Assembly (NCBI GenBank): GCA_021737645.1
Contig: JAIPDO010000025.1
Coordinates: 1-53,328 of the forward strand
Length of the DNA: 53,328 bases
Source of the DNA: Desulfarculaceae bacterium
GTDB taxonomy: Bacteria; Desulfobacterota; Desulfarculia; Desulfarculales; Desulfarculaceae
Direction of reading: 5' to 3'
Made by a program: the position numbers and the translations under genes. Under the pieces are notes generated by a model that saw only the letters and a program-made list of their open reading frames with translations, was not told the origin of the DNA and ran no database searches. Positions 1-53,328 of this stretch are shown here, piece by piece; the first letter of the stretch is position 1, and each line of letters starts with the position of its first letter.

Positions 1-138
1 GCAAAGCAAGCTGGCGATTATGTCGCCATGGCTATGAGCCACGCTTAAATGGAGAGCCGTATGCGCTGAGAGGCGCACGTACGGTTCGGGGAGGAGAAAC
101 AGGGAAATAGTTCGACTACGCCCTGTTTCTCACTCCAC
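1..138 (+). ncRNA. Group II intron, 3' end (domains V and VI)
   Basis: Bases 54-87 form a canonical 34-nt domain V: an 8-bp lower stem starting GAGCCGTA with the AGC catalytic triad, a two-base 3' bulge, an upper stem TGCGC/GCGCA and a GAGA tetraloop. Bases 90-136 form domain VI: GGAG/CTCC at the base, then an 11-bp stem (94-104 with 121-131), leaving a single bulged A at 132 as the likely branch point. The intron should end at AC, 137-138, because the next bases restore an Ile-Pro-Met-Arg-Arg-Gly frame typical of IS3 OrfB. The intron 5' part is beyond the window start, so the intron-encoded protein is not seen. Confidence 0.85.
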
Positions 139-605
139 TCCCGATGAGGCGGGGCTTTCTGTACCTGGTGGCGATCATGGACTGGGCCAGCCGCAAGGTG
201 CTGAGCTGGCGCCTATCCAACACCCTGGAGGCGGATTTTTGTGTGGCCGCCTTGAGGGAGGCCTTGCAACGATTCCCTAAGCCTCTGATCTTCAACACGG
301 ATCAGGGGAGCCAATTCACGAGCCTGGACTTCACCCAAGTGCTCAAGGACGCAGACATCAGGATTTCCATGGACGGTAAAGGGCGCTGGATGGACAACGT
401 CATGATAGAGCGCCTATGGCGCTCCCTCAAATATGAATGTGTCTATCTGCACGCCTTTGAGTCGGGAAGCGAGGCCAGAAGAGGAATCGGAATCTGGATG
501 GATTACTACAACCAAAGACGGCCTCACTCCAGCCTGGACGACAGAACACCCGACGAGGCATACTGGGGCCTGCCCATGGCGGGATTGACCGAAGCGGCGG
601 CATGA
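139..605 (+). CDS. IS3-family transposase OrfB, C-terminal exon
   Basis: This is the DDE-type integrase core that cuts and joins insertion-sequence ends. Three acidic catalytic positions are visible: Asp in IMDWASRK, Asp in FNTDQGSQF and Glu in MIERLWRSLK. The usual IS3 ending follows (YYNQRRPHSSL, then a short tail). Full OrfB proteins are about 270-300 residues, and here only about 155 are encoded. The missing N-terminal half lies upstream of the group II intron, whose 3' splice site falls in the Ile codon before Pro-Met-Arg-Arg-Gly. The ATG at 144 is that internal Met and not a true start. The exon has no frameshift, so splicing could restore a working transposase. Without splicing it is broken. 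Confidence 0.85.
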
Positions 606-640
606 AAACAACAAACGCCATCCACCTTAACAACGCCGTC

Positions 641-668
641 AAGCTGTCCAACCAATGGGGACCACCTC
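641..668 (+). repeat. Probable right terminal inverted repeat of the IS3 element
   Basis: The stretch runs from AAGCTGTCC to GGGGACCACCTC and lies 35 bases after the transposase stop. Read in reverse it begins GAGGTGGTCCCC, a terminus style common in IS3-family elements. The matching left end is outside the window, so the call rests on position and style only. Confidence 0.5.
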
Positions 669-730
669 TTGTTTCAACGCAACGCTTTACGTGCCAGTCA
701 TTTGTAGTTTTATAGAGCCCATTGTGGTTC

Positions 731-1087
731 TTATAAAATAATTATGTTTTTTGCATATCTAAGACCCTGTTCAATCGTCCAACGTAAAGACCATTAAAAA
801 TTAGTTGCCTGTTATTTAGTTGTCTCTGGATGACCAGGCGAATAAATTTAAAAGGCTCCAAAACTATCTCCGTTATCCTCCACTCTTCCCGTATCGCAGT
901 TACTTTCGAGTAAACATATCGCATATATCATTTTCCAGTCAATTCCAAATTCGTCATTAACCCAATGGATAATCTGAGCATAGGAGAAACGACTCGTGAC
1001 TTGAGAAATTGCAAGTAGCCCCAACTATTCCAAGATTTCATCCCTCAGATTAAGCTGTCGGGACATCTGGATATCGGTGAGTTCAGC
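731..1087 (-). pseudogene. Decayed lysozyme/transglycosylase-like gene with an unshifted frame and several stops
   Basis: One minus-strand frame reads as protein across the whole stretch but is broken by stop codons: TAG at 1025-1027 and TAA at 848-850, 812-814 and 794-796. The readable parts include WVNDEFGIDWKMIYAICLLE, then SNCDTGRVEDNGDSFGAF, then (after a stop where Gln is expected) IYSPGHPETTK, and finally WSLRWTIEQGLRYAKN. The ESN...SFGAFQI pattern resembles the active-site Glu and following loop of lysozyme-like SLT domains. No frameshift is seen. The simplest reading is a recently dead gene brought in with the island. The family call is by eye and tentative. The small ORF just upstream on the same strand is in the same frame, separated by a TGA. 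Confidence 0.45.
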
Positions 1088-1249
1088 TCAGGCTAGATTC
1101 TCATACACCTCCACCAGGGAACCCATCAATTGGTCAACATCCTTGTAGCTGACCACAATCTGTTCCCTACCCAGATATTTGTGGGCCTCTAACTGGTGGG
1201 CACCGCCATAGCCTGACCGATTGACATATGTTTCACGGTAAATTATCAT
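1088..1249 (-). CDS. Small ORF, 53 residues, unknown
   Basis: An ATG-to-TGA frame encodes MIIYRETYVNRSGYGGAHQL and continues to VYENLA. The composition looks protein-like (few rare residues, charged helical C-terminal half). There is no clear Shine-Dalgarno sequence, and the frame continues past its TGA into the decayed lysozyme-like gene. It may therefore be the N-terminal part of the same pseudogene or an unrelated remnant. It is divergent from the serine recombinase at 1296, and the inverted repeat 1238-1281 overlaps its start. No family is recognised. Confidence 0.3.
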   Translation of the reverse strand: MIIYRETYVNRSGYGGAHQLEAHKYLGREQIVVSYKDVDQLMGSLVEVYENLA

Positions 1250-1281
1250 TTAGATATGTTCGTAACTAATTGATAAATTAC
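1238..1281. promoter_or_regulatory. Imperfect inverted repeat before the serine recombinase gene
   Basis: The arms GTAAATTATCA (1238-1248) and TGATAAATTAC (1271-1281) are inverted copies with one mismatch, spaced 22 bases apart. They lie just upstream of the recombinase start at 1296. Serine recombinases often bind such dyads as crossover or operator sites. The spacing is wider than a simple res site I, so the role is uncertain. Confidence 0.35.
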
Positions 1282-1295
1282 TTGGCAGGTAGAAA

Positions 1296-1958
1296 ATGGT
1301 TCTCAATAAAGACTTTGTTTCTTACCTCAGAGTATCTACCGCGAGACAGGGCTCTACCGGCTATGGGCTAGACGCCCAGCGCCAGGCCGTACATGACTTC
1401 ATCGCCTATAGAGAGGGTAGGCTCAATGCTGAGTTTGTTGAGGTGGAGTCAGGCAAGGCCCGTAATAGGCCAAAGCTTGAATCTGCCATAAGGCAAGCAC
1501 AAAAGGAGAACGCCACTCTCCTTATAGCCAAGTTGGACAGGCTGGCTAGGAATGTACATGTAATTTCTGGGCTGATGGAATCAAATGTTGATTTTGTTGC
1601 CGTGGACATGCCCGATGCAAACAAGCTCACCATCCACATATTCGCCGCCATGGCCGAATATGAGCGGGATGCTATCTCACAACGCACCAAGGCGGGCCTA
1701 GCGGCTGCAAAGGCCAGAGGGGTTAGGTTGGGTAGCCCTACGGCAAAGAAGACTATTAAGTTGGCCAGAAAGGCGGCCAGCGACAAGGCTAATGCCTTTG
1801 CTTCTGAAATTATGTTCAGAATCAAGGAAATCAGGAGGGCAGGCGTTACTACCTATGCCGGGATAGCAGAGGCTTTGAACCACAGAGGTATTAAGACGGC
1901 AAGAGGTGGTGTGTGGTACCCCACGAGTGTAAAGCGGCTCCTGGAGCGTGTAGAATAG
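1296..1958 (+). CDS. Serine recombinase (resolvase/invertase family)
   Basis: This 220-residue site-specific recombinase should make a covalent phosphoserine link to DNA. The nucleophile is Ser14 in SYLRVSTARQ. The catalytic-domain arginines are visible in AKLDRLARN and in the EYERDAISQRTKAGLAAAKARG helix region (E helix). The C-terminal 60 residues hold a helix-turn-helix of the kind that reads TTYAGIAEALNHRGIKTARG. The length fits small resolvases or invertases, not the large integrases. It sits in the AT-rich island, divergent from decayed genes, and an imperfect dyad lies 15 bases upstream of its ATG. A weak AGGT lies ahead of the start. It may resolve or move part of the island, or be a leftover of a separate element. 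Family confidence is high; the substrate is unknown. Confidence 0.92.
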   Translation: MVLNKDFVSYLRVSTARQGSTGYGLDAQRQAVHDFIAYREGRLNAEFVEVESGKARNRPKLESAIRQAQKENATLLIAKLDRLARNVHVISGLMESNVDFVAVDMPDANKLTIHIFAAMAEYERDAISQRTKAGLAAAKARGVRLGSPTAKKTIKLARKAASDKANAFASEIMFRIKEIRRAGVTTYAGIAEALNHRGIKTARGGVWYPTSVKRLLERVE

Positions 1959-2005
1959 ACTTTGCCATTATATGTAAATGGCTTTCTATAGAATTACAAT
2001 AATAT

Positions 2006-2968
2006 TTAATCAGTTTTAAATTGATAATTATATTTCATACACCATTCAAAAAAAGTATATGTATTTTCATATTTTTCACTAACCGACCTAGTTATTACAT
2101 AATCACCCAATTTAAGTGTAAACATTGTCTTGTTAAGCCATTTTTTAAATATTTCATTTGTTTTGTCTTTAGTTAACTCAACGGTTTTATTCATTTCACA
2201 ATATCTTTTTACCCAATTTAATGCATATAAGTCCCTTTTTATTCCATCTTTCAATGGAACATTATATTTAACTATAGGCAATGGCATCTTTTGGTCTGGT
2301 GCACTTACAAGGGCTTCATATACATAGCCACATCTTGGGCTTGCTATTATACCTATCCAGTTAGCTATTTCATACCATGATATAGCATCTTTCACTGCTG
2401 GTCCCAATATTATATTACTATTTTCGCTGTCAATATAATATTCTCCCGCACCAATTGACCCCCTCCACAAAATACCGTTATTTATTCCATATGGTATAAT
2501 ATCTTCAATAATATGAGGCAATAACCATAAAGCGACTGGCAAATAACTTTCCAGCACATGCCAGTAAATAATCAATGTATCTCCAAAAGCTATTACACCT
2601 GGTCTTTCAATTTTAACATCATCCAGTTTAAAATCAAACTTTCCAACCAAACCCTTCGCCAACAATATAACCAAACCAAGCACTTTCATTACGTCATCTT
2701 TTAATGCTTCGTGCAATTCTGTGCTTTTTTTGTCTATCAATCTAACTACCTCATCTTTATGTTTCATATATATTTCAGCTTCTTTTTTATTATAATCTCT
2801 AACACCAAGCGCATCTAACATCACAACAACGCCATGTTTTTTAGTTAACCTGTCGTCTTTATTCAATATATCTTCACCATCTATCTCCAGTCTTGTGACT
2901 GTTATAGGTGTTACCTTATTATCTTTATTTTTTTCTTCTACTACTTTATCTTTTTTTCCTTCTGACAT
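2006..2968 (-). CDS. Class III nucleotidyl-cyclase-like protein, island-borne
   Basis: This 320-residue soluble protein starts with a charged, probably disordered 25-residue tail. The core looks like a class III adenylyl/guanylyl cyclase fold: a first strand VVVMLDALGVRDY whose Asp matches the first metal ligand, a hairpin VIAFGDTLIIYW whose Asp matches the second, then ILWRGSIGAGEYYID and IILGPAVKDAISWYE, matching the strand and helix that follow in cyclases. The usual Asn/Arg transition-state pair is not obvious. Either the activity differs (as in the uridylate cyclases of Pycsar systems) or the domain only binds nucleotides. The gene follows a membrane-protein gene on the same strand by 38 bases, so the two are probably co-transcribed. 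GC is far below the host. The function is inferred from fold and context, not shown. Confidence 0.55.
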   Translation of the reverse strand: MSEGKKDKVVEEKNKDNKVTPITVTRLEIDGEDILNKDDRLTKKHGVVVMLDALGVRDYNKKEAEIYMKHKDEVVRLIDKKSTELHEALKDDVMKVLGLVILLAKGLVGKFDFKLDDVKIERPGVIAFGDTLIIYWHVLESYLPVALWLLPHIIEDIIPYGINNGILWRGSIGAGEYYIDSENSNIILGPAVKDAISWYEIANWIGIIASPRCGYVYEALVSAPDQKMPLPIVKYNVPLKDGIKRDLYALNWVKRYCEMNKTVELTKDKTNEIFKKWLNKTMFTLKLGDYVITRSVSEKYENTYTFFEWCMKYNYQFKTD

Positions 2969-3006
2969 AAAACTAACTCCCTTTCTGTGTTGATATATAA
3001 TAGTTG

Positions 3007-3864
3007 TTATATCTTGTCTATTAATTTAAAAAATATATATAATAATATTGGTAAACCTAAATATGTCCCATACCATATTAGTTTTTTACGTTGATTTATC
3101 CAGTCAAATTCATGTTCAGGTCCTATTTTTATTTCTACATGCGGCCAATCATCATTTAATATATCATATATTTTGAAAATTATTCGCATCACAACTATGA
3201 ATATAATCAAACCTATTACAAAACCAATAAGTGTGGGCTGAGAGTCACTCTTATCATATAATATCTTTTCTAGACTATTAAAATATCTACTTCCCATGTC
3301 AATTACAGTTATTTTGTATATAATTAAAAATAATAATATTGAAGAAATTACTCCGGACAAAGCAAGAACTATGGGTTTGTCTAATATCTTCAATCTATTT
3401 TGGTTCTCTAAACTGTCAACCCATTTTTTAATTTTTTCACGCATTACAAAAACCCATTGGTCATTATTAGATGTTATATCAATTTCTTGAGGTATATTTG
3501 CGTGATGAATGAAAGCTCTAATTGAAGAACTATTTTTAGTAATTGATATATATACAGAAAAAGATAAAACTCTTTTACGTTTGAAATGTTGTTTTAAAGT
3601 GTCAATATCTTCAGATGTGAATCTTATAGACGATTCGTTAGATAGTGTTAGCGAATAACTTATATATGGCACATTTGCCGCATATTCGGTATTTAAAATC
3701 TTACAATTGTTGATTTCATCATATTCATTAATATTTTTCTCTTTCAAATCATCAATAATCCTTCTCTTTTCACCTTCAAAAATATCTATAAGTTCAACCA
3801 GATTATCGTATTTAATAATTTTATCCTTTATCTCTACTTTTTCATTAAAAGTATGTTCAATCAT
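3007..3864 (-). CDS. Island membrane protein, soluble N-domain plus three TM helices; candidate effector
   Basis: This 285-residue protein has no family I can name. Residues 1-160 are soluble and mixed alpha/beta. Three hydrophobic helices follow: about 170-190 (LALSGVISSILLFLIIYKI), 213-236 (IGFVIGLIIFIVVMRIIFK) and 262-282 (WYGTYLGLPILLYIFFKL). A cytosolic sensor domain joined to membrane helices is the plan of many abortive-infection effectors that damage the membrane once triggered. It is the first gene of a two-gene unit with the cyclase-like protein downstream. An imperfect 16-bp inverted repeat sits 23 bases upstream of its start and could be an operator. The sequence is very AT-rich. 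The effector role is inferred from layout alone. Confidence 0.5.
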   Translation of the reverse strand: MIEHTFNEKVEIKDKIIKYDNLVELIDIFEGEKRRIIDDLKEKNINEYDEINNCKILNTEYAANVPYISYSLTLSNESSIRFTSEDIDTLKQHFKRKRVLSFSVYISITKNSSSIRAFIHHANIPQEIDITSNNDQWVFVMREKIKKWVDSLENQNRLKILDKPIVLALSGVISSILLFLIIYKITVIDMGSRYFNSLEKILYDKSDSQPTLIGFVIGLIIFIVVMRIIFKIYDILNDDWPHVEIKIGPEHEFDWINQRKKLIWYGTYLGLPILLYIFFKLIDKI

Positions 3865-3886
3865 AACGTCCTCTCACAGGCACTTA

Positions 3887-3934
3887 ACAGGCAGTATCCA
3901 GGGGGCAGACATAACCTTCCCAGATACTACCTGT
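3887..3934 (-). promoter_or_regulatory. Imperfect inverted repeat upstream of the cyclase/membrane cassette
   Basis: ACAGGCAGTATCCAGG (3887-3902) and CCCAGATACTACCTGT (3919-3934) pair as inverted arms with 13 of 16 positions matching. The dyad lies between the integrase gene and the cassette, just ahead of the membrane-protein ATG. It is a plausible repressor operator. No repressor gene is seen nearby. Confidence 0.4.
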
Positions 3935-4051
3935 GTAGGTTGACTAATTTTGTAATGATTCCCCACAGCACCCCCAGGCGGGAGAGACAGGGATATATAA
4001 TCAAAAATGAGGGGTATTTGTCAAGGGGAGAGGGATTAGGAGAGAATGGTT

Positions 4052-5386
4052 CTACTTAAATATTTCTTCTATAAGTCTCTCATTCCTCCCAATCTCCATC
4101 ATTCTTCTATATGCGTCTCCACTTCCAAAATCATCTGGACTGATTTGAGCTGCATTGTGTTGATAAAAATCTTCTACCATTTTAACGGAAGTCCCAAAAT
4201 AATTAGCTATTTGAAGATGTGTTAAGTTCTTATTTTTAAGAAGTCTCATCATGGCTGAATGCCTCAAACAATATAAAACTTTTGGTTCATTTTCATTATA
4301 CATATCATAATCAATAAGCAGTCTTTTAAAATATTCTCCTAGTCTTTGAGGTTTTGTTTGGTTTGGGGTAATGAATACATACCGGTCAAGTTTAAATAAA
4401 TCTTCAAAACTCATACCTCTCAAATCTTCGTGCAAGTCTCGTAAGTATTCCAAATATGGTTTTATTTCTCTGGGGGCAATTACGTCTCTCTTTGATTTCC
4501 CTTTACCCTCAATTCTCAGATTGAAATAAATTCCATTATCGTGTCGTTGTGTAGATATACAATTCCACTTCAGAGGGTTAGTTTCTGGGCCAGGCCTGAT
4601 TCCTGTTAAATATACGACTCCGATAAATCCATATAGTAGTTGTCTAACTTGACGAGAGATTTTTTTGTTTATCGTTTTATTCGTTTCCGGTTTTCTCCTT
4701 TTACCATCCTCCATCCAATCCCTAGAATTTAAAATTAATTTTGATATTTCATCTTGAGTAAAAAAAGGTCTTGGTTGTTGAGGCCGTTTCAACATATCCT
4801 TTTTAGAAACTATCGGTCTAACTGAAATATAATTTTTAGATTCTGCGTATTTTAAAAGATAGTTCAACGCAGAACAGTGATTCTGAATCGTTGATATACT
4901 CCTTGGTTTTGGTTTTTCTAATAACTTTTTACTTGGCTTCTTTTTTTTACTTTCCCAAAGAGGTAACTCTTCACTATACCTTTCAAAATCTGACGTTTTC
5001 ACTTTCCTTATATCTATATCCCCCAATAGGTCTTTTACAGGGCCATCCAGTATAAGACTGTAATCATAATATATTGTTTTGTATCCTAATTGGCCCTTCA
5101 TTTTATCTAGTATCGCCACAACTTTATCAGCCACATTTCTTATCAGTATTGGTTTATCTTCTACTTCAATACCTTCTTTATTTAAAAATCTAACTCTGTC
5201 AAATTCATTTCCAGCAATTTCTTTAGCTTCTTTAAAATCACCTGTTTTCGAAGAAAGTTTTCTCCATTTACCTGATGGCCAACGAAACATATAATACCAA
5301 TTTGGGTTTCCATCCTCCCTCTGATACAGAACTACCTTTCCATCCCTGATGTGAGTTTGGTTCTTCATCCAGGACTTCTTGGACAT
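4052..5386 (-). CDS. Tyrosine recombinase (phage-type integrase) of the island
   Basis: This 444-residue integrase cuts and rejoins attachment sites through a covalent phosphotyrosine. An N-terminal arm-binding region and a SAM-like core-binding domain precede the catalytic domain. Its residues are visible: Arg264 in LTGIRPGPE, Lys in GKGKSKRD, Arg375-His376 in YCLRHSAMM and the nucleophile Tyr408 in VEDFYQHN. The start is placed at the ATG at 5386 because GGGAGG lies 9 bases ahead. An upstream in-frame ATG has no such site. The gene faces away from the selC junction 215 bases upstream, the normal layout for an integrase next to its attachment site, and three TGGGAAAC repeats lie between. Codon use is AT-rich like the rest of the island. 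Confidence 0.93.
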   Translation of the reverse strand: MSKKSWMKNQTHIRDGKVVLYQREDGNPNWYYMFRWPSGKWRKLSSKTGDFKEAKEIAGNEFDRVRFLNKEGIEVEDKPILIRNVADKVVAILDKMKGQLGYKTIYYDYSLILDGPVKDLLGDIDIRKVKTSDFERYSEELPLWESKKKKPSKKLLEKPKPRSISTIQNHCSALNYLLKYAESKNYISVRPIVSKKDMLKRPQQPRPFFTQDEISKLILNSRDWMEDGKRRKPETNKTINKKISRQVRQLLYGFIGVVYLTGIRPGPETNPLKWNCISTQRHDNGIYFNLRIEGKGKSKRDVIAPREIKPYLEYLRDLHEDLRGMSFEDLFKLDRYVFITPNQTKPQRLGEYFKRLLIDYDMYNENEPKVLYCLRHSAMMRLLKNKNLTHLQIANYFGTSVKMVEDFYQHNAAQISPDDFGSGDAYRRMMEIGRNERLIEEIFK

Positions 5387-5487
5387 TAAACAGACCTCCC
5401 AAGACACAACACCATATACCGGATTATCATTTCCCGGATTAGGGGTAGATGTCCACTACGAACCTCTGGGTCATTCATGATATCAAA

Positions 5488-5514
5488 TGGGAAACTGGGA
5501 AACAACTGGGAAAC
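5488..5514. repeat. Three direct copies of TGGGAAAC (possible integrase arm sites)
   Basis: Exact TGGGAAAC octamers start at 5488, 5496 and 5507, between the integrase gene and the selC junction. Closely spaced short direct repeats at this place are typical arm-type binding sites of tyrosine integrases. Confidence 0.55.
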
Positions 5515-5600
5515 ACTAACGAGGTTAGGGGTGTTCTGGTTAACTAATTGAAATAATGTAATTAAAAGGCTTTATAAAAGAATTAAAGTACCATTTTATA

Positions 5601-5644
5601 GGGATTTGAAGTCCGGGAGCCCCACCAGTGAGCTTTCCACTTCC
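5601..5644 (-). tRNA. selC: 5' half of a selenocysteine tRNA gene (anticodon UCA), cut by the island
   Basis: On the minus strand the gene starts GGAAGTGG (an 8-nt acceptor half, as in tRNA-Sec), continues with AA and a D-arm of 17 bases with a CTGG loop, and reaches the anticodon arm ...CGGACTTCAAATCC with anticodon TCA at 5607-5609. CTTCAAA is the tRNA-Sec anticodon loop. The 3' anticodon stem should then pair with CCCGG, but the sequence turns into AT-rich island DNA (TATAAAATGG...). The long variable arm, T-arm and a predicted end CCACTTCCGCCA are absent here and are not seen elsewhere in the window. A good promoter lies directly upstream. The gene as present is truncated. Confidence 0.75.
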
Positions 5645-5655
5645 GATATGGGCAA

Positions 5656-5684
5656 AAACTATCATCGGCACCGGTTAGCGTCAA
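5656..5684 (-). promoter_or_regulatory. Sigma70-type promoter of selC
   Basis: On the minus strand, TTGACG (5684-5679) is followed after 17 bases by TAGTTT (5661-5656), about 11 bases ahead of the tRNA 5' end. It overlaps the last bases of cca. Confidence 0.6.
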
Positions 5685-7135
5685 GAAAAGCTCTGCAAAT
5701 GAACCTCTCTGGCCAGGGCCAGGGCCTGGTCCTTGCTGCTTATCTCGCCGTCCAACTGGGCCTCACGCACCAGGTTCAACAAACGGCCCACCTCCTTGCC
5801 CGTGGGGAGTCCCAGGGCCTGCATCAGGTCCTTGCCGTCCAACAGGGGCGGGGCGGCCAGGGCCGCGGCCAATTCCTTGTCACGCAGACGGGCCACCTCC
5901 TGATACAGGGCCAAAAGCCTACTCTCGGCCTCGGGCGGGCGCAAGGGCCCCCGCCCGGCGATGGTGTCGGCCATGGCCAGCATGAACAGGGCAGGCAACT
6001 CCGGCCCCAGGGCGGCCAGCATGCGGCGCACCCCCCGGCGGGTAAGCTGGCCGCGCCCCTGGGCCCCCAGCAGATGGAAGGGCCGCATGTGCTCGGCCAC
6101 CAAACCGCCCACCCAGGCCGCGTCGGCCTTGGAGAGCCCCATGGCCCGGCAGCGCGCCGAGGCCAGCTTGGCCCCCAAAATCTCGTGGCGGTAAAAAGTG
6201 GCCCACTGCTCGTCCTTGGCCTGACGGGTGGGGGGCTTGCCCAGGTCGTGCAGCAGGGCGGCGGTCATAAACAAGGCCCGGCGGCGCGGCTCCTGTAGGT
6301 AGGCTGGCCCTTCTTCGGCCAAAGCCCCGGTCAGGGGCCCCCGCCCGGCCAAGAGCAATCCGGCGGCCCGCACGCAGGCCAGGCTGTGGCCCAGCACATC
6401 CAGATGGTGATAGGGGTTCTGGTCCAGGCCCCGCCCGGCAGCCAGTTCCGGGGCCAGGCGGGTGAGCACCCGGCAATCTTCCATGGCCTCCACCGCACGC
6501 ACCGCCTGGGGGCCGGCCATGAGGCGCAACCACTCGGCCCCGATGCGCTCGGCGGCCACCCGGAAGAGGCCCGGCGCGGCCCCGGCCAGGCGCTGTTCCA
6601 GGCCCGGAGCCAAGGCGAAGCCGTGGGTAGAGATGAAGCGGAAGGCCCGGAGCACCCTGAGGGGATCGTCTTGCAGCACCCCCGGCCCGGCGGGCCTGAG
6701 CAGCCCGGCGGCCAAGTCGTCCCGCCCGCCGGTGGGGTCTATCAGATGGGATTCAGGATTATCTGACCAGAGTTTATCCAGAGGCAGGGCCAAGGCGTTT
6801 ACGGTGAAGTCGCGGGCGGCCAGGTCGGCGGCCAGGGTGGGGGCGCGCAGACCGGCCAGGTCCAGCTCGCCGTGGGGGGTCACCACCCGGCAGGTGGCGA
6901 ACTCTCGCCCCAGGGGCACGAAGCGCGACGCGCTCCGCTCGGCCAAGGCCCGGCCCAGGGTCATGGCGTCGCCGTCCACGGCCAGGTCCAGATCAGGGGG
7001 GCGGCGCTCCAGCAGCAGATCGCGCAGGGTGCCGCCGCACAGCCAAAGCTCCTGGCCGAGCTCCTTGGCCAGGGCCGCCAGGACGGCCAAGGCCGGATGG
7101 CCGCCGATCTCGCGCCAGAGATCCCCGCCGGTCAA
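5681..7135 (-). CDS. cca: CCA-adding tRNA nucleotidyltransferase / poly(A) polymerase family, with HD domain
   Basis: This enzyme adds or repairs the CCA end of tRNAs (or polyadenylates RNA) using CTP and ATP. Visible signatures are the class II head motif LCGGTLRDLLLERR with the metal-binding DLDLAV, HLIDPTGGRDDL, the RNA-binding motif DDPLRVLRAFRF, and an HD phosphohydrolase domain with AALLHDLGKPPTR near residue 295. HD-bearing forms are common in proteobacteria. The start is set at TTG 7135, six bases after AGGAAG and just after the stop of the LysM gene. A longer frame without a ribosome site would overlap that gene. It forms a two-gene unit with the LysM protein, and selC follows it. 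I cannot tell from sequence whether the enzyme is CCA-adding or A-adding only. Confidence 0.9.
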   Translation of the reverse strand: MTGGDLWREIGGHPALAVLAALAKELGQELWLCGGTLRDLLLERRPPDLDLAVDGDAMTLGRALAERSASRFVPLGREFATCRVVTPHGELDLAGLRAPTLAADLAARDFTVNALALPLDKLWSDNPESHLIDPTGGRDDLAAGLLRPAGPGVLQDDPLRVLRAFRFISTHGFALAPGLEQRLAGAAPGLFRVAAERIGAEWLRLMAGPQAVRAVEAMEDCRVLTRLAPELAAGRGLDQNPYHHLDVLGHSLACVRAAGLLLAGRGPLTGALAEEGPAYLQEPRRRALFMTAALLHDLGKPPTRQAKDEQWATFYRHEILGAKLASARCRAMGLSKADAAWVGGLVAEHMRPFHLLGAQGRGQLTRRGVRRMLAALGPELPALFMLAMADTIAGRGPLRPPEAESRLLALYQEVARLRDKELAAALAAPPLLDGKDLMQALGLPTGKEVGRLLNLVREAQLDGEISSKDQALALAREVHLQSFS

Positions 7136-7137
7136 GG

Positions 7138-8607
7138 CTACTTCCTGACCACGATCACCAGCTTCTCCCCGATGTAGAGCTTGTCGCGGGCGCCCAGCTG
7201 GGGGTTCCACTCCTTGATCTGCCTCATCTTCACCCCATAGCTGCGGGCCAGGCCGTAAAGGGTCTGTCCGGGGCGCACCAAGTGTATGATGCGCACCGGC
7301 TTGGGCTCCGCCGGTGGGGCCGGTTTGGCCACCAAGGCGGGCCTTGCCTTGGCCTGGGCGGCCACGGTGGAGACTTTTTTCTCCAACTGGTCCAGGCGGC
7401 GGTCCATGACTTGCTCGTCCTTGTTGTCGGCGGCCTGCTGTTTCTCCAGGGAACGGAGGCGGGCGCTCAGCTTGGGGTCGGCCTTGACGGCGGCGGCGGC
7501 CTGCTTCTTTACCTGGGCCAGCTCCTTTTCCAAGGAGGCGATGCGCTTGGCTGCTTCCAACTCCTGGCGCGAGGGCCGGGCCTGGGCCTGGCCCAACGCA
7601 GCGATTTGCTTTTCCAAGCCGCTTAGGCGCTGGGCCAGCAGGGGCGAAGCCAAAGGCGCACCCTTGACCGTGGGCGGAGCCACGGCCAGGACGCCCAATT
7701 GTTTTGCCAGGCGCTCTTGGCCGCGCTGCAACTGGCCCAAGGAAGTGGTCAGACCGGCCAACACCTTGCCCTGGCCCGCCACCCGCTGGGTCAACTCAGG
7801 CGGGGCGGCGGCAGCCGTCCCGCCTTTGGCCGGGGGACGCTGGGCCAGGTCCTTGACTTGCTTTTCCAGGGAGGCCAGGCGCTGGTCCAGCTTGGCGGGC
7901 GCCGGCGCGCTCTTGGCCTCCAGGCGTTTGTCCAACTCGGCCACCTTGGCGGCCAGCTTGTCCTCGCCCTTGGCTGGGGCCAGCTTCTTGAGGTCTTTGG
8001 CCATAGCCTGGTTTTGCTTATCCAGGGCGGCCAGGGACTTTTCCATCTGGGCCACCTGGGGAGTCAGCTTGCCCTGGGCCGCGCCCAGGGACTTGGCCAG
8101 CTCCTTGTTTTGCTTATCCAGGGCAGCCAGGCTCTTTTCCAGCTTGTCCATGCGCGCGGCCAGCTTGGGATCGGCCGCCTTGCCCCCCGCCGCCGGAGCG
8201 GCGGGCAGGTTGGCCAGCTTTTTCTCCAGGGCCGCAACCCGGGCGGCCAGCTTGGGGTTGCCACTCCCGGCGGCCGGGATCTGGCCGTTTTCCTGAGCCT
8301 GATTCAGACGCTTTTCGGTGTGGGCCAGGCGCTTGTCCAGGTCCTTGATACGCTGGTTGGCGGCTTCGGCGGCGCTGAGCACCTTGTCCAGGCGGGCGGG
8401 GTTGATGCCCTGGCCCAGGGGGCCTCCGGCGGGCGTGGGGGCCTCGGCCCCTCCCCCGAACAGGCCGCTCAAGAGCACGTAGATAAGATACACCCCACCC
8501 ATGGCCACCAGGATGGCCACCCCGATCTCCAGGGGCGAAAGGCGGAAACTGCGGCGGCCGCCCCTGTTGCCGGTGGGCAGTTTGGGGCTGGAAAGCACCT
8601 TGGGCAT
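7138..8607 (-). CDS. Membrane-anchored coiled-coil protein with C-terminal LysM domain
   Basis: The protein has 489 residues. A short cytosolic, basic N-terminus is followed by one TM helix (about residues 27-48, IGVAILVAMGGVYLIYVLL). Then comes a roughly 370-residue rod built from repeated heptads such as LAARVAALEKKLA and AALDKQN, separated by Ala/Pro-rich stretches. The last 50 residues are a LysM fold (HLVRPGQTLYGLARSYGV ... LYIGEKLVIV) that binds peptidoglycan. The protein should reach from the inner membrane across the periplasm to the cell wall, perhaps as an envelope spacer or scaffold. It is the first gene of a unit with cca and is divergent from the enoyl-CoA hydratase gene. Low-complexity repeats make the rod hard to align. 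No specific family is recognised beyond LysM. Confidence 0.85.
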   Translation of the reverse strand: MPKVLSSPKLPTGNRGGRRSFRLSPLEIGVAILVAMGGVYLIYVLLSGLFGGGAEAPTPAGGPLGQGINPARLDKVLSAAEAANQRIKDLDKRLAHTEKRLNQAQENGQIPAAGSGNPKLAARVAALEKKLANLPAAPAAGGKAADPKLAARMDKLEKSLAALDKQNKELAKSLGAAQGKLTPQVAQMEKSLAALDKQNQAMAKDLKKLAPAKGEDKLAAKVAELDKRLEAKSAPAPAKLDQRLASLEKQVKDLAQRPPAKGGTAAAAPPELTQRVAGQGKVLAGLTTSLGQLQRGQERLAKQLGVLAVAPPTVKGAPLASPLLAQRLSGLEKQIAALGQAQARPSRQELEAAKRIASLEKELAQVKKQAAAAVKADPKLSARLRSLEKQQAADNKDEQVMDRRLDQLEKKVSTVAAQAKARPALVAKPAPPAEPKPVRIIHLVRPGQTLYGLARSYGVKMRQIKEWNPQLGARDKLYIGEKLVIVVRK

Positions 8608-8678
8608 GAGTCATCTCACTAAGTTATAGGTGGCCCAAAACTAACAAAGGTGGGCGGCTTTAGCAAGGCCGCCATAGC

Positions 8679-8707
8679 TTGACGGCCCCGGACGCTCGGC
8701 CTATGCT
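8679..8707 (+). promoter_or_regulatory. Sigma70-type promoter before the enoyl-CoA hydratase/isomerase gene
   Basis: TTGACG (8679-8684) and TATGCT (8702-8707) are separated by 17 bases, 35 bases ahead of the ATG at 8742. Confidence 0.5.
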
Positions 8708-8741
8708 GGAGGCCTTGATGAGTATAGCTTGAGGAGAGGCC

Positions 8742-9536
8742 ATGGCCGAATACAAAACATTGTTGGTTGAGGATCGCGGGCCGGTGCGCCTGCTCACCCT
8801 GAACCAGCCCGAAATCTTCAATCCCGTTGATTATGGCAGCACGCCGGAGATTATCCAGGCCCTGGAAGAAGCGGGGGCCGATTCGGCGGTGCGGGTGGTA
8901 GTGCTCACCGGGGCGGGCAAGGCCTTCAGCGGCGGGGGCAACGTGCGTGAGATGGCCAAGGCGCTGGGACGCGGCGAAAAGCCCAGCCTCTTCTTCTCCG
9001 AGCTGGCCGCGCTTCTCCACCGCTCGGTCAGCACCCTGCGCCGCCTGCCCAAGCCGGTGGTCTGCGCCCTCAACGGGGTGGTCAGCGGCGGGGGCCTTGG
9101 CTTGGCCCTGTCCTGCGATATGGTGGTGGCCAGCCAAAAGGCCAAATTCGACCCAGGCTATATCCGCATCGCGGTGAGCCCCGACGGCGGCAGCACCGCG
9201 CTCGTCACCAGGGTATTGGGCCTGCAAAGGGCCAGCGCCTTTTTCATGCTGAGCGAGGTCATAGACGCCGAGACCGCCCAGGCCTGGGGCCTGGTCAACC
9301 GGGTGGTGGAGCCAGAGGCGCTTTTGGAAGAGGCCCTGGCCGTGGCCCAACGTCTGGCCAAGGGGCCGGCCACCGCCCTGGCCCAGACCAAGGCCCTGCT
9401 CAACCAAGCCATGTACGGCGACCTGGAAACGGTGATGGAGAACGAGCGCCAGAGCCTGTGCCGCCTGGGCGACCAGCCCGACTTTGCCGAGGGCATCACC
9501 GCCTTTTTCGAGAAAAGGAAGCCCGAATTTGCCTGA
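8742..9536 (+). CDS. Enoyl-CoA hydratase/isomerase (crotonase) family protein
   Basis: This 264-residue crotonase-fold enzyme acts on acyl-CoA. The CoA oxyanion-hole segments are visible as GKAFSGGGNV (about residue 66) and NGVVSGGGLGLALSCD (about 110). At the catalytic loop it reads VSPDGGSTAL, with Asp where hydratases have Glu. The first catalytic Glu of hydratases is also not present. PDGG-type loops are typical of isomerases such as PaaG, so an isomerase is more likely than a classic hydratase. Its stop overlaps the start of the Yip1-like gene. It has its own promoter. The true substrate cannot be read from sequence. Confidence 0.85.
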   Translation: MAEYKTLLVEDRGPVRLLTLNQPEIFNPVDYGSTPEIIQALEEAGADSAVRVVVLTGAGKAFSGGGNVREMAKALGRGEKPSLFFSELAALLHRSVSTLRRLPKPVVCALNGVVSGGGLGLALSCDMVVASQKAKFDPGYIRIAVSPDGGSTALVTRVLGLQRASAFFMLSEVIDAETAQAWGLVNRVVEPEALLEEALAVAQRLAKGPATALAQTKALLNQAMYGDLETVMENERQSLCRLGDQPDFAEGITAFFEKRKPEFA

Positions 9537-10158
9537 TAGCCCCCATATAGTCCCGGAAGCCGCTGAAGCCCCGCCACCGCCACCGCCGGGCATCATGATG
9601 CCCTGGGAGGCGCCCGGAGCCGGGGTCAAAGCCTTTTTCTCCACCATGTACGGCATCATGGCCAAGCCCCGCTGGGCCCTCTCGGCCCAGCCCGCCGCCT
9701 CCTGGCCCCGCTGGATCGGCTTCGCGGTGGGCATGTGGCTGCTGGTGTTTTTCGCCCGCTATTTGTTCACTGTCGCCTGGAGCACGGAGCCCGCCGGTGG
9801 AATGTCGGTACTGCTTTGGGGCATCCTGGGCATGCTCATCCAGGCGGCGATCTTCTTGCCCATCTACAGCGGGGCGGTGCACCTGACCCTGCGAATCCTG
9901 GCCAAGGGCCGCCCCTCCCCTCCCTTTTCCCTGGTGCTGCGCCTGGTGTGCTACAGCCAGGTGACCACCGCCGCGTTGCTGCTGCCCATGGTGGGCATCT
10001 TCGTGCACCTGCTGTGGAACATCTACGTCTTGGCCATCGCCCTGACCGTGAGCCTGGGCCAGGACAAGCGGACCGCCATCCTGGGGGTGATATTGCCCAT
10101 GATCGGCTTCTTCCTGCTGGGTGTGATGTTGGCGAGCCTGGGCATGGCGGGGGCCTAG
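9529..10158 (+). CDS. Yip1-like multi-pass membrane protein (first of tandem pair)
   Basis: The protein has about 209 residues. A Pro-rich N-terminal tail (EAPPPPPP) precedes at least four TM helices: IGFAVGMWLLVFFARYLF, LLWGILGMLIQAAIFLPIY, TTAALLLPMVGIFVHLLW and ILPMIGFFLLGVML. The pattern with conserved polar residues between helices 2 and 3 (YSGAVHLTLRIL) fits bacterial Yip1-domain proteins, whose role is poorly known. The start is taken as TTG 9529, nine bases after AGGAAG and overlapping the upstream stop, which implies coupled translation. An ATG at 9594 is an alternative. The next gene is a related protein starting right after its stop. Confidence 0.65.
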   Translation: MPDSPHIVPEAAEAPPPPPPGIMMPWEAPGAGVKAFFSTMYGIMAKPRWALSAQPAASWPRWIGFAVGMWLLVFFARYLFTVAWSTEPAGGMSVLLWGILGMLIQAAIFLPIYSGAVHLTLRILAKGRPSPPFSLVLRLVCYSQVTTAALLLPMVGIFVHLLWNIYVLAIALTVSLGQDKRTAILGVILPMIGFFLLGVMLASLGMAGA

Positions 10159-10692
10159 GTGGCGAGCGAGGCGCGCCGGCCCCTGGCCTGGGAAAGCGCC
10201 GCCGGTCCCCTGTGGGGCCTGCCGGCCACCTGGTGGGCCGTGGCCAGCCACCCTGGGGCCAGCTTCGCCGACGCCCGCAAGGGCAGCCTGGTGCGCGCCG
10301 CCGTCTTCGCGGTTATCTGCACCCTGGCCCCCATGGCAGTGATGTGGCCCCTGGGGCTCTCCCCGGCCGGGCCGCTTCCCTGGTTGGTGATCTTGGGCTT
10401 CATGCCGCTGAACGCGGTCATTATCCACGTTATGTTCATGACCCTGGGCGCGGCGGGGCGCAACCTGGGCGACACCCTCCGGGTGGCCTGCTACGCCCAA
10501 GGCCCGGCGCTGCTCACGGTAATCCCCTACGCGGGCATGGCCGCCTTCGCGGTGTGGAATCTGGTGATTTTGGTCTACGGCCTGGCCGCGGTGCACCGCA
10601 CCCCGGTGCGCCTGTCCCTGGTGGCCAACCTCATCCCGGTGGTATTTTCCCTGGCCCTGTCCCTGTCTGGAGCCGGGGCGCTGTTCCAATAG
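10159..10692 (+). CDS. Yip1-like multi-pass membrane protein (second of tandem pair)
   Basis: The protein has 177 residues and starts at a GTG directly after the stop of its neighbour. It has four to five hydrophobic helices (AAVFAVICTLAPMAVMW, WLVILGFMPLNAVIIHVMF, LLTVIPYAGMAAFAVWNLVI, LVANLIPVVFSLALSLSG). The motif CYAQGPALLTVIP echoes CYSQVTTAALLLP of the first protein, so the two are paralogues and probably form a membrane pair. There is no catalytic motif. A GC-rich hairpin follows five bases after the stop. Confidence 0.65.
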   Translation: MASEARRPLAWESAAGPLWGLPATWWAVASHPGASFADARKGSLVRAAVFAVICTLAPMAVMWPLGLSPAGPLPWLVILGFMPLNAVIIHVMFMTLGAAGRNLGDTLRVACYAQGPALLTVIPYAGMAAFAVWNLVILVYGLAAVHRTPVRLSLVANLIPVVFSLALSLSGAGALFQ

Positions 10693-10696
10693 CAAA

Positions 10697-10716
10697 CCCC
10701 CTCCGGGTGGAGGGGG
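10697..10716. terminator. GC-rich hairpin between convergent genes
   Basis: CCCCCTCC and GGAGGGGG form a perfect 8-bp stem with a GGGT loop. It lies between the Yip1-like pair and the convergent FmdB gene. No clear T-run follows on either strand, so termination strength is uncertain. Confidence 0.45.
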
Positions 10717-10761
10717 CCGTCTGTGCTCTCGGCGCGGACCGCGCCGACAATGCTAGCCAGC

Positions 10762-10974
10762 TCAGGAAAAGCCCGAGCCGCCGCAGCCGGAGCTGGAGGC
10801 CGCCGCCGCCCCGGCCAGGGAGCTTAATCCCTTGCCGGTGGAGCTGAAGCAACTCATGAGGCGCTCCTTTTTCTTGGAGCCGCACTTGGGGCACTCCACC
10901 GCGTCGGCGCTGCCCATCACCAGGGCCTCGTACTCGTGGTCACACTTTTTGCACTTATACTCATAGATGGGCAC
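10762..10974 (-). CDS. FmdB-family zinc-ribbon protein
   Basis: The protein has 70 residues. The start MPIYEYKCKKC and a second pair ECPKCG make the four-Cys zinc ribbon of the FmdB/regulatory small-protein family. A Gly/Ser/Ala-rich tail with one more Cys follows (SSGCGGSGFS). Family members are common in anaerobes and are usually annotated as regulators without proof. The gene is convergent with the Yip1-like genes and divergent from the membrane protein at 11139. An AT-rich palindrome lies 19 bases upstream of the ATG. Confidence 0.88.
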   Translation of the reverse strand: MPIYEYKCKKCDHEYEALVMGSADAVECPKCGSKKKERLMSCFSSTGKGLSSLAGAAAASSSGCGGSGFS

Positions 10975-10992
10975 GGCGTTTCCTCCGGTTTG

Positions 10993-11008
10993 TCATTGAT
11001 ATTAATGA
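10993..11008. promoter_or_regulatory. AT-rich palindrome upstream of the FmdB gene
   Basis: TCATTGATATTAATGA has TCATT/AATGA arms and resembles part of a Fur-type box (three GATAAT-like units). It lies between divergent genes. The match to the Fur consensus is weaker than at 44635-44653. Confidence 0.25.
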
Positions 11009-11048
11009 TAAGCAGGAAAAAACGCCTGTCAAGGCGGGCTGATAATCG

Positions 11049-11077
11049 TTGACCCCCGCGACGCGAGTCCATAGGAT
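11049..11077 (+). promoter_or_regulatory. Sigma70-type promoter before the membrane protein at 11139
   Basis: TTGACC (11049-11054), a 17-base spacer and TAGGAT (11072-11077). The start codon follows 61 bases later with GGGAGGA ahead of it. Confidence 0.5.
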
Positions 11078-11138
11078 GAAATATCGCTTTGTCCTGCCCG
11101 CCAGTTTTTGTTTGCGCCCAAATTCAGGGAGGACACCC

Positions 11139-11558
11139 ATGACCGCTTCGCCCGCCGCCCGGCCCAACACGGCCAACACCGCCGTCATATTGCTCTACGT
11201 CGCTTGGGGTTTGGGAGTGCTGCGCACCTTGTTGGGTGCGCCCGCCATTTTTCACCTGGGAAGCGAGGGACAGGCCGGAGCCGCCGTGGCCATCGTGGTG
11301 GTCATCTTGGCGGTAATGCTTTTCTTTATTTTCATGATCGGCAAGGGGCGCAACTGGGCCCGCATCACCTTTTTGGTGCTGTTTATCATCGGCACGGTCA
11401 TGATGGTCGTGGGCCTGGTCTCGGGCGCGCCCTTCGGCGCGGCCGCGCTCATGGACATAGTGCAGGTGATAACCCAGCTGGTGGCCCTGGTGATGCTGTT
11501 CTCGGCAGAGTCCAACGCCTGGTTCCAGGGCGTGAAGGCTGCCAAGTCCAAGAGCTGA
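11139..11558 (+). CDS. Small four-helix membrane protein, unknown function
   Basis: The protein has 139 residues and four TM helices: VILLYVAWGLGVLRTLLG, AAVAIVVVILAVMLFFIFMI, ITFLVLFIIGTVMMVVGLV and DIVQVITQLVALVMLFSA. The tail FQGVKAAKSKS is basic and probably cytosolic. The start at ATG 11139 is chosen because GGGAGGA lies nine bases ahead. The frame stays open 90 bases further upstream, but that part overlaps the promoter. Proteins of this build are widespread small inner-membrane proteins with no known role. It converges on the sensor-kinase gene with 20 bases between. Confidence 0.7.
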   Translation: MTASPAARPNTANTAVILLYVAWGLGVLRTLLGAPAIFHLGSEGQAGAAVAIVVVILAVMLFFIFMIGKGRNWARITFLVLFIIGTVMMVVGLVSGAPFGAAALMDIVQVITQLVALVMLFSAESNAWFQGVKAAKSKS

Positions 11559-11578
11559 CCCGGCGGGACCGGGGCGGC

Positions 11579-13522
11579 CTAATCTTCCGGCGGGACGGGC
11601 CGCTCCGGCAGCACCAGGGAGAAGCGGGCGCCTCCGCCCAAGGGGCAGGAATAGGACACGTAGCCGCCGTGCTCCTCCACGATCTTCTGGCAGATGAGTA
11701 GCCCCATACCCGTACCCTGGGAGCCCTTGCTGGAGTACAGGCTCTGAAACAGTTTGGGCCCCGCCTCCTCGGGGATACCCGGCCCGTTGTCCTCCACGGA
11801 AATGGTGACCTGACCGGGCCGGGTGGGGGCGCACTCCAGGGCCAAGCGGCCCTCGCCCTTGGGCTCGGCCTGGGCCAGGGCATCCAGGGCGTTGGCGCAC
11901 AGATTAATGAGGGTCCTCTTCAGGGCCGGATGGTCCAGCAGCATCCCTGCGCAAGCCGGGTTCTGTTTCACCTCCAGGGCCACCCCCAGCTCAGCAGCCC
12001 GCCGGCTCATGAGCGAAGCCACGTCGGCCAGCAAATGGTTGAGGTCAAAGGGCCTGAGCTCGCCCAGGCGATAGTCGGCGAAGTAGAGCAGGTCCTCGGC
12101 CATCTTAGAGACCCGGCCCACGCTGGCGGCCACCATGCGCCAGCCCTGGGCGATCAGCTCCGAGTCGTTGCTTTCCAGGCCCTGGTCCACGATGTAAGAG
12201 GCGGTGTTCAGACCGTGCAGCAGGTTTTTGATGTACGGGGCCAGGCCGGTGAGGGTGGCCCCCACCGCAGCCATGGCCGCGTTCTTGCTCACCTGCTCCT
12301 CCAGGGCGCTCAGGTCGCTGATGTCCAGGAAGTTGCCCACCAGGCCGTCCGCCGTGCCGGAGCCCTCGCCCTCGGCCCGGCGGATGCGTCCCTCCAGGAT
12401 GCACTCCTGACCGGCGGTGCAGCGGCTGCGCACCTGGATAAGATCGCTTTCCCCCCGGCGTCCCAAGGCCTCGGTCAGGGCCCGCTGCAGCACAGGACGA
12501 TACTCCTTGGTCATCAACTCGGCCAGGTTGACGCCGGTCAGCTCATCGGGGGAGCGCCCCAAGACCCGCCGGGCCTCGGGGTTGGCCAGGCGCAGGCGGC
12601 CGTCGGGCTCCATTAAAAAAATGGCGTCCGGCGCGTTGCTCACCAGTTGGCGGTAGCGGCGGTTAAGAGCCTCGGTGCGCTGGGCCACCCGCCCGGCCAT
12701 GTCGGTGATGGACCGGGACAGGGCCCCCAGCTCAGCCACCGCCGTCACCGGGGTCATGGACTGCTCGTCGGCCCGGGCCAGCTTGTCCACCTCCCGGGTC
12801 ATCCTCCGCGCCGCCCGGCTCACGGTGAAGATGACGCTGAGCCCGATGACCGTGCTCACCCCCAAAAACAGGGCCAGGGCAAAGCCCAGAGTGCTGTACA
12901 TCTCCCGGTTCAGGCGCGCGTCCAGCCCGGCCAGGCTCAGGTCCACGTCCAAAACGCCTAGCACCTCCTGGCCGGGCGGGTGGGCATGGCAGGCGGCGCT
13001 GGAGCAGGCGGGCTGGTTGTAGATGGGCAAGATGGTGCCCAGGACCCGCCCTCGCCCCGGCCCGTTGAAGATGCGGTGCCGGTCCTCCTGGGGCAAGCGG
13101 GTCAAGGGGGCGTCCTGGGCATGGCAGGCAAAGCAGGCCTCGGCCTTCTTGTCCACCATGGAGCCCATCTCGGCCTGGTCGGTGGAGAAAATGACCCGTC
13201 CCTCGGCGTTCATGATGCGCACCCGCTCCACCCCCGGCTGGTTGCGCACGTCGGCGATGGCCTGGTAGAGGTGGCCCCGCTTGCCGCCCATCATGGACAG
13301 GAAGGTGACCCGGCTCAGGGTGTCGGCAAAGGCCGCGCCGTTGGCCACCATGGCCTGGGTGAGTTGGCTCCGGTGCTGCTGGATGTTGAAGTAGGCAGCC
13401 AGGCCCACGGCCACGAAGATGGCCACCCCCACGGGAAAGGAAAGTTGGAAGCTGAGCGAACGGCCGGGCCGCCGCAATAATCGGCCCATGGCTTGGGTGG
13501 CTTTTGCAAGGGCCCCGGCCAA
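11579..13522 (-). CDS. Haem-motif sensor histidine kinase lacking the phospho-accepting His
   Basis: The protein has about 647 residues. The order is a TM helix (PVGVAIFVAVGLAAYFNIQ), a periplasmic domain with a CxxCH motif (EACFACHAQ) and a second site CSSAACHAH, a second TM (STLGFALALFLGVSTVIGLSV), HAMP, PAS (APDAIFLMEPDGRLRLANPE), a DHp-like helix pair and a GHKL ATPase with DNGPGIPE and GTGMGLLICQKI. At the H-box it reads TGLAPYIKNLLHGLN: the expected His is Pro (codon 12236-12238). ATP binding looks intact but autophosphorylation at the normal place is not possible. The start is TTG 13522, seven bases after AAAGGAG; ATG 13564 is an alternative. It is divergent from an NtrC-like regulator that lacks its phospho-Asp. 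Confidence 0.85.
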   Translation of the reverse strand: MAGALAKATQAMGRLLRRPGRSLSFQLSFPVGVAIFVAVGLAAYFNIQQHRSQLTQAMVANGAAFADTLSRVTFLSMMGGKRGHLYQAIADVRNQPGVERVRIMNAEGRVIFSTDQAEMGSMVDKKAEACFACHAQDAPLTRLPQEDRHRIFNGPGRGRVLGTILPIYNQPACSSAACHAHPPGQEVLGVLDVDLSLAGLDARLNREMYSTLGFALALFLGVSTVIGLSVIFTVSRAARRMTREVDKLARADEQSMTPVTAVAELGALSRSITDMAGRVAQRTEALNRRYRQLVSNAPDAIFLMEPDGRLRLANPEARRVLGRSPDELTGVNLAELMTKEYRPVLQRALTEALGRRGESDLIQVRSRCTAGQECILEGRIRRAEGEGSGTADGLVGNFLDISDLSALEEQVSKNAAMAAVGATLTGLAPYIKNLLHGLNTASYIVDQGLESNDSELIAQGWRMVAASVGRVSKMAEDLLYFADYRLGELRPFDLNHLLADVASLMSRRAAELGVALEVKQNPACAGMLLDHPALKRTLINLCANALDALAQAEPKGEGRLALECAPTRPGQVTISVEDNGPGIPEEAGPKLFQSLYSSKGSQGTGMGLLICQKIVEEHGGYVSYSCPLGGGARFSLVLPERPVPPED

Positions 13523-13679
13523 AGTCAAACTCCTTTCCTCCTCCGGTGGGGAGAAGAGCCTCATTGTGGCCCGGGGGGCACGGTCGAGGCAAGGGGCTGG
13601 ATGAAGCAAAAGTTCGAGGAATCGTAGGGTTTCGGGCTTGCGCCCGCTAAGCCAACCTCCACAAAGCTCAGTGATTATT

Positions 13680-13801
13680 CGCGGCACAGCCAGGGAATGC
13701 CAGGCAAGGCGGAAACGAGCGAGGGACGCAGGGGTAGTAGACCTACCCCGAGGACCGAGCGATGTTGACAACGCCGCATGGCGCTTCCTAGCGAAGCCGC
13801 G
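13680..13801 (+). repeat. Dispersed intergenic repeat, copy A
   Basis: The unit starts CGCGGCACAGCCAGG and ends GCGAAGCCGCG, so its ends are imperfect inverted copies. A perfect inner hairpin GGGGTAG/CTACCCC lies at its centre and CGAGGACCGAGCGATG follows. It is the divergent member of the family seen at 24089-24212 and 42097-42222, and it fills about a third of the gap between the kinase and regulator genes. Nothing else is seen in that gap. Confidence 0.6.
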
Positions 13802-13871
13802 CCGTCCACTTGTAAATCGAGCGCCTATCGCAGACAATGGGGGCGGCGCTCTACGCCGGAGAGGAAAGGCC

Positions 13872-15302
<1,431 letters not shown>

Positions 15303-15316
15303 GGAAAGCGAATACC

Positions 15317-16081
15317 ATGTGGCAACAACACCTGGCCGGACGCGAGATAGGCCTTTACCTGGGACGTAGCGGCTTTGACCCGGCCCGGCCCAGCCTGCTG
15401 CTCATCCACGGCGCGGGCGGCAGGGGCGAGTCTTATTTGCCCCAGCTCAGCAACCTCAAGGATATCAACGTAGCCGCCCTGGATCTGCCGGGCCATTTCG
15501 CCACCCCCGGCCCAGGCCTACAGCGGGTGGAGGACTATTCCAAGTGGGTGGGCGAGTTCCTGGCCGCCGGGCCGCTGAGGCCCGTGGTTCTGGGGCACTC
15601 CATGGGCGGGGCCATCGTGCAGGAGTTGGCCCTGGCCCATCCCGAGCTGATGCGCGGGGTGATCCTCATGAGCACCGGACCCAGCCTGCCGGTGAACCCG
15701 GCATTGCTCGCCGGGATAAAGGAAAATTTCCAACCCACGGTGCAGATGATCGTGAGCTGGGCCTATTCCAAGGGCGTTGACCCCGCCATCCTGCGCCAGG
15801 GGATGGAGCAGATGGCCCAGACCGATCCCCAGGTGCTGCACGACGACTTCGCCGCCTGCGATTTTTTTGACGCCACAGAGCGTTTGGGCGGGCTGCGCCT
15901 GCCCGCCCTGGTGGTGGTGGGCAGCAAGGACAAGATGACCCCGCCCGCCCTGAGCCAGGCCATGGCCCAGGCCATCCCCGAGGCGGAGCTGAAGATTATC
16001 GAGGGCGGGGGCCACATGATCCAGTTGGAGCAGTTCCGCGAGGTCAATCAGGCCATCGCCGATTTCATGGGCCGCTTCTAG
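15317..16081 (+). CDS. Alpha/beta-hydrolase
   Basis: The protein has 254 residues. The order is strand LLLIHGAGGRGESY (oxyanion HG), nucleophile elbow LGHSMGGAI (Ser about residue 96), an Asp in VVVGSKDKMTPP and His in EGGGHMIQLEQ, completing Ser-Asp-His. The cap between residues 125 and 195 is helical. This is the build of esterases, lactonases and C-C hydrolases; the substrate cannot be named. It lies 14 bases after the pseudo-receiver regulator with AAGGAAAGC ahead of the ATG, so the two are co-transcribed and the hydrolase may serve the same response. Confidence 0.88.
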   Translation: MWQQHLAGREIGLYLGRSGFDPARPSLLLIHGAGGRGESYLPQLSNLKDINVAALDLPGHFATPGPGLQRVEDYSKWVGEFLAAGPLRPVVLGHSMGGAIVQELALAHPELMRGVILMSTGPSLPVNPALLAGIKENFQPTVQMIVSWAYSKGVDPAILRQGMEQMAQTDPQVLHDDFAACDFFDATERLGGLRLPALVVVGSKDKMTPPALSQAMAQAIPEAELKIIEGGGHMIQLEQFREVNQAIADFMGRF

Positions 16082-16095
16082 CCGGATTGATGACC

Positions 16096-16563
16096 TCAGG
16101 CGGTGCGGGCCTTGCCGCTGAGCGCCTCTATGGCGATCTTGAAAACCCTGGCCTTGCCGGACATCTTCTCGATGTATTTCAGGCCCTCGGCGCGGAAATC
16201 CAGGCTGTACTTGTCCAGCAGGGCATTGAGGGCGGCCTGCTTTTGCGCACCCAGCACTTCCGTGGCCGGGCCGAAGGCCACCACGCTTTCATAGAGCGTG
16301 GCAAACTGGTCCGGCAGAACCTGGGCCTTGCCCACCACGCACAAGGACACCCGGCTGTTGGCCGCGATGTTGTCCAGCTTGTGCCCCGTCAGGGCGCAGT
16401 GGAAATAGATGTCCCCGTCCATAAGGCAGTAATGCAGCGGCGTGCCGTAGGGCTGGCCCTCGGGCGAGACGGTGGAGAGCACTCCGTACTCCCCTTGCTC
16501 CAAAATCCGCCAGGCCTGCTCCCGGTCCACGGCCCGGTCTTTTCTGCGTAGCTCGCGCTGCAT
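16096..16563 (-). CDS. Pyridoxamine 5'-phosphate oxidase-like flavin-binding protein
   Basis: The protein has 155 residues. The split-barrel signatures are visible: YGVLSTVSPEGQPYGTPLHY near the N-terminus, DIYFHCALTGHKLDNI in the middle and VSLCVVGKAQ, the pattern of NimA/5-nitroimidazole reductase-like members that bind FMN or a related cofactor. It probably acts in the cytoplasm as a small reductase. It converges on the hydrolase gene with 14 bases between. Upstream, 70 bases separate it from the NUDIX gene on the same strand. Confidence 0.85.
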   Translation of the reverse strand: MQRELRRKDRAVDREQAWRILEQGEYGVLSTVSPEGQPYGTPLHYCLMDGDIYFHCALTGHKLDNIAANSRVSLCVVGKAQVLPDQFATLYESVVAFGPATEVLGAQKQAALNALLDKYSLDFRAEGLKYIEKMSGKARVFKIAIEALSGKARTA

Positions 16564-16633
16564 GAATTACTCCCGTCTTGGCTTAGGCCATGCGGCGCTC
16601 GCCGCGTCAACTTGCTTTTGGTCTTTCAGATTT

Positions 16634-17140
16634 CTAGACAAGGCCGGCGCAGCGCATCACCGCCTCCAGGGAGGGGGCGCAGCGGCTGTGGTCCGCGGCC
16701 ATGGCCCTGGCTTCGGCCAGGGAGAACAGGCCCATCTCGGCTATCTCCTCGGGGTCGGGCGCGGGCTGCTGGTCGGTCCTGGCCCGGAACACCCCGGAGA
16801 ACTCGCCCTGGGTGGCCGGCCCGGCGGGCACCTTGCCCACATAGGCCAGCTCAAGGCTCAGGCCCAATTCCTCGCGCAATTCCCGCTGGGCGGCGGCGAA
16901 ATAATCCTCTCCGGGGTCCAGGTGGCCGCTGGCCGAGGAGGTCCACATGCCCGGATAGGTGTCCTTGGCCTGGCTGCGCCGTTGCAGCCACAGGTTGCCC
17001 TGGGGATCGAAGACCAGCACGTGCACCGCCCGGTGCAAAAGGCCCTGGCTATGCACCTGGGCCCGGGGGGCCAGGCCCACCTGGCGGTCCTGGTCGTCCA
17101 CCACGGGCAACAGTTCGTTGGGGTCCTGGGCCGGGCTCAT
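16634..17140 (-). CDS. NUDIX hydrolase, IPP-isomerase-like subgroup
   Basis: The protein has 168 residues. The NUDIX box is complete (GHLDPGEDYFAAAQRELREE then LGL), preceded by LWLQRRSQAKDTYPGMWTSS, as in the YfcD/IPP-isomerase-like subgroup. It should hydrolyse a nucleoside-diphosphate-linked compound with Mg2+. The start ATG 17140 overlaps the upstream gene stop as ATGA, so translation is coupled. The frame extends further upstream but within the other gene. The substrate is unknown. Confidence 0.88.
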   Translation of the reverse strand: MSPAQDPNELLPVVDDQDRQVGLAPRAQVHSQGLLHRAVHVLVFDPQGNLWLQRRSQAKDTYPGMWTSSASGHLDPGEDYFAAAQRELREELGLSLELAYVGKVPAGPATQGEFSGVFRARTDQQPAPDPEEIAEMGLFSLAEARAMAADHSRCAPSLEAVMRCAGLV

Positions 17141-17442
17141 TGGTCCCCAGCCAGGCGCTCGGAGAAATAGCCGGAAAGCTCGGGGGGCAGCAGGCAGCGC
17201 CGCCGGTAGGCCAGCTCCGGGTCGCTCAACTCCAGCCACAACTCCCCGCGCTCGCGGCGCAGGCGGGCGGTGGCGCCGGGCCGGGCGTCCAGGCGGCCCG
17301 CCTCCTGGGCCAGGGAGCGGTACAGGCGATACAGCCGGTGCACCCGCCCACCCCGCTGACCGGCGAACCGGGCGAAGTTCCGGTTGCGGCTGGGCGGGGA
17401 CGGGTCCTTGAGCAACGCCAATACTTGTTCAAACACGCTCAT
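17137..17442 (-). CDS. Conserved-looking small basic protein, unknown
   Basis: The protein has 101 residues and no family I recognise. It is rich in Arg and Leu, with RGGRVHRLYRLYRSLAQEAG, a likely basic helix, in the first half and LWLELSDPELAYRRRCLLPPEL in the second. It is translationally coupled to the NUDIX gene by an ATGA overlap, which supports it being real and functionally linked. The basic first half could bind nucleic acid; that is a guess. Confidence 0.6.
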   Translation of the reverse strand: MSVFEQVLALLKDPSPPSRNRNFARFAGQRGGRVHRLYRLYRSLAQEAGRLDARPGATARLRRERGELWLELSDPELAYRRRCLLPPELSGYFSERLAGDQ

Positions 17443-17651
17443 GGGCCAGATTCACGCCGTAAAAAGGTTTTTGTCGAGAGCTTTTAATATAACCGATTTC
17501 AGCAGCCGAGTCTTGCGGGGGCCGGGCGGCTTGTCACCCGGGGCCGCCTGTGGCAAGCTGAAGCCGGTTCACATCTCTTAGCCCGCGTATTTCATGGCGG
17601 CTGGGCGGCATTGACCAACGATTTAATATTGATGAGGCCCTAAGGAGCGAC

Positions 17652-18455
17652 ATGAGTCCGACACCAGAATATGTACGCGTTCAGCGCCAAGGCCCAGTGG
17701 TCACCGTGACCATGGACAACCCGGCCACCATGAACGGCATGGACGACGAGATGGGCCCGCGCCTGGCCCGCACCCTGGAGGGCCTGGCCCACGACGACCA
17801 GGCCAGGGTGGTCATCCTCACCGGGGCGGGGGGCAACTTCAGCGGCGGGGGCAACCTGAAGCGGGCGGCGGCCTTTCTTGAAGAGCACCCCGGCCAGGGG
17901 GCGGGGCAGATCTTCGCCAACTATTTGCAGTACGTCATCCGGGTGGTGCTGGCGATCACCGAACTGCCCAAGCCGGTGATCTCAGCGGTGGAGGGCGCCG
18001 CCTCCGGGGCGGGCCTGGCCTGGATGGCCGCCGGGGACCTGGTGGTGGCCGCCACCGACGCCCGCTTGGTGCCCGGCTTCCTCAAGGTGGGCCTGGTGCC
18101 CGGCGCGGGCACCACTTACCACTTTTCTCATTTGTTCGGCCCGGCCCTGACCGCCGAGATATTCTACCTGGGCGACACCCTGAGCCCCCAGCGGGCCCAT
18201 GAGCTGGGCCTGGTCACCCGTTTGTCTCCCGCGGGGGGAGCTCTGGACATGGCCCGGGAGCTGGCCCAAAAACTGGCCCAGGGCCCGGCTCAGGCCCTGG
18301 CCGCCACCAAGCGCCGCCTGGGCCAGGCGGTGCGCCAGGGGTTGGCCCCTCATTTGGAAGACGAGCGCCAAGGAGTAATCACCGCGGCGGACGATCCAGA
18401 ATTTGCCCGCCGGGTGGAGCGCTTTGTAAACAAAAGCGCATCCAAGGAGAAATAA
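17652..18455 (+). CDS. Enoyl-CoA hydratase/isomerase family protein
   Basis: The protein has 267 residues with the crotonase fold: GGNFSGGGNLKR and EGAASGAGLAWMAAGD give the oxyanion hole, and KVGLVPGAGTTYHFSHLFG is the catalytic loop. It lacks the Glu pair of classic hydratases, so the reaction may be isomerisation or hydrolysis. TAAGGAGCGAC gives a good ribosome site. The nitroreductase gene begins two bases after its stop, so the pair is an operon. It is about as far from the crotonase at 8742 as family members usually are; it is not a recent copy. Confidence 0.85.
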   Translation: MSPTPEYVRVQRQGPVVTVTMDNPATMNGMDDEMGPRLARTLEGLAHDDQARVVILTGAGGNFSGGGNLKRAAAFLEEHPGQGAGQIFANYLQYVIRVVLAITELPKPVISAVEGAASGAGLAWMAAGDLVVAATDARLVPGFLKVGLVPGAGTTYHFSHLFGPALTAEIFYLGDTLSPQRAHELGLVTRLSPAGGALDMARELAQKLAQGPAQALAATKRRLGQAVRQGLAPHLEDERQGVITAADDPEFARRVERFVNKSASKEK

Positions 18456-18457
18456 AC

Positions 18458-19123
18458 ATGGAATACGCCAAAGTAGTGGACAGCCGCCATTCCTGCCGGG
18501 GTTTCACCAACGACCCGGTCACCCAGCAGCAGGTGGAGCAGATAGCCGCCCTGGCGGCCAAGGCCCCTTCCTGGGGCAACACCCAGCCCTGGAAGCTCTA
18601 CGCCGTGGGCGGCGGCAAGGCCAAGGAGATTCGCCGCCGCCTGGTGGAGGCCATGATTTCCGAGCGGCCCCAGGAGCCGGATCTGATCATGCCCATGGCC
18701 TTTGCCGAAGGCATGAGTTCCCGCTACAAGGATCTTGGCCGCGCCCTGTTCAAGGTGCTGGGCATAGCCAGGGAGGACGCGGACAAGCGCTCCGCTCACT
18801 ACGCCAACAACTTCAGCGCCTTCGGAGCCCCCTGCCTGCTGTTCGTGACCGTGCCCAAGGATCAGACCAGCTACGCGGTGTTCGACGCCGGGGCCTTTGC
18901 CCACGGCCTGTGCCTGGCCGCGGCCAGCCTGGGGCTGGGCACGGTGATCCTGGCCGCCCTGGCCCGCTTCCCCGAGGAGGTGCGGGCGGTGGCGCCTATT
19001 CCCGAAGAGGAAGACCTGGTTATCGGAGTGGCCCTGGGCCATCCGGACCCCGAGGCCCCGGCCAACGGCTTCCGCAGCGTCCGCCAACCCCTGGAGGAGA
19101 TGCTGACCACCTTCGACCTCTAG
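18458..19123 (+). CDS. Nitroreductase family protein (FMN)
   Basis: The protein has 221 residues. The family start VVDSRHSCRGFTNDPVT, the FMN-contacting segment KAPSWGNTQPWKLYAV and the C-terminal LAAASLGLGTVILAAL then VIGVALGHPDPEAPAN are all present. It probably reduces nitro, quinone or enoate substrates with NAD(P)H as a dimer. It follows the enoyl-CoA hydratase gene by two bases with AAGGAG inside the upstream gene end. A stem-loop candidate lies 27 bases after the stop. Confidence 0.9.
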   Translation: MEYAKVVDSRHSCRGFTNDPVTQQQVEQIAALAAKAPSWGNTQPWKLYAVGGGKAKEIRRRLVEAMISERPQEPDLIMPMAFAEGMSSRYKDLGRALFKVLGIAREDADKRSAHYANNFSAFGAPCLLFVTVPKDQTSYAVFDAGAFAHGLCLAAASLGLGTVILAALARFPEEVRAVAPIPEEEDLVIGVALGHPDPEAPANGFRSVRQPLEEMLTTFDL

Positions 19124-19150
19124 AAGGCACCAGCCATCAATCAGGGCTCA

Positions 19151-19169
19151 GCCTAGCCGGGGGCTGGGC
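19151..19169 (+). terminator. Hairpin after the nitroreductase gene
   Basis: GCCTAGCC and GGCTGGGC pair (one G-T) around a GGG loop. The T-run is weak. It is the likely end of the crotonase/nitroreductase operon. Confidence 0.35.
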
Positions 19170-19334
19170 CCAATTCATTGAGTTGGCGAGTCTTTTGGTA
19201 GTATAGTGCTCCAGCCGAGACACGACGCCCTGGCCTGCCCTGCATCTTGATTTGTGTTTTGTTCCCAAAACGCACAATCACCCCATTGAGGCGGCCATTC
19301 GCTCCCTTGTCGCCATGTTGGAAAATGGGGAACC

Positions 19335-21998
19335 ATGCCTGATCACGCCCCGCCCCAAAAAATCGGTTTTTGGTTTGGGCTGCGCCGGGCGATGACTCCG
19401 CCCTCGGCGGGGGAGACCGGTGGGTTGCCCCAGTGGCGCGAACGCATGTTTTTCTTCACCCTGGGGCCCGGCCTGATTCTGGGCCTGTTGGCCTACCTCA
19501 TGGCCTTGCCGGTGTTGACCAGGGGCGGCCACTATCTGGTCATGACCCTGGACAGCGGCATGCTGGCCCTGACCCTGATCCTTTTTATCCTGCGCCGGCT
19601 CACCTTGACCATCAGGGTGGCGGTGCTTCTGCTGATGATCTATCTCATCGGCCTGGCTCTTTTGGTGACCATCGGACCCTTGAGCAGCGGGCCGTTTTGG
19701 CTGTTTATGATCCCCATCCTGGCCGCCCTGTACCTGGGCCGCCGTCCCGCCCTGGCGGGCCTGGCCCTCAACCTGGTCACCCTGCTGGTTATCGCCTGGT
19801 TCTATTACACCGGCCAGATGTCCTGGGCCGAGGATCTGGTGAACTACAGGGATCAATGGGCGATCATCGTGGCCAACTTCATATTCATCAACGCGGCCAC
19901 CGCCCTGCCGGTGGCCATCATGGTGGGCGGCCTGGAGACCTCCCTGGAGAGGCAGCGCAGCGTGGCCCAAGAGTTGGCCAAAGAGCGCGCCCGGCTCAAC
20001 CAGGAAGTGGCCGGCCGCCGCCAGGCCCAAGAAGCCCAGGCCAAGAGTGAGCAGCTATACCGCCTGGTGGCCGACAACGTGGGCGACAGCATCTGGATCG
20101 TGCGCCTGGCGGAGATGGCCTTGACCTACGTCAGCCCCTCGGTGCAGGCCATTTTGGGATACAGCCCCCAGGAGGCCATGTCCCTGGGCCTACAGGGTCT
20201 GCTCACTCCCCAGTCGCTGGCCCGGATTCAACGGCTTCTGGCGCAGGAGACAAGGCAAGACCCCACCCATCCGGACCCCAATCGCTCCCGCATAGTGGTT
20301 GTGGAGGGAGTCAAAGCGGACGGGGACAAGCTGTGGCTGGAGGTTTCGGGGCGCTTTTTGCGAGACCCCGGCGGCAAGCCCGAGGCCCTGCTGGGCATCG
20401 CCAGGGACGTCACCGAACGCCGCCGTAGCGAAGAAGCCTTGCGCCTGTCTGAACAGCGCTACCGCGATTTGTTCGATTCCATAACCGACCTGATCTACAC
20501 CCAGGATCTTGAGGGCCATTTCCTCAGCGCCAACCAGGCCACCGCCGCCATCTTCGGCTACCAGCCCGAGGAGTTGATCGGCCGCCCGGGCTCGGAGTTC
20601 ATGCTGCCCGAGCACCGCGAGGCCTTTAAAACCGAATACCTGCCCACCCTCAGTCGGATCGGCTTCATGGCCGGGTTGAGCCAATACCTGGACAGCCGGG
20701 GCGAGAAGCACTACATCGAATACCGCAGCACCCTGGTGCGCCCGGAAAAGGGCGAGCCCTACATCAGCGGCTCGGGCCGCGACGTAACCGACCGGATCGA
20801 GGCCCGCCGGCGCCTGAAACAGCTGGAGGCGCAGCTTTTGCAAAGCCAGAAGATGGAAGCCATGGGCACCCTGGCCGGCGGAATCGCCCACGACTTCAAC
20901 AATGTTCTGGCCTCCATGCTGGGCTTCACCGAACTGGTGCTGACCGACCTGCCCTCCGAATCACCCTGGCGCCACAATCTGGAACAGGTGCTCAAGGCGG
21001 GGGAGCGGGCCAAGGGCATGGTGCGCCAGATACTGAGTTTTTCGCGCCAGAGCGAATCCAGCCGCAGGCCGGTGGCGGTGCAGCCGGTGGTGGTGGAGGC
21101 CCTGGAGTTGCTTCGCGCCTCCTTGCCCGCCACCATAACCGTGGCCAGCCACCTGGACGCCCCCCGGGAAATGGTGATGGCCGATCCCTCCCAGGTGCAT
21201 CAGGTAATGATGAACCTGGCCACCAACGCCTTTCAGGCCATGGGCTCCGGCGGCGGGGTGCTCAACGTGATCCTGGAGCCGGTGGAGTTGGGCTCCGAGC
21301 AGGCGGCCGCCTTCGCCGAGTTGGAGCCGGGGCCCTATCTGCGCCTGACGGTCAGCGACACCGGCCCGGGCATGGACCCCCAAACCATGCAGAGGATATT
21401 CGAGCCCTTTTTCACCACCAAGGACAAGAGCGAGGGCTCGGGCATGGGCCTGGCCATGGTGCACAGCATCGTAAAGAACCACGGAGGCGAGGTTACTGTT
21501 CAGAGCCGCCCCGGCCGCGGCTCGATGTTCGAGGTCTATCTGCCCCGCCTGGCCAACGCGCCGGAGTCCCTCCCCAAAAGCCAGGCAAACCAGCGATCGA
21601 TCGGCGGCAGCGAGAGGGTGCTGTTGGTGGACGACGAGGAGCCGGTGGGCGAAATGGGCCGCAGTATGCTCGAGCGCCTGGGCTACCGGGTGAGCCTGTG
21701 CCGGTCTGGCCGTAATGCCCTTGACGTGGTGCGCGCCGCGCCCCAGGGTTATGACCTGGTAATCACCGATCTGACCATGCCCCATCTCTCCGGCGATGAA
21801 CTGGCCCGCCGGATCAATGAGATCGCCCCGGAGTTGCCGGTGGTGATCGCCACCGGCTACGGCGGGCACCTTTCCCGGGAAGGGCTGCCCCCCAACGTGC
21901 GCCTGATTCTGAGCAAGCCTTTCAGCAGCAGGGAAATGTCCCATGCGGTGCGCCGGGCTTTGAAGCCCGCCGGGAGCGGCGGCCGCCAAGAAGGATAA
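19335..21998 (+). CDS. Membrane PAS-PAS hybrid histidine kinase with receiver
   Basis: The protein has 887 residues. Residues 35-200 hold about six TM helices (MFFFTLGPGLILGLLAYLMA through FIFINAATALPVAIMV). After a coiled coil come two PAS domains with PAC ends (IARDVTERRRSEE and GSGRDVTDRIE), a HisKA with [13 protein letters not shown] (His about 517), a GHKL ATPase (DTGPGMDPQT, GSGMGLAMVHSI) and a C-terminal receiver with phospho-Asp in VITDLTMPHLSG (about 812) and Lys in LILSKPFS. All phosphotransfer residues are present, in contrast to the kinase at 11579. The target may be the receiver itself or another protein. It lies alone, upstream of the diguanylate cyclase. Confidence 0.92.
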   Translation: MPDHAPPQKIGFWFGLRRAMTPPSAGETGGLPQWRERMFFFTLGPGLILGLLAYLMALPVLTRGGHYLVMTLDSGMLALTLILFILRRLTLTIRVAVLLLMIYLIGLALLVTIGPLSSGPFWLFMIPILAALYLGRRPALAGLALNLVTLLVIAWFYYTGQMSWAEDLVNYRDQWAIIVANFIFINAATALPVAIMVGGLETSLERQRSVAQELAKERARLNQEVAGRRQAQEAQAKSEQLYRLVADNVGDSIWIVRLAEMALTYVSPSVQAILGYSPQEAMSLGLQGLLTPQSLARIQRLLAQETRQDPTHPDPNRSRIVVVEGVKADGDKLWLEVSGRFLRDPGGKPEALLGIARDVTERRRSEEALRLSEQRYRDLFDSITDLIYTQDLEGHFLSANQATAAIFGYQPEELIGRPGSEFMLPEHREAFKTEYLPTLSRIGFMAGLSQYLDSRGEKHYIEYRSTLVRPEKGEPYISGSGRDVTDRIEARRRLKQLEAQLLQSQKMEAMGTLAGGIAHDFNNVLASMLGFTELVLTDLPSESPWRHNLEQVLKAGERAKGMVRQILSFSRQSESSRRPVAVQPVVVEALELLRASLPATITVASHLDAPREMVMADPSQVHQVMMNLATNAFQAMGSGGGVLNVILEPVELGSEQAAAFAELEPGPYLRLTVSDTGPGMDPQTMQRIFEPFFTTKDKSEGSGMGLAMVHSIVKNHGGEVTVQSRPGRGSMFEVYLPRLANAPESLPKSQANQRSIGGSERVLLVDDEEPVGEMGRSMLERLGYRVSLCRSGRNALDVVRAAPQGYDLVITDLTMPHLSGDELARRINEIAPELPVVIATGYGGHLSREGLPPNVRLILSKPFSSREMSHAVRRALKPAGSGGRQEG

Positions 21999-22065
21999 AC
22001 GCCGCAAAGCTCCGTTATCATATGCTATGCTTCAGTTACTGAACTGAACCCCAGAGGGCCGTTCC

Positions 22066-24039
22066 ATGTGCGCTGATCAAGCAAATTCCGCCCTGCCTCC
22101 GCGGGCCTTTCTTAAATTTCTGCAATTGTATCTGCCCCTGGCCGCCCTGGTGCTGCTGGCGGCCTCCCTGGTTTACCTGACCCAAAAAAACACCCGCATA
22201 GAGGCCATAAAGGGACAGCAGACCAACATCGTGCGCCTGGAGCGCGAGGTATTGGAAACCGACCTGCTGACCCACGTCTCGGACGCGGTGTTCCTGGCCC
22301 GCCTCGCCTCCCTGGCCATGGACCGCCCTGATGGCCAGGTGCCCCTCAAGGACATTCTGGAGGAGGCCTTTTTGTATTTCAGCCAGAGCCAGAAGGTCTA
22401 CGACCAAGTGCGTTTTTTGGACGTGAAGGGCCGTGAGGTGGTGCGCATCAATCTTGACAAAGGCAACGCCTGGCTGGTGGACCAGAGGGAGTTGCAGGCC
22501 AAAAGCCAGCGCTACTACGTCAGTGCCGGGCTGGAAATGTCACCGGGCCAAGTCTACATATCGCCCTTTGATCTGAACATAGAGCGCGGCCGGTTGGAAG
22601 TACCCTACAAACCGACCCTGCGCTTCGTCAGCCCGGTGGAAGACCCCGGCGACGGCCTGTTGGGAGTGGTGGTGCTCAACTTCCTGGGCGACCGCCTGTT
22701 GGACCGCCTCCGCCGGGCCTCCCGCAAGGGGGAAAACGAACTTTTTCTGGTGAACCAACGGGGCTGGTGGCTGGTGGGCCCCGACCCGGAACACGAGTGG
22801 GGGCACTCCATCAGCAAACGGGCCACCTTCAGCATGGCCTCCGCCTTCCAGCAGGCCTGGCGCGACATCGCCCCGGAGAAAGATGGCCAGGTGGTGACCC
22901 CCAACGGGCTGTTCACCTACCAGTCGGTGGCGCTTTTGGATAAGGTCCAGTCCACGGGGCCGGCTGCCCCGCCCACCCGCCTGGACGACCACTGGTGGGT
23001 TATCTCCCGGGTGCCCCCGGAGGTGCTGGCCCTGCCTTGGCTGCCGGCCATGTTCTGGATCTGCGCCGGGGTGATGCTGCTCATGGCCGGGGTGGTGTGG
23101 CTGTGGGCCATGGCCAGGGTGCGCCGGGCCGTGGCCGAAGGCGAGGCCCTGCGCAACCAGCGCCGCCTGGAATACATCACCAACACCTCCCAGGACGCCA
23201 TTACCCTGGTGGACACCCAGGACCAGGTGCAGTTCTGGAACTTGGCCGCCGAACGCCTTTTCGGCTACAACCGCAAAGAGGCCCTGGGCCAAAGCTTGCA
23301 CAGCCTGGTGGCCCCGCCGGAACAACACGGCAGCGTTTCCAAGGGCCTGGAGGTTTTCAGCCACACCGGGCAAGGCCTCATCTTCGAGGGCCGCCGGGAG
23401 GTGTTGGCCAAGCGCAAGGACGGCTCCCACTTCCCCGCCGAGGTGAGCGCGTCGGCCTTTTCCCTGGACGGGCAGTGGTATGCCGCGGGCAGCGTGCGCG
23501 ACATAACCGAGCACAAGCAAAACGAGGAGGCTCTCAAGCGACTGGCCAACACCGATGGCCTCACCGGGGTGCTCAACCGCCGCCGCTTCATGGAGCTGTC
23601 CCGCCAGGAAGTGGCCCGTAGCCAGCGCTACGGCGGACTCTTGTCCCTTATCATGCTGGACGTGGACCACTTCAAGGCGGTCAACGACAGCTTTGGACAC
23701 GAAGTGGGCGACGAGGTGCTGGTGTCGCTGGCCAAGGTGTGCCGCCATGTGCTCAGGCAAGTGGACTTTTTCGGGCGGGTGGGCGGCGAAGAGTTCATGG
23801 CCTTGCTGCCCGAGACCGGCCTGGAAGCGGCGTATCTGGTGGCCGAGCGCCTGCGCAGCGAACTAGAGCGGCACCCGGTAAGCGGCAGTAAGCCGGAGAT
23901 CAGAGTGACCATCAGCCTGGGGGTGGCTCAGTTGGCCCCGGAGATGCGCCTGAGCGATCTGATGCGGACGGCTGACGACGCCATGTACCGGGCCAAGCAA
24001 AACGGCCGCAACCGGGTGGAAATCTCGGACCAGAAATAG
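22066..24039 (+). CDS. Membrane diguanylate cyclase with sensor and PAS domains
   Basis: The protein has 657 residues. A TM helix (LYLPLAALVLLAASLVYLT), a periplasmic sensor of about 300 residues resembling dCache modules (DVKGREVVRINLD, YYVSAGLEMSPGQVYISPF), a second TM (MFWICAGVMLLMAGVVWLW), PAS and GGDEF follow in order. The GGDEF signature is intact as GRVGGEEFMAL (about 572), with an inhibitory-site RQVD five residues ahead, so it should make cyclic di-GMP and be feedback-inhibited. The metal-binding Asp is in MLDVDHFKAVND. It lies 67 bases after the hybrid kinase gene on the same strand and repeat B follows it. Confidence 0.93.
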   Translation: MCADQANSALPPRAFLKFLQLYLPLAALVLLAASLVYLTQKNTRIEAIKGQQTNIVRLEREVLETDLLTHVSDAVFLARLASLAMDRPDGQVPLKDILEEAFLYFSQSQKVYDQVRFLDVKGREVVRINLDKGNAWLVDQRELQAKSQRYYVSAGLEMSPGQVYISPFDLNIERGRLEVPYKPTLRFVSPVEDPGDGLLGVVVLNFLGDRLLDRLRRASRKGENELFLVNQRGWWLVGPDPEHEWGHSISKRATFSMASAFQQAWRDIAPEKDGQVVTPNGLFTYQSVALLDKVQSTGPAAPPTRLDDHWWVISRVPPEVLALPWLPAMFWICAGVMLLMAGVVWLWAMARVRRAVAEGEALRNQRRLEYITNTSQDAITLVDTQDQVQFWNLAAERLFGYNRKEALGQSLHSLVAPPEQHGSVSKGLEVFSHTGQGLIFEGRREVLAKRKDGSHFPAEVSASAFSLDGQWYAAGSVRDITEHKQNEEALKRLANTDGLTGVLNRRRFMELSRQEVARSQRYGGLLSLIMLDVDHFKAVNDSFGHEVGDEVLVSLAKVCRHVLRQVDFFGRVGGEEFMALLPETGLEAAYLVAERLRSELERHPVSGSKPEIRVTISLGVAQLAPEMRLSDLMRTADDAMYRAKQNGRNRVEISDQK

Positions 24040-24088
24040 CTTCCAAATGATGTTCTTATAATCGGGGCGCGGCTTGTATCCGGCCCGT

Positions 24089-24212
24089 CCCGGCACAGCC
24101 AGCCGCCGGCAGACAAGGCGCCTGGCGAGTAAGGGCCGTAGGCGTAGCAAATGTTACGTCGAGGCCCGAGCGAAGCCAGCAACACAGCATGCCGGTGGCT
24201 GGCGAAGCCGGA
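24089..24212 (+). repeat. Dispersed intergenic repeat, copy B
   Basis: The unit runs from CCCGGCACAGCCAG to GGCTGGCGAAGCCGGAT, with imperfectly inverted ends. It matches copy C (42097-42222, opposite strand) at CCGGCAGACAAGGC, GGCGTAG, TACGTCGAGGCCCGA and ATGCCGGTGGCTGGCG. It lies between the cyclase gene and the convergent Crp/Fnr gene. Confidence 0.75.
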
Positions 24213-24216
24213 TGAT

Positions 24217-24915
24217 CTAGGCCGGAGCCACCACCAGGCTCTTACCCCTCTGCACCACCCGCCCCGCCTCGCGCAGGGTCTTCATGGCCCGAGTGATGCT
24301 CACCCGGTGGGCCCCCACCAAAAAGCTGAGTTCCTCGTGGGTGAAGGGCATGGCCAGCTCCCGGCCCTCCCCGGACGGGCGGCCGTGCTCTCTGGCCACC
24401 TGCCACAGCACCTGGTGCAGGCGCTCCTCCAGGTGGGTGGCCGACATGCTGCCCACCCGCTGGGTGAGGCTGTCGATGCGCCGGCTGAGGTTGCGTATCA
24501 CCTGCAGGCCGATGTTGGGGTGCCCCAGCACCAGGGCCTCGAAGCCTTCGCGAGAGAAACCGCAGGTGAGGGTCTCCTCCAGGCACACCGCGCTCAGGGG
24601 AAACTCCTCCTCGGAGGTGAGCATGCCCTCGCCCAGAAAGTCGCCGCCTGCCCGGAGGTCCAGGATCAGCTCGTTGCCCTCGGCGGTCACCTTGCACAGC
24701 TTGACCCGCCCCGCCTTGACCAGGAACATGCGCCGGGCGGGCTCGCCCTGCGTAAAGATGGTTTCGCCTTTTTGGTAACGGCGGCGCTGGGCCGCCTGGG
24801 CCAGGGCCTCCATTTCCGGAGGGCTGAGGTTGGCGAAAACCCAAAGGCTGCCCAAACAGACAGGGCTAAGCTCCATCTGGTCTCCGGCCAACTGCCTGCA
24901 CAAGCATGAACTCAT
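24217..24915 (-). CDS. Crp/Fnr-family transcriptional regulator
   Basis: The protein has 232 residues. The cyclic-nucleotide-binding-like barrel (YQKGETIFTQGEPARRMFLV, DFLGEGMLTSEEE) is followed by the dimer helix and a winged HTH (FTHEELSFLVGAHRVSITRA). The N-terminus carries Cys4, Cys6 and Cys20 (MSSCLCRQ...SPVCLG) and two more cysteines (AVCLEETLTCGF) sit near residue 110, so an Fnr-like Fe-S or redox sensor is possible, though the spacing differs from E. coli FNR. It is divergent from the large coiled-coil gene with 194 bases between. That gap has a perfect inverted repeat and a promoter. Confidence 0.88.
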   Translation of the reverse strand: MSSCLCRQLAGDQMELSPVCLGSLWVFANLSPPEMEALAQAAQRRRYQKGETIFTQGEPARRMFLVKAGRVKLCKVTAEGNELILDLRAGGDFLGEGMLTSEEEFPLSAVCLEETLTCGFSREGFEALVLGHPNIGLQVIRNLSRRIDSLTQRVGSMSATHLEERLHQVLWQVAREHGRPSGEGRELAMPFTHEELSFLVGAHRVSITRAMKTLREAGRVVQRGKSLVVAPA

Positions 24916-24972
24916 GACGCCTCACCTTTGGTTTTGTCTTTTGTCAAAAACCATGATGACACATCCAGGCAG

Positions 24973-25002
24973 CCGGGTCTGTAGCGGCGGCTACAGACCC
25001 GG
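24973..25002. promoter_or_regulatory. Perfect 13-bp inverted repeat between divergent genes
   Basis: CCGGGTCTGTAGC and GCTACAGACCCGG are exact inverted copies around GGCG, extended by AGGC and GCCT outside. It lies 14 bases ahead of the -35 box of the coiled-coil gene. It may be an operator for the Crp/Fnr protein, a terminator-like hairpin, or a structured RNA element. Confidence 0.5.
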
Positions 25003-25016
25003 CCTGGTTAAAACAG

Positions 25017-25045
25017 TTGACACGGCTTGGGTATGGCCGCAATAT
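25017..25045 (+). promoter_or_regulatory. Sigma70-type promoter of the coiled-coil/lysozyme-like gene
   Basis: A consensus TTGACA (25017-25022), a 17-base spacer and CAATAT (25040-25045) stand 65 bases ahead of the TTG start. Confidence 0.55.
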
Positions 25046-25109
25046 TGCTGATATGACGTACTAAACCGCTCTGGTTAACTCTGGGGCTTTCTTATAGCCG
25101 GGAGCCGCG

Positions 25110-27983
25110 TTGGGTCCGACGCCATCTACACCTGTGCCCGAAGTGCCTGCCCTGACCTCGAGGCTGCGCCTGCTGCTGGCGGTTTGGTGCGCCCGCCAGC
25201 CCCAGGGAAGCTCCGGCCTGGAGTTCAGCCTGCCCGACCTGGAGCGCCTGTCCCTGGCCCAGCAGGAGCGCTGCGGCCAACTAGCCGCCCAAGCCCGCCA
25301 AAGCAAGCAATCCCTGGCCCGGGCCGCCCGCCTGGGCGCGCCGCCCAAAGTTCATGCTCAACTTTCCCGTCTGCTCAAAAAGAACCTGAACCATCTGGCC
25401 CAGGCCAAGCAGGAAGCGGGCGTGCTGGAGCAGGCGGTGAGGATCTACGGCCTTCTGCTGCGCCAGGCCCCGGCCTGGCTGGGGCAGGGAGGAAAACCGG
25501 AGGCCCCTTCCCCGGAAGAGGCCTTGGGCCAAGCCCAAGAGGCCCTGGACCAAATCCGGCACACCGGGGAGCGCTGCCGCCGCCTGGCCGACGCGCACCG
25601 CCTTCTGGAGCGCCGCGAGGCCGCCTTGGCCACCGGGGCCCAGGCAGTGCTGGACCGGGCCGCCAAGCTGCGCCCCATGATCGACGCTCTGGCCCGGCGC
25701 CTGGAGGCCCTGGCCGGCCGTCCCGAGCCTCTGCCCCCTGATTTGGGCGCACCGCCTGAGTTGGCCCGTTTGCAACGGGACCTGGAGCAGGCCCATGGCC
25801 GGGCCGCCGCCCTGGACCTGGATTGGAAACCGCTGCGGCAACGCGGGGCCCAGCGGCAAAAAAGCCGGGAATTGGTGCGCTGTGCCTGGGAGCAAGCCAA
25901 CCGGCGGGCCGGTGATGCTGAACAGGATTTGACACGGGCCAGGAAGCAGGCCTTGGCCGCAGCCCTGGGCCTGGGCCGCGCCGCCGTGGCCGCCGGGCGG
26001 GCCGCCACCGAGATGGAAAAGATGCTGGGCTCCCTGCGCCCCCGCGAGTTGGCCGGGCAGATCGCCGCCTGCCGGGCGCGAGCCAAAGCCTGCTCCACCC
26101 TGGCCGCCGGGGCGCGTGAGCGCCTGACCGGATTGCAGCGGGCCCACAGCCGCCTGCCCTCTCTGGAAATTCCGCCGCTGGCCCCGCCCATGGCGGCGAC
26201 CTCCGCCGGGCCTCTGCCCGAGCTGGAGCGCCTGGAACAACTCATGGAACGGGCGCGGGAGCTGTATCAGGCCCAGGTGGCCCAGGCCCTGGCCGATGAG
26301 CGCCAGGCCAACCAACGCCAGGCGAGGGAGGCGTCCGAGCGCCTGGAAAAGGCCGCCCAGGGCCGGAAGCAGTTGCGCCGCAAGCTGGCCCAGCGCCAAG
26401 AGCAGGCCCGGCGCACTCTGGCCGAGATGCAACAAAGCAGGCACGAGGCCCAGGACCGGCAGGAGCAACTGGAAAAGGCCAGGGCCGAGTTGGAAAGCGG
26501 CAAACGCCTGGCCCTAAAGTGGCGCGAGGAGTTGGGCCAAGCCCAGGCCGAGGCCGAGAGCTGGCGGCGGGTGGCGGCGGGCCTGCGCCGGGAAAACGCG
26601 CAGGCCCTGCAAGAGAGCCGGGCCCAGCGCCGGGCCCTGCAAAAGGACGCCGACGCCCTTCAGGCCAGAGTGGAGGAGCTTCAGGAGCAGATGCGCTCCC
26701 TGGCCCTGCTCACCACCGTGGCCGCCCGCCCCGCCGAGCCCTCGCCCCGCAAGGTGGAATCGGCCCTTTTGCACCTGGCCGCGGCGAGGCGCCGCCTGGC
26801 CCAGGCAGGCAAAAAGGTGGCGGTGCATGCGGCCCTTATCCTGGGACTGGGCTCCGCCCTGGTGCTGGCCTCGCCCAACCTTCCGGCCACAGCCACCCTG
26901 CGCGACCACACCCGGGCCATGGCCACCCTGCAACTCAGGGCCGAGGTGTTGGCCCAGGTCCCGGCAACGGAGCTGAAGGTGAGCCTGGTGCCCCTGGGCC
27001 AGCCCCTGATGCCCCTGGGCCTGCTGGACGATCAACAATTCACCGGCCTGGCGGCCCGGGCGGGGCTTAGCCCCTATGCCCTGTACCGCAGCATTCGGGC
27101 GGCCCACCCGGACAGCGTCGCCCTGGAGCTGGCCGGGGTGGAGCGCCTGGCCCGCCAATCGCAGGCCCTGGCCCAGCGCCACCCGCTGATCTTCTCCGAC
27201 CTGGCCGGGCGCTCTTTACCGCCGGGCTTCAGCCAACTGCTGGACCCGGCCCCGGCTCCCCAGGCCGCCCTGCACCGCTTTACCGACCGCCTCTACCGCG
27301 ACTACCGCCGCCTGGGCTACGGGCCCGCCCAGGCCCTGGCCGCCGTGCTCACCAACCAGCAGGCCGCCGGTCAGTGGGTGAGCTCCAACCGCCTGCCCTC
27401 CAGCTACCTGGGCCGGGTGCGGCCGGTGCGCGCCGTGGAGAAGATGGGGCTCAGCGAGTTTTTGGCGCGCCTGACCCCTTACATAGCCGAGCGCAGCCGC
27501 CGCTACCTGACCAGCCTGGGCAAGCGGCCCCCGGCCAACCTGGAGCGCTACTCGCGCGATCTGGCCTTTGACATGTACGGCGCGGCCAAGCGCTTCCAGG
27601 TGCCCCTGAGCTATCTGTTGGCCATCGCCCACCAGGAGACCTTCTACGCAAACGTATTGGGCGACGACAACCTTTCGGCCAGCCCCTTCCAGATCTGGCG
27701 GCCCACCCTGCCCCATATCCTGCGCTCCATGGCCGCCGCCGGGTTCGCGCCGCCGCCCATACGCATTCGTTTGCAGAACCACCTGACCCTGGCCACCTAC
27801 CTGGCCGCTTTCCACCTGCGGGAGCTGATGCTGGAGGCCAGCGCCCCGGCCACCAAGCGCCACCGGGCCTACGTGGACATGGACAAGGTGATGTTGCGCT
27901 ACAACGGCTCTCACCTCTACGCCGGGCGGGTGGCGGTGCGCCGGGCCGAGCTCAGCCGCTTCATCGCGGTGGGCGGCAGCTAG
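25110..27983 (+). CDS. Large coiled-coil protein with C-terminal lysozyme-like domain
   Basis: The protein has 957 residues. Residues 1-560 are almost all Ala/Arg/Gln/Glu/Leu-rich coiled coil. A single hydrophobic segment (VAVHAALILGLGSALVLAS) near 575 looks like a TM helix. The C-terminal 380 residues are globular and end in a lysozyme/SLT-like domain: LAIAHQETFYANVLGDDNLS then ASPFQIW, where the Glu of HQETF would be the catalytic acid and ASPFQIW the family loop. The protein would place a long cytosolic rod and a periplasmic wall-cutting domain across the inner membrane. The start is TTG 25110 with GGGAG upstream; there is no nearby ATG. The enzymatic call is by motif only. Confidence 0.7.
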   Translation: MGPTPSTPVPEVPALTSRLRLLLAVWCARQPQGSSGLEFSLPDLERLSLAQQERCGQLAAQARQSKQSLARAARLGAPPKVHAQLSRLLKKNLNHLAQAKQEAGVLEQAVRIYGLLLRQAPAWLGQGGKPEAPSPEEALGQAQEALDQIRHTGERCRRLADAHRLLERREAALATGAQAVLDRAAKLRPMIDALARRLEALAGRPEPLPPDLGAPPELARLQRDLEQAHGRAAALDLDWKPLRQRGAQRQKSRELVRCAWEQANRRAGDAEQDLTRARKQALAAALGLGRAAVAAGRAATEMEKMLGSLRPRELAGQIAACRARAKACSTLAAGARERLTGLQRAHSRLPSLEIPPLAPPMAATSAGPLPELERLEQLMERARELYQAQVAQALADERQANQRQAREASERLEKAAQGRKQLRRKLAQRQEQARRTLAEMQQSRHEAQDRQEQLEKARAELESGKRLALKWREELGQAQAEAESWRRVAAGLRRENAQALQESRAQRRALQKDADALQARVEELQEQMRSLALLTTVAARPAEPSPRKVESALLHLAAARRRLAQAGKKVAVHAALILGLGSALVLASPNLPATATLRDHTRAMATLQLRAEVLAQVPATELKVSLVPLGQPLMPLGLLDDQQFTGLAARAGLSPYALYRSIRAAHPDSVALELAGVERLARQSQALAQRHPLIFSDLAGRSLPPGFSQLLDPAPAPQAALHRFTDRLYRDYRRLGYGPAQALAAVLTNQQAAGQWVSSNRLPSSYLGRVRPVRAVEKMGLSEFLARLTPYIAERSRRYLTSLGKRPPANLERYSRDLAFDMYGAAKRFQVPLSYLLAIAHQETFYANVLGDDNLSASPFQIWRPTLPHILRSMAAAGFAPPPIRIRLQNHLTLATYLAAFHLRELMLEASAPATKRHRAYVDMDKVMLRYNGSHLYAGRVAVRRAELSRFIAVGGS

Positions 27984-27999
27984 AGCCGGCCCACGCCCT

Positions 28000-28224
28000 C
28001 TATTTCCGGAAAAGCCAGAACAAAAGAGTCAGCGCCAGGCTGATGAGAATGCTGGTGCCCAGGGGGAAGTAGAAGGAGAAGTTCTTGCCCCGGTAGGAGA
28101 AGTCGCCGGGCAGCTTGCCCAGCCAGCCGAAGATGCCCAGCTTGGGCCCCAGCCAAAGCGCCACCCCCAGTCCGGCCATGGCCAGGCCCAGAATAATGAG
28201 CAGCTTGCCCAGTTGCGGGTTCAT
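28000..28224 (-). CDS. DUF2905 small membrane protein
   Basis: The protein has 74 residues. Two TM helices flank the signature LGKLPGDFSYRGKNFSFYFP, typical of DUF2905: the first about residues 8-28 (LLIILGLAMAGLGVALWLG) and the second about 53-72. Members are widespread and of unknown role. RBS AGAGGAGAG precedes the ATG. It converges on the coiled-coil gene with 16 bases between. Confidence 0.92.
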   Translation of the reverse strand: MNPQLGKLLIILGLAMAGLGVALWLGPKLGIFGWLGKLPGDFSYRGKNFSFYFPLGTSILISLALTLLFWLFRK

Positions 28225-28413
28225 GGATCTCTCCTCTAAAGTACGGTTTTAATATGACCCAGCGCCCGCCTCGGGGCAAGGGGAGGCCCTGCGATGGAGG
28301 GAATGTGCGCCCAGGCAAAAAATGCCTTCGCGCATCGCCCGCCGATGATTTAAATTTTTAAGACATAATCAAAACATCGCCTGCGAGAGCAAACAGCCAA
28401 CACGGGAGCGGCA

Positions 28414-29310
28414 ATGAAGCAAATCCAAACGGTGTGGGTAGTGGGCGCGGGGGCCGTGGGCTCGGTCCTGGCCGCCTTGCTGCACAAAACCGGCAAGGCG
28501 CAAACCTATCTGGTGGGCGCGAGCCCTCACTGGCAAAAGGTGGCCCAGGACGGCCTGCGTTTCGAGACCCACGGACAGGGAGAGGAGCTCCTGCCCATCC
28601 CCACCCGCGCCTGGGACCAGGTGCCCCCTTTGGGGCCCACGGACTTGGTATTGCTAACCGGCAAGGCCACGGACCTGGCCCAGGTCGCCGACAATATGCG
28701 CCCCAAGCTGAGCGAAGGCACGGCGGTATTCACCCTGCAAAACGGCCTTGGGGTGCGCGAGCTGGCCGGGCGGCTCTTGGGGCGGCCGGTGGAGGCGGGG
28801 GTGGCCTTTTTCGGGGCACGCAGCGTGGAGCCCGGCCGGGTGGTCTTTTTCGGCCCGGGCCGCCTGGTGCTTTCCCCCGGCGTGGCCAGCCAGGCCTTGA
28901 GCGATCTGCTGCCCGCTGAAGACATCAGGTGCGAGATGGTCGAGGATTACCGCCAGGCCGAATGGTCCAAGCTGGCCGTCAACTGCCTGGCCAATCCCCT
29001 GGCGGGCCTGTTGAACCTGACCACCAAGGAGTTGACCAAGCCGGTTCTGGACCCGGCCAAGGAGGCCCTGCTCGCGGAGGTCAAGGCCGTGGCCAGGGCC
29101 GAGGGAGTGGAACTGGAGCTTACCGTTGCCAAGTTCAACGCCAGGCTCAAGAGCTCCAACGTTCCCTCCCTGCGCACCGACGTCAACCGGGGCCGCCCCA
29201 CTGAGATCGATTTCCTCAACGGGGCCATAGTGGAACTGGCCGCCAAACACGGCATCCCGGCGCCGGCCAACCAGTTGGTGACCTCGCTGATCAAAGCCCT
29301 GAGCGGTTGA
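28414..29310 (+). CDS. panE: 2-dehydropantoate 2-reductase (ketopantoate reductase)
   Basis: The protein has 298 residues. It reduces ketopantoate to pantoate with NADPH in pantothenate/CoA synthesis. The Rossmann motif WVVGAGAVGSVLAALL opens the protein. TLQNGLGV, EWSKLAVNCLANPLAGL (catalytic Lys) and VPSLRTDVNRGRPTEIDFLN (substrate-binding end) follow in the family order. The length fits. An ApbA/PanE paralogue with another 2-oxoacid substrate is possible. A long hairpin lies after the stop. Confidence 0.88.
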   Translation: MKQIQTVWVVGAGAVGSVLAALLHKTGKAQTYLVGASPHWQKVAQDGLRFETHGQGEELLPIPTRAWDQVPPLGPTDLVLLTGKATDLAQVADNMRPKLSEGTAVFTLQNGLGVRELAGRLLGRPVEAGVAFFGARSVEPGRVVFFGPGRLVLSPGVASQALSDLLPAEDIRCEMVEDYRQAEWSKLAVNCLANPLAGLLNLTTKELTKPVLDPAKEALLAEVKAVARAEGVELELTVAKFNARLKSSNVPSLRTDVNRGRPTEIDFLNGAIVELAAKHGIPAPANQLVTSLIKALSG

Positions 29311-29333
29311 CAAGCGACCGCGCGGGTCAAGGG

Positions 29334-29397
29334 GGCATCGCCGTCCGGGGGCCGGGGCGCGGGGGAGGGGTTTACGCCCGCCCCGGACGGCGACGCC
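29334..29397. terminator. Long hairpin between convergent genes
   Basis: GGCATCGCCGTCCGGGG (29334-29350) and CCCCGGACGGCGACGCC (29381-29397) pair at 16 of 17 positions around a 30-base loop that can itself pair GGGGCG with CGCCC. There is no T-run. It is probably a two-way transcription stop between panE and the following minus-strand genes. Confidence 0.5.
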
Positions 29398-29410
29398 GAA
29401 AACATCGTGC

Positions 29411-29725
29411 CTAGGCCGAGGCCTGGCCCATGGCCCTGAGGCCCTGGGCCGCGCTGAGTATCTTGAGCTTCACCGAGGCGGGCAGGCGCAGCTTGTTTTC
29501 CTTGGTGCAGGGCACCGCCGCCCCGCCCATGGGGCTGGAGACCTCTTCCCAGTCCAGCAATACGTAGTCCAGCACCTCGTCGTTGAGGCTGCCCTCCTGG
29601 CCCCGGCAGCGGCGCTCCAGGGCCACCATGGTGGCCGAGTCTATGCGGCGCAGGCTAAAGGACGATCCCTCCACCTCCAAAGCGAAGCGTTCCTCCGGGT
29701 CGATGATCTGCACTCCCTGGCTCAT
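29411..29725 (-). CDS. Small protein resembling phage tail-assembly chaperones (copy 2)
   Basis: The protein has 104 residues. The pattern IDPEERFALEVEGSSFSLRR, then YVLLDWEEVSSPMGGAAVPC, then TKENKLRLPASVKLKIL matches what phage tail-assembly chaperone-like proteins show (a beta start, a GW/DWxxV turn, then a Pro-x-T/S-xE-N...LP step). It is a paralogue of the gene just upstream, whose stop overlaps its ATG as ATGA. No other phage gene is nearby, so the two may be a domesticated pair or belong to a cellular family with the same fold. The assignment is tentative. Confidence 0.5.
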   Translation of the reverse strand: MSQGVQIIDPEERFALEVEGSSFSLRRIDSATMVALERRCRGQEGSLNDEVLDYVLLDWEEVSSPMGGAAVPCTKENKLRLPASVKLKILSAAQGLRAMGQASA

Positions 29726-30084
29726 GTTTTTTCTCCAGGCCAAAGTTCCGAACTGTGGGCCCGCTCCACCAAACGGCGGCGGGCGGCGATGGGCAGGCGC
29801 AGGGCGGCCTCGGGGCTGAAGGCCACCGGCTCTCCGTCCGGCCCCAGCACCCCCTGCCAACCCACCAGCACGTGGGCGGCGATGGCCGCTTCCAGGGCCT
29901 GGGGGGGCAGCCAGGGGCGGGGGCCCTGGCCCTGGCTGGGGGACAGCAGGCGCATCTGCTGGCGCTCGATGGCCGCCAGGGCTCCCAGGGACAGGCGGCG
30001 GTAAAACAGCACCGAGCCGCCCAGGGCGAGGGCCAGGCGTTCTTCGGGGTCCACCAGAACCAGCGATGTTTGCCGTGCGCTCAT
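29722..30084 (-). CDS. Small protein resembling phage tail-assembly chaperones (copy 1)
   Basis: The protein has 120 residues. It is a paralogue of the following gene: LVDPEERLALALGGSVLFYR, LVGWQGVLGPDGEPVAFSPE and ALRLPIAARRRLVE line up with its parts in the same order. VGWQGV...GEPVAFSPE...LP is the pattern seen in tail-assembly chaperone-like phage proteins. It is translationally coupled to copy 2. The gene lies divergent from the epimerase operon with 127 bases between. Host-like GC argues against recent phage arrival. Confidence 0.5.
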   Translation of the reverse strand: MSARQTSLVLVDPEERLALALGGSVLFYRRLSLGALAAIERQQMRLLSPSQGQGPRPWLPPQALEAAIAAHVLVGWQGVLGPDGEPVAFSPEAALRLPIAARRRLVERAHSSELWPGEKT

Positions 30085-30211
30085 GGTGCCTGTTATAGGG
30101 CCGGGGCGCGGGGCGGCCCAGGGAGGCGCCTCGCAAAATCGCCGCCGCCCGGCGGGGACGCGGGCCTATGGTAGAATCGGCAACAGGAGCATCCAGGTTA
30201 GGAGAAGGCAC

Positions 30212-31138
30212 ATGAAGATTTTAGTCACCGGCGGGGCGGGCTTCATCGGCAGCCAGGTGGCCCAGGCCTTTGTTCAGGCCGGGCACCAGGTAACGGTCTT
30301 GGACAACCTTTCCAGTGGCAAGCGAGAAAACCTGCCGCCCCAGGCCGAGTTCGTTGAGGCGGACATCGCCTCGCCCCAGGCGGCTGAGGTCGTGGCCGAT
30401 GGTGGCTTTGAGGTGATCAACCATCACGCGGCCCAGATCTCGGTGCCCGCCTCGATGACCGATCCGGTGCACGACGCCCAAAGCAACGTGCTGGGCCTCT
30501 TAAATCTGCTGGAGGCGGGCCGCAAGGCGGGGCTGGAGCGCTTCATCTTTGTAAGCAGCGGAGGCGCGGTCTACGGCGAGCTGGATGGCGCGCCGGTGGA
30601 CGAGTCCTTCCCCGCCCGTCCCATGAGCCCCTACGCGGTGGCCAAACGGTCCGGAGAGCTTTACCTGGACTACTACGCGGTGCAGCATGGCCTGGGCACG
30701 GTTGTGCTGCGCTACGCCAACGTCTACGGCCCCCGCCAGATCCCCCATGCCGAGGCCGGGGTGGTGGCCATATTCATGGACTGCCTGGTCAGCGGCAGCG
30801 AGCCAACCATCTACCGCCCCGATGACATGCCCGGCGGCATGAAGCGCGACTACACCTTTGTGGGCGACATCGTGGGGGCCAATGTGGCCGCCCTGGAGCG
30901 AGGCCAAGGCATTTACAACATCGGCACCGGGGTGGCCACCGACACCCTGGAGCTGTGGCGGGCGGTGCAAAAAGCGGCGGGCCGGAAAATGGCCAACCAC
31001 TGGGGGCCGGTTCGGGCCGGGGACATCCGCTACAGCGCCCTGGACTGCGCCAAAGCGGCCGAGGGCCTGGGCTGGCGGCCCCAGAGCGATCTGGCCCAGG
31101 GCTTGGCAGAAACCTGGGCCTGGCGAACAAGCCAATAG
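30212..31138 (+). CDS. NAD-dependent sugar epimerase/dehydratase (UDP-glucose 4-epimerase-like)
   Basis: The protein has 308 residues of the extended SDR class. NAD-binding VTGGAGFIGSQV, the acidic VLDNLSSG, catalytic Ser-Tyr-Lys as FVSSGGAVYGE and SPYAVAKRSGELY, and RYANVYGPRQ with DYTFVGDIV in the sugar end are all present. It probably interconverts UDP-glucose/galactose or a related nucleotide sugar. ATG 30212 follows AGGAGAAGG; the frame upstream has no start signal. It opens a three-gene operon with DeoC (14 bases) and the phosphodiesterase. Confidence 0.9.
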   Translation: MKILVTGGAGFIGSQVAQAFVQAGHQVTVLDNLSSGKRENLPPQAEFVEADIASPQAAEVVADGGFEVINHHAAQISVPASMTDPVHDAQSNVLGLLNLLEAGRKAGLERFIFVSSGGAVYGELDGAPVDESFPARPMSPYAVAKRSGELYLDYYAVQHGLGTVVLRYANVYGPRQIPHAEAGVVAIFMDCLVSGSEPTIYRPDDMPGGMKRDYTFVGDIVGANVAALERGQGIYNIGTGVATDTLELWRAVQKAAGRKMANHWGPVRAGDIRYSALDCAKAAEGLGWRPQSDLAQGLAETWAWRTSQ

Positions 31139-31152
31139 ATAAGGAGCCCCTG

Positions 31153-32055
31153 ATGGCAATGGTCAAACTAAAGCCGGTCGACAACCGCTTCCAGGCCGAC
31201 GTGTGGGAGCAGGCGCTCAGCGCCGAGGGCGTGGAGTACCGCTTGCGCACCTTTCAGGACACCGCCTACGACGGGCTCTACGTAAGCCAAAAGGGCTACG
31301 GGGTGTTCTACGTGGAGGAGGAGGACAAGGCCAGGGCCGAGGAGTTGGTCGCCGCCTTGGGCCAGGAGGACACGCCGGGCCTGGACAGTGCATCGGCCCT
31401 GGCCGGGTTGATCGAGCACACCCTGCTCTCTCCCGAGGCCGGGGAAAAAGAACTGGCCGCGCACCTGGAGCAGTGCCGGGAAATGGGCTGCATGGCCGCC
31501 TGCGTCTCGCCCTGGATGGTGCCGTTGGCGCTCAGCGGCCTGGAGGGCTCGGGGGTGGCGGTATGCACGGTGGTGGGCTTCCCCCTGGGCACCCAGAGCC
31601 TGGCCACCAAGCTGGCCGAAGCCCAGGAGCTGGCGGCGGCCGGGGCCACCGAGCTGGACATGGTGCTCAACCGGGGCCTGGCCCTGGGCGGCGGCATGGG
31701 CCAGGCGGTGGACGAGGCGGCCCAGATCGCCCAGGCCATAGCCCCGGCTCGGCTCAAGGTGATTCTGGAGACCAGCGAGCTGGGCCCGGAGATGAGCGCC
31801 CAGGCGGCCCAGGCCCTGGCGCTGAGCGGCGCGGCCTTCCTGAAGACCGGCAGCGGCTATTTCGGCCCGGCCACGGTGGAGGACGTAAACATCCTGGCCG
31901 ACAATGGCGGCGGGTTGGGGATCAAGGCCGCCGGCGGCATCAAAACCCTGGATGACGCCCTGGCCCTCATGGAGGCCGGGGCCACCCGCCTGGGCACCAG
32001 CAGCGGCTGGGACATCTATCGCGAGGCCCAAGAACGTTGGTCCCAAGAAGACTGA
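31153..32055 (+). CDS. deoC: DUF2007-like domain fused to deoxyribose-phosphate aldolase
   Basis: The protein has 300 residues. Residues 1-70 look like a DUF2007 signal-transducing module (WEQALSAEGVEYRLRTFQ, GVFYVEEEDKARAEELVAAL). The remainder is DeoC: IEHTLLSPEAGEKEL, VVGFPLGTQ, ATELDMVLNRG, the Schiff-base Lys in AAFLKTGSGYFGPATVEDV and the second Lys in LGIKAAGGIKTL. It should cleave 2-deoxyribose 5-phosphate to glyceraldehyde 3-phosphate and acetaldehyde. Single-domain DeoC is about 215-260 residues, so the N-terminal part is an addition. The next gene overlaps its end by 19 bases. Confidence 0.88.
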   Translation: MAMVKLKPVDNRFQADVWEQALSAEGVEYRLRTFQDTAYDGLYVSQKGYGVFYVEEEDKARAEELVAALGQEDTPGLDSASALAGLIEHTLLSPEAGEKELAAHLEQCREMGCMAACVSPWMVPLALSGLEGSGVAVCTVVGFPLGTQSLATKLAEAQELAAAGATELDMVLNRGLALGGGMGQAVDEAAQIAQAIAPARLKVILETSELGPEMSAQAAQALALSGAAFLKTGSGYFGPATVEDVNILADNGGGLGIKAAGGIKTLDDALALMEAGATRLGTSSGWDIYREAQERWSQED

Positions 32056-33368
32056 TCTTCCTGGGCCTGGACGGGGTAGGCCTGGACCTGGCCTCGTTCT
32101 TGGCTGAGCGCGGAGTCATGCCCCATTTGGGGCGGCTGCTGGAGCTGGGCCGGGCCTGGTCCACCGCCTCGCCATTGCCCGAGGTGTCCCCGGTGTGCTG
32201 GACCAACATGTTCAGCGGCCAGGGGCCGGGCGGCCACGGCATCTACGGCTTTGCCGCGCCGGTGGCGGGCTCCTACCGCATCACCCCCTGCGACTCCACC
32301 ATGGTTAAAACCCCGCGCATCTGGGAGCTGGCCGGGGGCGCCGGGCTTTCCTCGGTTGTTTTGAACGTCCCCCTAACCTATCCCGCCGCGCCGCTGAGGG
32401 GCTGCATGGTCAGCGGCTTCGTGACCCCAGACCTGGCCAAGGGGGTCTACCCCCCGGAGTTGCTGCCCCGTTTACAGGCCATGGGCTACCGACCCGAGGC
32501 CGAGTTGGACACCGGGCGCAGCGACCCTGCGGCCATGCTGGCCGACGTGGCCCAGGCTTTGGCGGTGCGCCTGGAGTTGTTCCAAGAAACCTGGGACGAG
32601 GCCTGGGACCTTTGGGTGGGGGTGATCGCCGACACCGACCGGGTGAACCATTTCGCCTGGCCCGCCCTGTGGGAGCCGGAGCACGAGTTGACCCAGGCGG
32701 CCCTGGGCGTCTACCGCCAGGTGGACCAGCACGTGGGCCGCTTGTGGCAGCGTTTTGGCGACGAGGTGCTGGCGGGCGACACGGCCCTGATGATCGCGGC
32801 GGATCACTCCTTCGGCCCCATCGTCAGCGAGGTGTACCTCAACCAGTGGCTGATCTCCGAAGGCTACCTGAGGGTCCAAGGCGCACCGCCCAACGAGCGC
32901 ATCTTGCCCGCCACCAAGGCCCTGGCCCTGGACCCGGGGCGCATCTACCTGCACCGGGCGGGGCTCTTCCCCGGCGGGAGCGTAACCCCCGGCCCGGAAG
33001 CGGAGCCCCTGTTGCAAGAGATCGCGGGCAAGCTGGCGGGCTTGCGTTTTTCCCGGCTGGCGCAGGGGCCGGGCGGCCCCAGGCTGGAGAGCCAGGCCCC
33101 GGTGGCCCGGGTGCACCTGGGCCGCGAGCTTTACAGCGGCCCGGAAGCCAAACACGCCCCGGACCTGGTGGCCGAGCCCGCCCACGGCTACAGCCTGCGC
33201 GGCGGCCTGGACCGGGCCGGGGTCTTCGGCCTGAGCCACCTTACGGGCACCCACCGCCCCAAGGGAGGGTTGGCTCTGATGCTACCCGAGCCGGAAGATA
33301 AGCCCGTGGAGCTGGACGGGCTGTGCAGGCTCATGGCCGGGGCCCTGGGAATCGAGCCCGCCGCCTGA
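32037..33368 (+). CDS. Type I phosphodiesterase/nucleotide pyrophosphatase (alkaline phosphatase superfamily)
   Basis: The protein has 443 residues. Metal-binding FLGLDGVGLDL opens it. SPVCWTNMFSGQGPGGHGIYG holds the nucleophile (Ser/Thr position) and first His. VIADTDRVNHFAW gives the Asp-His pair and IAADHSFGPI the second Asp-His. It hydrolyses phosphodiesters or phosphate esters. The frame starts at a TTG inside the deoC end, which implies coupled translation; ribosome-site support is weak, so the start is uncertain by a few codons. With the epimerase and DeoC it suggests sugar-phosphate or nucleotide salvage. Confidence 0.85.
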   Translation: MVPRRLIFLGLDGVGLDLASFLAERGVMPHLGRLLELGRAWSTASPLPEVSPVCWTNMFSGQGPGGHGIYGFAAPVAGSYRITPCDSTMVKTPRIWELAGGAGLSSVVLNVPLTYPAAPLRGCMVSGFVTPDLAKGVYPPELLPRLQAMGYRPEAELDTGRSDPAAMLADVAQALAVRLELFQETWDEAWDLWVGVIADTDRVNHFAWPALWEPEHELTQAALGVYRQVDQHVGRLWQRFGDEVLAGDTALMIAADHSFGPIVSEVYLNQWLISEGYLRVQGAPPNERILPATKALALDPGRIYLHRAGLFPGGSVTPGPEAEPLLQEIAGKLAGLRFSRLAQGPGGPRLESQAPVARVHLGRELYSGPEAKHAPDLVAEPAHGYSLRGGLDRAGVFGLSHLTGTHRPKGGLALMLPEPEDKPVELDGLCRLMAGALGIEPAA

Positions 33369-33384
33369 GCCGCCGGGCGCCGCA

Positions 33385-33414
33385 TTGACCTCCGGCCCCG
33401 GATTGCCCTACCAT
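33385..33414 (+). promoter_or_regulatory. Sigma70-type promoter before the PsiE-like gene
   Basis: TTGACC (33385-33390) and TACCAT (33409-33414) are separated by 18 bases, 44 bases ahead of the ATG at 33458. Confidence 0.4.
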
Positions 33415-33457
33415 AACAAGCGATAGGGTTTTCTCCCTTTGCGCGAGGCCGGAACTC

Positions 33458-33892
33458 ATGATGAACTCCGCGATGAAAAAATTTATCAGCCGCGTCGAGC
33501 ATTACACGGTCATGGCCCTGCTGCTCATGATGATGCTGGTCATCGTGATATCCACGGTGGAACTGGCCATCATGCTCTACCGGGACCTGGCCAACCCGCC
33601 GTGGATGCTGTTCAACATCAACGAGCTTCTGGACCTGTTCGGATTCTTCTTCATGATCTTGATCGGCCTGGAGCTGGTGGAAACCATCAAGATGTATTTG
33701 GACGAAAGCAAAATACACGTGGAGGTGGTTTTCCTGGTGGCCATGATCGCGGTGGCCCGCAAGGTGATCATCCTGGACGCCAAGAGCCAGGAATGGACGA
33801 CCCTGCTGGCGGTGGCCGCGGTCATCCTGGCTCTTTCCCTGGGCTATTACCTGTTCAAGCTGGCCCACCGCCACGAAAAACCAAAGGATTGA
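33458..33892 (+). CDS. PsiE-like small membrane protein
   Basis: The protein has 144 residues and four TM helices: VMALLLMMMLVIVISTVELAI, LFGFFFMILIGLELVETI, VVFLVAMIAVARKVIIL and LLAVAAVILALSLGYYLF. The ELAIMLYRDL, GLELVETIKMYL and VARKVIIL patterns match the phosphate-starvation-inducible PsiE family. The role is unknown. Two Met codons at the start leave a small uncertainty. It stands alone, followed by the haem-motif hybrid kinase on the same strand. Confidence 0.85.
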   Translation: MMNSAMKKFISRVEHYTVMALLLMMMLVIVISTVELAIMLYRDLANPPWMLFNINELLDLFGFFFMILIGLELVETIKMYLDESKIHVEVVFLVAMIAVARKVIILDAKSQEWTTLLAVAAVILALSLGYYLFKLAHRHEKPKD

Positions 33893-34014
33893 AGCGCCCT
33901 AGAGCCACCTCGCCCAAAATTTTGATTGCCCGAACCGGCAAGTTAACGATAATATTTCTTATGTAACCCGTAGGTTTTCGGTGACTTGCCTGATAACCAC
34001 CCGTCTTAGGAGTA

Positions 34015-36954
34015 ATGGATGCCCAGCCTGCCCGGCTCACCATGAAAATAGGCCACAAATACATACTCGTGGTCATGGTGGTCACCCTTTTGGCGTCTGC
34101 CGCCAGCGTGGCCCTGGTTCGCCATGAGCTGCGCCAAGACGCCCTGCGCGAGGCCCGCTCCAAGGCGGAGTTGCTCTTGGAGCGCAACCTGGCAACTCAC
34201 GCCTATTTTGCCCACTACCTCAAACCCTCGGTGTTCAAGGCCCTGAGCGGCTCGGTCCCGGAGGGCTATTTCGACCCTGCCTGGATGTCCTCCACCTACG
34301 CGGTGCGGGGCATCGACAAACTGTACAAGGACATCTCCAAGTCAGCCTACTACTACAAGGAATGCGCCATAAACGCGCGCTATCCCGCCAACGAGGCCGA
34401 CTCCCAGGAAGCCCAGTACATCAAACGCCTCAATGCCGACCCCAAACTCAAGCTGGAAAGCGGCATCCGGGAAATGGACGGCAAGCCCTTTTTCGTGGTG
34501 CTCAGGCGCGGTGAGGTGTTGGAGCAAAGCTGCCTGAGGTGTCACGCCACCCCCCAGGAGGCCCCGGCGGGGCTGGTGGCCAAATACGGCGCCAAACGCA
34601 GCTTCGGGCGCCGCGCGGGGGAGGTGGTCTCGGCGGTGTCCATCCGCATTCCCCTGGCCGCCGCCTTTGCCCAGGCCGACCGCTTCACACTGTATATGTC
34701 TACCGGCCTGCTGTTGGTGCTGTTCGCCCTCTCCCTGCTGCTGGTGATGCTTAACCGCGCCCTGTTCCTCAAACCCTTGCAAACCATCGGCGGCCAGGCC
34801 GCGGCCCTTAGTCAAGACCCCGGTACGGGCGGCAACCCCATCAGCGAGGATCTGCCCGGCGAATGGCGAGGTTTGGCCCAGGACTTCAACCTGCTGTTCA
34901 GCAAGCTGCACGGTCATCAGGAAAAGCTCAGCAACAAAATATCATTGGCCACCCGTAACCTGGCCACCACCAACGCCCAACTGCAAAAAGAGATAGCCGA
35001 ACGGCGGCGCACCGAGCAGGTTCTCAGACAAAGCGAGGAAAAGCTGCGGGGCATCTTCGACACGGTGAACTCAGGCATCATCCTGGTGGACCCCGAGGGG
35101 GTCATCACCTTTGCCAACCGCCGCATGGCCGAGATGTTCGGCTACGAGCCGGACGAAATAATAGGCAGCAACTACCTGGAGCTCACCGATGGCTCCCACT
35201 CCCAGCAAGCCCGCCGGAAAATGCTGGATCTCATGCAAGGAGTCACGGACGGCGTTTCCCACGAGCGGCGCTACCGGAGAAAGAACGGCACCTCCTTCTG
35301 GGGCCACCTGTCCGGCAAGCGCCTGCACCACCAAGACGGCAGCTTCTGGGCCCTGGTGGGGGTCATCCACGATATTTCCGAAACCAAGGAGGCGGCCGAG
35401 CGCCTGCGCGAGAGCGAACGGCTCTTCCGCAAGGTGTTCGACGTGCTGCCCATAGGGCTGTGGATCGCCGACCAACACGGCCAATTGCTCCGAGGCAACC
35501 CGGCGGGCATAGCGATATGGGGCGGCTCCCCCTTGGTGGCTCCGCAGGAATACGGCGTGTTCAAGGCGCGGCGCCTGCCTTCGGGCCAGGAGATCGCCCC
35601 CGACGACTGGGCCCTGGCCCACACCGTCAACGAAGGCGTCACCGTGCAGGACGAGATACTGGAGATAGACGCCTTTGACGGGGTGACCCGCACCATCGTC
35701 AACTACACCGCCCCGGTGCTGGACGACGATGGCCGGGTGCAGGGGGCCATCGTGGTGAACCGGGACATCAGCGAGCAACGCCGAGCCGAAAATGAAAAGC
35801 AGCTCATGGCCGAGCAACTGCGCCAGGCCCAGAAAATGGAGGCCATCGGCAACCTGGCCGGGGGCATCGCCCACGACTTCAACAATATCCTCTCGGTGAT
35901 CATCGGCTACACCGAGCTAACCAAGGAAGACCTGGACGAGGGCAGCCCCCACCGGGCCAACCTGGAAAGCGTGCTCCAAAGCTCCCTCAAGGCCCGCGAC
36001 CTTATCAGCCAGCTGTTGGCTTTCGGCCGCCGCCAGGTGCGCGAACTCAAGTCCTTCACCTTCAACCATGTGGTGGAGGCCAACCAGAGCCTGGTACGCC
36101 GGGTGATCGGAGAGGACGTGGAGTTGCACATCGACCTGGCCCAGGATGTGAGCCCGGTGAGCGCGGACCAAAACCAGATAGAGCAGGTGCTGCTGAACCT
36201 GGTGGCCAACGCCCGCGACGCCATGCCCCAGGGAGGCCACCTGAGCATCCAAACCGGCAACGTGGAGCTGGACCAGACGGCCGATTTGGTGGACCCCCAG
36301 GTGGATGCGGGCTCCTACGCCATGCTGGCGGTGAGCGACACCGGCGAGGGCATGGACCAAAAGACCCGCAAGCAGATCTTCGAGCCCTTCTTCACCACCA
36401 AGGAGGTGGACAAGGGCACCGGCCTGGGCCTGGCCATGGTCTACGGCATCGTCCGCCAGCACGGGGGCAACATCGCCGTGGAGAGCCAACCGGGCCAAGG
36501 CACCACCATCAAGGTGTTCCTGCCCCAGTCGGCCGGCCAAGCCCAATCCCCCCAAGAGCAGACCCCCCTGGCTCCCGCGGTGGGCGGGCGGGAAACCTTG
36601 CTGTTGGTGGAGGACGAAACCATGGTGCGCGACATGGCGCGGCACGCCCTGGAGCGCCTGGGATATAACGTGCTGGAAGCCGCCGGCGGCCCCGAGGCCC
36701 TGGAACTGGTGCGAAGCCACTCCGGGGCCATCGATCTGTTGGTTAGCGACGTGATCATGCCCAAGATGAACGGCAGGGAACTTTACCAGGCACTGCGCCA
36801 GCTCCTGCCCGAACTAAAGGTGCTGTTCATCTCCGGCTACGACGCCAACATCGTCAGCCGCCAGGGCATCCTCGAACATGGAACCAATTTCCTGCAGAAG
36901 CCCTTCTCCATGGCCGCCCTGGCCCACAAAGTGAGGCAATGCCTGGACGCCTAG
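34015..36954 (+). CDS. Haem-motif PAS hybrid histidine kinase with receiver
   Basis: The protein has 979 residues. An N-terminal TM helix ([19 protein letters not shown]) leads into a periplasmic DUF3365/Tll0287-like domain with a CxxCH motif ([11 protein letters not shown], about residue 175). A second TM ([17 protein letters not shown]), HAMP, two PAS domains, HisKA with [13 protein letters not shown] (His about 618), GHKL ATPase ([22 protein letters not shown]) and a receiver with Asp in [12 protein letters not shown] (about 911) follow. It probably senses redox state or a gas ligand through a c-type haem. All transfer residues are present. TTAGGAG lies just ahead of ATG 34015; an internal ATG at 34042 is possible. 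Confidence 0.92.
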
Positions 36955-37053
36955 CCCCCCGGCCCAATTCCCGCCCAAGCATCATCTGCGCCCGGCGACA
37001 AGCATGCTAAAATGGCTGGCACAGCCGCTAACTTCAACCTGGCGAGGTCACCC

Positions 37054-38355
37054 ATGTACACCGAGGAATACAAACGCAAGCTGGTAAGCCCTGAACAAGC
37101 CGCCCTGGCGGTGCCCGACGGCGGCACCCTGATCCACGGCCTGACCATGGCCGAGCCCCCCGCCCTGCTGGGGGCCATCGCGGCGCGGGTGGCCTCCGGC
37201 GGCCTGGGCGAGCTCACCGTCTATTCCCTGCTGCCCACCGAGACCGCCTGCAAAAGCATCCTGGCCCCGGAGCTGGCGGATCAAGTGAGGGCCTATACCT
37301 GGTTCGTCAGCGCCTGCGACCGTGATTTGGTGGACGAGGGTGTCGACGACTTCATCCCATGCCACTTTCACCAGGTGCCCCGGCTCATAGAGGACGGCCC
37401 GCCCCTGGACGTGTGCGTGACCACCGTGTCCGCCATGGACGCCCACGGCTTTTTCAGCCTGGGCACGGCCAACGACTTCACCTCCACCGCCGCCCGCAAG
37501 GCGCACAAGCTCATCTTGGAGGTGAACCACAACATGCCCCGGGTCTTTGGCCAGAGCCATATCCACATATCCGAAGTGGACCTCATAGTGGAAAACCACG
37601 TGCCGGTCAGGCCGTATCTGGACGCCCCGCCCAAGGAAGAGGACTGCATCATCGGCCGCAAGATCGCCGAGATGATTCCCGATGGGGCCACCCTGCAGTT
37701 GGGGGTGGGCAGCCTGCCCGGAGCCTTGGCCGAGTGCCTGATGGACCACAAGGACCTGGGGATACACACCGAGCTGTTCAGCCCGGTCATGGTCAAGCTG
37801 ATCAAGGCGGGGGTCGTCAACGGACGCCGCAAGAGTATCCATCCCCACTTGCACGTGTACACCGTGGCCCAGGGGGGGCCGGACATGCTCGAGTTCATGC
37901 ACGACAACCCCGCCATGGCCTCCTTTCCGGTGTCTTACGTCAACGACCCCAGGGTCGTCGCCCAAAACCAACGCATGATTTCGGTCAACTGCCTGCTCCA
38001 GGTGGACCTCACCGGCCAATGCAACGCCGAATTCTTGGCCGGCCATCAGATCAGCGGCACCGGCGGCCAGCTGGACTTCGTGCGCGGGGCATACGACTCG
38101 CCGGGGGGCATGTCCATCCTGGCCTTCCGCTCCACCGCCAGGGACGGCAAAATCAGCCGGGTGGTGCCCCGCCTGGAGACCGGCGCGGCGGTGACCACCC
38201 CGCGCATGGACGCCCACTTCCTGGTCACCGAACACGGGGTGGTGAACCTGAAAGGCAAGTCCACCAAGCAGCGGGCTCAGGCCATAATCGCCTTGGCCCA
38301 CCCCGACCACCGCGACCAGCTCCAGCGCGAGGCCCGGCGATTACACCTGGCTTAG
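37054..38355 (+). CDS. Acetyl-CoA hydrolase / 4-hydroxybutyrate-type CoA-transferase
   Basis: The protein has 433 residues. GGTLIHGLTMAEP opens the first domain. LQLGVGSLPGALAECL, then LGIHTELFSP, which should hold the catalytic Glu that forms a CoA thioester, and QISGTGGQLDFVRGA are the family signatures. It exchanges CoA between acids such as acetate, butyrate or 4-hydroxybutyrate. Start MYTEEYKRK at 37054 is chosen for its GGCGAGG upstream and family length; 14 more residues are open upstream. A strong terminator separates it from cooS, so the two are not an operon although both feed acetyl-CoA-level metabolism. Confidence 0.88.
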   Translation: MYTEEYKRKLVSPEQAALAVPDGGTLIHGLTMAEPPALLGAIAARVASGGLGELTVYSLLPTETACKSILAPELADQVRAYTWFVSACDRDLVDEGVDDFIPCHFHQVPRLIEDGPPLDVCVTTVSAMDAHGFFSLGTANDFTSTAARKAHKLILEVNHNMPRVFGQSHIHISEVDLIVENHVPVRPYLDAPPKEEDCIIGRKIAEMIPDGATLQLGVGSLPGALAECLMDHKDLGIHTELFSPVMVKLIKAGVVNGRRKSIHPHLHVYTVAQGGPDMLEFMHDNPAMASFPVSYVNDPRVVAQNQRMISVNCLLQVDLTGQCNAEFLAGHQISGTGGQLDFVRGAYDSPGGMSILAFRSTARDGKISRVVPRLETGAAVTTPRMDAHFLVTEHGVVNLKGKSTKQRAQAIIALAHPDHRDQLQREARRLHLA

Positions 38356-38374
38356 CGCGTTTCAAGGACTTTTC

Positions 38375-38408
38375 AGGCCTCCCGCCAGGGGGGCCTATTT
38401 ATTTTTTA
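38375..38408 (+). terminator. Rho-independent terminator of the CoA-transferase gene
   Basis: AGGCCTCCC and GGGGGGCCT form a 9-bp stem with a GCCA loop, followed by ATTTATTTTTTA. Confidence 0.85.
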
Positions 38409-38483
38409 CCCCCTGTAAGGAACCGTTATCATTAACATCTAATTAGGACGGCCCTTCCGAAACGAAAAAAAGTCCCTAACTTA

Positions 38484-38512
38484 TTGGCATCGCGCACTTT
38501 TCGTATTTATAC
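38484..38512 (+). promoter_or_regulatory. Sigma70-type promoter of cooS
   Basis: TTGGCA (38484-38489), a 17-base spacer and TTATAC (38507-38512), giving a leader of about 75 bases before the ATG. The surrounding stretch is locally AT-rich. Confidence 0.55.
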
Positions 38513-38595
38513 TTTTAAAGTAGGTAATGTCCGGTATGAAACCGGCTGTGGAGGCCCATGCGCTTCCCCCCCATCTTCCCAGAAAAGGACGTGCC

Positions 38596-40566
38596 ATGAG
38601 TAAAATCGACAAGCCGCAAAAACTCCAGAGCCTGGTCCCAGCGGACGTAACCACCTGCGAGACCACCCAACAGATGCTGGCCAAGGCCCAACGAGACGGC
38701 GTGGAGACGGCCTTTGACCGGGCGGCGGCCATGAAGGCCTGCCCCATCGGTGAAAAAAGCGCCTGCTGTAAGCACTGCGCCATGGGCCCCTGCCGCCTCA
38801 ATTCCAAAGACCCCTACGCCAAGGTGGGCGTCTGCGGCGCCACCATCGACACCATCCAATCGCGCAACTTCGCCCGCATGGTGGCCTCGGGCACCGCGTC
38901 GCACACCGACCACGGCATGGAGATGCTCAGCCTGTTCAAGGGCGTGGTGAGCGGCCATATAAAAGACTACGAGATCAGCGACACCGAAAAGCTCATCCAG
39001 GTGGCCGGCGAACTGGGCATAGCCACCGAGGACCGGGAGACGATGGACATCGCCCGGGACCTGTGCTCCGAGATGGAAAAGACCTACACCCAGATCGAGG
39101 GCGAGATACCCTTTATCAAGCGGGCCCCGCTGAAGACCCAGGAGATGTGGCGCGAGGCCGGGGTGGTGCCCCGTGGGGCCATGCGCGAGATCATGGAGAT
39201 CATGACCCGCACCCACATGGGCATGGATCAGGACCACACCAACCTCATCAAGCAGATCAACCGCACCGCCTTGGCCGACGGCTGGGGCGGCTCCATGGTG
39301 GCCACCGAGATCGGCGACATGCTCTTCGGAACCCCCTACCCCGTGGTGGGCGAGGTGAACATGGGCGTGCTCCGGAAGGATGAAGTAAACGTCATCATCC
39401 ATGGCCACGAGCCCAACCTGTTCGACTCCATGATCGCCTCGGTGAACGACCCGGCGCTTATCGCCAAGGCCGAGGCGGCGGGAGCCAAGGGCATCAACCT
39501 GGTGGGCATGTGCTGCTCGGGCCTGGAGATGCTCTCGCGCAAGGGCATTCCCCACGCGGGCAACTTCATGAGCACCGAGGCCATTCTGGTCACCGGCGCG
39601 GTGGACGCCATGGCCGTGGACGTGCAGTGCATCAAGCAGGGCCTGGCCAAGGTGGCCGACTGCTACGGCACCAAGCTGTTCACCACCAACCCCCGCGCCC
39701 ACATCGAGGGCGTGACCCACATCGAGTTCGAGGAAGACTATCCCCGCGATTGCACCGACTCGGTGGTGGAGATGGCCATCAAGCGCTTTGCCAGCCGCGA
39801 GCTCCCCATCGAGATCCCCAAGCGCAAGGACAAGGGCGTGTTCGGCTTCAGCCATGAGTACATCAACTACATGCTGGGCGGCACCTTCCGGGGCTCCTAC
39901 ACCCCGCTCAACGACAACATAATCAACGGGCGCATCCGGGGCGTGGCCGGAGTGGTGGGCTGCACCAACCCCAGGGTCAAGCAGGACTGGGTGCACGTTG
40001 AGCTGGTCAAGGAACTGATAAAGAACGATATCCTGGTGGTGCAGACCGGCTGCTCCCAGATATCGCTGGCCAAGGCGGGGCTGTTGACCCCCGAGGCGGC
40101 CCATCTGGCCGGGCCGGGCCTGGCCGAGGTCTGCGAGACCGTGGGCATGCCCCCGGTGCTGGGCCTGGGCGCCTGCGTGGACAACAGCCGCATCCTCACC
40201 GCGGTGTGCAACATGGTGGCCGCCGGCGGTTTGGGCGATTCCATCGCCGACCTGCCCGTGGCCGGGGCCGCGCCGGAGTGGATGAGCGAAAAAGCCATCG
40301 CCATTGGCCAATACTTCGTGGCCTCGGGCGTGTACACCATCTTCGGAGTCACCTTCCCCATCGTGGAGCAGTCCAAGTTCCACAAGCTGATGTTCGAGGA
40401 CCTGGAGAATCAGGGCATGGGCAAGTGGGACTTCGCGGTCGACCCCCACGAGATGGCCGCCAAGATGATCGCCCACATCGAGAAGAAGCGGGCCGCCCTG
40501 GGCCTGGACAAGGACAAGGAGCGGGTGCTGGTGGGCATGGACGACCGCCGGGCCATCGACGCCTAA
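38596..40566 (+). CDS. cooS: Anaerobic Ni-Fe carbon monoxide dehydrogenase catalytic subunit
   Basis: The protein has 656 residues. It oxidises CO to CO2 or the reverse at a Ni-Fe-S C-cluster. The N-terminal cysteines for the D and B clusters are visible (SACCKHCAMGPCR, KVGVCGAT). C-cluster ligands fit IIHGHEPNLF (His), GMCCSGLE, VVGCTNPRV, QTGCSQIS and LGACVDNSR. Length matches CooS/AcsA. ATG 38596 follows AAAAGGACG. Its own promoter and a strong terminator make it monocistronic. No cooF, cooC or acetyl-CoA synthase genes are in the window, so its electron partner must be elsewhere. It may serve CO oxidation or detoxification, or supply CO for the Wood-Ljungdahl pathway. Confidence 0.96.
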   Translation: MSKIDKPQKLQSLVPADVTTCETTQQMLAKAQRDGVETAFDRAAAMKACPIGEKSACCKHCAMGPCRLNSKDPYAKVGVCGATIDTIQSRNFARMVASGTASHTDHGMEMLSLFKGVVSGHIKDYEISDTEKLIQVAGELGIATEDRETMDIARDLCSEMEKTYTQIEGEIPFIKRAPLKTQEMWREAGVVPRGAMREIMEIMTRTHMGMDQDHTNLIKQINRTALADGWGGSMVATEIGDMLFGTPYPVVGEVNMGVLRKDEVNVIIHGHEPNLFDSMIASVNDPALIAKAEAAGAKGINLVGMCCSGLEMLSRKGIPHAGNFMSTEAILVTGAVDAMAVDVQCIKQGLAKVADCYGTKLFTTNPRAHIEGVTHIEFEEDYPRDCTDSVVEMAIKRFASRELPIEIPKRKDKGVFGFSHEYINYMLGGTFRGSYTPLNDNIINGRIRGVAGVVGCTNPRVKQDWVHVELVKELIKNDILVVQTGCSQISLAKAGLLTPEAAHLAGPGLAEVCETVGMPPVLGLGACVDNSRILTAVCNMVAAGGLGDSIADLPVAGAAPEWMSEKAIAIGQYFVASGVYTIFGVTFPIVEQSKFHKLMFEDLENQGMGKWDFAVDPHEMAAKMIAHIEKKRAALGLDKDKERVLVGMDDRRAIDA

Positions 40567-40585
40567 GGTTTAACAAACACCAAGC

Positions 40586-40617
40586 AAAAGCGGAGCCCAG
40601 GTGGGCTCCGCTTTTTT
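40586..40617 (+). terminator. Rho-independent terminator of cooS
   Basis: AAAAGCGGAGCCC and GGGCTCCGCTTTTTT form a stem of about 12 bp with an AGGT loop and a T6 tail. Confidence 0.92.
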
Positions 40618-40732
40618 GTGTTTTGCTCGGGGCTTGGGGGTGAGGCCGGGCATGTGCTATATATGGTCTAGTCCGCCGGGGGGGTGGCCCACGGCGGTGC
40701 ATGCTTGTAAACCCAAGCAATAATTAGGAGCC

Positions 40733-42070
40733 ATGCTCGACCCCAGCAAACCCAAACCACTGGATCTCACCGATTTCACAGGTTATATCAACTCCTGTCT
40801 GGAGTTGGCCAAGAGCCGCCTCAAGGGCTACGCCAACCTGGAAAAGGTGGCCGCCGCCGAAGACGAACTAAACGCCTATGCCCGCCTGGGACGCCTGGGT
40901 GAGCCCAGGGACATCTTCGTCAGCGACGAGGAGAGCATCACCGCCCGGGATATTGAGCGGGCGGCCTTGGCCCTGTTGGACGGCAAGGTGCTCTTGGAGC
41001 ACACCTGCGCCGGGGAAGCCACCCGCCTGGGGCTGGGCACCAAGTATTTACTCAACCCCCGCCTGGACCTGGACGGCGAGGTGATGCTCAGGCTAACCGG
41101 GCAGGACTCCTGGACGGTGGACCCCATGGAGCTTTGTTCCATGAGCCTGGGCCGCCGCCATATGTTGCAACTGGCTTGGGATCTCAGCAGATTGGCACAG
41201 GATTTCGGGCGCGACCCGGAGCAGGTGCTCCGCAAGCAGCCCCTTTTGATCATCGTCAACGAGGCCTCGGTAACCAGCGTGGAGATGGACTTCATGGAAG
41301 CCGGCTACTACGGCTTCGACCCGGCCAAGGTCTTGTTCATGGTGCAAAAGTCCTTCCACGGCCTGGGCCTGGGGCCAGACGGCTGGTTCTACGACAACTC
41401 CTCGCCCCGGCGGCTGCACAACCACGGCCAAATGCTGATGCAGACCACCATGGACGACCAGGTTTTTCGCAACGAAAACGGCGCTCAAGAGCGTTTGCCC
41501 TGGCTCACTTTCCGCGCCCTCTTGGAGGGGCTTGAAGACAAGATATCCTTTAACATCGAAGACCTGGACTACCTGAACCAGGCCCTGGACATGACCGGCC
41601 TGGCCACGGCGCTCAAGCTGGGCGACCAGGGTGCCCGCATGGTCATGGAGGTGGTCACCAACAACCCGGACAACCCCCAAAAGGGCGGGGCCTGCTTCTG
41701 GGATCAAACCCTGGAACGCAACGTGATGGTGGAGTCCTTCCAGCTAAAGGGCCTCGACAACTCCGAGATAGTCTATCTAAACAAAAACATTAACCATTAC
41801 CCCCATCCCTCCGTGGCGCTGAGCGTCGTTCGGGAGCAGGGCCTTTCCATGCCCATCTCGGTCAAGGAAGACTTCGTCTACTTCCAGCCGGTGCAGGGCG
41901 ACCTGAACTTCCTTTTGCCCACCGCCTACATACGGCGCAAAAAGCTCAAGCCCATCCACTCCTGGAAATCCGGCGCCAATACCATCGCCGCCCTGGAAGC
42001 CATGGACCAACAAGAGAAGCGCCCCGGCTTTTTAAAGTGGGCCAGCGAGCTTACCGGGCTTAAACTATAG
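40733..42070 (+). CDS. UDPGP/UAP-like nucleotidyltransferase, atypical
   Basis: The protein has 445 residues. HTCAGEATRLGLGTKYLL resembles the nucleotide-binding loop of UDP-sugar pyrophosphorylases (LAGGxGTRLG...K). LLIIVNEASVTSVEMDF, YYGFDPAKVLFMVQKSF and LHNHGQMLMQTT follow in the order seen in UDP-N-acetylglucosamine pyrophosphorylases. The double Gly of the loop is changed to CAGEA, so activity or base choice may differ. It probably transfers a nucleotide to a sugar phosphate. A -10-like TATATA lies about 75 bases upstream. It lies between terminators of cooS and repeat C and seems monocistronic. Confidence 0.6.
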   Translation: MLDPSKPKPLDLTDFTGYINSCLELAKSRLKGYANLEKVAAAEDELNAYARLGRLGEPRDIFVSDEESITARDIERAALALLDGKVLLEHTCAGEATRLGLGTKYLLNPRLDLDGEVMLRLTGQDSWTVDPMELCSMSLGRRHMLQLAWDLSRLAQDFGRDPEQVLRKQPLLIIVNEASVTSVEMDFMEAGYYGFDPAKVLFMVQKSFHGLGLGPDGWFYDNSSPRRLHNHGQMLMQTTMDDQVFRNENGAQERLPWLTFRALLEGLEDKISFNIEDLDYLNQALDMTGLATALKLGDQGARMVMEVVTNNPDNPQKGGACFWDQTLERNVMVESFQLKGLDNSEIVYLNKNINHYPHPSVALSVVREQGLSMPISVKEDFVYFQPVQGDLNFLLPTAYIRRKKLKPIHSWKSGANTIAALEAMDQQEKRPGFLKWASELTGLKL

Positions 42071-42096
42071 CCCGGACATTTCATGATGGTTGTACG

Positions 42097-42222
42097 TCCG
42101 GCTGCGCCAGCCACCGGCATACCGCGTTACCGGCCGCGTTCGGGCCTCGACGTAGACCTCCGGCTACGCCTGCTGCCCTCTCTTGCCGGATGCCTTGTCT
42201 GCCGGAGCCTGGCTGTGCCGGG
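42097..42222 (-). repeat. Dispersed intergenic repeat, copy C
   Basis: Read on the minus strand it runs TCCCGGCACAGCCAGG ... GGCGTAG ... TACGTCGAGGCCCGAACG ... ATGCCGGTGGCTGGCGCAGCCGGA, nearly the same as copy B at 24089. Its ends are imperfect inverted copies. It fills most of the 265-base gap before priA; nothing else is seen there. Confidence 0.75.
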
Positions 42223-42335
42223 ATTGAATACAATTTATGACCCCCAAAAGGCGATATTCTTTTCATAAGGGCCTGATAAATGCTGATTAGTTGTTTATCG
42301 CCGCTCAACCTTCATGAAATACCCGGGCTGGGGCT

Positions 42336-44576
42336 TTGTCTTTGAGAGTAGAAGTTGCGGTGGCCGCGCCCCTGTGGCGGCCGCTCTCCTACCGGGTGGC
42401 CCCCGAGCTGGCCCCGCTGATCAAACCCCTGACTCGCCTGCTGGTCCCGCTAAGGGGCAAGCCCCGCCTGGGCTTTGCCCTGGGGCCTGCCGAGCCCGGC
42501 GACACCGAGGGCCTAAAGCCGGTGTCCGACGTGCTGGACGAGGCAGGGGAGCGTCAGCTCATCCCACCGGGTTTGCTAAGCTTTTTCAGCCGCACCGCCG
42601 CCTATTACCAGGCCCCCCTGGGCCAGACCCTGTCCTGGTCCCTGCCCGCCGGTCTGGGCGGCGAAAGCGCCGGGGCGGTGAAGGCCCCCGGCCGGGCCCA
42701 ATTGGCCTGGGCCGCCTGGCGGCAGGGACCGGACGAGAGCGCCCCCCGCCCCGGCACCCAGAGCGCGGCACTGTTAGAGTGTTTACGCGAACAAGGTCCC
42801 CTGGCCCTGGACGCGCTACGTGAGCAGTTCCCCAGGGTCAAGGCCCTGGCCCGGCGTTTGGAAGCGGATGGCTGGCTCACCATGACCCACCGCCCGGTGG
42901 TCAAGGACCTCACCGGCCGTCCCATTTTGCCCGAGCCCGAGCCCGAGGCCTACACCGATGAGCAACAGGCCGCCCTGGAGCGCCTGCTTCCCGCCATAAG
43001 CGCCCACAAGTTCGAGCCTTTTCTGCTTTACGGCGTCACCGGCTCGGGCAAGACCGAGATGTACGTGGCCGCCTGCCGGGCCGCCCTCACCGCGGGCCGC
43101 CAGGCCCTGGTGCTGGCCCCGGAGATCGGCCTGTGCCTCAGATTAGAGGGATTGCTCAAAGATCGCTTCGGGGACGACAAGGTGGCCGTGCTGCACTCGG
43201 GGCTCAGCCCGGCGGTGCGCCGGGGCCAGTGGCTGGCCATCGCCCGGGGCCAGACCCCTCTGGTGGTGGGGGCCCGCTCGGCGGTGTTCGCCCCCCTGGA
43301 CGATCTCGGCGTCATCTGCCTGGATGAAGAACAGGACGAATCATACAAGCAAAACGATCGCTTGCACTACCAGGCCCGCGACCTGGCCCTGCTCAGGGGC
43401 CAGGAGCAGGAGTGCCCGGTGCTCCTGGGCACCGCCACCCCGGCGGTGACCACCTATTGGCGGGCCGCCCAAGGCAAGCTGACCCAGCTCACCATGACCA
43501 AGCGGGTCAAGAACGCGGTGCTGCCCAAGATGGAGGTGGTGGATCTCCGCAGCGCGGGCAGGCTCTTCGGCGGTTTTCTCAGCGTACAGTTAAAGCAAGC
43601 GCTTGAATTAACCGTGGCCGCCGGACGCCAGGCCATTTTGTTCCTCAACCGGCGCGGCTTCGCCCCGGCCCTGATCTGCCCCACCTGCGGCCAGCGGGTG
43701 GGCTGCCCGGCCTGTAGCGTCAGCCTTACCTTGCATAGAGAGCAAAACGCCCTGATTTGCCATACCTGCGGCCATCACCAGCCGGTGCCCGCCGTGTGCC
43801 CCGCCTGCGGCCAGAGCGAGGCCGAGATGAAGCCTCTTGGCCTGGGCACCGAGCAGGTGGCCGACATATTGGCCGAGCAGTTCCCGGACATGCGCCTGGG
43901 CCGCCTGGACCGCGACGCCGCCGCCAACCCCACCCAGCTTCGCAAGGTGCTTGGAGCTGTGGCCAAGCGGGAGCTTGACGTCATAGTGGGCACCCAAATG
44001 ATCACCAAGGGCCACCATCTGCCGGGCATCGGCTTGGTGGGCATCCTCCTGGCCGACCAGGCCCTGGGCCTGCCGGACTACCGCGCGGCGGAGCGGGCCT
44101 ACACCCTTATCACCCAGGCCGCCGGGCGGGCCGGGCGCGAGGGCGAGATCGGGCGGGTCATCGTGCAGACCTTTGACCCGGCCCACCACGCGGTGCGCGC
44201 CGCCCTGGCCCACGACCCCGCCCTGTTCTACGACGAGGAACTTGAGGAGCGCCGCGCCCTGGGCTACCCGCCCTTCACCCGGTTGGTGAGCCTGCGCCTG
44301 GAAGGGGCCTCGGAAACCGCCACCGCCGCCGCCGCCCAGGCCCTGGCCCGTGGCCTGGAGCGGGCCCGGGCCAAATTGGAGCCCCGAGCCCAGATCCTGG
44401 GACCGGCCCCGGCCCCCATAGCCCGCATCAAGAGCCGCTGGCGCTGGCTCATCCTGGTCAAGAGCCCCACCGCAAGTGCGGCGGCGGGCATCCTGCGCCT
44501 GGCTCGCCACCAGGCCGGGCCGCCTCCCTCGGGGGTGCGCCTCATCATCGATGTGGACCCCCTCGCATTAATGTAA
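42336..44576 (+). CDS. priA: Primosomal protein N' (PriA helicase)
   Basis: The protein has 746 residues. It reloads the replisome at stalled forks. The N-terminal 3'-DNA-binding domain (VEVAVAAPLWRPLSYRV) and winged helix are followed by a DEAD-like helicase: Walker A GVTGSGKTEMY (about 233) and motif II LDEEQDESYKQ (about 330), where most PriA have DEEH. Eight cysteines bind zinc (CPTCG, CPAC, CHTCG, CPACG, about 447-492). Motif V/VI IVGTQMITKGHH and QAAGRAGR follow. The start is a TTG at 42336; there is no better in-frame start. Confidence 0.95.
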   Translation: MSLRVEVAVAAPLWRPLSYRVAPELAPLIKPLTRLLVPLRGKPRLGFALGPAEPGDTEGLKPVSDVLDEAGERQLIPPGLLSFFSRTAAYYQAPLGQTLSWSLPAGLGGESAGAVKAPGRAQLAWAAWRQGPDESAPRPGTQSAALLECLREQGPLALDALREQFPRVKALARRLEADGWLTMTHRPVVKDLTGRPILPEPEPEAYTDEQQAALERLLPAISAHKFEPFLLYGVTGSGKTEMYVAACRAALTAGRQALVLAPEIGLCLRLEGLLKDRFGDDKVAVLHSGLSPAVRRGQWLAIARGQTPLVVGARSAVFAPLDDLGVICLDEEQDESYKQNDRLHYQARDLALLRGQEQECPVLLGTATPAVTTYWRAAQGKLTQLTMTKRVKNAVLPKMEVVDLRSAGRLFGGFLSVQLKQALELTVAAGRQAILFLNRRGFAPALICPTCGQRVGCPACSVSLTLHREQNALICHTCGHHQPVPAVCPACGQSEAEMKPLGLGTEQVADILAEQFPDMRLGRLDRDAAANPTQLRKVLGAVAKRELDVIVGTQMITKGHHLPGIGLVGILLADQALGLPDYRAAERAYTLITQAAGRAGREGEIGRVIVQTFDPAHHAVRAALAHDPALFYDEELEERRALGYPPFTRLVSLRLEGASETATAAAAQALARGLERARAKLEPRAQILGPAPAPIARIKSRWRWLILVKSPTASAAAGILRLARHQAGPPPSGVRLIIDVDPLALM

Positions 44577-44608
44577 ACGGCCGACCGCCCCTGCCAATGA
44601 AAAGAACC

Positions 44609-44653
44609 TTGACCGCCGAGGGCGGCAGGCGTATTTTAATAATAATCATTATC
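44609..44653 (+). promoter_or_regulatory. Flavodoxin promoter with an overlapping Fur box
   Basis: TTGACC (44609-44614), a 17-base spacer and TATTTT (44632-44637) form the promoter. The 19-mer TTTAATAATAATCATTATC (44635-44653) matches the E. coli-type Fur box at 16 of 19 positions and overlaps the -10 box, so iron-loaded Fur should repress the gene. Confidence 0.7.
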
Positions 44654-44743
44654 AACAACAGCCCATCTCATCGTCTGTTTCCAAACCACGCTCTGGGGTT
44701 GTTACACTGTTATTATGGAAAACGATAAAGGGAGGAGTTTCAA

Positions 44744-45184
44744 ATGGCCAAGGTTCTAGTTGCTTATGCCAGCCGCACCGGCAAGACCGAAATGATCGCC
44801 AACTATGTCGCCGAAGGCGTGCGCTTCACCGGCAACGAGGTGGAGGTCAAAAAGATCAGCGATATCAAAGACGCCGCCGAGTTGGCCGGATACGACGCCT
44901 ACATCTTCGGCTCGCCCACCTACCACCGCAACATGACCGGCGGCATGCAGCAGTTTTTGTTCAAGGCTGAAAAAGCCGGGCTGGCCGGCAAGCTGGCCGG
45001 GGCCTTTGGCTCCTACACCCACAGCGGAGACGCTCCGGGCATCATCTTCGACACCATGGAATACGTGTTCAAAATGAAGCCCGCCGAGTTGGGCTCCATG
45101 AACCTACTGGAAGACCAGGTAAGCACTCCCGACGGCATCAAGGCTGGCCAGGACTACGGCAAGGGCGTGGCCGAGGAACTCTAG
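44744..45184 (+). CDS. Flavodoxin
   Basis: The protein has 146 residues. The FMN phosphate loop YASRTGKTEMIA, the FGSPTYHRNM loop and the AFGSYTHSG loop mark a short-chain flavodoxin-like electron carrier. The usual T-G-[NT]-T loop is S-R-T-G-K-T here. GGGAGGAG stands ahead of the ATG. A Fur box in its promoter suggests it replaces ferredoxin when iron is scarce; two ferredoxin genes lie just downstream. A strong terminator follows. Confidence 0.92.
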   Translation: MAKVLVAYASRTGKTEMIANYVAEGVRFTGNEVEVKKISDIKDAAELAGYDAYIFGSPTYHRNMTGGMQQFLFKAEKAGLAGKLAGAFGSYTHSGDAPGIIFDTMEYVFKMKPAELGSMNLLEDQVSTPDGIKAGQDYGKGVAEEL

Positions 45185-45213
45185 GCCTCTTGGCGTAATT
45201 GGCTTGAAAATTT

Positions 45214-45251
45214 AAATCCCCGCCCGGTTACCCACCGGGCGGGGATTTTTT
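45214..45251 (+). terminator. Rho-independent terminator of the flavodoxin gene
   Basis: AAATCCCCGCCCGG and CCGGGCGGGGATTT form a 14-bp stem around TTACCCA... with a T-run on the 3' side. Confidence 0.92.
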
Positions 45252-45336
45252 ATGGCCCCGCGCCGGGATACCCTTGGCCGCTGCCCCCTAATGCCTCATC
45301 ATGAAAAGCTCAAACTTGCTGGCCGGGAGGAAAGGC

Positions 45337-45531
45337 ATGAGGCAAAAGGTGGTGGTGGACTTGGAGGACTGCATCGGCTGCGGCACCTGCCGCTCGCTGT
45401 GCCCCAAGGTCTTCGCCCTGCGCGGCGACCCGCGCAAGTGCCTGGTCAAGGACCCCAGCGGCGATCCGGAATGTGTGGAGTTCGCCATGAGCATGTGCCC
45501 CACGGAGGCCATTATCTGGCAGAAAGATTAG
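45337..45531 (+). CDS. Monocluster [4Fe-4S] ferredoxin (copy 1)
   Basis: The protein has 64 residues. DCIGCGTCRSLCP and the C-terminal SMCPTEAI carry the cluster cysteines; a further Cys pair (LCP, ECVEF) is also present, as in Desulfovibrio-type ferredoxins that can form a disulphide. It is a cytoplasmic low-potential electron carrier. The start ATG 45337 is chosen for GGGAGGAAAGG; a longer frame begins at 45301 without such a site. A similar ferredoxin is at 46860. Confidence 0.92.
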   Translation: MRQKVVVDLEDCIGCGTCRSLCPKVFALRGDPRKCLVKDPSGDPECVEFAMSMCPTEAIIWQKD

Positions 45532-45545
45532 AGGCAGCCTCCATT

Positions 45546-45586
45546 AGGACCGAGCGCAGCCGGCAACGCAGTATGCCGGTGGCTTA
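45546..45586 (+). repeat. Dispersed intergenic repeat, half copy D
   Basis: AGGACCGAGCGCAGCCGGCA then ACGCAGTATGCCGGTGGCTT matches the right half of copies B and C. The left half is absent. The AT-rich GHKL gene begins about 150 bases later. Confidence 0.6.
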
Positions 45587-45668
45587 TTATCCAAGGTGGT
45601 GGGTCGGTTTGAACTCTCTACCTTGCATCACCCATACTTGTGCGGAATGCATAACACAGAATCGCGGC

Positions 45669-45697
45669 TTGACAATTAGCCCCTGCTGCCCGACAAT
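45669..45697 (+). promoter_or_regulatory. Sigma70-type promoter of the HTH-GHKL gene
   Basis: Consensus TTGACA (45669-45674), a 17-base spacer and GACAAT (45692-45697), 43 bases ahead of the ATG. A second TTGACA stands at 45713 without a fitting -10 box before the start codon. Confidence 0.5.
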
Positions 45698-45739
45698 CAA
45701 CCATATATACCTTGACAATAATATAATTTAGGGGCCACC

Positions 45740-46771
45740 ATGCCTGACAAAAACGAGATACAACACAAAATATTCGAACTAATCGCTGAATCCGGTCGAG
45801 ACGTAGCCAAAAGGCTTGCTGATGAATTCGGCCTTTCACGCCAGACTGCCAACACACACCTTAACGCGCTGGTGCGTGACAATTTAATAAAAGCCGAAGG
45901 CAATACCAAAGCCAGAACCTATTCTTTAGCTCCGACTCACGACCACAACAAACTATATAATTGTGATGGGCTACAAGAAGATATGGTGTGGCGGGAAATG
46001 GTCTCGCCGATAGTAAATGATTTATATGAAAATGTAAAAGATATTTGGCGCTATGGTGTAACAGAAATGATTAATAATGCAATCGATCATTCCGGCGCAC
46101 CCACCGTATTTATTAGGGCTGCCCGCAATGCACTTTATACTGAATGTTGGGTAATGGACAAAGGCGAAGGAATTTTTAATAAGATACAGAAGGAGCTAGA
46201 CCTTTACGATCCACGCGAGGCGATACTGGAACTGGCCAAGGGAAAGTTGACTACCGATCCAGCCAATCATACCGGTGAAGGAATTTTCTTTACATCTAGG
46301 GCTTTTGACCGGTTTGAAATATATTCTGGAAAGTTATGCTTTATGCATTCCAGCCGGATGGAAGACTGGTTGATGGAGGGCCATTCCAATTCAGAAGGCA
46401 CCAACGTTTTCATGCTCCTGCTCAATAGTAGTACGCGCGTTCTTACAGATATATTTAACGAGTACGCCTCCCCAGAAAATTTTACCTTTTCAAAAACCAT
46501 TGTGCCGGTACGTTTGGCACAATACGAAGGCGAAAAGCTAGTATCGCGTTCCCAAGCTAAAAGACTGTACCAACGATTTGAAAAATTTAGCCGCGTTGTG
46601 CTCGACTTCGGAGATGTTGCGGAAATAGGTCAAGCGTTCGCTGATGAATTGTTTAGGGTCTTTCCATCCGAGCATCCAAAAGTAGAGCTGGTGCCAATTC
46701 ACACCACAAAAATGGTTTCCCAAATGATTGCTCGTGCTAGGGCTAGAGGAGATCTTGAACCCTCAGACTGA
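45740..46771 (+). CDS. wHTH - GHKL ATPase - DUF4325 (STAS-like) single-chain protein
   Basis: The protein has 343 residues. Residues 1-65 form a winged HTH (AKRLADEFGLSRQTANTHLN). Residues about 100-235 are a GHKL ATPase with N-box EMINNAIDHS, G1 MDKGEGIF and G2-like HTGEGIFFTSRAFDRFEIYS. Residues about 265-335 match DUF4325, a STAS-like domain (RLYQRFEKFSRVVLDFGDVA then EIGQAFADELFRVF). The set resembles an anti-sigma kinase and its STAS partner joined in one chain with a DNA-binding head. The likely job is ATP-controlled transcription switching; the target is unknown. GC is lower than in the neighbours, which suggests transfer. Confidence 0.82.
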   Translation: MPDKNEIQHKIFELIAESGRDVAKRLADEFGLSRQTANTHLNALVRDNLIKAEGNTKARTYSLAPTHDHNKLYNCDGLQEDMVWREMVSPIVNDLYENVKDIWRYGVTEMINNAIDHSGAPTVFIRAARNALYTECWVMDKGEGIFNKIQKELDLYDPREAILELAKGKLTTDPANHTGEGIFFTSRAFDRFEIYSGKLCFMHSSRMEDWLMEGHSNSEGTNVFMLLLNSSTRVLTDIFNEYASPENFTFSKTIVPVRLAQYEGEKLVSRSQAKRLYQRFEKFSRVVLDFGDVAEIGQAFADELFRVFPSEHPKVELVPIHTTKMVSQMIARARARGDLEPSD

Positions 46772-46859
46772 AAAAACAGGGCACTGAACAAATAATACCT
46801 GATCCTAACCCGCGTAGACTATGGACTAATACAGATATCACTCACTGGGAGGATGAGGA

Positions 46860-47054
46860 ATGAGCCAAAAGGTGGTGGTGGACCAGGGAGCCTGTATAGG
46901 TTGCGGCAACTGCGAGGCGGTGTGCCCCGAGGTGTTCAAGCTGGATCCGGATTTGGACAAGTCCCAGGTAATCAAGCCCGAGGGCGGCCCGGACTGCGTG
47001 GAGGACGCCATCGACCAGTGCCCGGCGGAGGCCATCTCCTGGCAGGAGGGGTAG
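46860..47054 (+). CDS. Monocluster [4Fe-4S] ferredoxin (copy 2)
   Basis: The protein has 64 residues, the same length as the ferredoxin at 45337 and clearly related (QKVVVD start, CIGCGNCEAVCPEVF, DCVEDAIDQCPAEAI end). It is more acidic (Asp-rich middle). GGGAGGATGAGG precedes the ATG. GC is host-like, although AT-rich genes lie on both sides, which fits a tandem pair split by an inserted gene. Confidence 0.92.
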   Translation: MSQKVVVDQGACIGCGNCEAVCPEVFKLDPDLDKSQVIKPEGGPDCVEDAIDQCPAEAISWQEG

Positions 47055-47198
47055 CCCGCCCTATCCCGGTTCAATCCCGGCTTATGCCGCAATGTCGCAT
47101 CAAAAATGCCGCCACACTGGACAACATGCTGATTTAATCTCTAAAATATATCAACGTGATAAAGGTTCCGGAGCGTCCTTAAAATGTAAGAAGGCATT

Positions 47199-48227
47199 AT
47201 GGCAGAGAAAAGTACAAAAAAACAGCTTCCCGGTATCTGCCGCTTCTTATTCAGGCTTTTTCAAATCATCCTTTACATACCAATCCAAGCAATATTCATT
47301 CCTTTGGCAATTATTGGAATAGCAGACGCAACTTACAAAGAAATATGGGTGAGCAAGAAGCTGGGCGTCTCATTCACGGCAATCAAAGCTCTTCAGTTTA
47401 GATGGTTAATGCATTATTTTAACAATAGGCCTGATCCCATTTCTGTTGAATTCATTAAAAAGCTCCCATGTGAATCACATTTTGGCTTGTGGTCTCTTTT
47501 TGGGGCCCTCATTATTTCTCAACGGTTATTTGGTTTCACCACCAAGTTCGCAAAAATTGCCGAACCAGGCAAGGAGACAACCTTTTACACTCCAGGCCGC
47601 CGGGTGCTCATGTTCGACAGGATAATGGAAAAATATGTTGACGAAATGGAGCAAATTGTCATTCCCGGCTCTGGCTTTGATCTAATAGCCTTGCGCTTTA
47701 CAAAAGGAAAAGAAGTAAAGGTTTTTGAGATAGACCAGGTTAAAACACTAAAGGTTAAAATCGACACGCTGAAAAAAGCAGCTATAAAACACGATTGGAT
47801 CAAATATATCCCGATTGATTATTCAAGCGAATCCTGGGCTGACAAACTATTAGAAGCGGGTTTTGACAAAACAAAAAAGACCTTATTCCTCTGGGAAAGC
47901 GTTTCTTTGTTTTTAGAAGCTGATATTGTCAAAGAAACACTAAGGGGAATGGCCGATTTGTGCGATAGCAGAAGTATCATCACTCAAGACTTTTATTCCA
48001 AAGCATTCATATTAGGTAAAACTTCAAAAACAATTAAAAGGTCTTCGCGCATGATAGAAAAGATGGGAGAGCCTTGGAAATTTGGAATAGATATGTCAAA
48101 TGATCCTAAAGCAGCGGTTGAATCATTCTTAAAAGAATGCGGACTAAAAATGACAGAATATTTTCAATTCGGTGAAAAACTAAGCATCGAACCTTTTTAC
48201 TGTATTGTCGAGGCCGAAAAGTTGTAA
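47199..48227 (+). CDS. SAM-dependent methyltransferase, leucine-carboxyl-methyltransferase-like, membrane-anchored
   Basis: The protein has 342 residues. One or two N-terminal hydrophobic helices (LFQIILYIPIQAIFIPLAII) precede a class I methyltransferase of the PF04072 type: the SAM loop IVIPGSGFDLIALRF (family VxLGxGxDTRxxR), acidic VKVFEIDQVKTLKVK, and IPIDYSSESWADKL then TLFLWESVSLFL. It probably methylates a carboxylate or polyketide-like substrate at the membrane. AAGAAGG lies ahead of the ATG. It is AT-rich and looks acquired. The substrate is unknown. Confidence 0.78.
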   Translation: MAEKSTKKQLPGICRFLFRLFQIILYIPIQAIFIPLAIIGIADATYKEIWVSKKLGVSFTAIKALQFRWLMHYFNNRPDPISVEFIKKLPCESHFGLWSLFGALIISQRLFGFTTKFAKIAEPGKETTFYTPGRRVLMFDRIMEKYVDEMEQIVIPGSGFDLIALRFTKGKEVKVFEIDQVKTLKVKIDTLKKAAIKHDWIKYIPIDYSSESWADKLLEAGFDKTKKTLFLWESVSLFLEADIVKETLRGMADLCDSRSIITQDFYSKAFILGKTSKTIKRSSRMIEKMGEPWKFGIDMSNDPKAAVESFLKECGLKMTEYFQFGEKLSIEPFYCIVEAEKL

Positions 48228-48291
48228 GCCCTGGTTGCGAGGCCGATTTTCCGAAAAGGCGAAAGCCCGGCAAGGTGTCTTGGGCCGGATT

Positions 48292-48603
48292 TCATTTAAT
48301 AGCGCCCGTTGCCAGCCTCCTGATTATCCCCCACCACAGGGCGGGCAGGGTGGCGATGAGGGCCAGGCCCAGCAGCAGCACCAGGGCCACGTGGCAGCGG
48401 GCCAGCCAGGCCAGCACCGGATTTTGGCTTTGGGCGACGATGCGCGAGCGCAAAAGCTGCCCCAGAAGATACAAGGCCGCCAAGCTGCCGGCCCCTTGCC
48501 AGGCGGTAAAGTGGTAGGACACCAGATGGAACCCGTTGAGCATCTCGGCCACGATCACCCCCAGGCCGATCACCGCCGCGAGCCCGGCGAGGAAGCTAGC
48601 CAT
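48292..48603 (-). CDS. Small membrane protein, unknown
   Basis: The protein has 103 residues and three TM helices: FLAGLAAVIGLGVIVAEMLN, WQGAGSLAALYLLGQLL and HVALVLLLGLALIATLPALW. There is no catalytic motif and no known family. GC is high, unlike the genes on either side, so it is probably native. It is convergent with the methyltransferase gene. Confidence 0.6.
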   Translation of the reverse strand: MASFLAGLAAVIGLGVIVAEMLNGFHLVSYHFTAWQGAGSLAALYLLGQLLRSRIVAQSQNPVLAWLARCHVALVLLLGLALIATLPALWWGIIRRLATGAIK

Positions 48604-48629
48604 TTCTTACCATCACCAATACACAGGGT

Positions 48630-49274
48630 TTAAGGGTCCCCTTCCCCACTTGGTATTTCAATATAGTTGCGGGGGATTACAAATCCTAACCAGGCCGTTC
48701 TAGCCAGCAAGCAAATACTGCCAAAGCAAAGCAACATACGAATGACACTGTTAAAATCACCACCTCTAACGCTTGCGATCTCGTTGGAAATGAATGCAAT
48801 AAAATATACAACTATCAGCACAATACCGACCAACAATGGTAATACACTGCCCTGTTCTATCTTTACCAGTACTCCATATTTTTTATGCCTCTCTTGTCTG
48901 AAAATGCTCAAATACTCTTCGTATGCTAGTACTTCTGCACTCCCCACTAAACGCCTAATCGCTGGTTTAATCACTAGCTCTTTATACTTGGCCAACTCAA
49001 TGATCATTAGATCGTGCCGGCTGAAACTCCAAGAAAAGAACAGGAAGATATAAGGTGCCAGGACCATAAAGTATTTAACGGCACTTAATACCTTTCCCGA
49101 CAACTCCGAGGAAAGAGCTATTTGTATTAATATTGAAAGGATCGCACCCGCGGTAATCAGCTCATAGTTCATAAGCCTTTGTTGAAATTCAACTCTTTTT
49201 AATATTTCCGCACTTAAAGTACGATATTCTTCCAGTAGCACCTCGATAGTTTCATTTACCTTTTCCGTGCCCAT
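48630..49274 (-). CDS. AT-rich membrane protein, unknown
   Basis: The protein has about 214 residues. A soluble helical start (NETIEVLLEEYRTLSAEILK) is followed by paired TM helices (ELITAGAILSILIQIALS, FMVLAPYIFLFFSWSF), a charged middle of about 65 residues and two more TM helices (VLPLLVGIVLIVVYFIAFI, MLLCFGSICLLARTAWL). It has no family I recognise. ATG 49274 is chosen because TGAGGG stands at a good distance; ATG 49277 and TTG 49289 are in frame. It is AT-rich and probably acquired. Confidence 0.6.
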   Translation of the reverse strand: MGTEKVNETIEVLLEEYRTLSAEILKRVEFQQRLMNYELITAGAILSILIQIALSSELSGKVLSAVKYFMVLAPYIFLFFSWSFSRHDLMIIELAKYKELVIKPAIRRLVGSAEVLAYEEYLSIFRQERHKKYGVLVKIEQGSVLPLLVGIVLIVVYFIAFISNEIASVRGGDFNSVIRMLLCFGSICLLARTAWLGFVIPRNYIEIPSGEGDP

Positions 49275-49388
49275 CATATCCCTCAACAACGCCTATAAAT
49301 TATAATTTTTACCGCTCACAACGAGGCTTTAACCACAATTCAAATTGCAATTTTGATCATACTTTTTTGGTGTCACCGTGCGAACAAT

Positions 49389-50294
49389 CTATTTGACCAA
49401 ATCCCTTAGCGCCCCTTCCAACTCCGGAAACTGGAAGCTGAAACCCGCCCTGGTCAGGGCCTGGGGGATCACCCGCTGGCCGGTGAGCACCACCGAGCCC
49501 ATCTCCCCCATGGCCAGGCGCACCGCAAAGCCGGGCGCGGGCAAAATGGCGGGCCGCCCCAGCACCCGCCCCAGGGTGCGGGTGAATTCGCGGTTGGTCA
49601 CCGGACCTGGGGAGCAGCAGTTGGCCGCCCCGCTCATCTCGTTGGTAAGGCAGAACAACAGCGCCCGAACCAAATCGGCCTGGTGAACCCAGGAAAACCA
49701 CTGCCTGCCGCCGCCCAGGGGCCCGCCCAGGCCCAGCTTGAACAGGGGCAGCATCTGCCCCAGGGCCCCGCCGCCGCTGCCCAGGACGATGCCGAAGCGG
49801 GTGCACACCACCCGCGCCCCGAACTGGGTGGCCGCCTGGGCCTCGGCCTCCCATTCCCGGCACACCCCGGCCAGGAAGTCCCCGCCCGGTTGGGACTGCT
49901 CGCTCAGCTCCTCGTCCCCCCGGGGGCCGTAATAGCCAACCGCCGAGGCCGAAACCAGCACCGGCGCTCCCTCGCCGCTACGGCGGGAGATGGCCGCCAC
50001 CAGGTTGCGTGTGGTGTCTATGCGGCTGGCGCGTATCAGGGCCTTGTACTCGGAGCTCCAGCGGGAAAAGATGCTCGCCCCGGCCAGGTTCACGAAGGCG
50101 TCGTGCGCGGAAGCGGTGGCCTGCCAATCGCCAGGCGCGGTGGGGTCGCCCACACAGGCCTGAACCCCGGCGGGCAGTCGCGCCGCCCCTTTCTCGCTGC
50201 GGGTCAACACGGTCACCGCGTGACCCTCGGCCGTCAGGCGGGCGCACAAAGTGGTGCCCACGAAACCGCTGCCCCCGGTGACGAAAACCTTCAT
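49389..50294 (-). CDS. TIGR01777-family SDR epimerase-like protein
   Basis: The protein has 301 residues. Rossmann motif VTGGSGFVGTTLCARL, LAGASIFSRWSSEYK (typical of TIGR01777/YfcH), SASAVGYYGPRGDEELSE with the catalytic-type Tyr, and VCTRFGIVLGSGGGAL are all visible. The role is unknown in most bacteria; related proteins are linked to cell division in cyanobacteria and plants. GAGGAG precedes the ATG. It lies 16 bases after the flavoenzyme gene, so the two form an operon. Confidence 0.9.
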   Translation of the reverse strand: MKVFVTGGSGFVGTTLCARLTAEGHAVTVLTRSEKGAARLPAGVQACVGDPTAPGDWQATASAHDAFVNLAGASIFSRWSSEYKALIRASRIDTTRNLVAAISRRSGEGAPVLVSASAVGYYGPRGDEELSEQSQPGGDFLAGVCREWEAEAQAATQFGARVVCTRFGIVLGSGGGALGQMLPLFKLGLGGPLGGGRQWFSWVHQADLVRALLFCLTNEMSGAANCCSPGPVTNREFTRTLGRVLGRPAILPAPGFAVRLAMGEMGSVVLTGQRVIPQALTRAGFSFQFPELEGALRDLVK

Positions 50295-50310
50295 GACCGG
50301 CTCCTCTTTT

Positions 50311-52320
50311 CTATAAGCGGCACCCAGTTTGGTATCCCATGGCGATGGCCGCCATGGCGTTGGCCTGGCCCGCCGCGTCGCCCACCAGCTCCACTTTGAG
50401 GCTCTTTTGCTTCAGCGCCCCGGCCAGCTCGTCCAGAGGCGCGGCCCCGGTGGCCAAAACCACGGTGTCGGCCACCAACTCCTGCTCCTCGCCGTTGATT
50501 ACGGCGGTCAGCTTGCCCTCGGTGATGGCATTGACCTGCACCTTGGTGTGCACCGTGACCCCGAAGCGCTTTAAGAGGCCAAAGACGATCCAGCGGGTGG
50601 AACGGCCGATGCCTGCCCCCATCTTGGGCAGGGCCTCCAGCACGGTCACCGGGTGGCTTCCCTGGGCGATGAGCCGGTCCACCACCTCTGGGGTCTCGGC
50701 CCCGAACAGGTTGATGAAGTAGCTCTGCTCCGGGGTCAGGGCCCCCTGACGGGCCAGGTACAGGGCCGTCTCCAGGCCCACCGCCCCGCCGCCGATCACC
50801 ACCACTCGGCCTCGAGCCAGGGCCTTGCCCTTGAGGAGATCCCAGGCGGTGACTACGTGAGGCAGGTCCGCGCCGGGGATGGGCGGGCGGGTGGGCACGG
50901 CTCCGGAAGCCAGCACCACCGCGTCGGGGTTCAGCTCGGCCACCATCTCCGGCGTGGCCTCGCAATCCAGGCGCAACTCCACCCCCAGGGCCTTGAGCTG
51001 GGCCTGTTGCCATTTGGGTATGGAGCTAAAGTCGTTTTTCATCAGCGGCTCGCTCCACCAGGCCAGTTGCCCGCCCAGGCGCGGAGCCTTCTCGAACAGC
51101 ACCACGTGGTGCCCCCTGCGCGCGGCGGTGATGGCCGCCATGCAGCCGCCGGGGCCGCCGCCGACCACCGCCACCTGGCGGGAGCGGTCCGCCTGGGCCG
51201 GTCCGGTGTCCTTGGCCTCGCGCCCGGCCCGGGGGTTTACCATGCAGCCCACCGGCTTCATCTGAGAGATGGCGTCGAAACAGCCCTGGTTGCAGGCCAC
51301 GCAGCGCCGGATCAGCTCGCTCTGGCCCGCCTTGGCCTTGGCGGGCAGGCGCGGGTCGGCCAGCAGCGGGCGGCCCATGCAGATCAGGTCCGCGTCGCCC
51401 CGAGCCAACACCGCCTCGGCCAGCTGAGGGGAGTGCATGCGGTTGGAGGCGGCCACAGGCACCGAGCCCACCGCCCACTTCACGCCCCTGGCCAGGTAGG
51501 AAAAGCCGCCGGGGGGAAGCTCCTGGGTGATCTGGGGCACCCTGGTCTCGTGCCACCCACCGGTCACGTTGATCATGTCCACCCCGGCCTCCTCGCAGGC
51601 CTTGGCGAACAGGGCCGCCTCGTCGCCGGTGTGGCTGCCGGGCACGAAGTCGTTGCCCGCTATGCGGATGCCCACGCAGAAGTCCGGCCCCACCGCCGCG
51701 CGCACCTTGGCGATGGTCTCCAGGCCGAAGCGCATGCGGTTTTCCAAAGAGCCGCCGTAGTTGTCCTCGCGCTGGTTTATCTTGGGTGAGAGAAACTGGC
51801 AGATGAGATAGCCCGCCGATCCCAGGATCTCCACCATGTCCAGGCCCGCTTTTTTGGCGCGCACTGCCGCGGCGGCGAAATCGTCCTGCACCTGGGCGAT
51901 CTCCTCCAGGGTCATGGCCCGGCACTCGTCCTTGGTGAAGCCGGAGGTGTGGGGGCTGGAACTCACCGGTTGAGTGCCGATGAGCATGGCGTGGGCATAG
52001 GCCCCGGCCATGTAGAGCTGGGCCCCGATGGCCGCGCCCTTGTCGTGCACCGCCTGGGCCAGCTCGCTAAGGCCTTCGATGTCGCTGTCGTCCTTGATGC
52101 TCACGAACACCGGCCCGCCGGACAGCTCGTTGATAACGCAGCCGCCCACGATGACCAGCCCCGCCCCGCCTGCCGCCCGCTCGCGGTAAAAGGCTATGAG
52201 TTGGTCGTTGACCTTGCCGCCGGGGGTGTAGTTCAGGTGCATGGCGGGCATTACTATGCGGTTTCTTAGCTCAAGCCGGTTCAGGGTGATGGGCTCGAAC
52301 AACAGCGGGAAATTCTCCAT
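50311..52320 (-). CDS. 2,4-dienoyl-CoA reductase / old-yellow-enzyme-type iron-sulfur flavoprotein
   Basis: The protein has 669 residues. Residues 1-340 are an FMN TIM barrel (LFEPITLNRLELRNRIVMPA, SPKINQREDNYGGSLENR). RCVACNQGCFDAISQMKPVG then CMVNP gives the four cysteines of a [4Fe-4S] cluster. The rest is an FAD/NAD(P)H reductase part (VVGGGPGGCMAA, VVIGGGAVGLETALYLARQG). It should pass electrons NAD(P)H to FAD to Fe-S to FMN and reduce an enoyl-type double bond. The catalytic Tyr and His of DCR are not placed with certainty. It is upstream of the SDR gene in an operon; CCAGGAGCG precedes the ATG. Confidence 0.93.
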   Translation of the reverse strand: MENFPLLFEPITLNRLELRNRIVMPAMHLNYTPGGKVNDQLIAFYRERAAGGAGLVIVGGCVINELSGGPVFVSIKDDSDIEGLSELAQAVHDKGAAIGAQLYMAGAYAHAMLIGTQPVSSSPHTSGFTKDECRAMTLEEIAQVQDDFAAAAVRAKKAGLDMVEILGSAGYLICQFLSPKINQREDNYGGSLENRMRFGLETIAKVRAAVGPDFCVGIRIAGNDFVPGSHTGDEAALFAKACEEAGVDMINVTGGWHETRVPQITQELPPGGFSYLARGVKWAVGSVPVAASNRMHSPQLAEAVLARGDADLICMGRPLLADPRLPAKAKAGQSELIRRCVACNQGCFDAISQMKPVGCMVNPRAGREAKDTGPAQADRSRQVAVVGGGPGGCMAAITAARRGHHVVLFEKAPRLGGQLAWWSEPLMKNDFSSIPKWQQAQLKALGVELRLDCEATPEMVAELNPDAVVLASGAVPTRPPIPGADLPHVVTAWDLLKGKALARGRVVVIGGGAVGLETALYLARQGALTPEQSYFINLFGAETPEVVDRLIAQGSHPVTVLEALPKMGAGIGRSTRWIVFGLLKRFGVTVHTKVQVNAITEGKLTAVINGEEQELVADTVVLATGAAPLDELAGALKQKSLKVELVGDAAGQANAMAAIAMGYQTGCRL

Positions 52321-52480
52321 GGTTCGCTCCTGGTGTTGGGGGCGTGCGGCGCCTACCTAATCACTAGCGCGACAGGGGGGCGGGGGGCAAGGGGAAAGGA
52401 AGGGGCCGCCGAAGCAAACGGCGGCCCCCGAGGAGGTTATTACCTGGCGCGGCAAAGCGCCGCTGTCCACCCCACCGGGC

Positions 52481-53328
52481 CTACTTGCCGGGCCGGGGCG
52501 GCGCTTGGGGCGCGCCCGGCGGCGGCGCTCCGGCAGGGGCCTTGCCCTGGGGCGGCGGATTCTGTGGAGCCTGGGCCCCGCCCGGTCTGGGACCGGGGGC
52601 GGCGGGAGCGCCGGGCGGCGGGCCTAGGGGACGGCCGGGACGGGCGGGAGGCGGGCCGGACGGGGCCCGCCGAGGGCCGGGGCCGCGGGGTCCCATGGGA
52701 GGCGCTCCTGCGGGGGGGCCGCCGGGGCCGGGGGCCTGAGGCCCTCTGGGAGCCATGGCCGGGGCTTGGGCCATCATCATCGGAGCCGCCTTGGGGGTTA
52801 TCACCTTGGCGGCCAAGACACGGTAGATCACCAGCACCACCAACAGCCCCACCAACAGCAGACCCACCAAATAGGCCAGCAAAATGAAGGCGTGGTCCAT
52901 GAGCCCCTGGGTGAACTGGGCGGCGCGGGCCATGGCCTGGCGCAGATCAATCGCACCCGGCGCGCCCTCGGCGGCGCTGAGGCGCTCCACCCTGGCCAAC
53001 AGCAGATTAAGCTGGGAGATGGTGGTGGTGGCCCGCTCCATGAACTCGAGATAGTCCTTTAGCCCCACCGGGCCGGCGGCTAGGCGCTGCTGCAAACGCT
53101 CCAGGGAACCGGCGGCCTGGTTCACCTGCTCGGCCAGCTTGCCCCCCTGCTCCACGGTCTGGCGCACCTCGCCCAACAGGGTCTTGAGGCGGCCCTCCCC
53201 GGCGGCCAGATCGGCGCTGATGCGCTTGTGCTCCTGGTCCAGCCATCGGGTGAGCTGCTTGATCGCCGCCTTTTGGTTGGCGGCCATGCGCCCCGGCAGG
53301 CGCTCGGAGGCCTGGGCAATGCGCTGGC
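52481..53328 (-). CDS. Proline-rich single-helix membrane protein, 5' end outside window
   Basis: At least 268 residues are in the window. The N-terminal part is a coiled coil (KRISADLAAGEGRLKTLLGE, QVNQAAGSLERLQQRLAAG). One TM helix (HAFILLAYLVGLLLVGLLVVL) lies near residue 145. The last 100 residues are low-complexity Pro/Gly/Ala/Arg (GPPPARPGRPLGPPPGAP). The frame stays open upstream of the ATG at 53287 to the window end with coherent sequence (QRIAQASERLPGRM), so the true start is probably beyond. No family is recognised; the tail may be a flexible binding arm. Confidence 0.65.
   Translation of the reverse strand, partial: QRIAQASERLPGRMAANQKAAIKQLTRWLDQEHKRISADLAAGEGRLKTLLGEVRQTVEQGGKLAEQVNQAAGSLERLQQRLAAGPVGLKDYLEFMERATTTISQLNLLLARVERLSAAEGAPGAIDLRQAMARAAQFTQGLMDHAFILLAYLVGLLLVGLLVVLVIYRVLAAKVITPKAAPMMMAQAPAMAPRGPQAPGPGGPPAGAPPMGPRGPGPRRAPSGPPPARPGRPLGPPPGAPAAPGPRPGGAQAPQNPPPQGKAPAGAPPPGAPQAPPRPGK

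Follow-up and report, generated by a model that had tools for sequence, protein, structure and literature searches.

How does a genome keep decoding selenocysteine when its selC gene, which encodes tRNA-Sec, appears to have been cut at the anticodon by an integrating island? The question is raised by the window, meaning the whole 53,328-nt stretch of DNA analysed here, which is contig C19 of a draft genome of 4.05 Mb in 114 contigs with 94.4% completeness. Read from 5644 to 5602 on the minus strand, the front of the tRNA gene runs through the anticodon TCA within CTTCAAA and stops 3 nt past the anticodon loop, where AT-rich DNA with a tyrosine integrase gene follows. The preliminary description of this DNA had proposed an island integrated at the selC anticodon loop with a promoter-bearing half left without its 3' half, and had named 3 ways to account for it: another selC in the cell, a loss of selenocysteine decoding caused by the island, or a junction remaining from several events. 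Our reading is that the island very probably supplies a selC 5' half of its own and that the other border of the island, on contig C32, thereby regains an intact gene.

The selC front half in the window

The 5' half matches the selC genes of congeners G001, G004, and G006 at 43/43 positions, and those complete genes score 73.2 bits against the tRNA-Sec covariance model. Scored alone, the half gives a weak 14.4 bits (E = 4.8, gathering cut-off 47), and ARAGORN lists no tRNA in the window. No 3' half comes directly after it: of the next 55 nt, 10 agree with the selC 3' half. This confirms that the promoter-bearing half stands without its partner. The placement at the anticodon loop is likewise borne out: the gene breaks 3 nt beyond the loop, and a 17-bp core found in both the C19 and the C32 junctions takes in the anticodon loop of the tRNA gene.

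On the chromosomal side, the same DNA bearing the cca gene lies immediately upstream of selC in G001, G004, G005, and G006. A promoter-like site sits between cca and the half, and its TTGACG is kept upstream of selC in all 4 congeners tested. The alternative spacing TTGACG-15-GATAGT has one consensus match more than TTGACG-17-TAGTTT. As the DNA is now arranged, this host promoter-like site at 5684-5656 faces the integrase gene. The features are collected in Table 1.

Table 1. Coordinates in the window of the features discussed, all on the minus strand
Feature	Position	Strand	Remarks
Two island ORFs, function unassigned	2006-2968, 3007-3864 (span 2006..3864)	-	GC 29-31% vs ~65% for the chromosome
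Tyrosine integrase, 451 aa from GTG (ATG 7 codons in)	4052..5407	-	PHROG_1 integrase, E = 3.8e-22
Three direct GTTTCCCA repeats	5488..5514	-	+104, +115, +123 from core start
17-bp att core TCCCGGACTTCAAATCC	5602..5618	-	Anticodon stem-loop region; common to C32:39652-39668; junctions diverge either side
Chromosomal selC 5' half (tRNA-Sec nt 1-43)	5602..5644	-	Apparently orphaned by integration
Host selC promoter-like site TTGACG-17-TAGTTT	5656..5684	-	8/12 consensus matches; -35 overlaps cca end
cca-type tRNA nucleotidyltransferase	5681..7210 (ORF limits)	-	PF01743, E = 2.2e-16; chromosomal gene upstream of selC

The intact selC gene on contig C32

A genome-wide tRNA-Sec search returns a sole gene over the cut-off, at C32:39601-39694 with 71.8 bits (39597-39694 including CCA). 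Pattern searches of the genome with up to 3 mismatches find 2 copies of the 5' half, on C19 and C32, and 1 of the 3' half, so that the missing part, which the preliminary description had suggested looking for elsewhere in the genome, exists as a single copy inside the intact selC on C32. The 2 front halves differ at 4 of 43 positions, all in D-stem pairs 12-26 and 13-25; in each pair both bases are swapped, so D-stem pairing is kept in the island half. When the C19 5' half is joined to the C32 3' half, the result is identical at 98/98 positions to selC of G001, G004, and G006, and at 94/98 to that of G005; the hybrid gene as it stands on C32 reverses this, with 98/98 to G005 and 94/98 to the other 3. 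The expectation that the half would give a tRNA-Sec signal once joined to a downstream half thus survived in effect, since the joined letters are those of an existing selC gene.

The hybrid tRNA folds as a standard tRNA-Sec (minimum free energy -40 kcal/mol, z = -2.66). An alignment of 17 tRNA-Sec rows, 13 of them distinct, has 11 of 30 pairs changed on both sides; it omits 13 of 30 loci, namely 12 of 97 nt and L033. In the same alignment, acceptor pair 8 (columns 8 and 87) is a nonstandard G-G in 9 of the 13 distinct tRNA-Secs, host and island alike, and since this pair is nonstandard these tRNA-Secs may have a 7-bp acceptor stem.

The surroundings of the C32 gene are asymmetric. Upstream, GC content is 31-41% in 1-kb windows and most ORFs tested have no family match over the curated cut-off, and downstream GC content is 53-66%. 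From GC and ORF content we therefore take this selC to have an island-like 5' side and a chromosome-like 3' side, the mirror of the junction in the window. Its 3' flank matches the selC flank of G006 over 63 nt at 88.9%, and, apart from about 11 nt common to other congeners, this match is the sole chromosomal tie on the C32 3' side. It covers a GC-rich inverted repeat that could be a terminator, and the terminator scan of L001 did not list that inverted repeat. Across the genus, the selC 3' flanks following the common AATGATTTCA are of 2 kinds, GTATGTTACG (L001, L021) and AGGGGTTAG (L020, L024, L055:18192), a difference that may go back to other insertions at the 3' end.

Further out, two blocks of C32 align to the one-contig G005 genome, C32:23002-36589 at 2.42-2.43 Mb and C32:36851-38702 at 0.66 Mb. 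Both blocks map away from the G005 selC at 4.35 Mb, so the chromosomal flank on C32 is rearranged relative to G005. Between these blocks and the C32 tRNA, at about 0.3 kb from the latter, is an insertion sequence (IS) transposase fragment.

Both junctions also carry GTTTCCC repeats. Counted from the core start, they stand on the integrase side at the 3 offsets of Table 1, and on the C32 side at -95 and -83. They are likely integrase arm-type sites, as expected of one attP. Among 200,000 first-order random stretches of 150 nt, 10 hold at least 2 same-strand GTTTCCC copies, a control that applies to a motif chosen after it had been seen; GTTTCCCA also occurs singly at 3 further places on C19 and C32, which counts against the arm-site reading.

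The mechanism we propose is as follows. A tyrosine integrase would recombine the island into selC at the 17-bp core that includes the anticodon loop. On the attP arm opposite the integrase there would be a tRNA 5' half together with upstream DNA belonging to the island, and the integrase side of attP would have no 3' half. Integration would then strand the host promoter and host 5' half beside int, as in the window, and on C32 the island 5' half would join the chromosomal 3' half to make a full-length selC again. C19 and C32 would accordingly be the 2 ends of one island. In favor of a single island, the integrase side on C19 and the upstream side of the gene on C32 are AT-rich and the opposite sides are GC-rich; against it, the borders lie on different contigs, with the middle of the island unassembled, and the flank on C32 has been rearranged with respect to G005. 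If C19 and C32 do carry one element, the host 5' part is displaced and the 5' part is restored by the element.

The C32 gene could instead be a complete selC carried as island cargo, in the manner of tRNA-dependent lysogeny, the host gene being broken and its 3' half lost or missing from the draft. Phages with a full replacement tRNA are documented (PMC10865867), the completeness of 94.4% leaves room for a lost 3' half, and the rearrangement of C32 relative to G005 would fit as well. This explanation is nevertheless unlikely. Island-like DNA is found solely 5' of the C32 gene, and the 3' side has chromosomal GC content and the 63-nt match to a congener selC flank. The arm-like repeats at comparable distances from the core on both contigs are not predicted for a cargo gene, and the identity between the borders ends, on the 3' side, inside the anticodon stem. 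Less probable again, to a degree that we regard as slight, is that the half gene is the decayed remnant of an older event and the C32 selC an unrelated independent acquisition. Such a history would suit the IS fragment beside the C32 tRNA, and likewise the IS transposase fragment and the gene for a serine recombinase that C19 has close to its left end, but the half has not decayed: it is intact in its identity to the 3 congeners, its promoter-like site is conserved, and the integrase reading frame is open. An assembly or binning artefact that swapped the selC loci of different strains, for which one might cite the 114-contig draft and a hybrid D-stem that is that of another species (G005), is the least credible of all, because no exact match between the two 5' halves is longer than the 17-nt core, which is not long enough for an ordinary assembly join, and because an AT-rich arm with matching repeats is present at both junctions.

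With rebuilding from an island-supplied half preferred, the options named earlier can be sorted. Another selC in the cell comes nearest, except that the gene on C32 is most readily understood as the second border of the island. A remnant of several events describes the chromosomal side of C32, with its IS fragment and rearrangement relative to G005, and not the rest. The remaining option, lost selenocysteine decoding, was rejected, since the genome has selA, selB, the intact tRNA-Sec, and fdhA, a formate dehydrogenase gene with one in-frame TGA; the UGA context in this formate dehydrogenase is that expected for FdhA. In the same family, G013 has 2 tRNA-Sec genes over the cut-off, at C101:19303-19396 and C1:54779-54871, with 70.4 and 56.7 bits.

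Among the 60 genomes searched, the source included, 33 have a tRNA-Sec match at E = 1e-9 or better, as do 4 of the 7 other same-genus genomes. The selC of G005 (L024 / L053), under its native promoter, carries the island D-stem allele exactly (98/98), and the 3 other congeners differ. Over 395 genomes this allele occurs in 2, the source genome and G005. The island half may have been taken from a G005-like host, or G005 may bear the scar of a lost island. G004 has an island of its own at selC (L055:9903-18191), with an intact selC under the host promoter and a displaced 3' fragment from about 18122 to 18191; the integrase beside that fragment is an ordinary Phage_integrase (PF00589, E = 2.1e-30). 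One selC anticodon site has thus been used by 2 island polarities within the genus, that of G004 and that of C19/C32.

The island integrase and its relatives

Taken alone, the island integrase has no Pfam or NCBIfam match at E = 1, and a search of PDB sequences gives just an enolase at E = 0.31. Relatives of the single sequence are likewise absent from the genome contigs, viral contigs, and phages searched, with one partial match in plasmids, and the integrase is present in 2 of the 395 genomes sampled from the phylum, source genome included. Its catalytic residues are recognizable, with R271, R382-H383, and Y415 invariant in 36 aligned rows. At the first position of the HxxR motif, tyrosine integrases usually have His; all 36 aligned rows of this group have Tyr there, as Y379. 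The single-sequence AlphaFold model is poor, with a predicted local distance difference test (pLDDT) score of 34.5, and the model built with relatives reaches 84.8. Foldseek finds the best match of the integrase model to lambda Int (PDB ID: 1z1b) at E = 1.7e-9 with a query TM score of 0.38. Four N-terminal strands in the model, residues 14-52, may form an arm-binding domain.

The rest of the island gives few matches. The 2 ORFs next to int have nothing in Pfam (E = 0.01), PHROGs (E = 0.1), or PADLOC (E = 0.01), and the one at 3007-3864 has a sub-threshold NCBIfam match at E = 0.071. A search of 59 other genomes with a 5.2-kb island stretch gave no match, and the island 5' half has none in viral contigs.

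A two-sequence integrase profile found 110 relatives, of which 80 were kept and 35 of these entered the alignment. An intact tRNA-Phe or tRNA-Asn gene lies within 500 nt upstream on the same strand, the classic polarity, in 9 of the 80, and 29 of the 80 have in common a 14-mer that we take to be complementary to the 3' end of a tRNA. One relative resembles the window. In L084, a Methylophilaceae contig, positions 3695-3732 are the first 38 nt of a tRNA-Phe gene that stops at the anticodon loop, with the related integrase gene 3' of the half on the same strand and unrelated DNA after it (4-7 of 38 matches). The half is identical at 36/38 positions to L060 and L061, and at 30-36 of 38 over 7 related tRNA-Phe genes. 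No tRNA was found in the 9.1 kb of L084, nor did the half match a tRNA when scanned with covariance models, so the case rests on the tRNA-Phe identities. The survey for remnants relied on motifs of the D-arm and T-arm, by which unusual tRNAs, tRNA-Sec among them, would escape notice; remnants of this kind are therefore to be counted as at least 1 in the 80 relatives.

In the tree, the window integrase falls in a set of 12 with L084 and the Phe/Asn rows (support 100/99), a placement made unsure by the very long branch of the window integrase (4.29). The remnant-bearing integrase of L084, lying among relatives with the classic polarity, is a hint that a single integrase lineage can switch polarity.

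Promoters at the 2 junctions and comparison with known systems

A rebuilt gene with a foreign front half raises the matter of its transcription. The next island ORF upstream of the hybrid selC is 303 nt off and divergent, which makes it probable that the gene depends on a promoter within the gap of about 300 nt, and the island may supply an active one. A strict sigma-70 scan of the C32 gene region (L001:1300-2000) lists none, with 1.1 expected by chance. In the 60 nt upstream of the island-borne half, the best site has 7/12 consensus matches, which is the commonest value in shuffles (663/2000), and in 300 nt the best has 8/12. Two terminator-like sites occur in L001 (0.8 expected), one of them between the P-arm repeats and the hybrid tRNA.

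At the window junction, the strict promoter scan of 5300-5800 lists 2 sites (0.5 expected), neither of them upstream of the half. One, at 5455-5426 on the minus strand with 9/12 matches, is just upstream of int, which therefore may have its own promoter. No terminator-like site is listed in 5300-5800 (0.7 expected), and transcription from the stranded host promoter may therefore run on into int. A reciprocal exchange of promoters, the island promoter going to selC and the host selC promoter to int, coupled with an island loss that left the island D-stem in G005, seems to us doubtful, its chances being lowered by the site at 5455-5426 that would give int a promoter of its own. If it were true, all decoding of UGA as selenocysteine would depend on the island, and loss of the island by recombination between the two 5' halves would explain the island allele under a native promoter in G005.

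The island is of an ordinary kind, and its polarity is uncommon but already known. Islander (PMC4383910) gives 159 islands with a 5' fragment versus 3760 with a 3' fragment, and in PMC6563490 Zhao and Williams 2002 is cited for islands that displace a 5' fragment. As in those 5'-fragment islands, here the 5' part is restored and the host 5' fragment displaced; what differs is that the target is selC, the sole tRNA-Sec gene over the cut-off, and that the 2 halves are distinguished by 2 swapped D-stem pairs. No earlier report of a 5'-fragment island in selC appeared, by title or start of abstract, among the matches listed. The choice of selC, the diagnostic D-stem differences, and the second 5'-half remnant beside a related integrase were not met in the literature consulted. 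Two other elements use the same gene in other ways. The selC island of G004, a classic one, also inserts at the anticodon region but has the 3' half restored beside the host promoter and a different integrase, and the Pf-tRNA-Sec prophages use a 27-bp site at the 3' end of the gene (PMC7549136).

PMC5495485 and PMC8371274 describe pTN3-like integrases of Thermococcales, by which a full tRNA is rebuilt apart from its original promoter; that system is archaeal and its integrase gene is cut by the integration, whereas the int of C19 is whole. In tRNA-dependent lysogeny, as PMC10865867 presents it for Fionnbharth and relatives, a whole phage tRNA gene replaces the disrupted host tRNA. The likeness is that an element replaces a disrupted tRNA function and the cell depends on the element; the difference is that nothing is rebuilt at the junction there, whereas here a half gene would be supplied at the C32 junction. 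Assignment to that class was rejected, since the C32 junction has a complete tRNA-Sec. For ICEKp1, PMC13023037 reports a host tRNA promoter upstream of int in the same direction, int lying 161 bp downstream of the insertion site, and read-through from this promoter into int demonstrated by experiment. In the window, a promoter-like site of the host tRNA gene is likewise upstream of int, with 194 bp from the half to the int GTG, but the tRNA of ICEKp1 keeps its own promoter, and in the present case the functional tRNA is separated from the host promoter. The locus offers a cleanly dissectable bacterial case in which the front half of a single-copy tRNA gene, with the region upstream of it, belongs to the island and not to the host, and because the 2 halves differ at 4 diagnostic bases, the origin of the transcript and any replacement of one allele by the other could be read from RNA or genome data.
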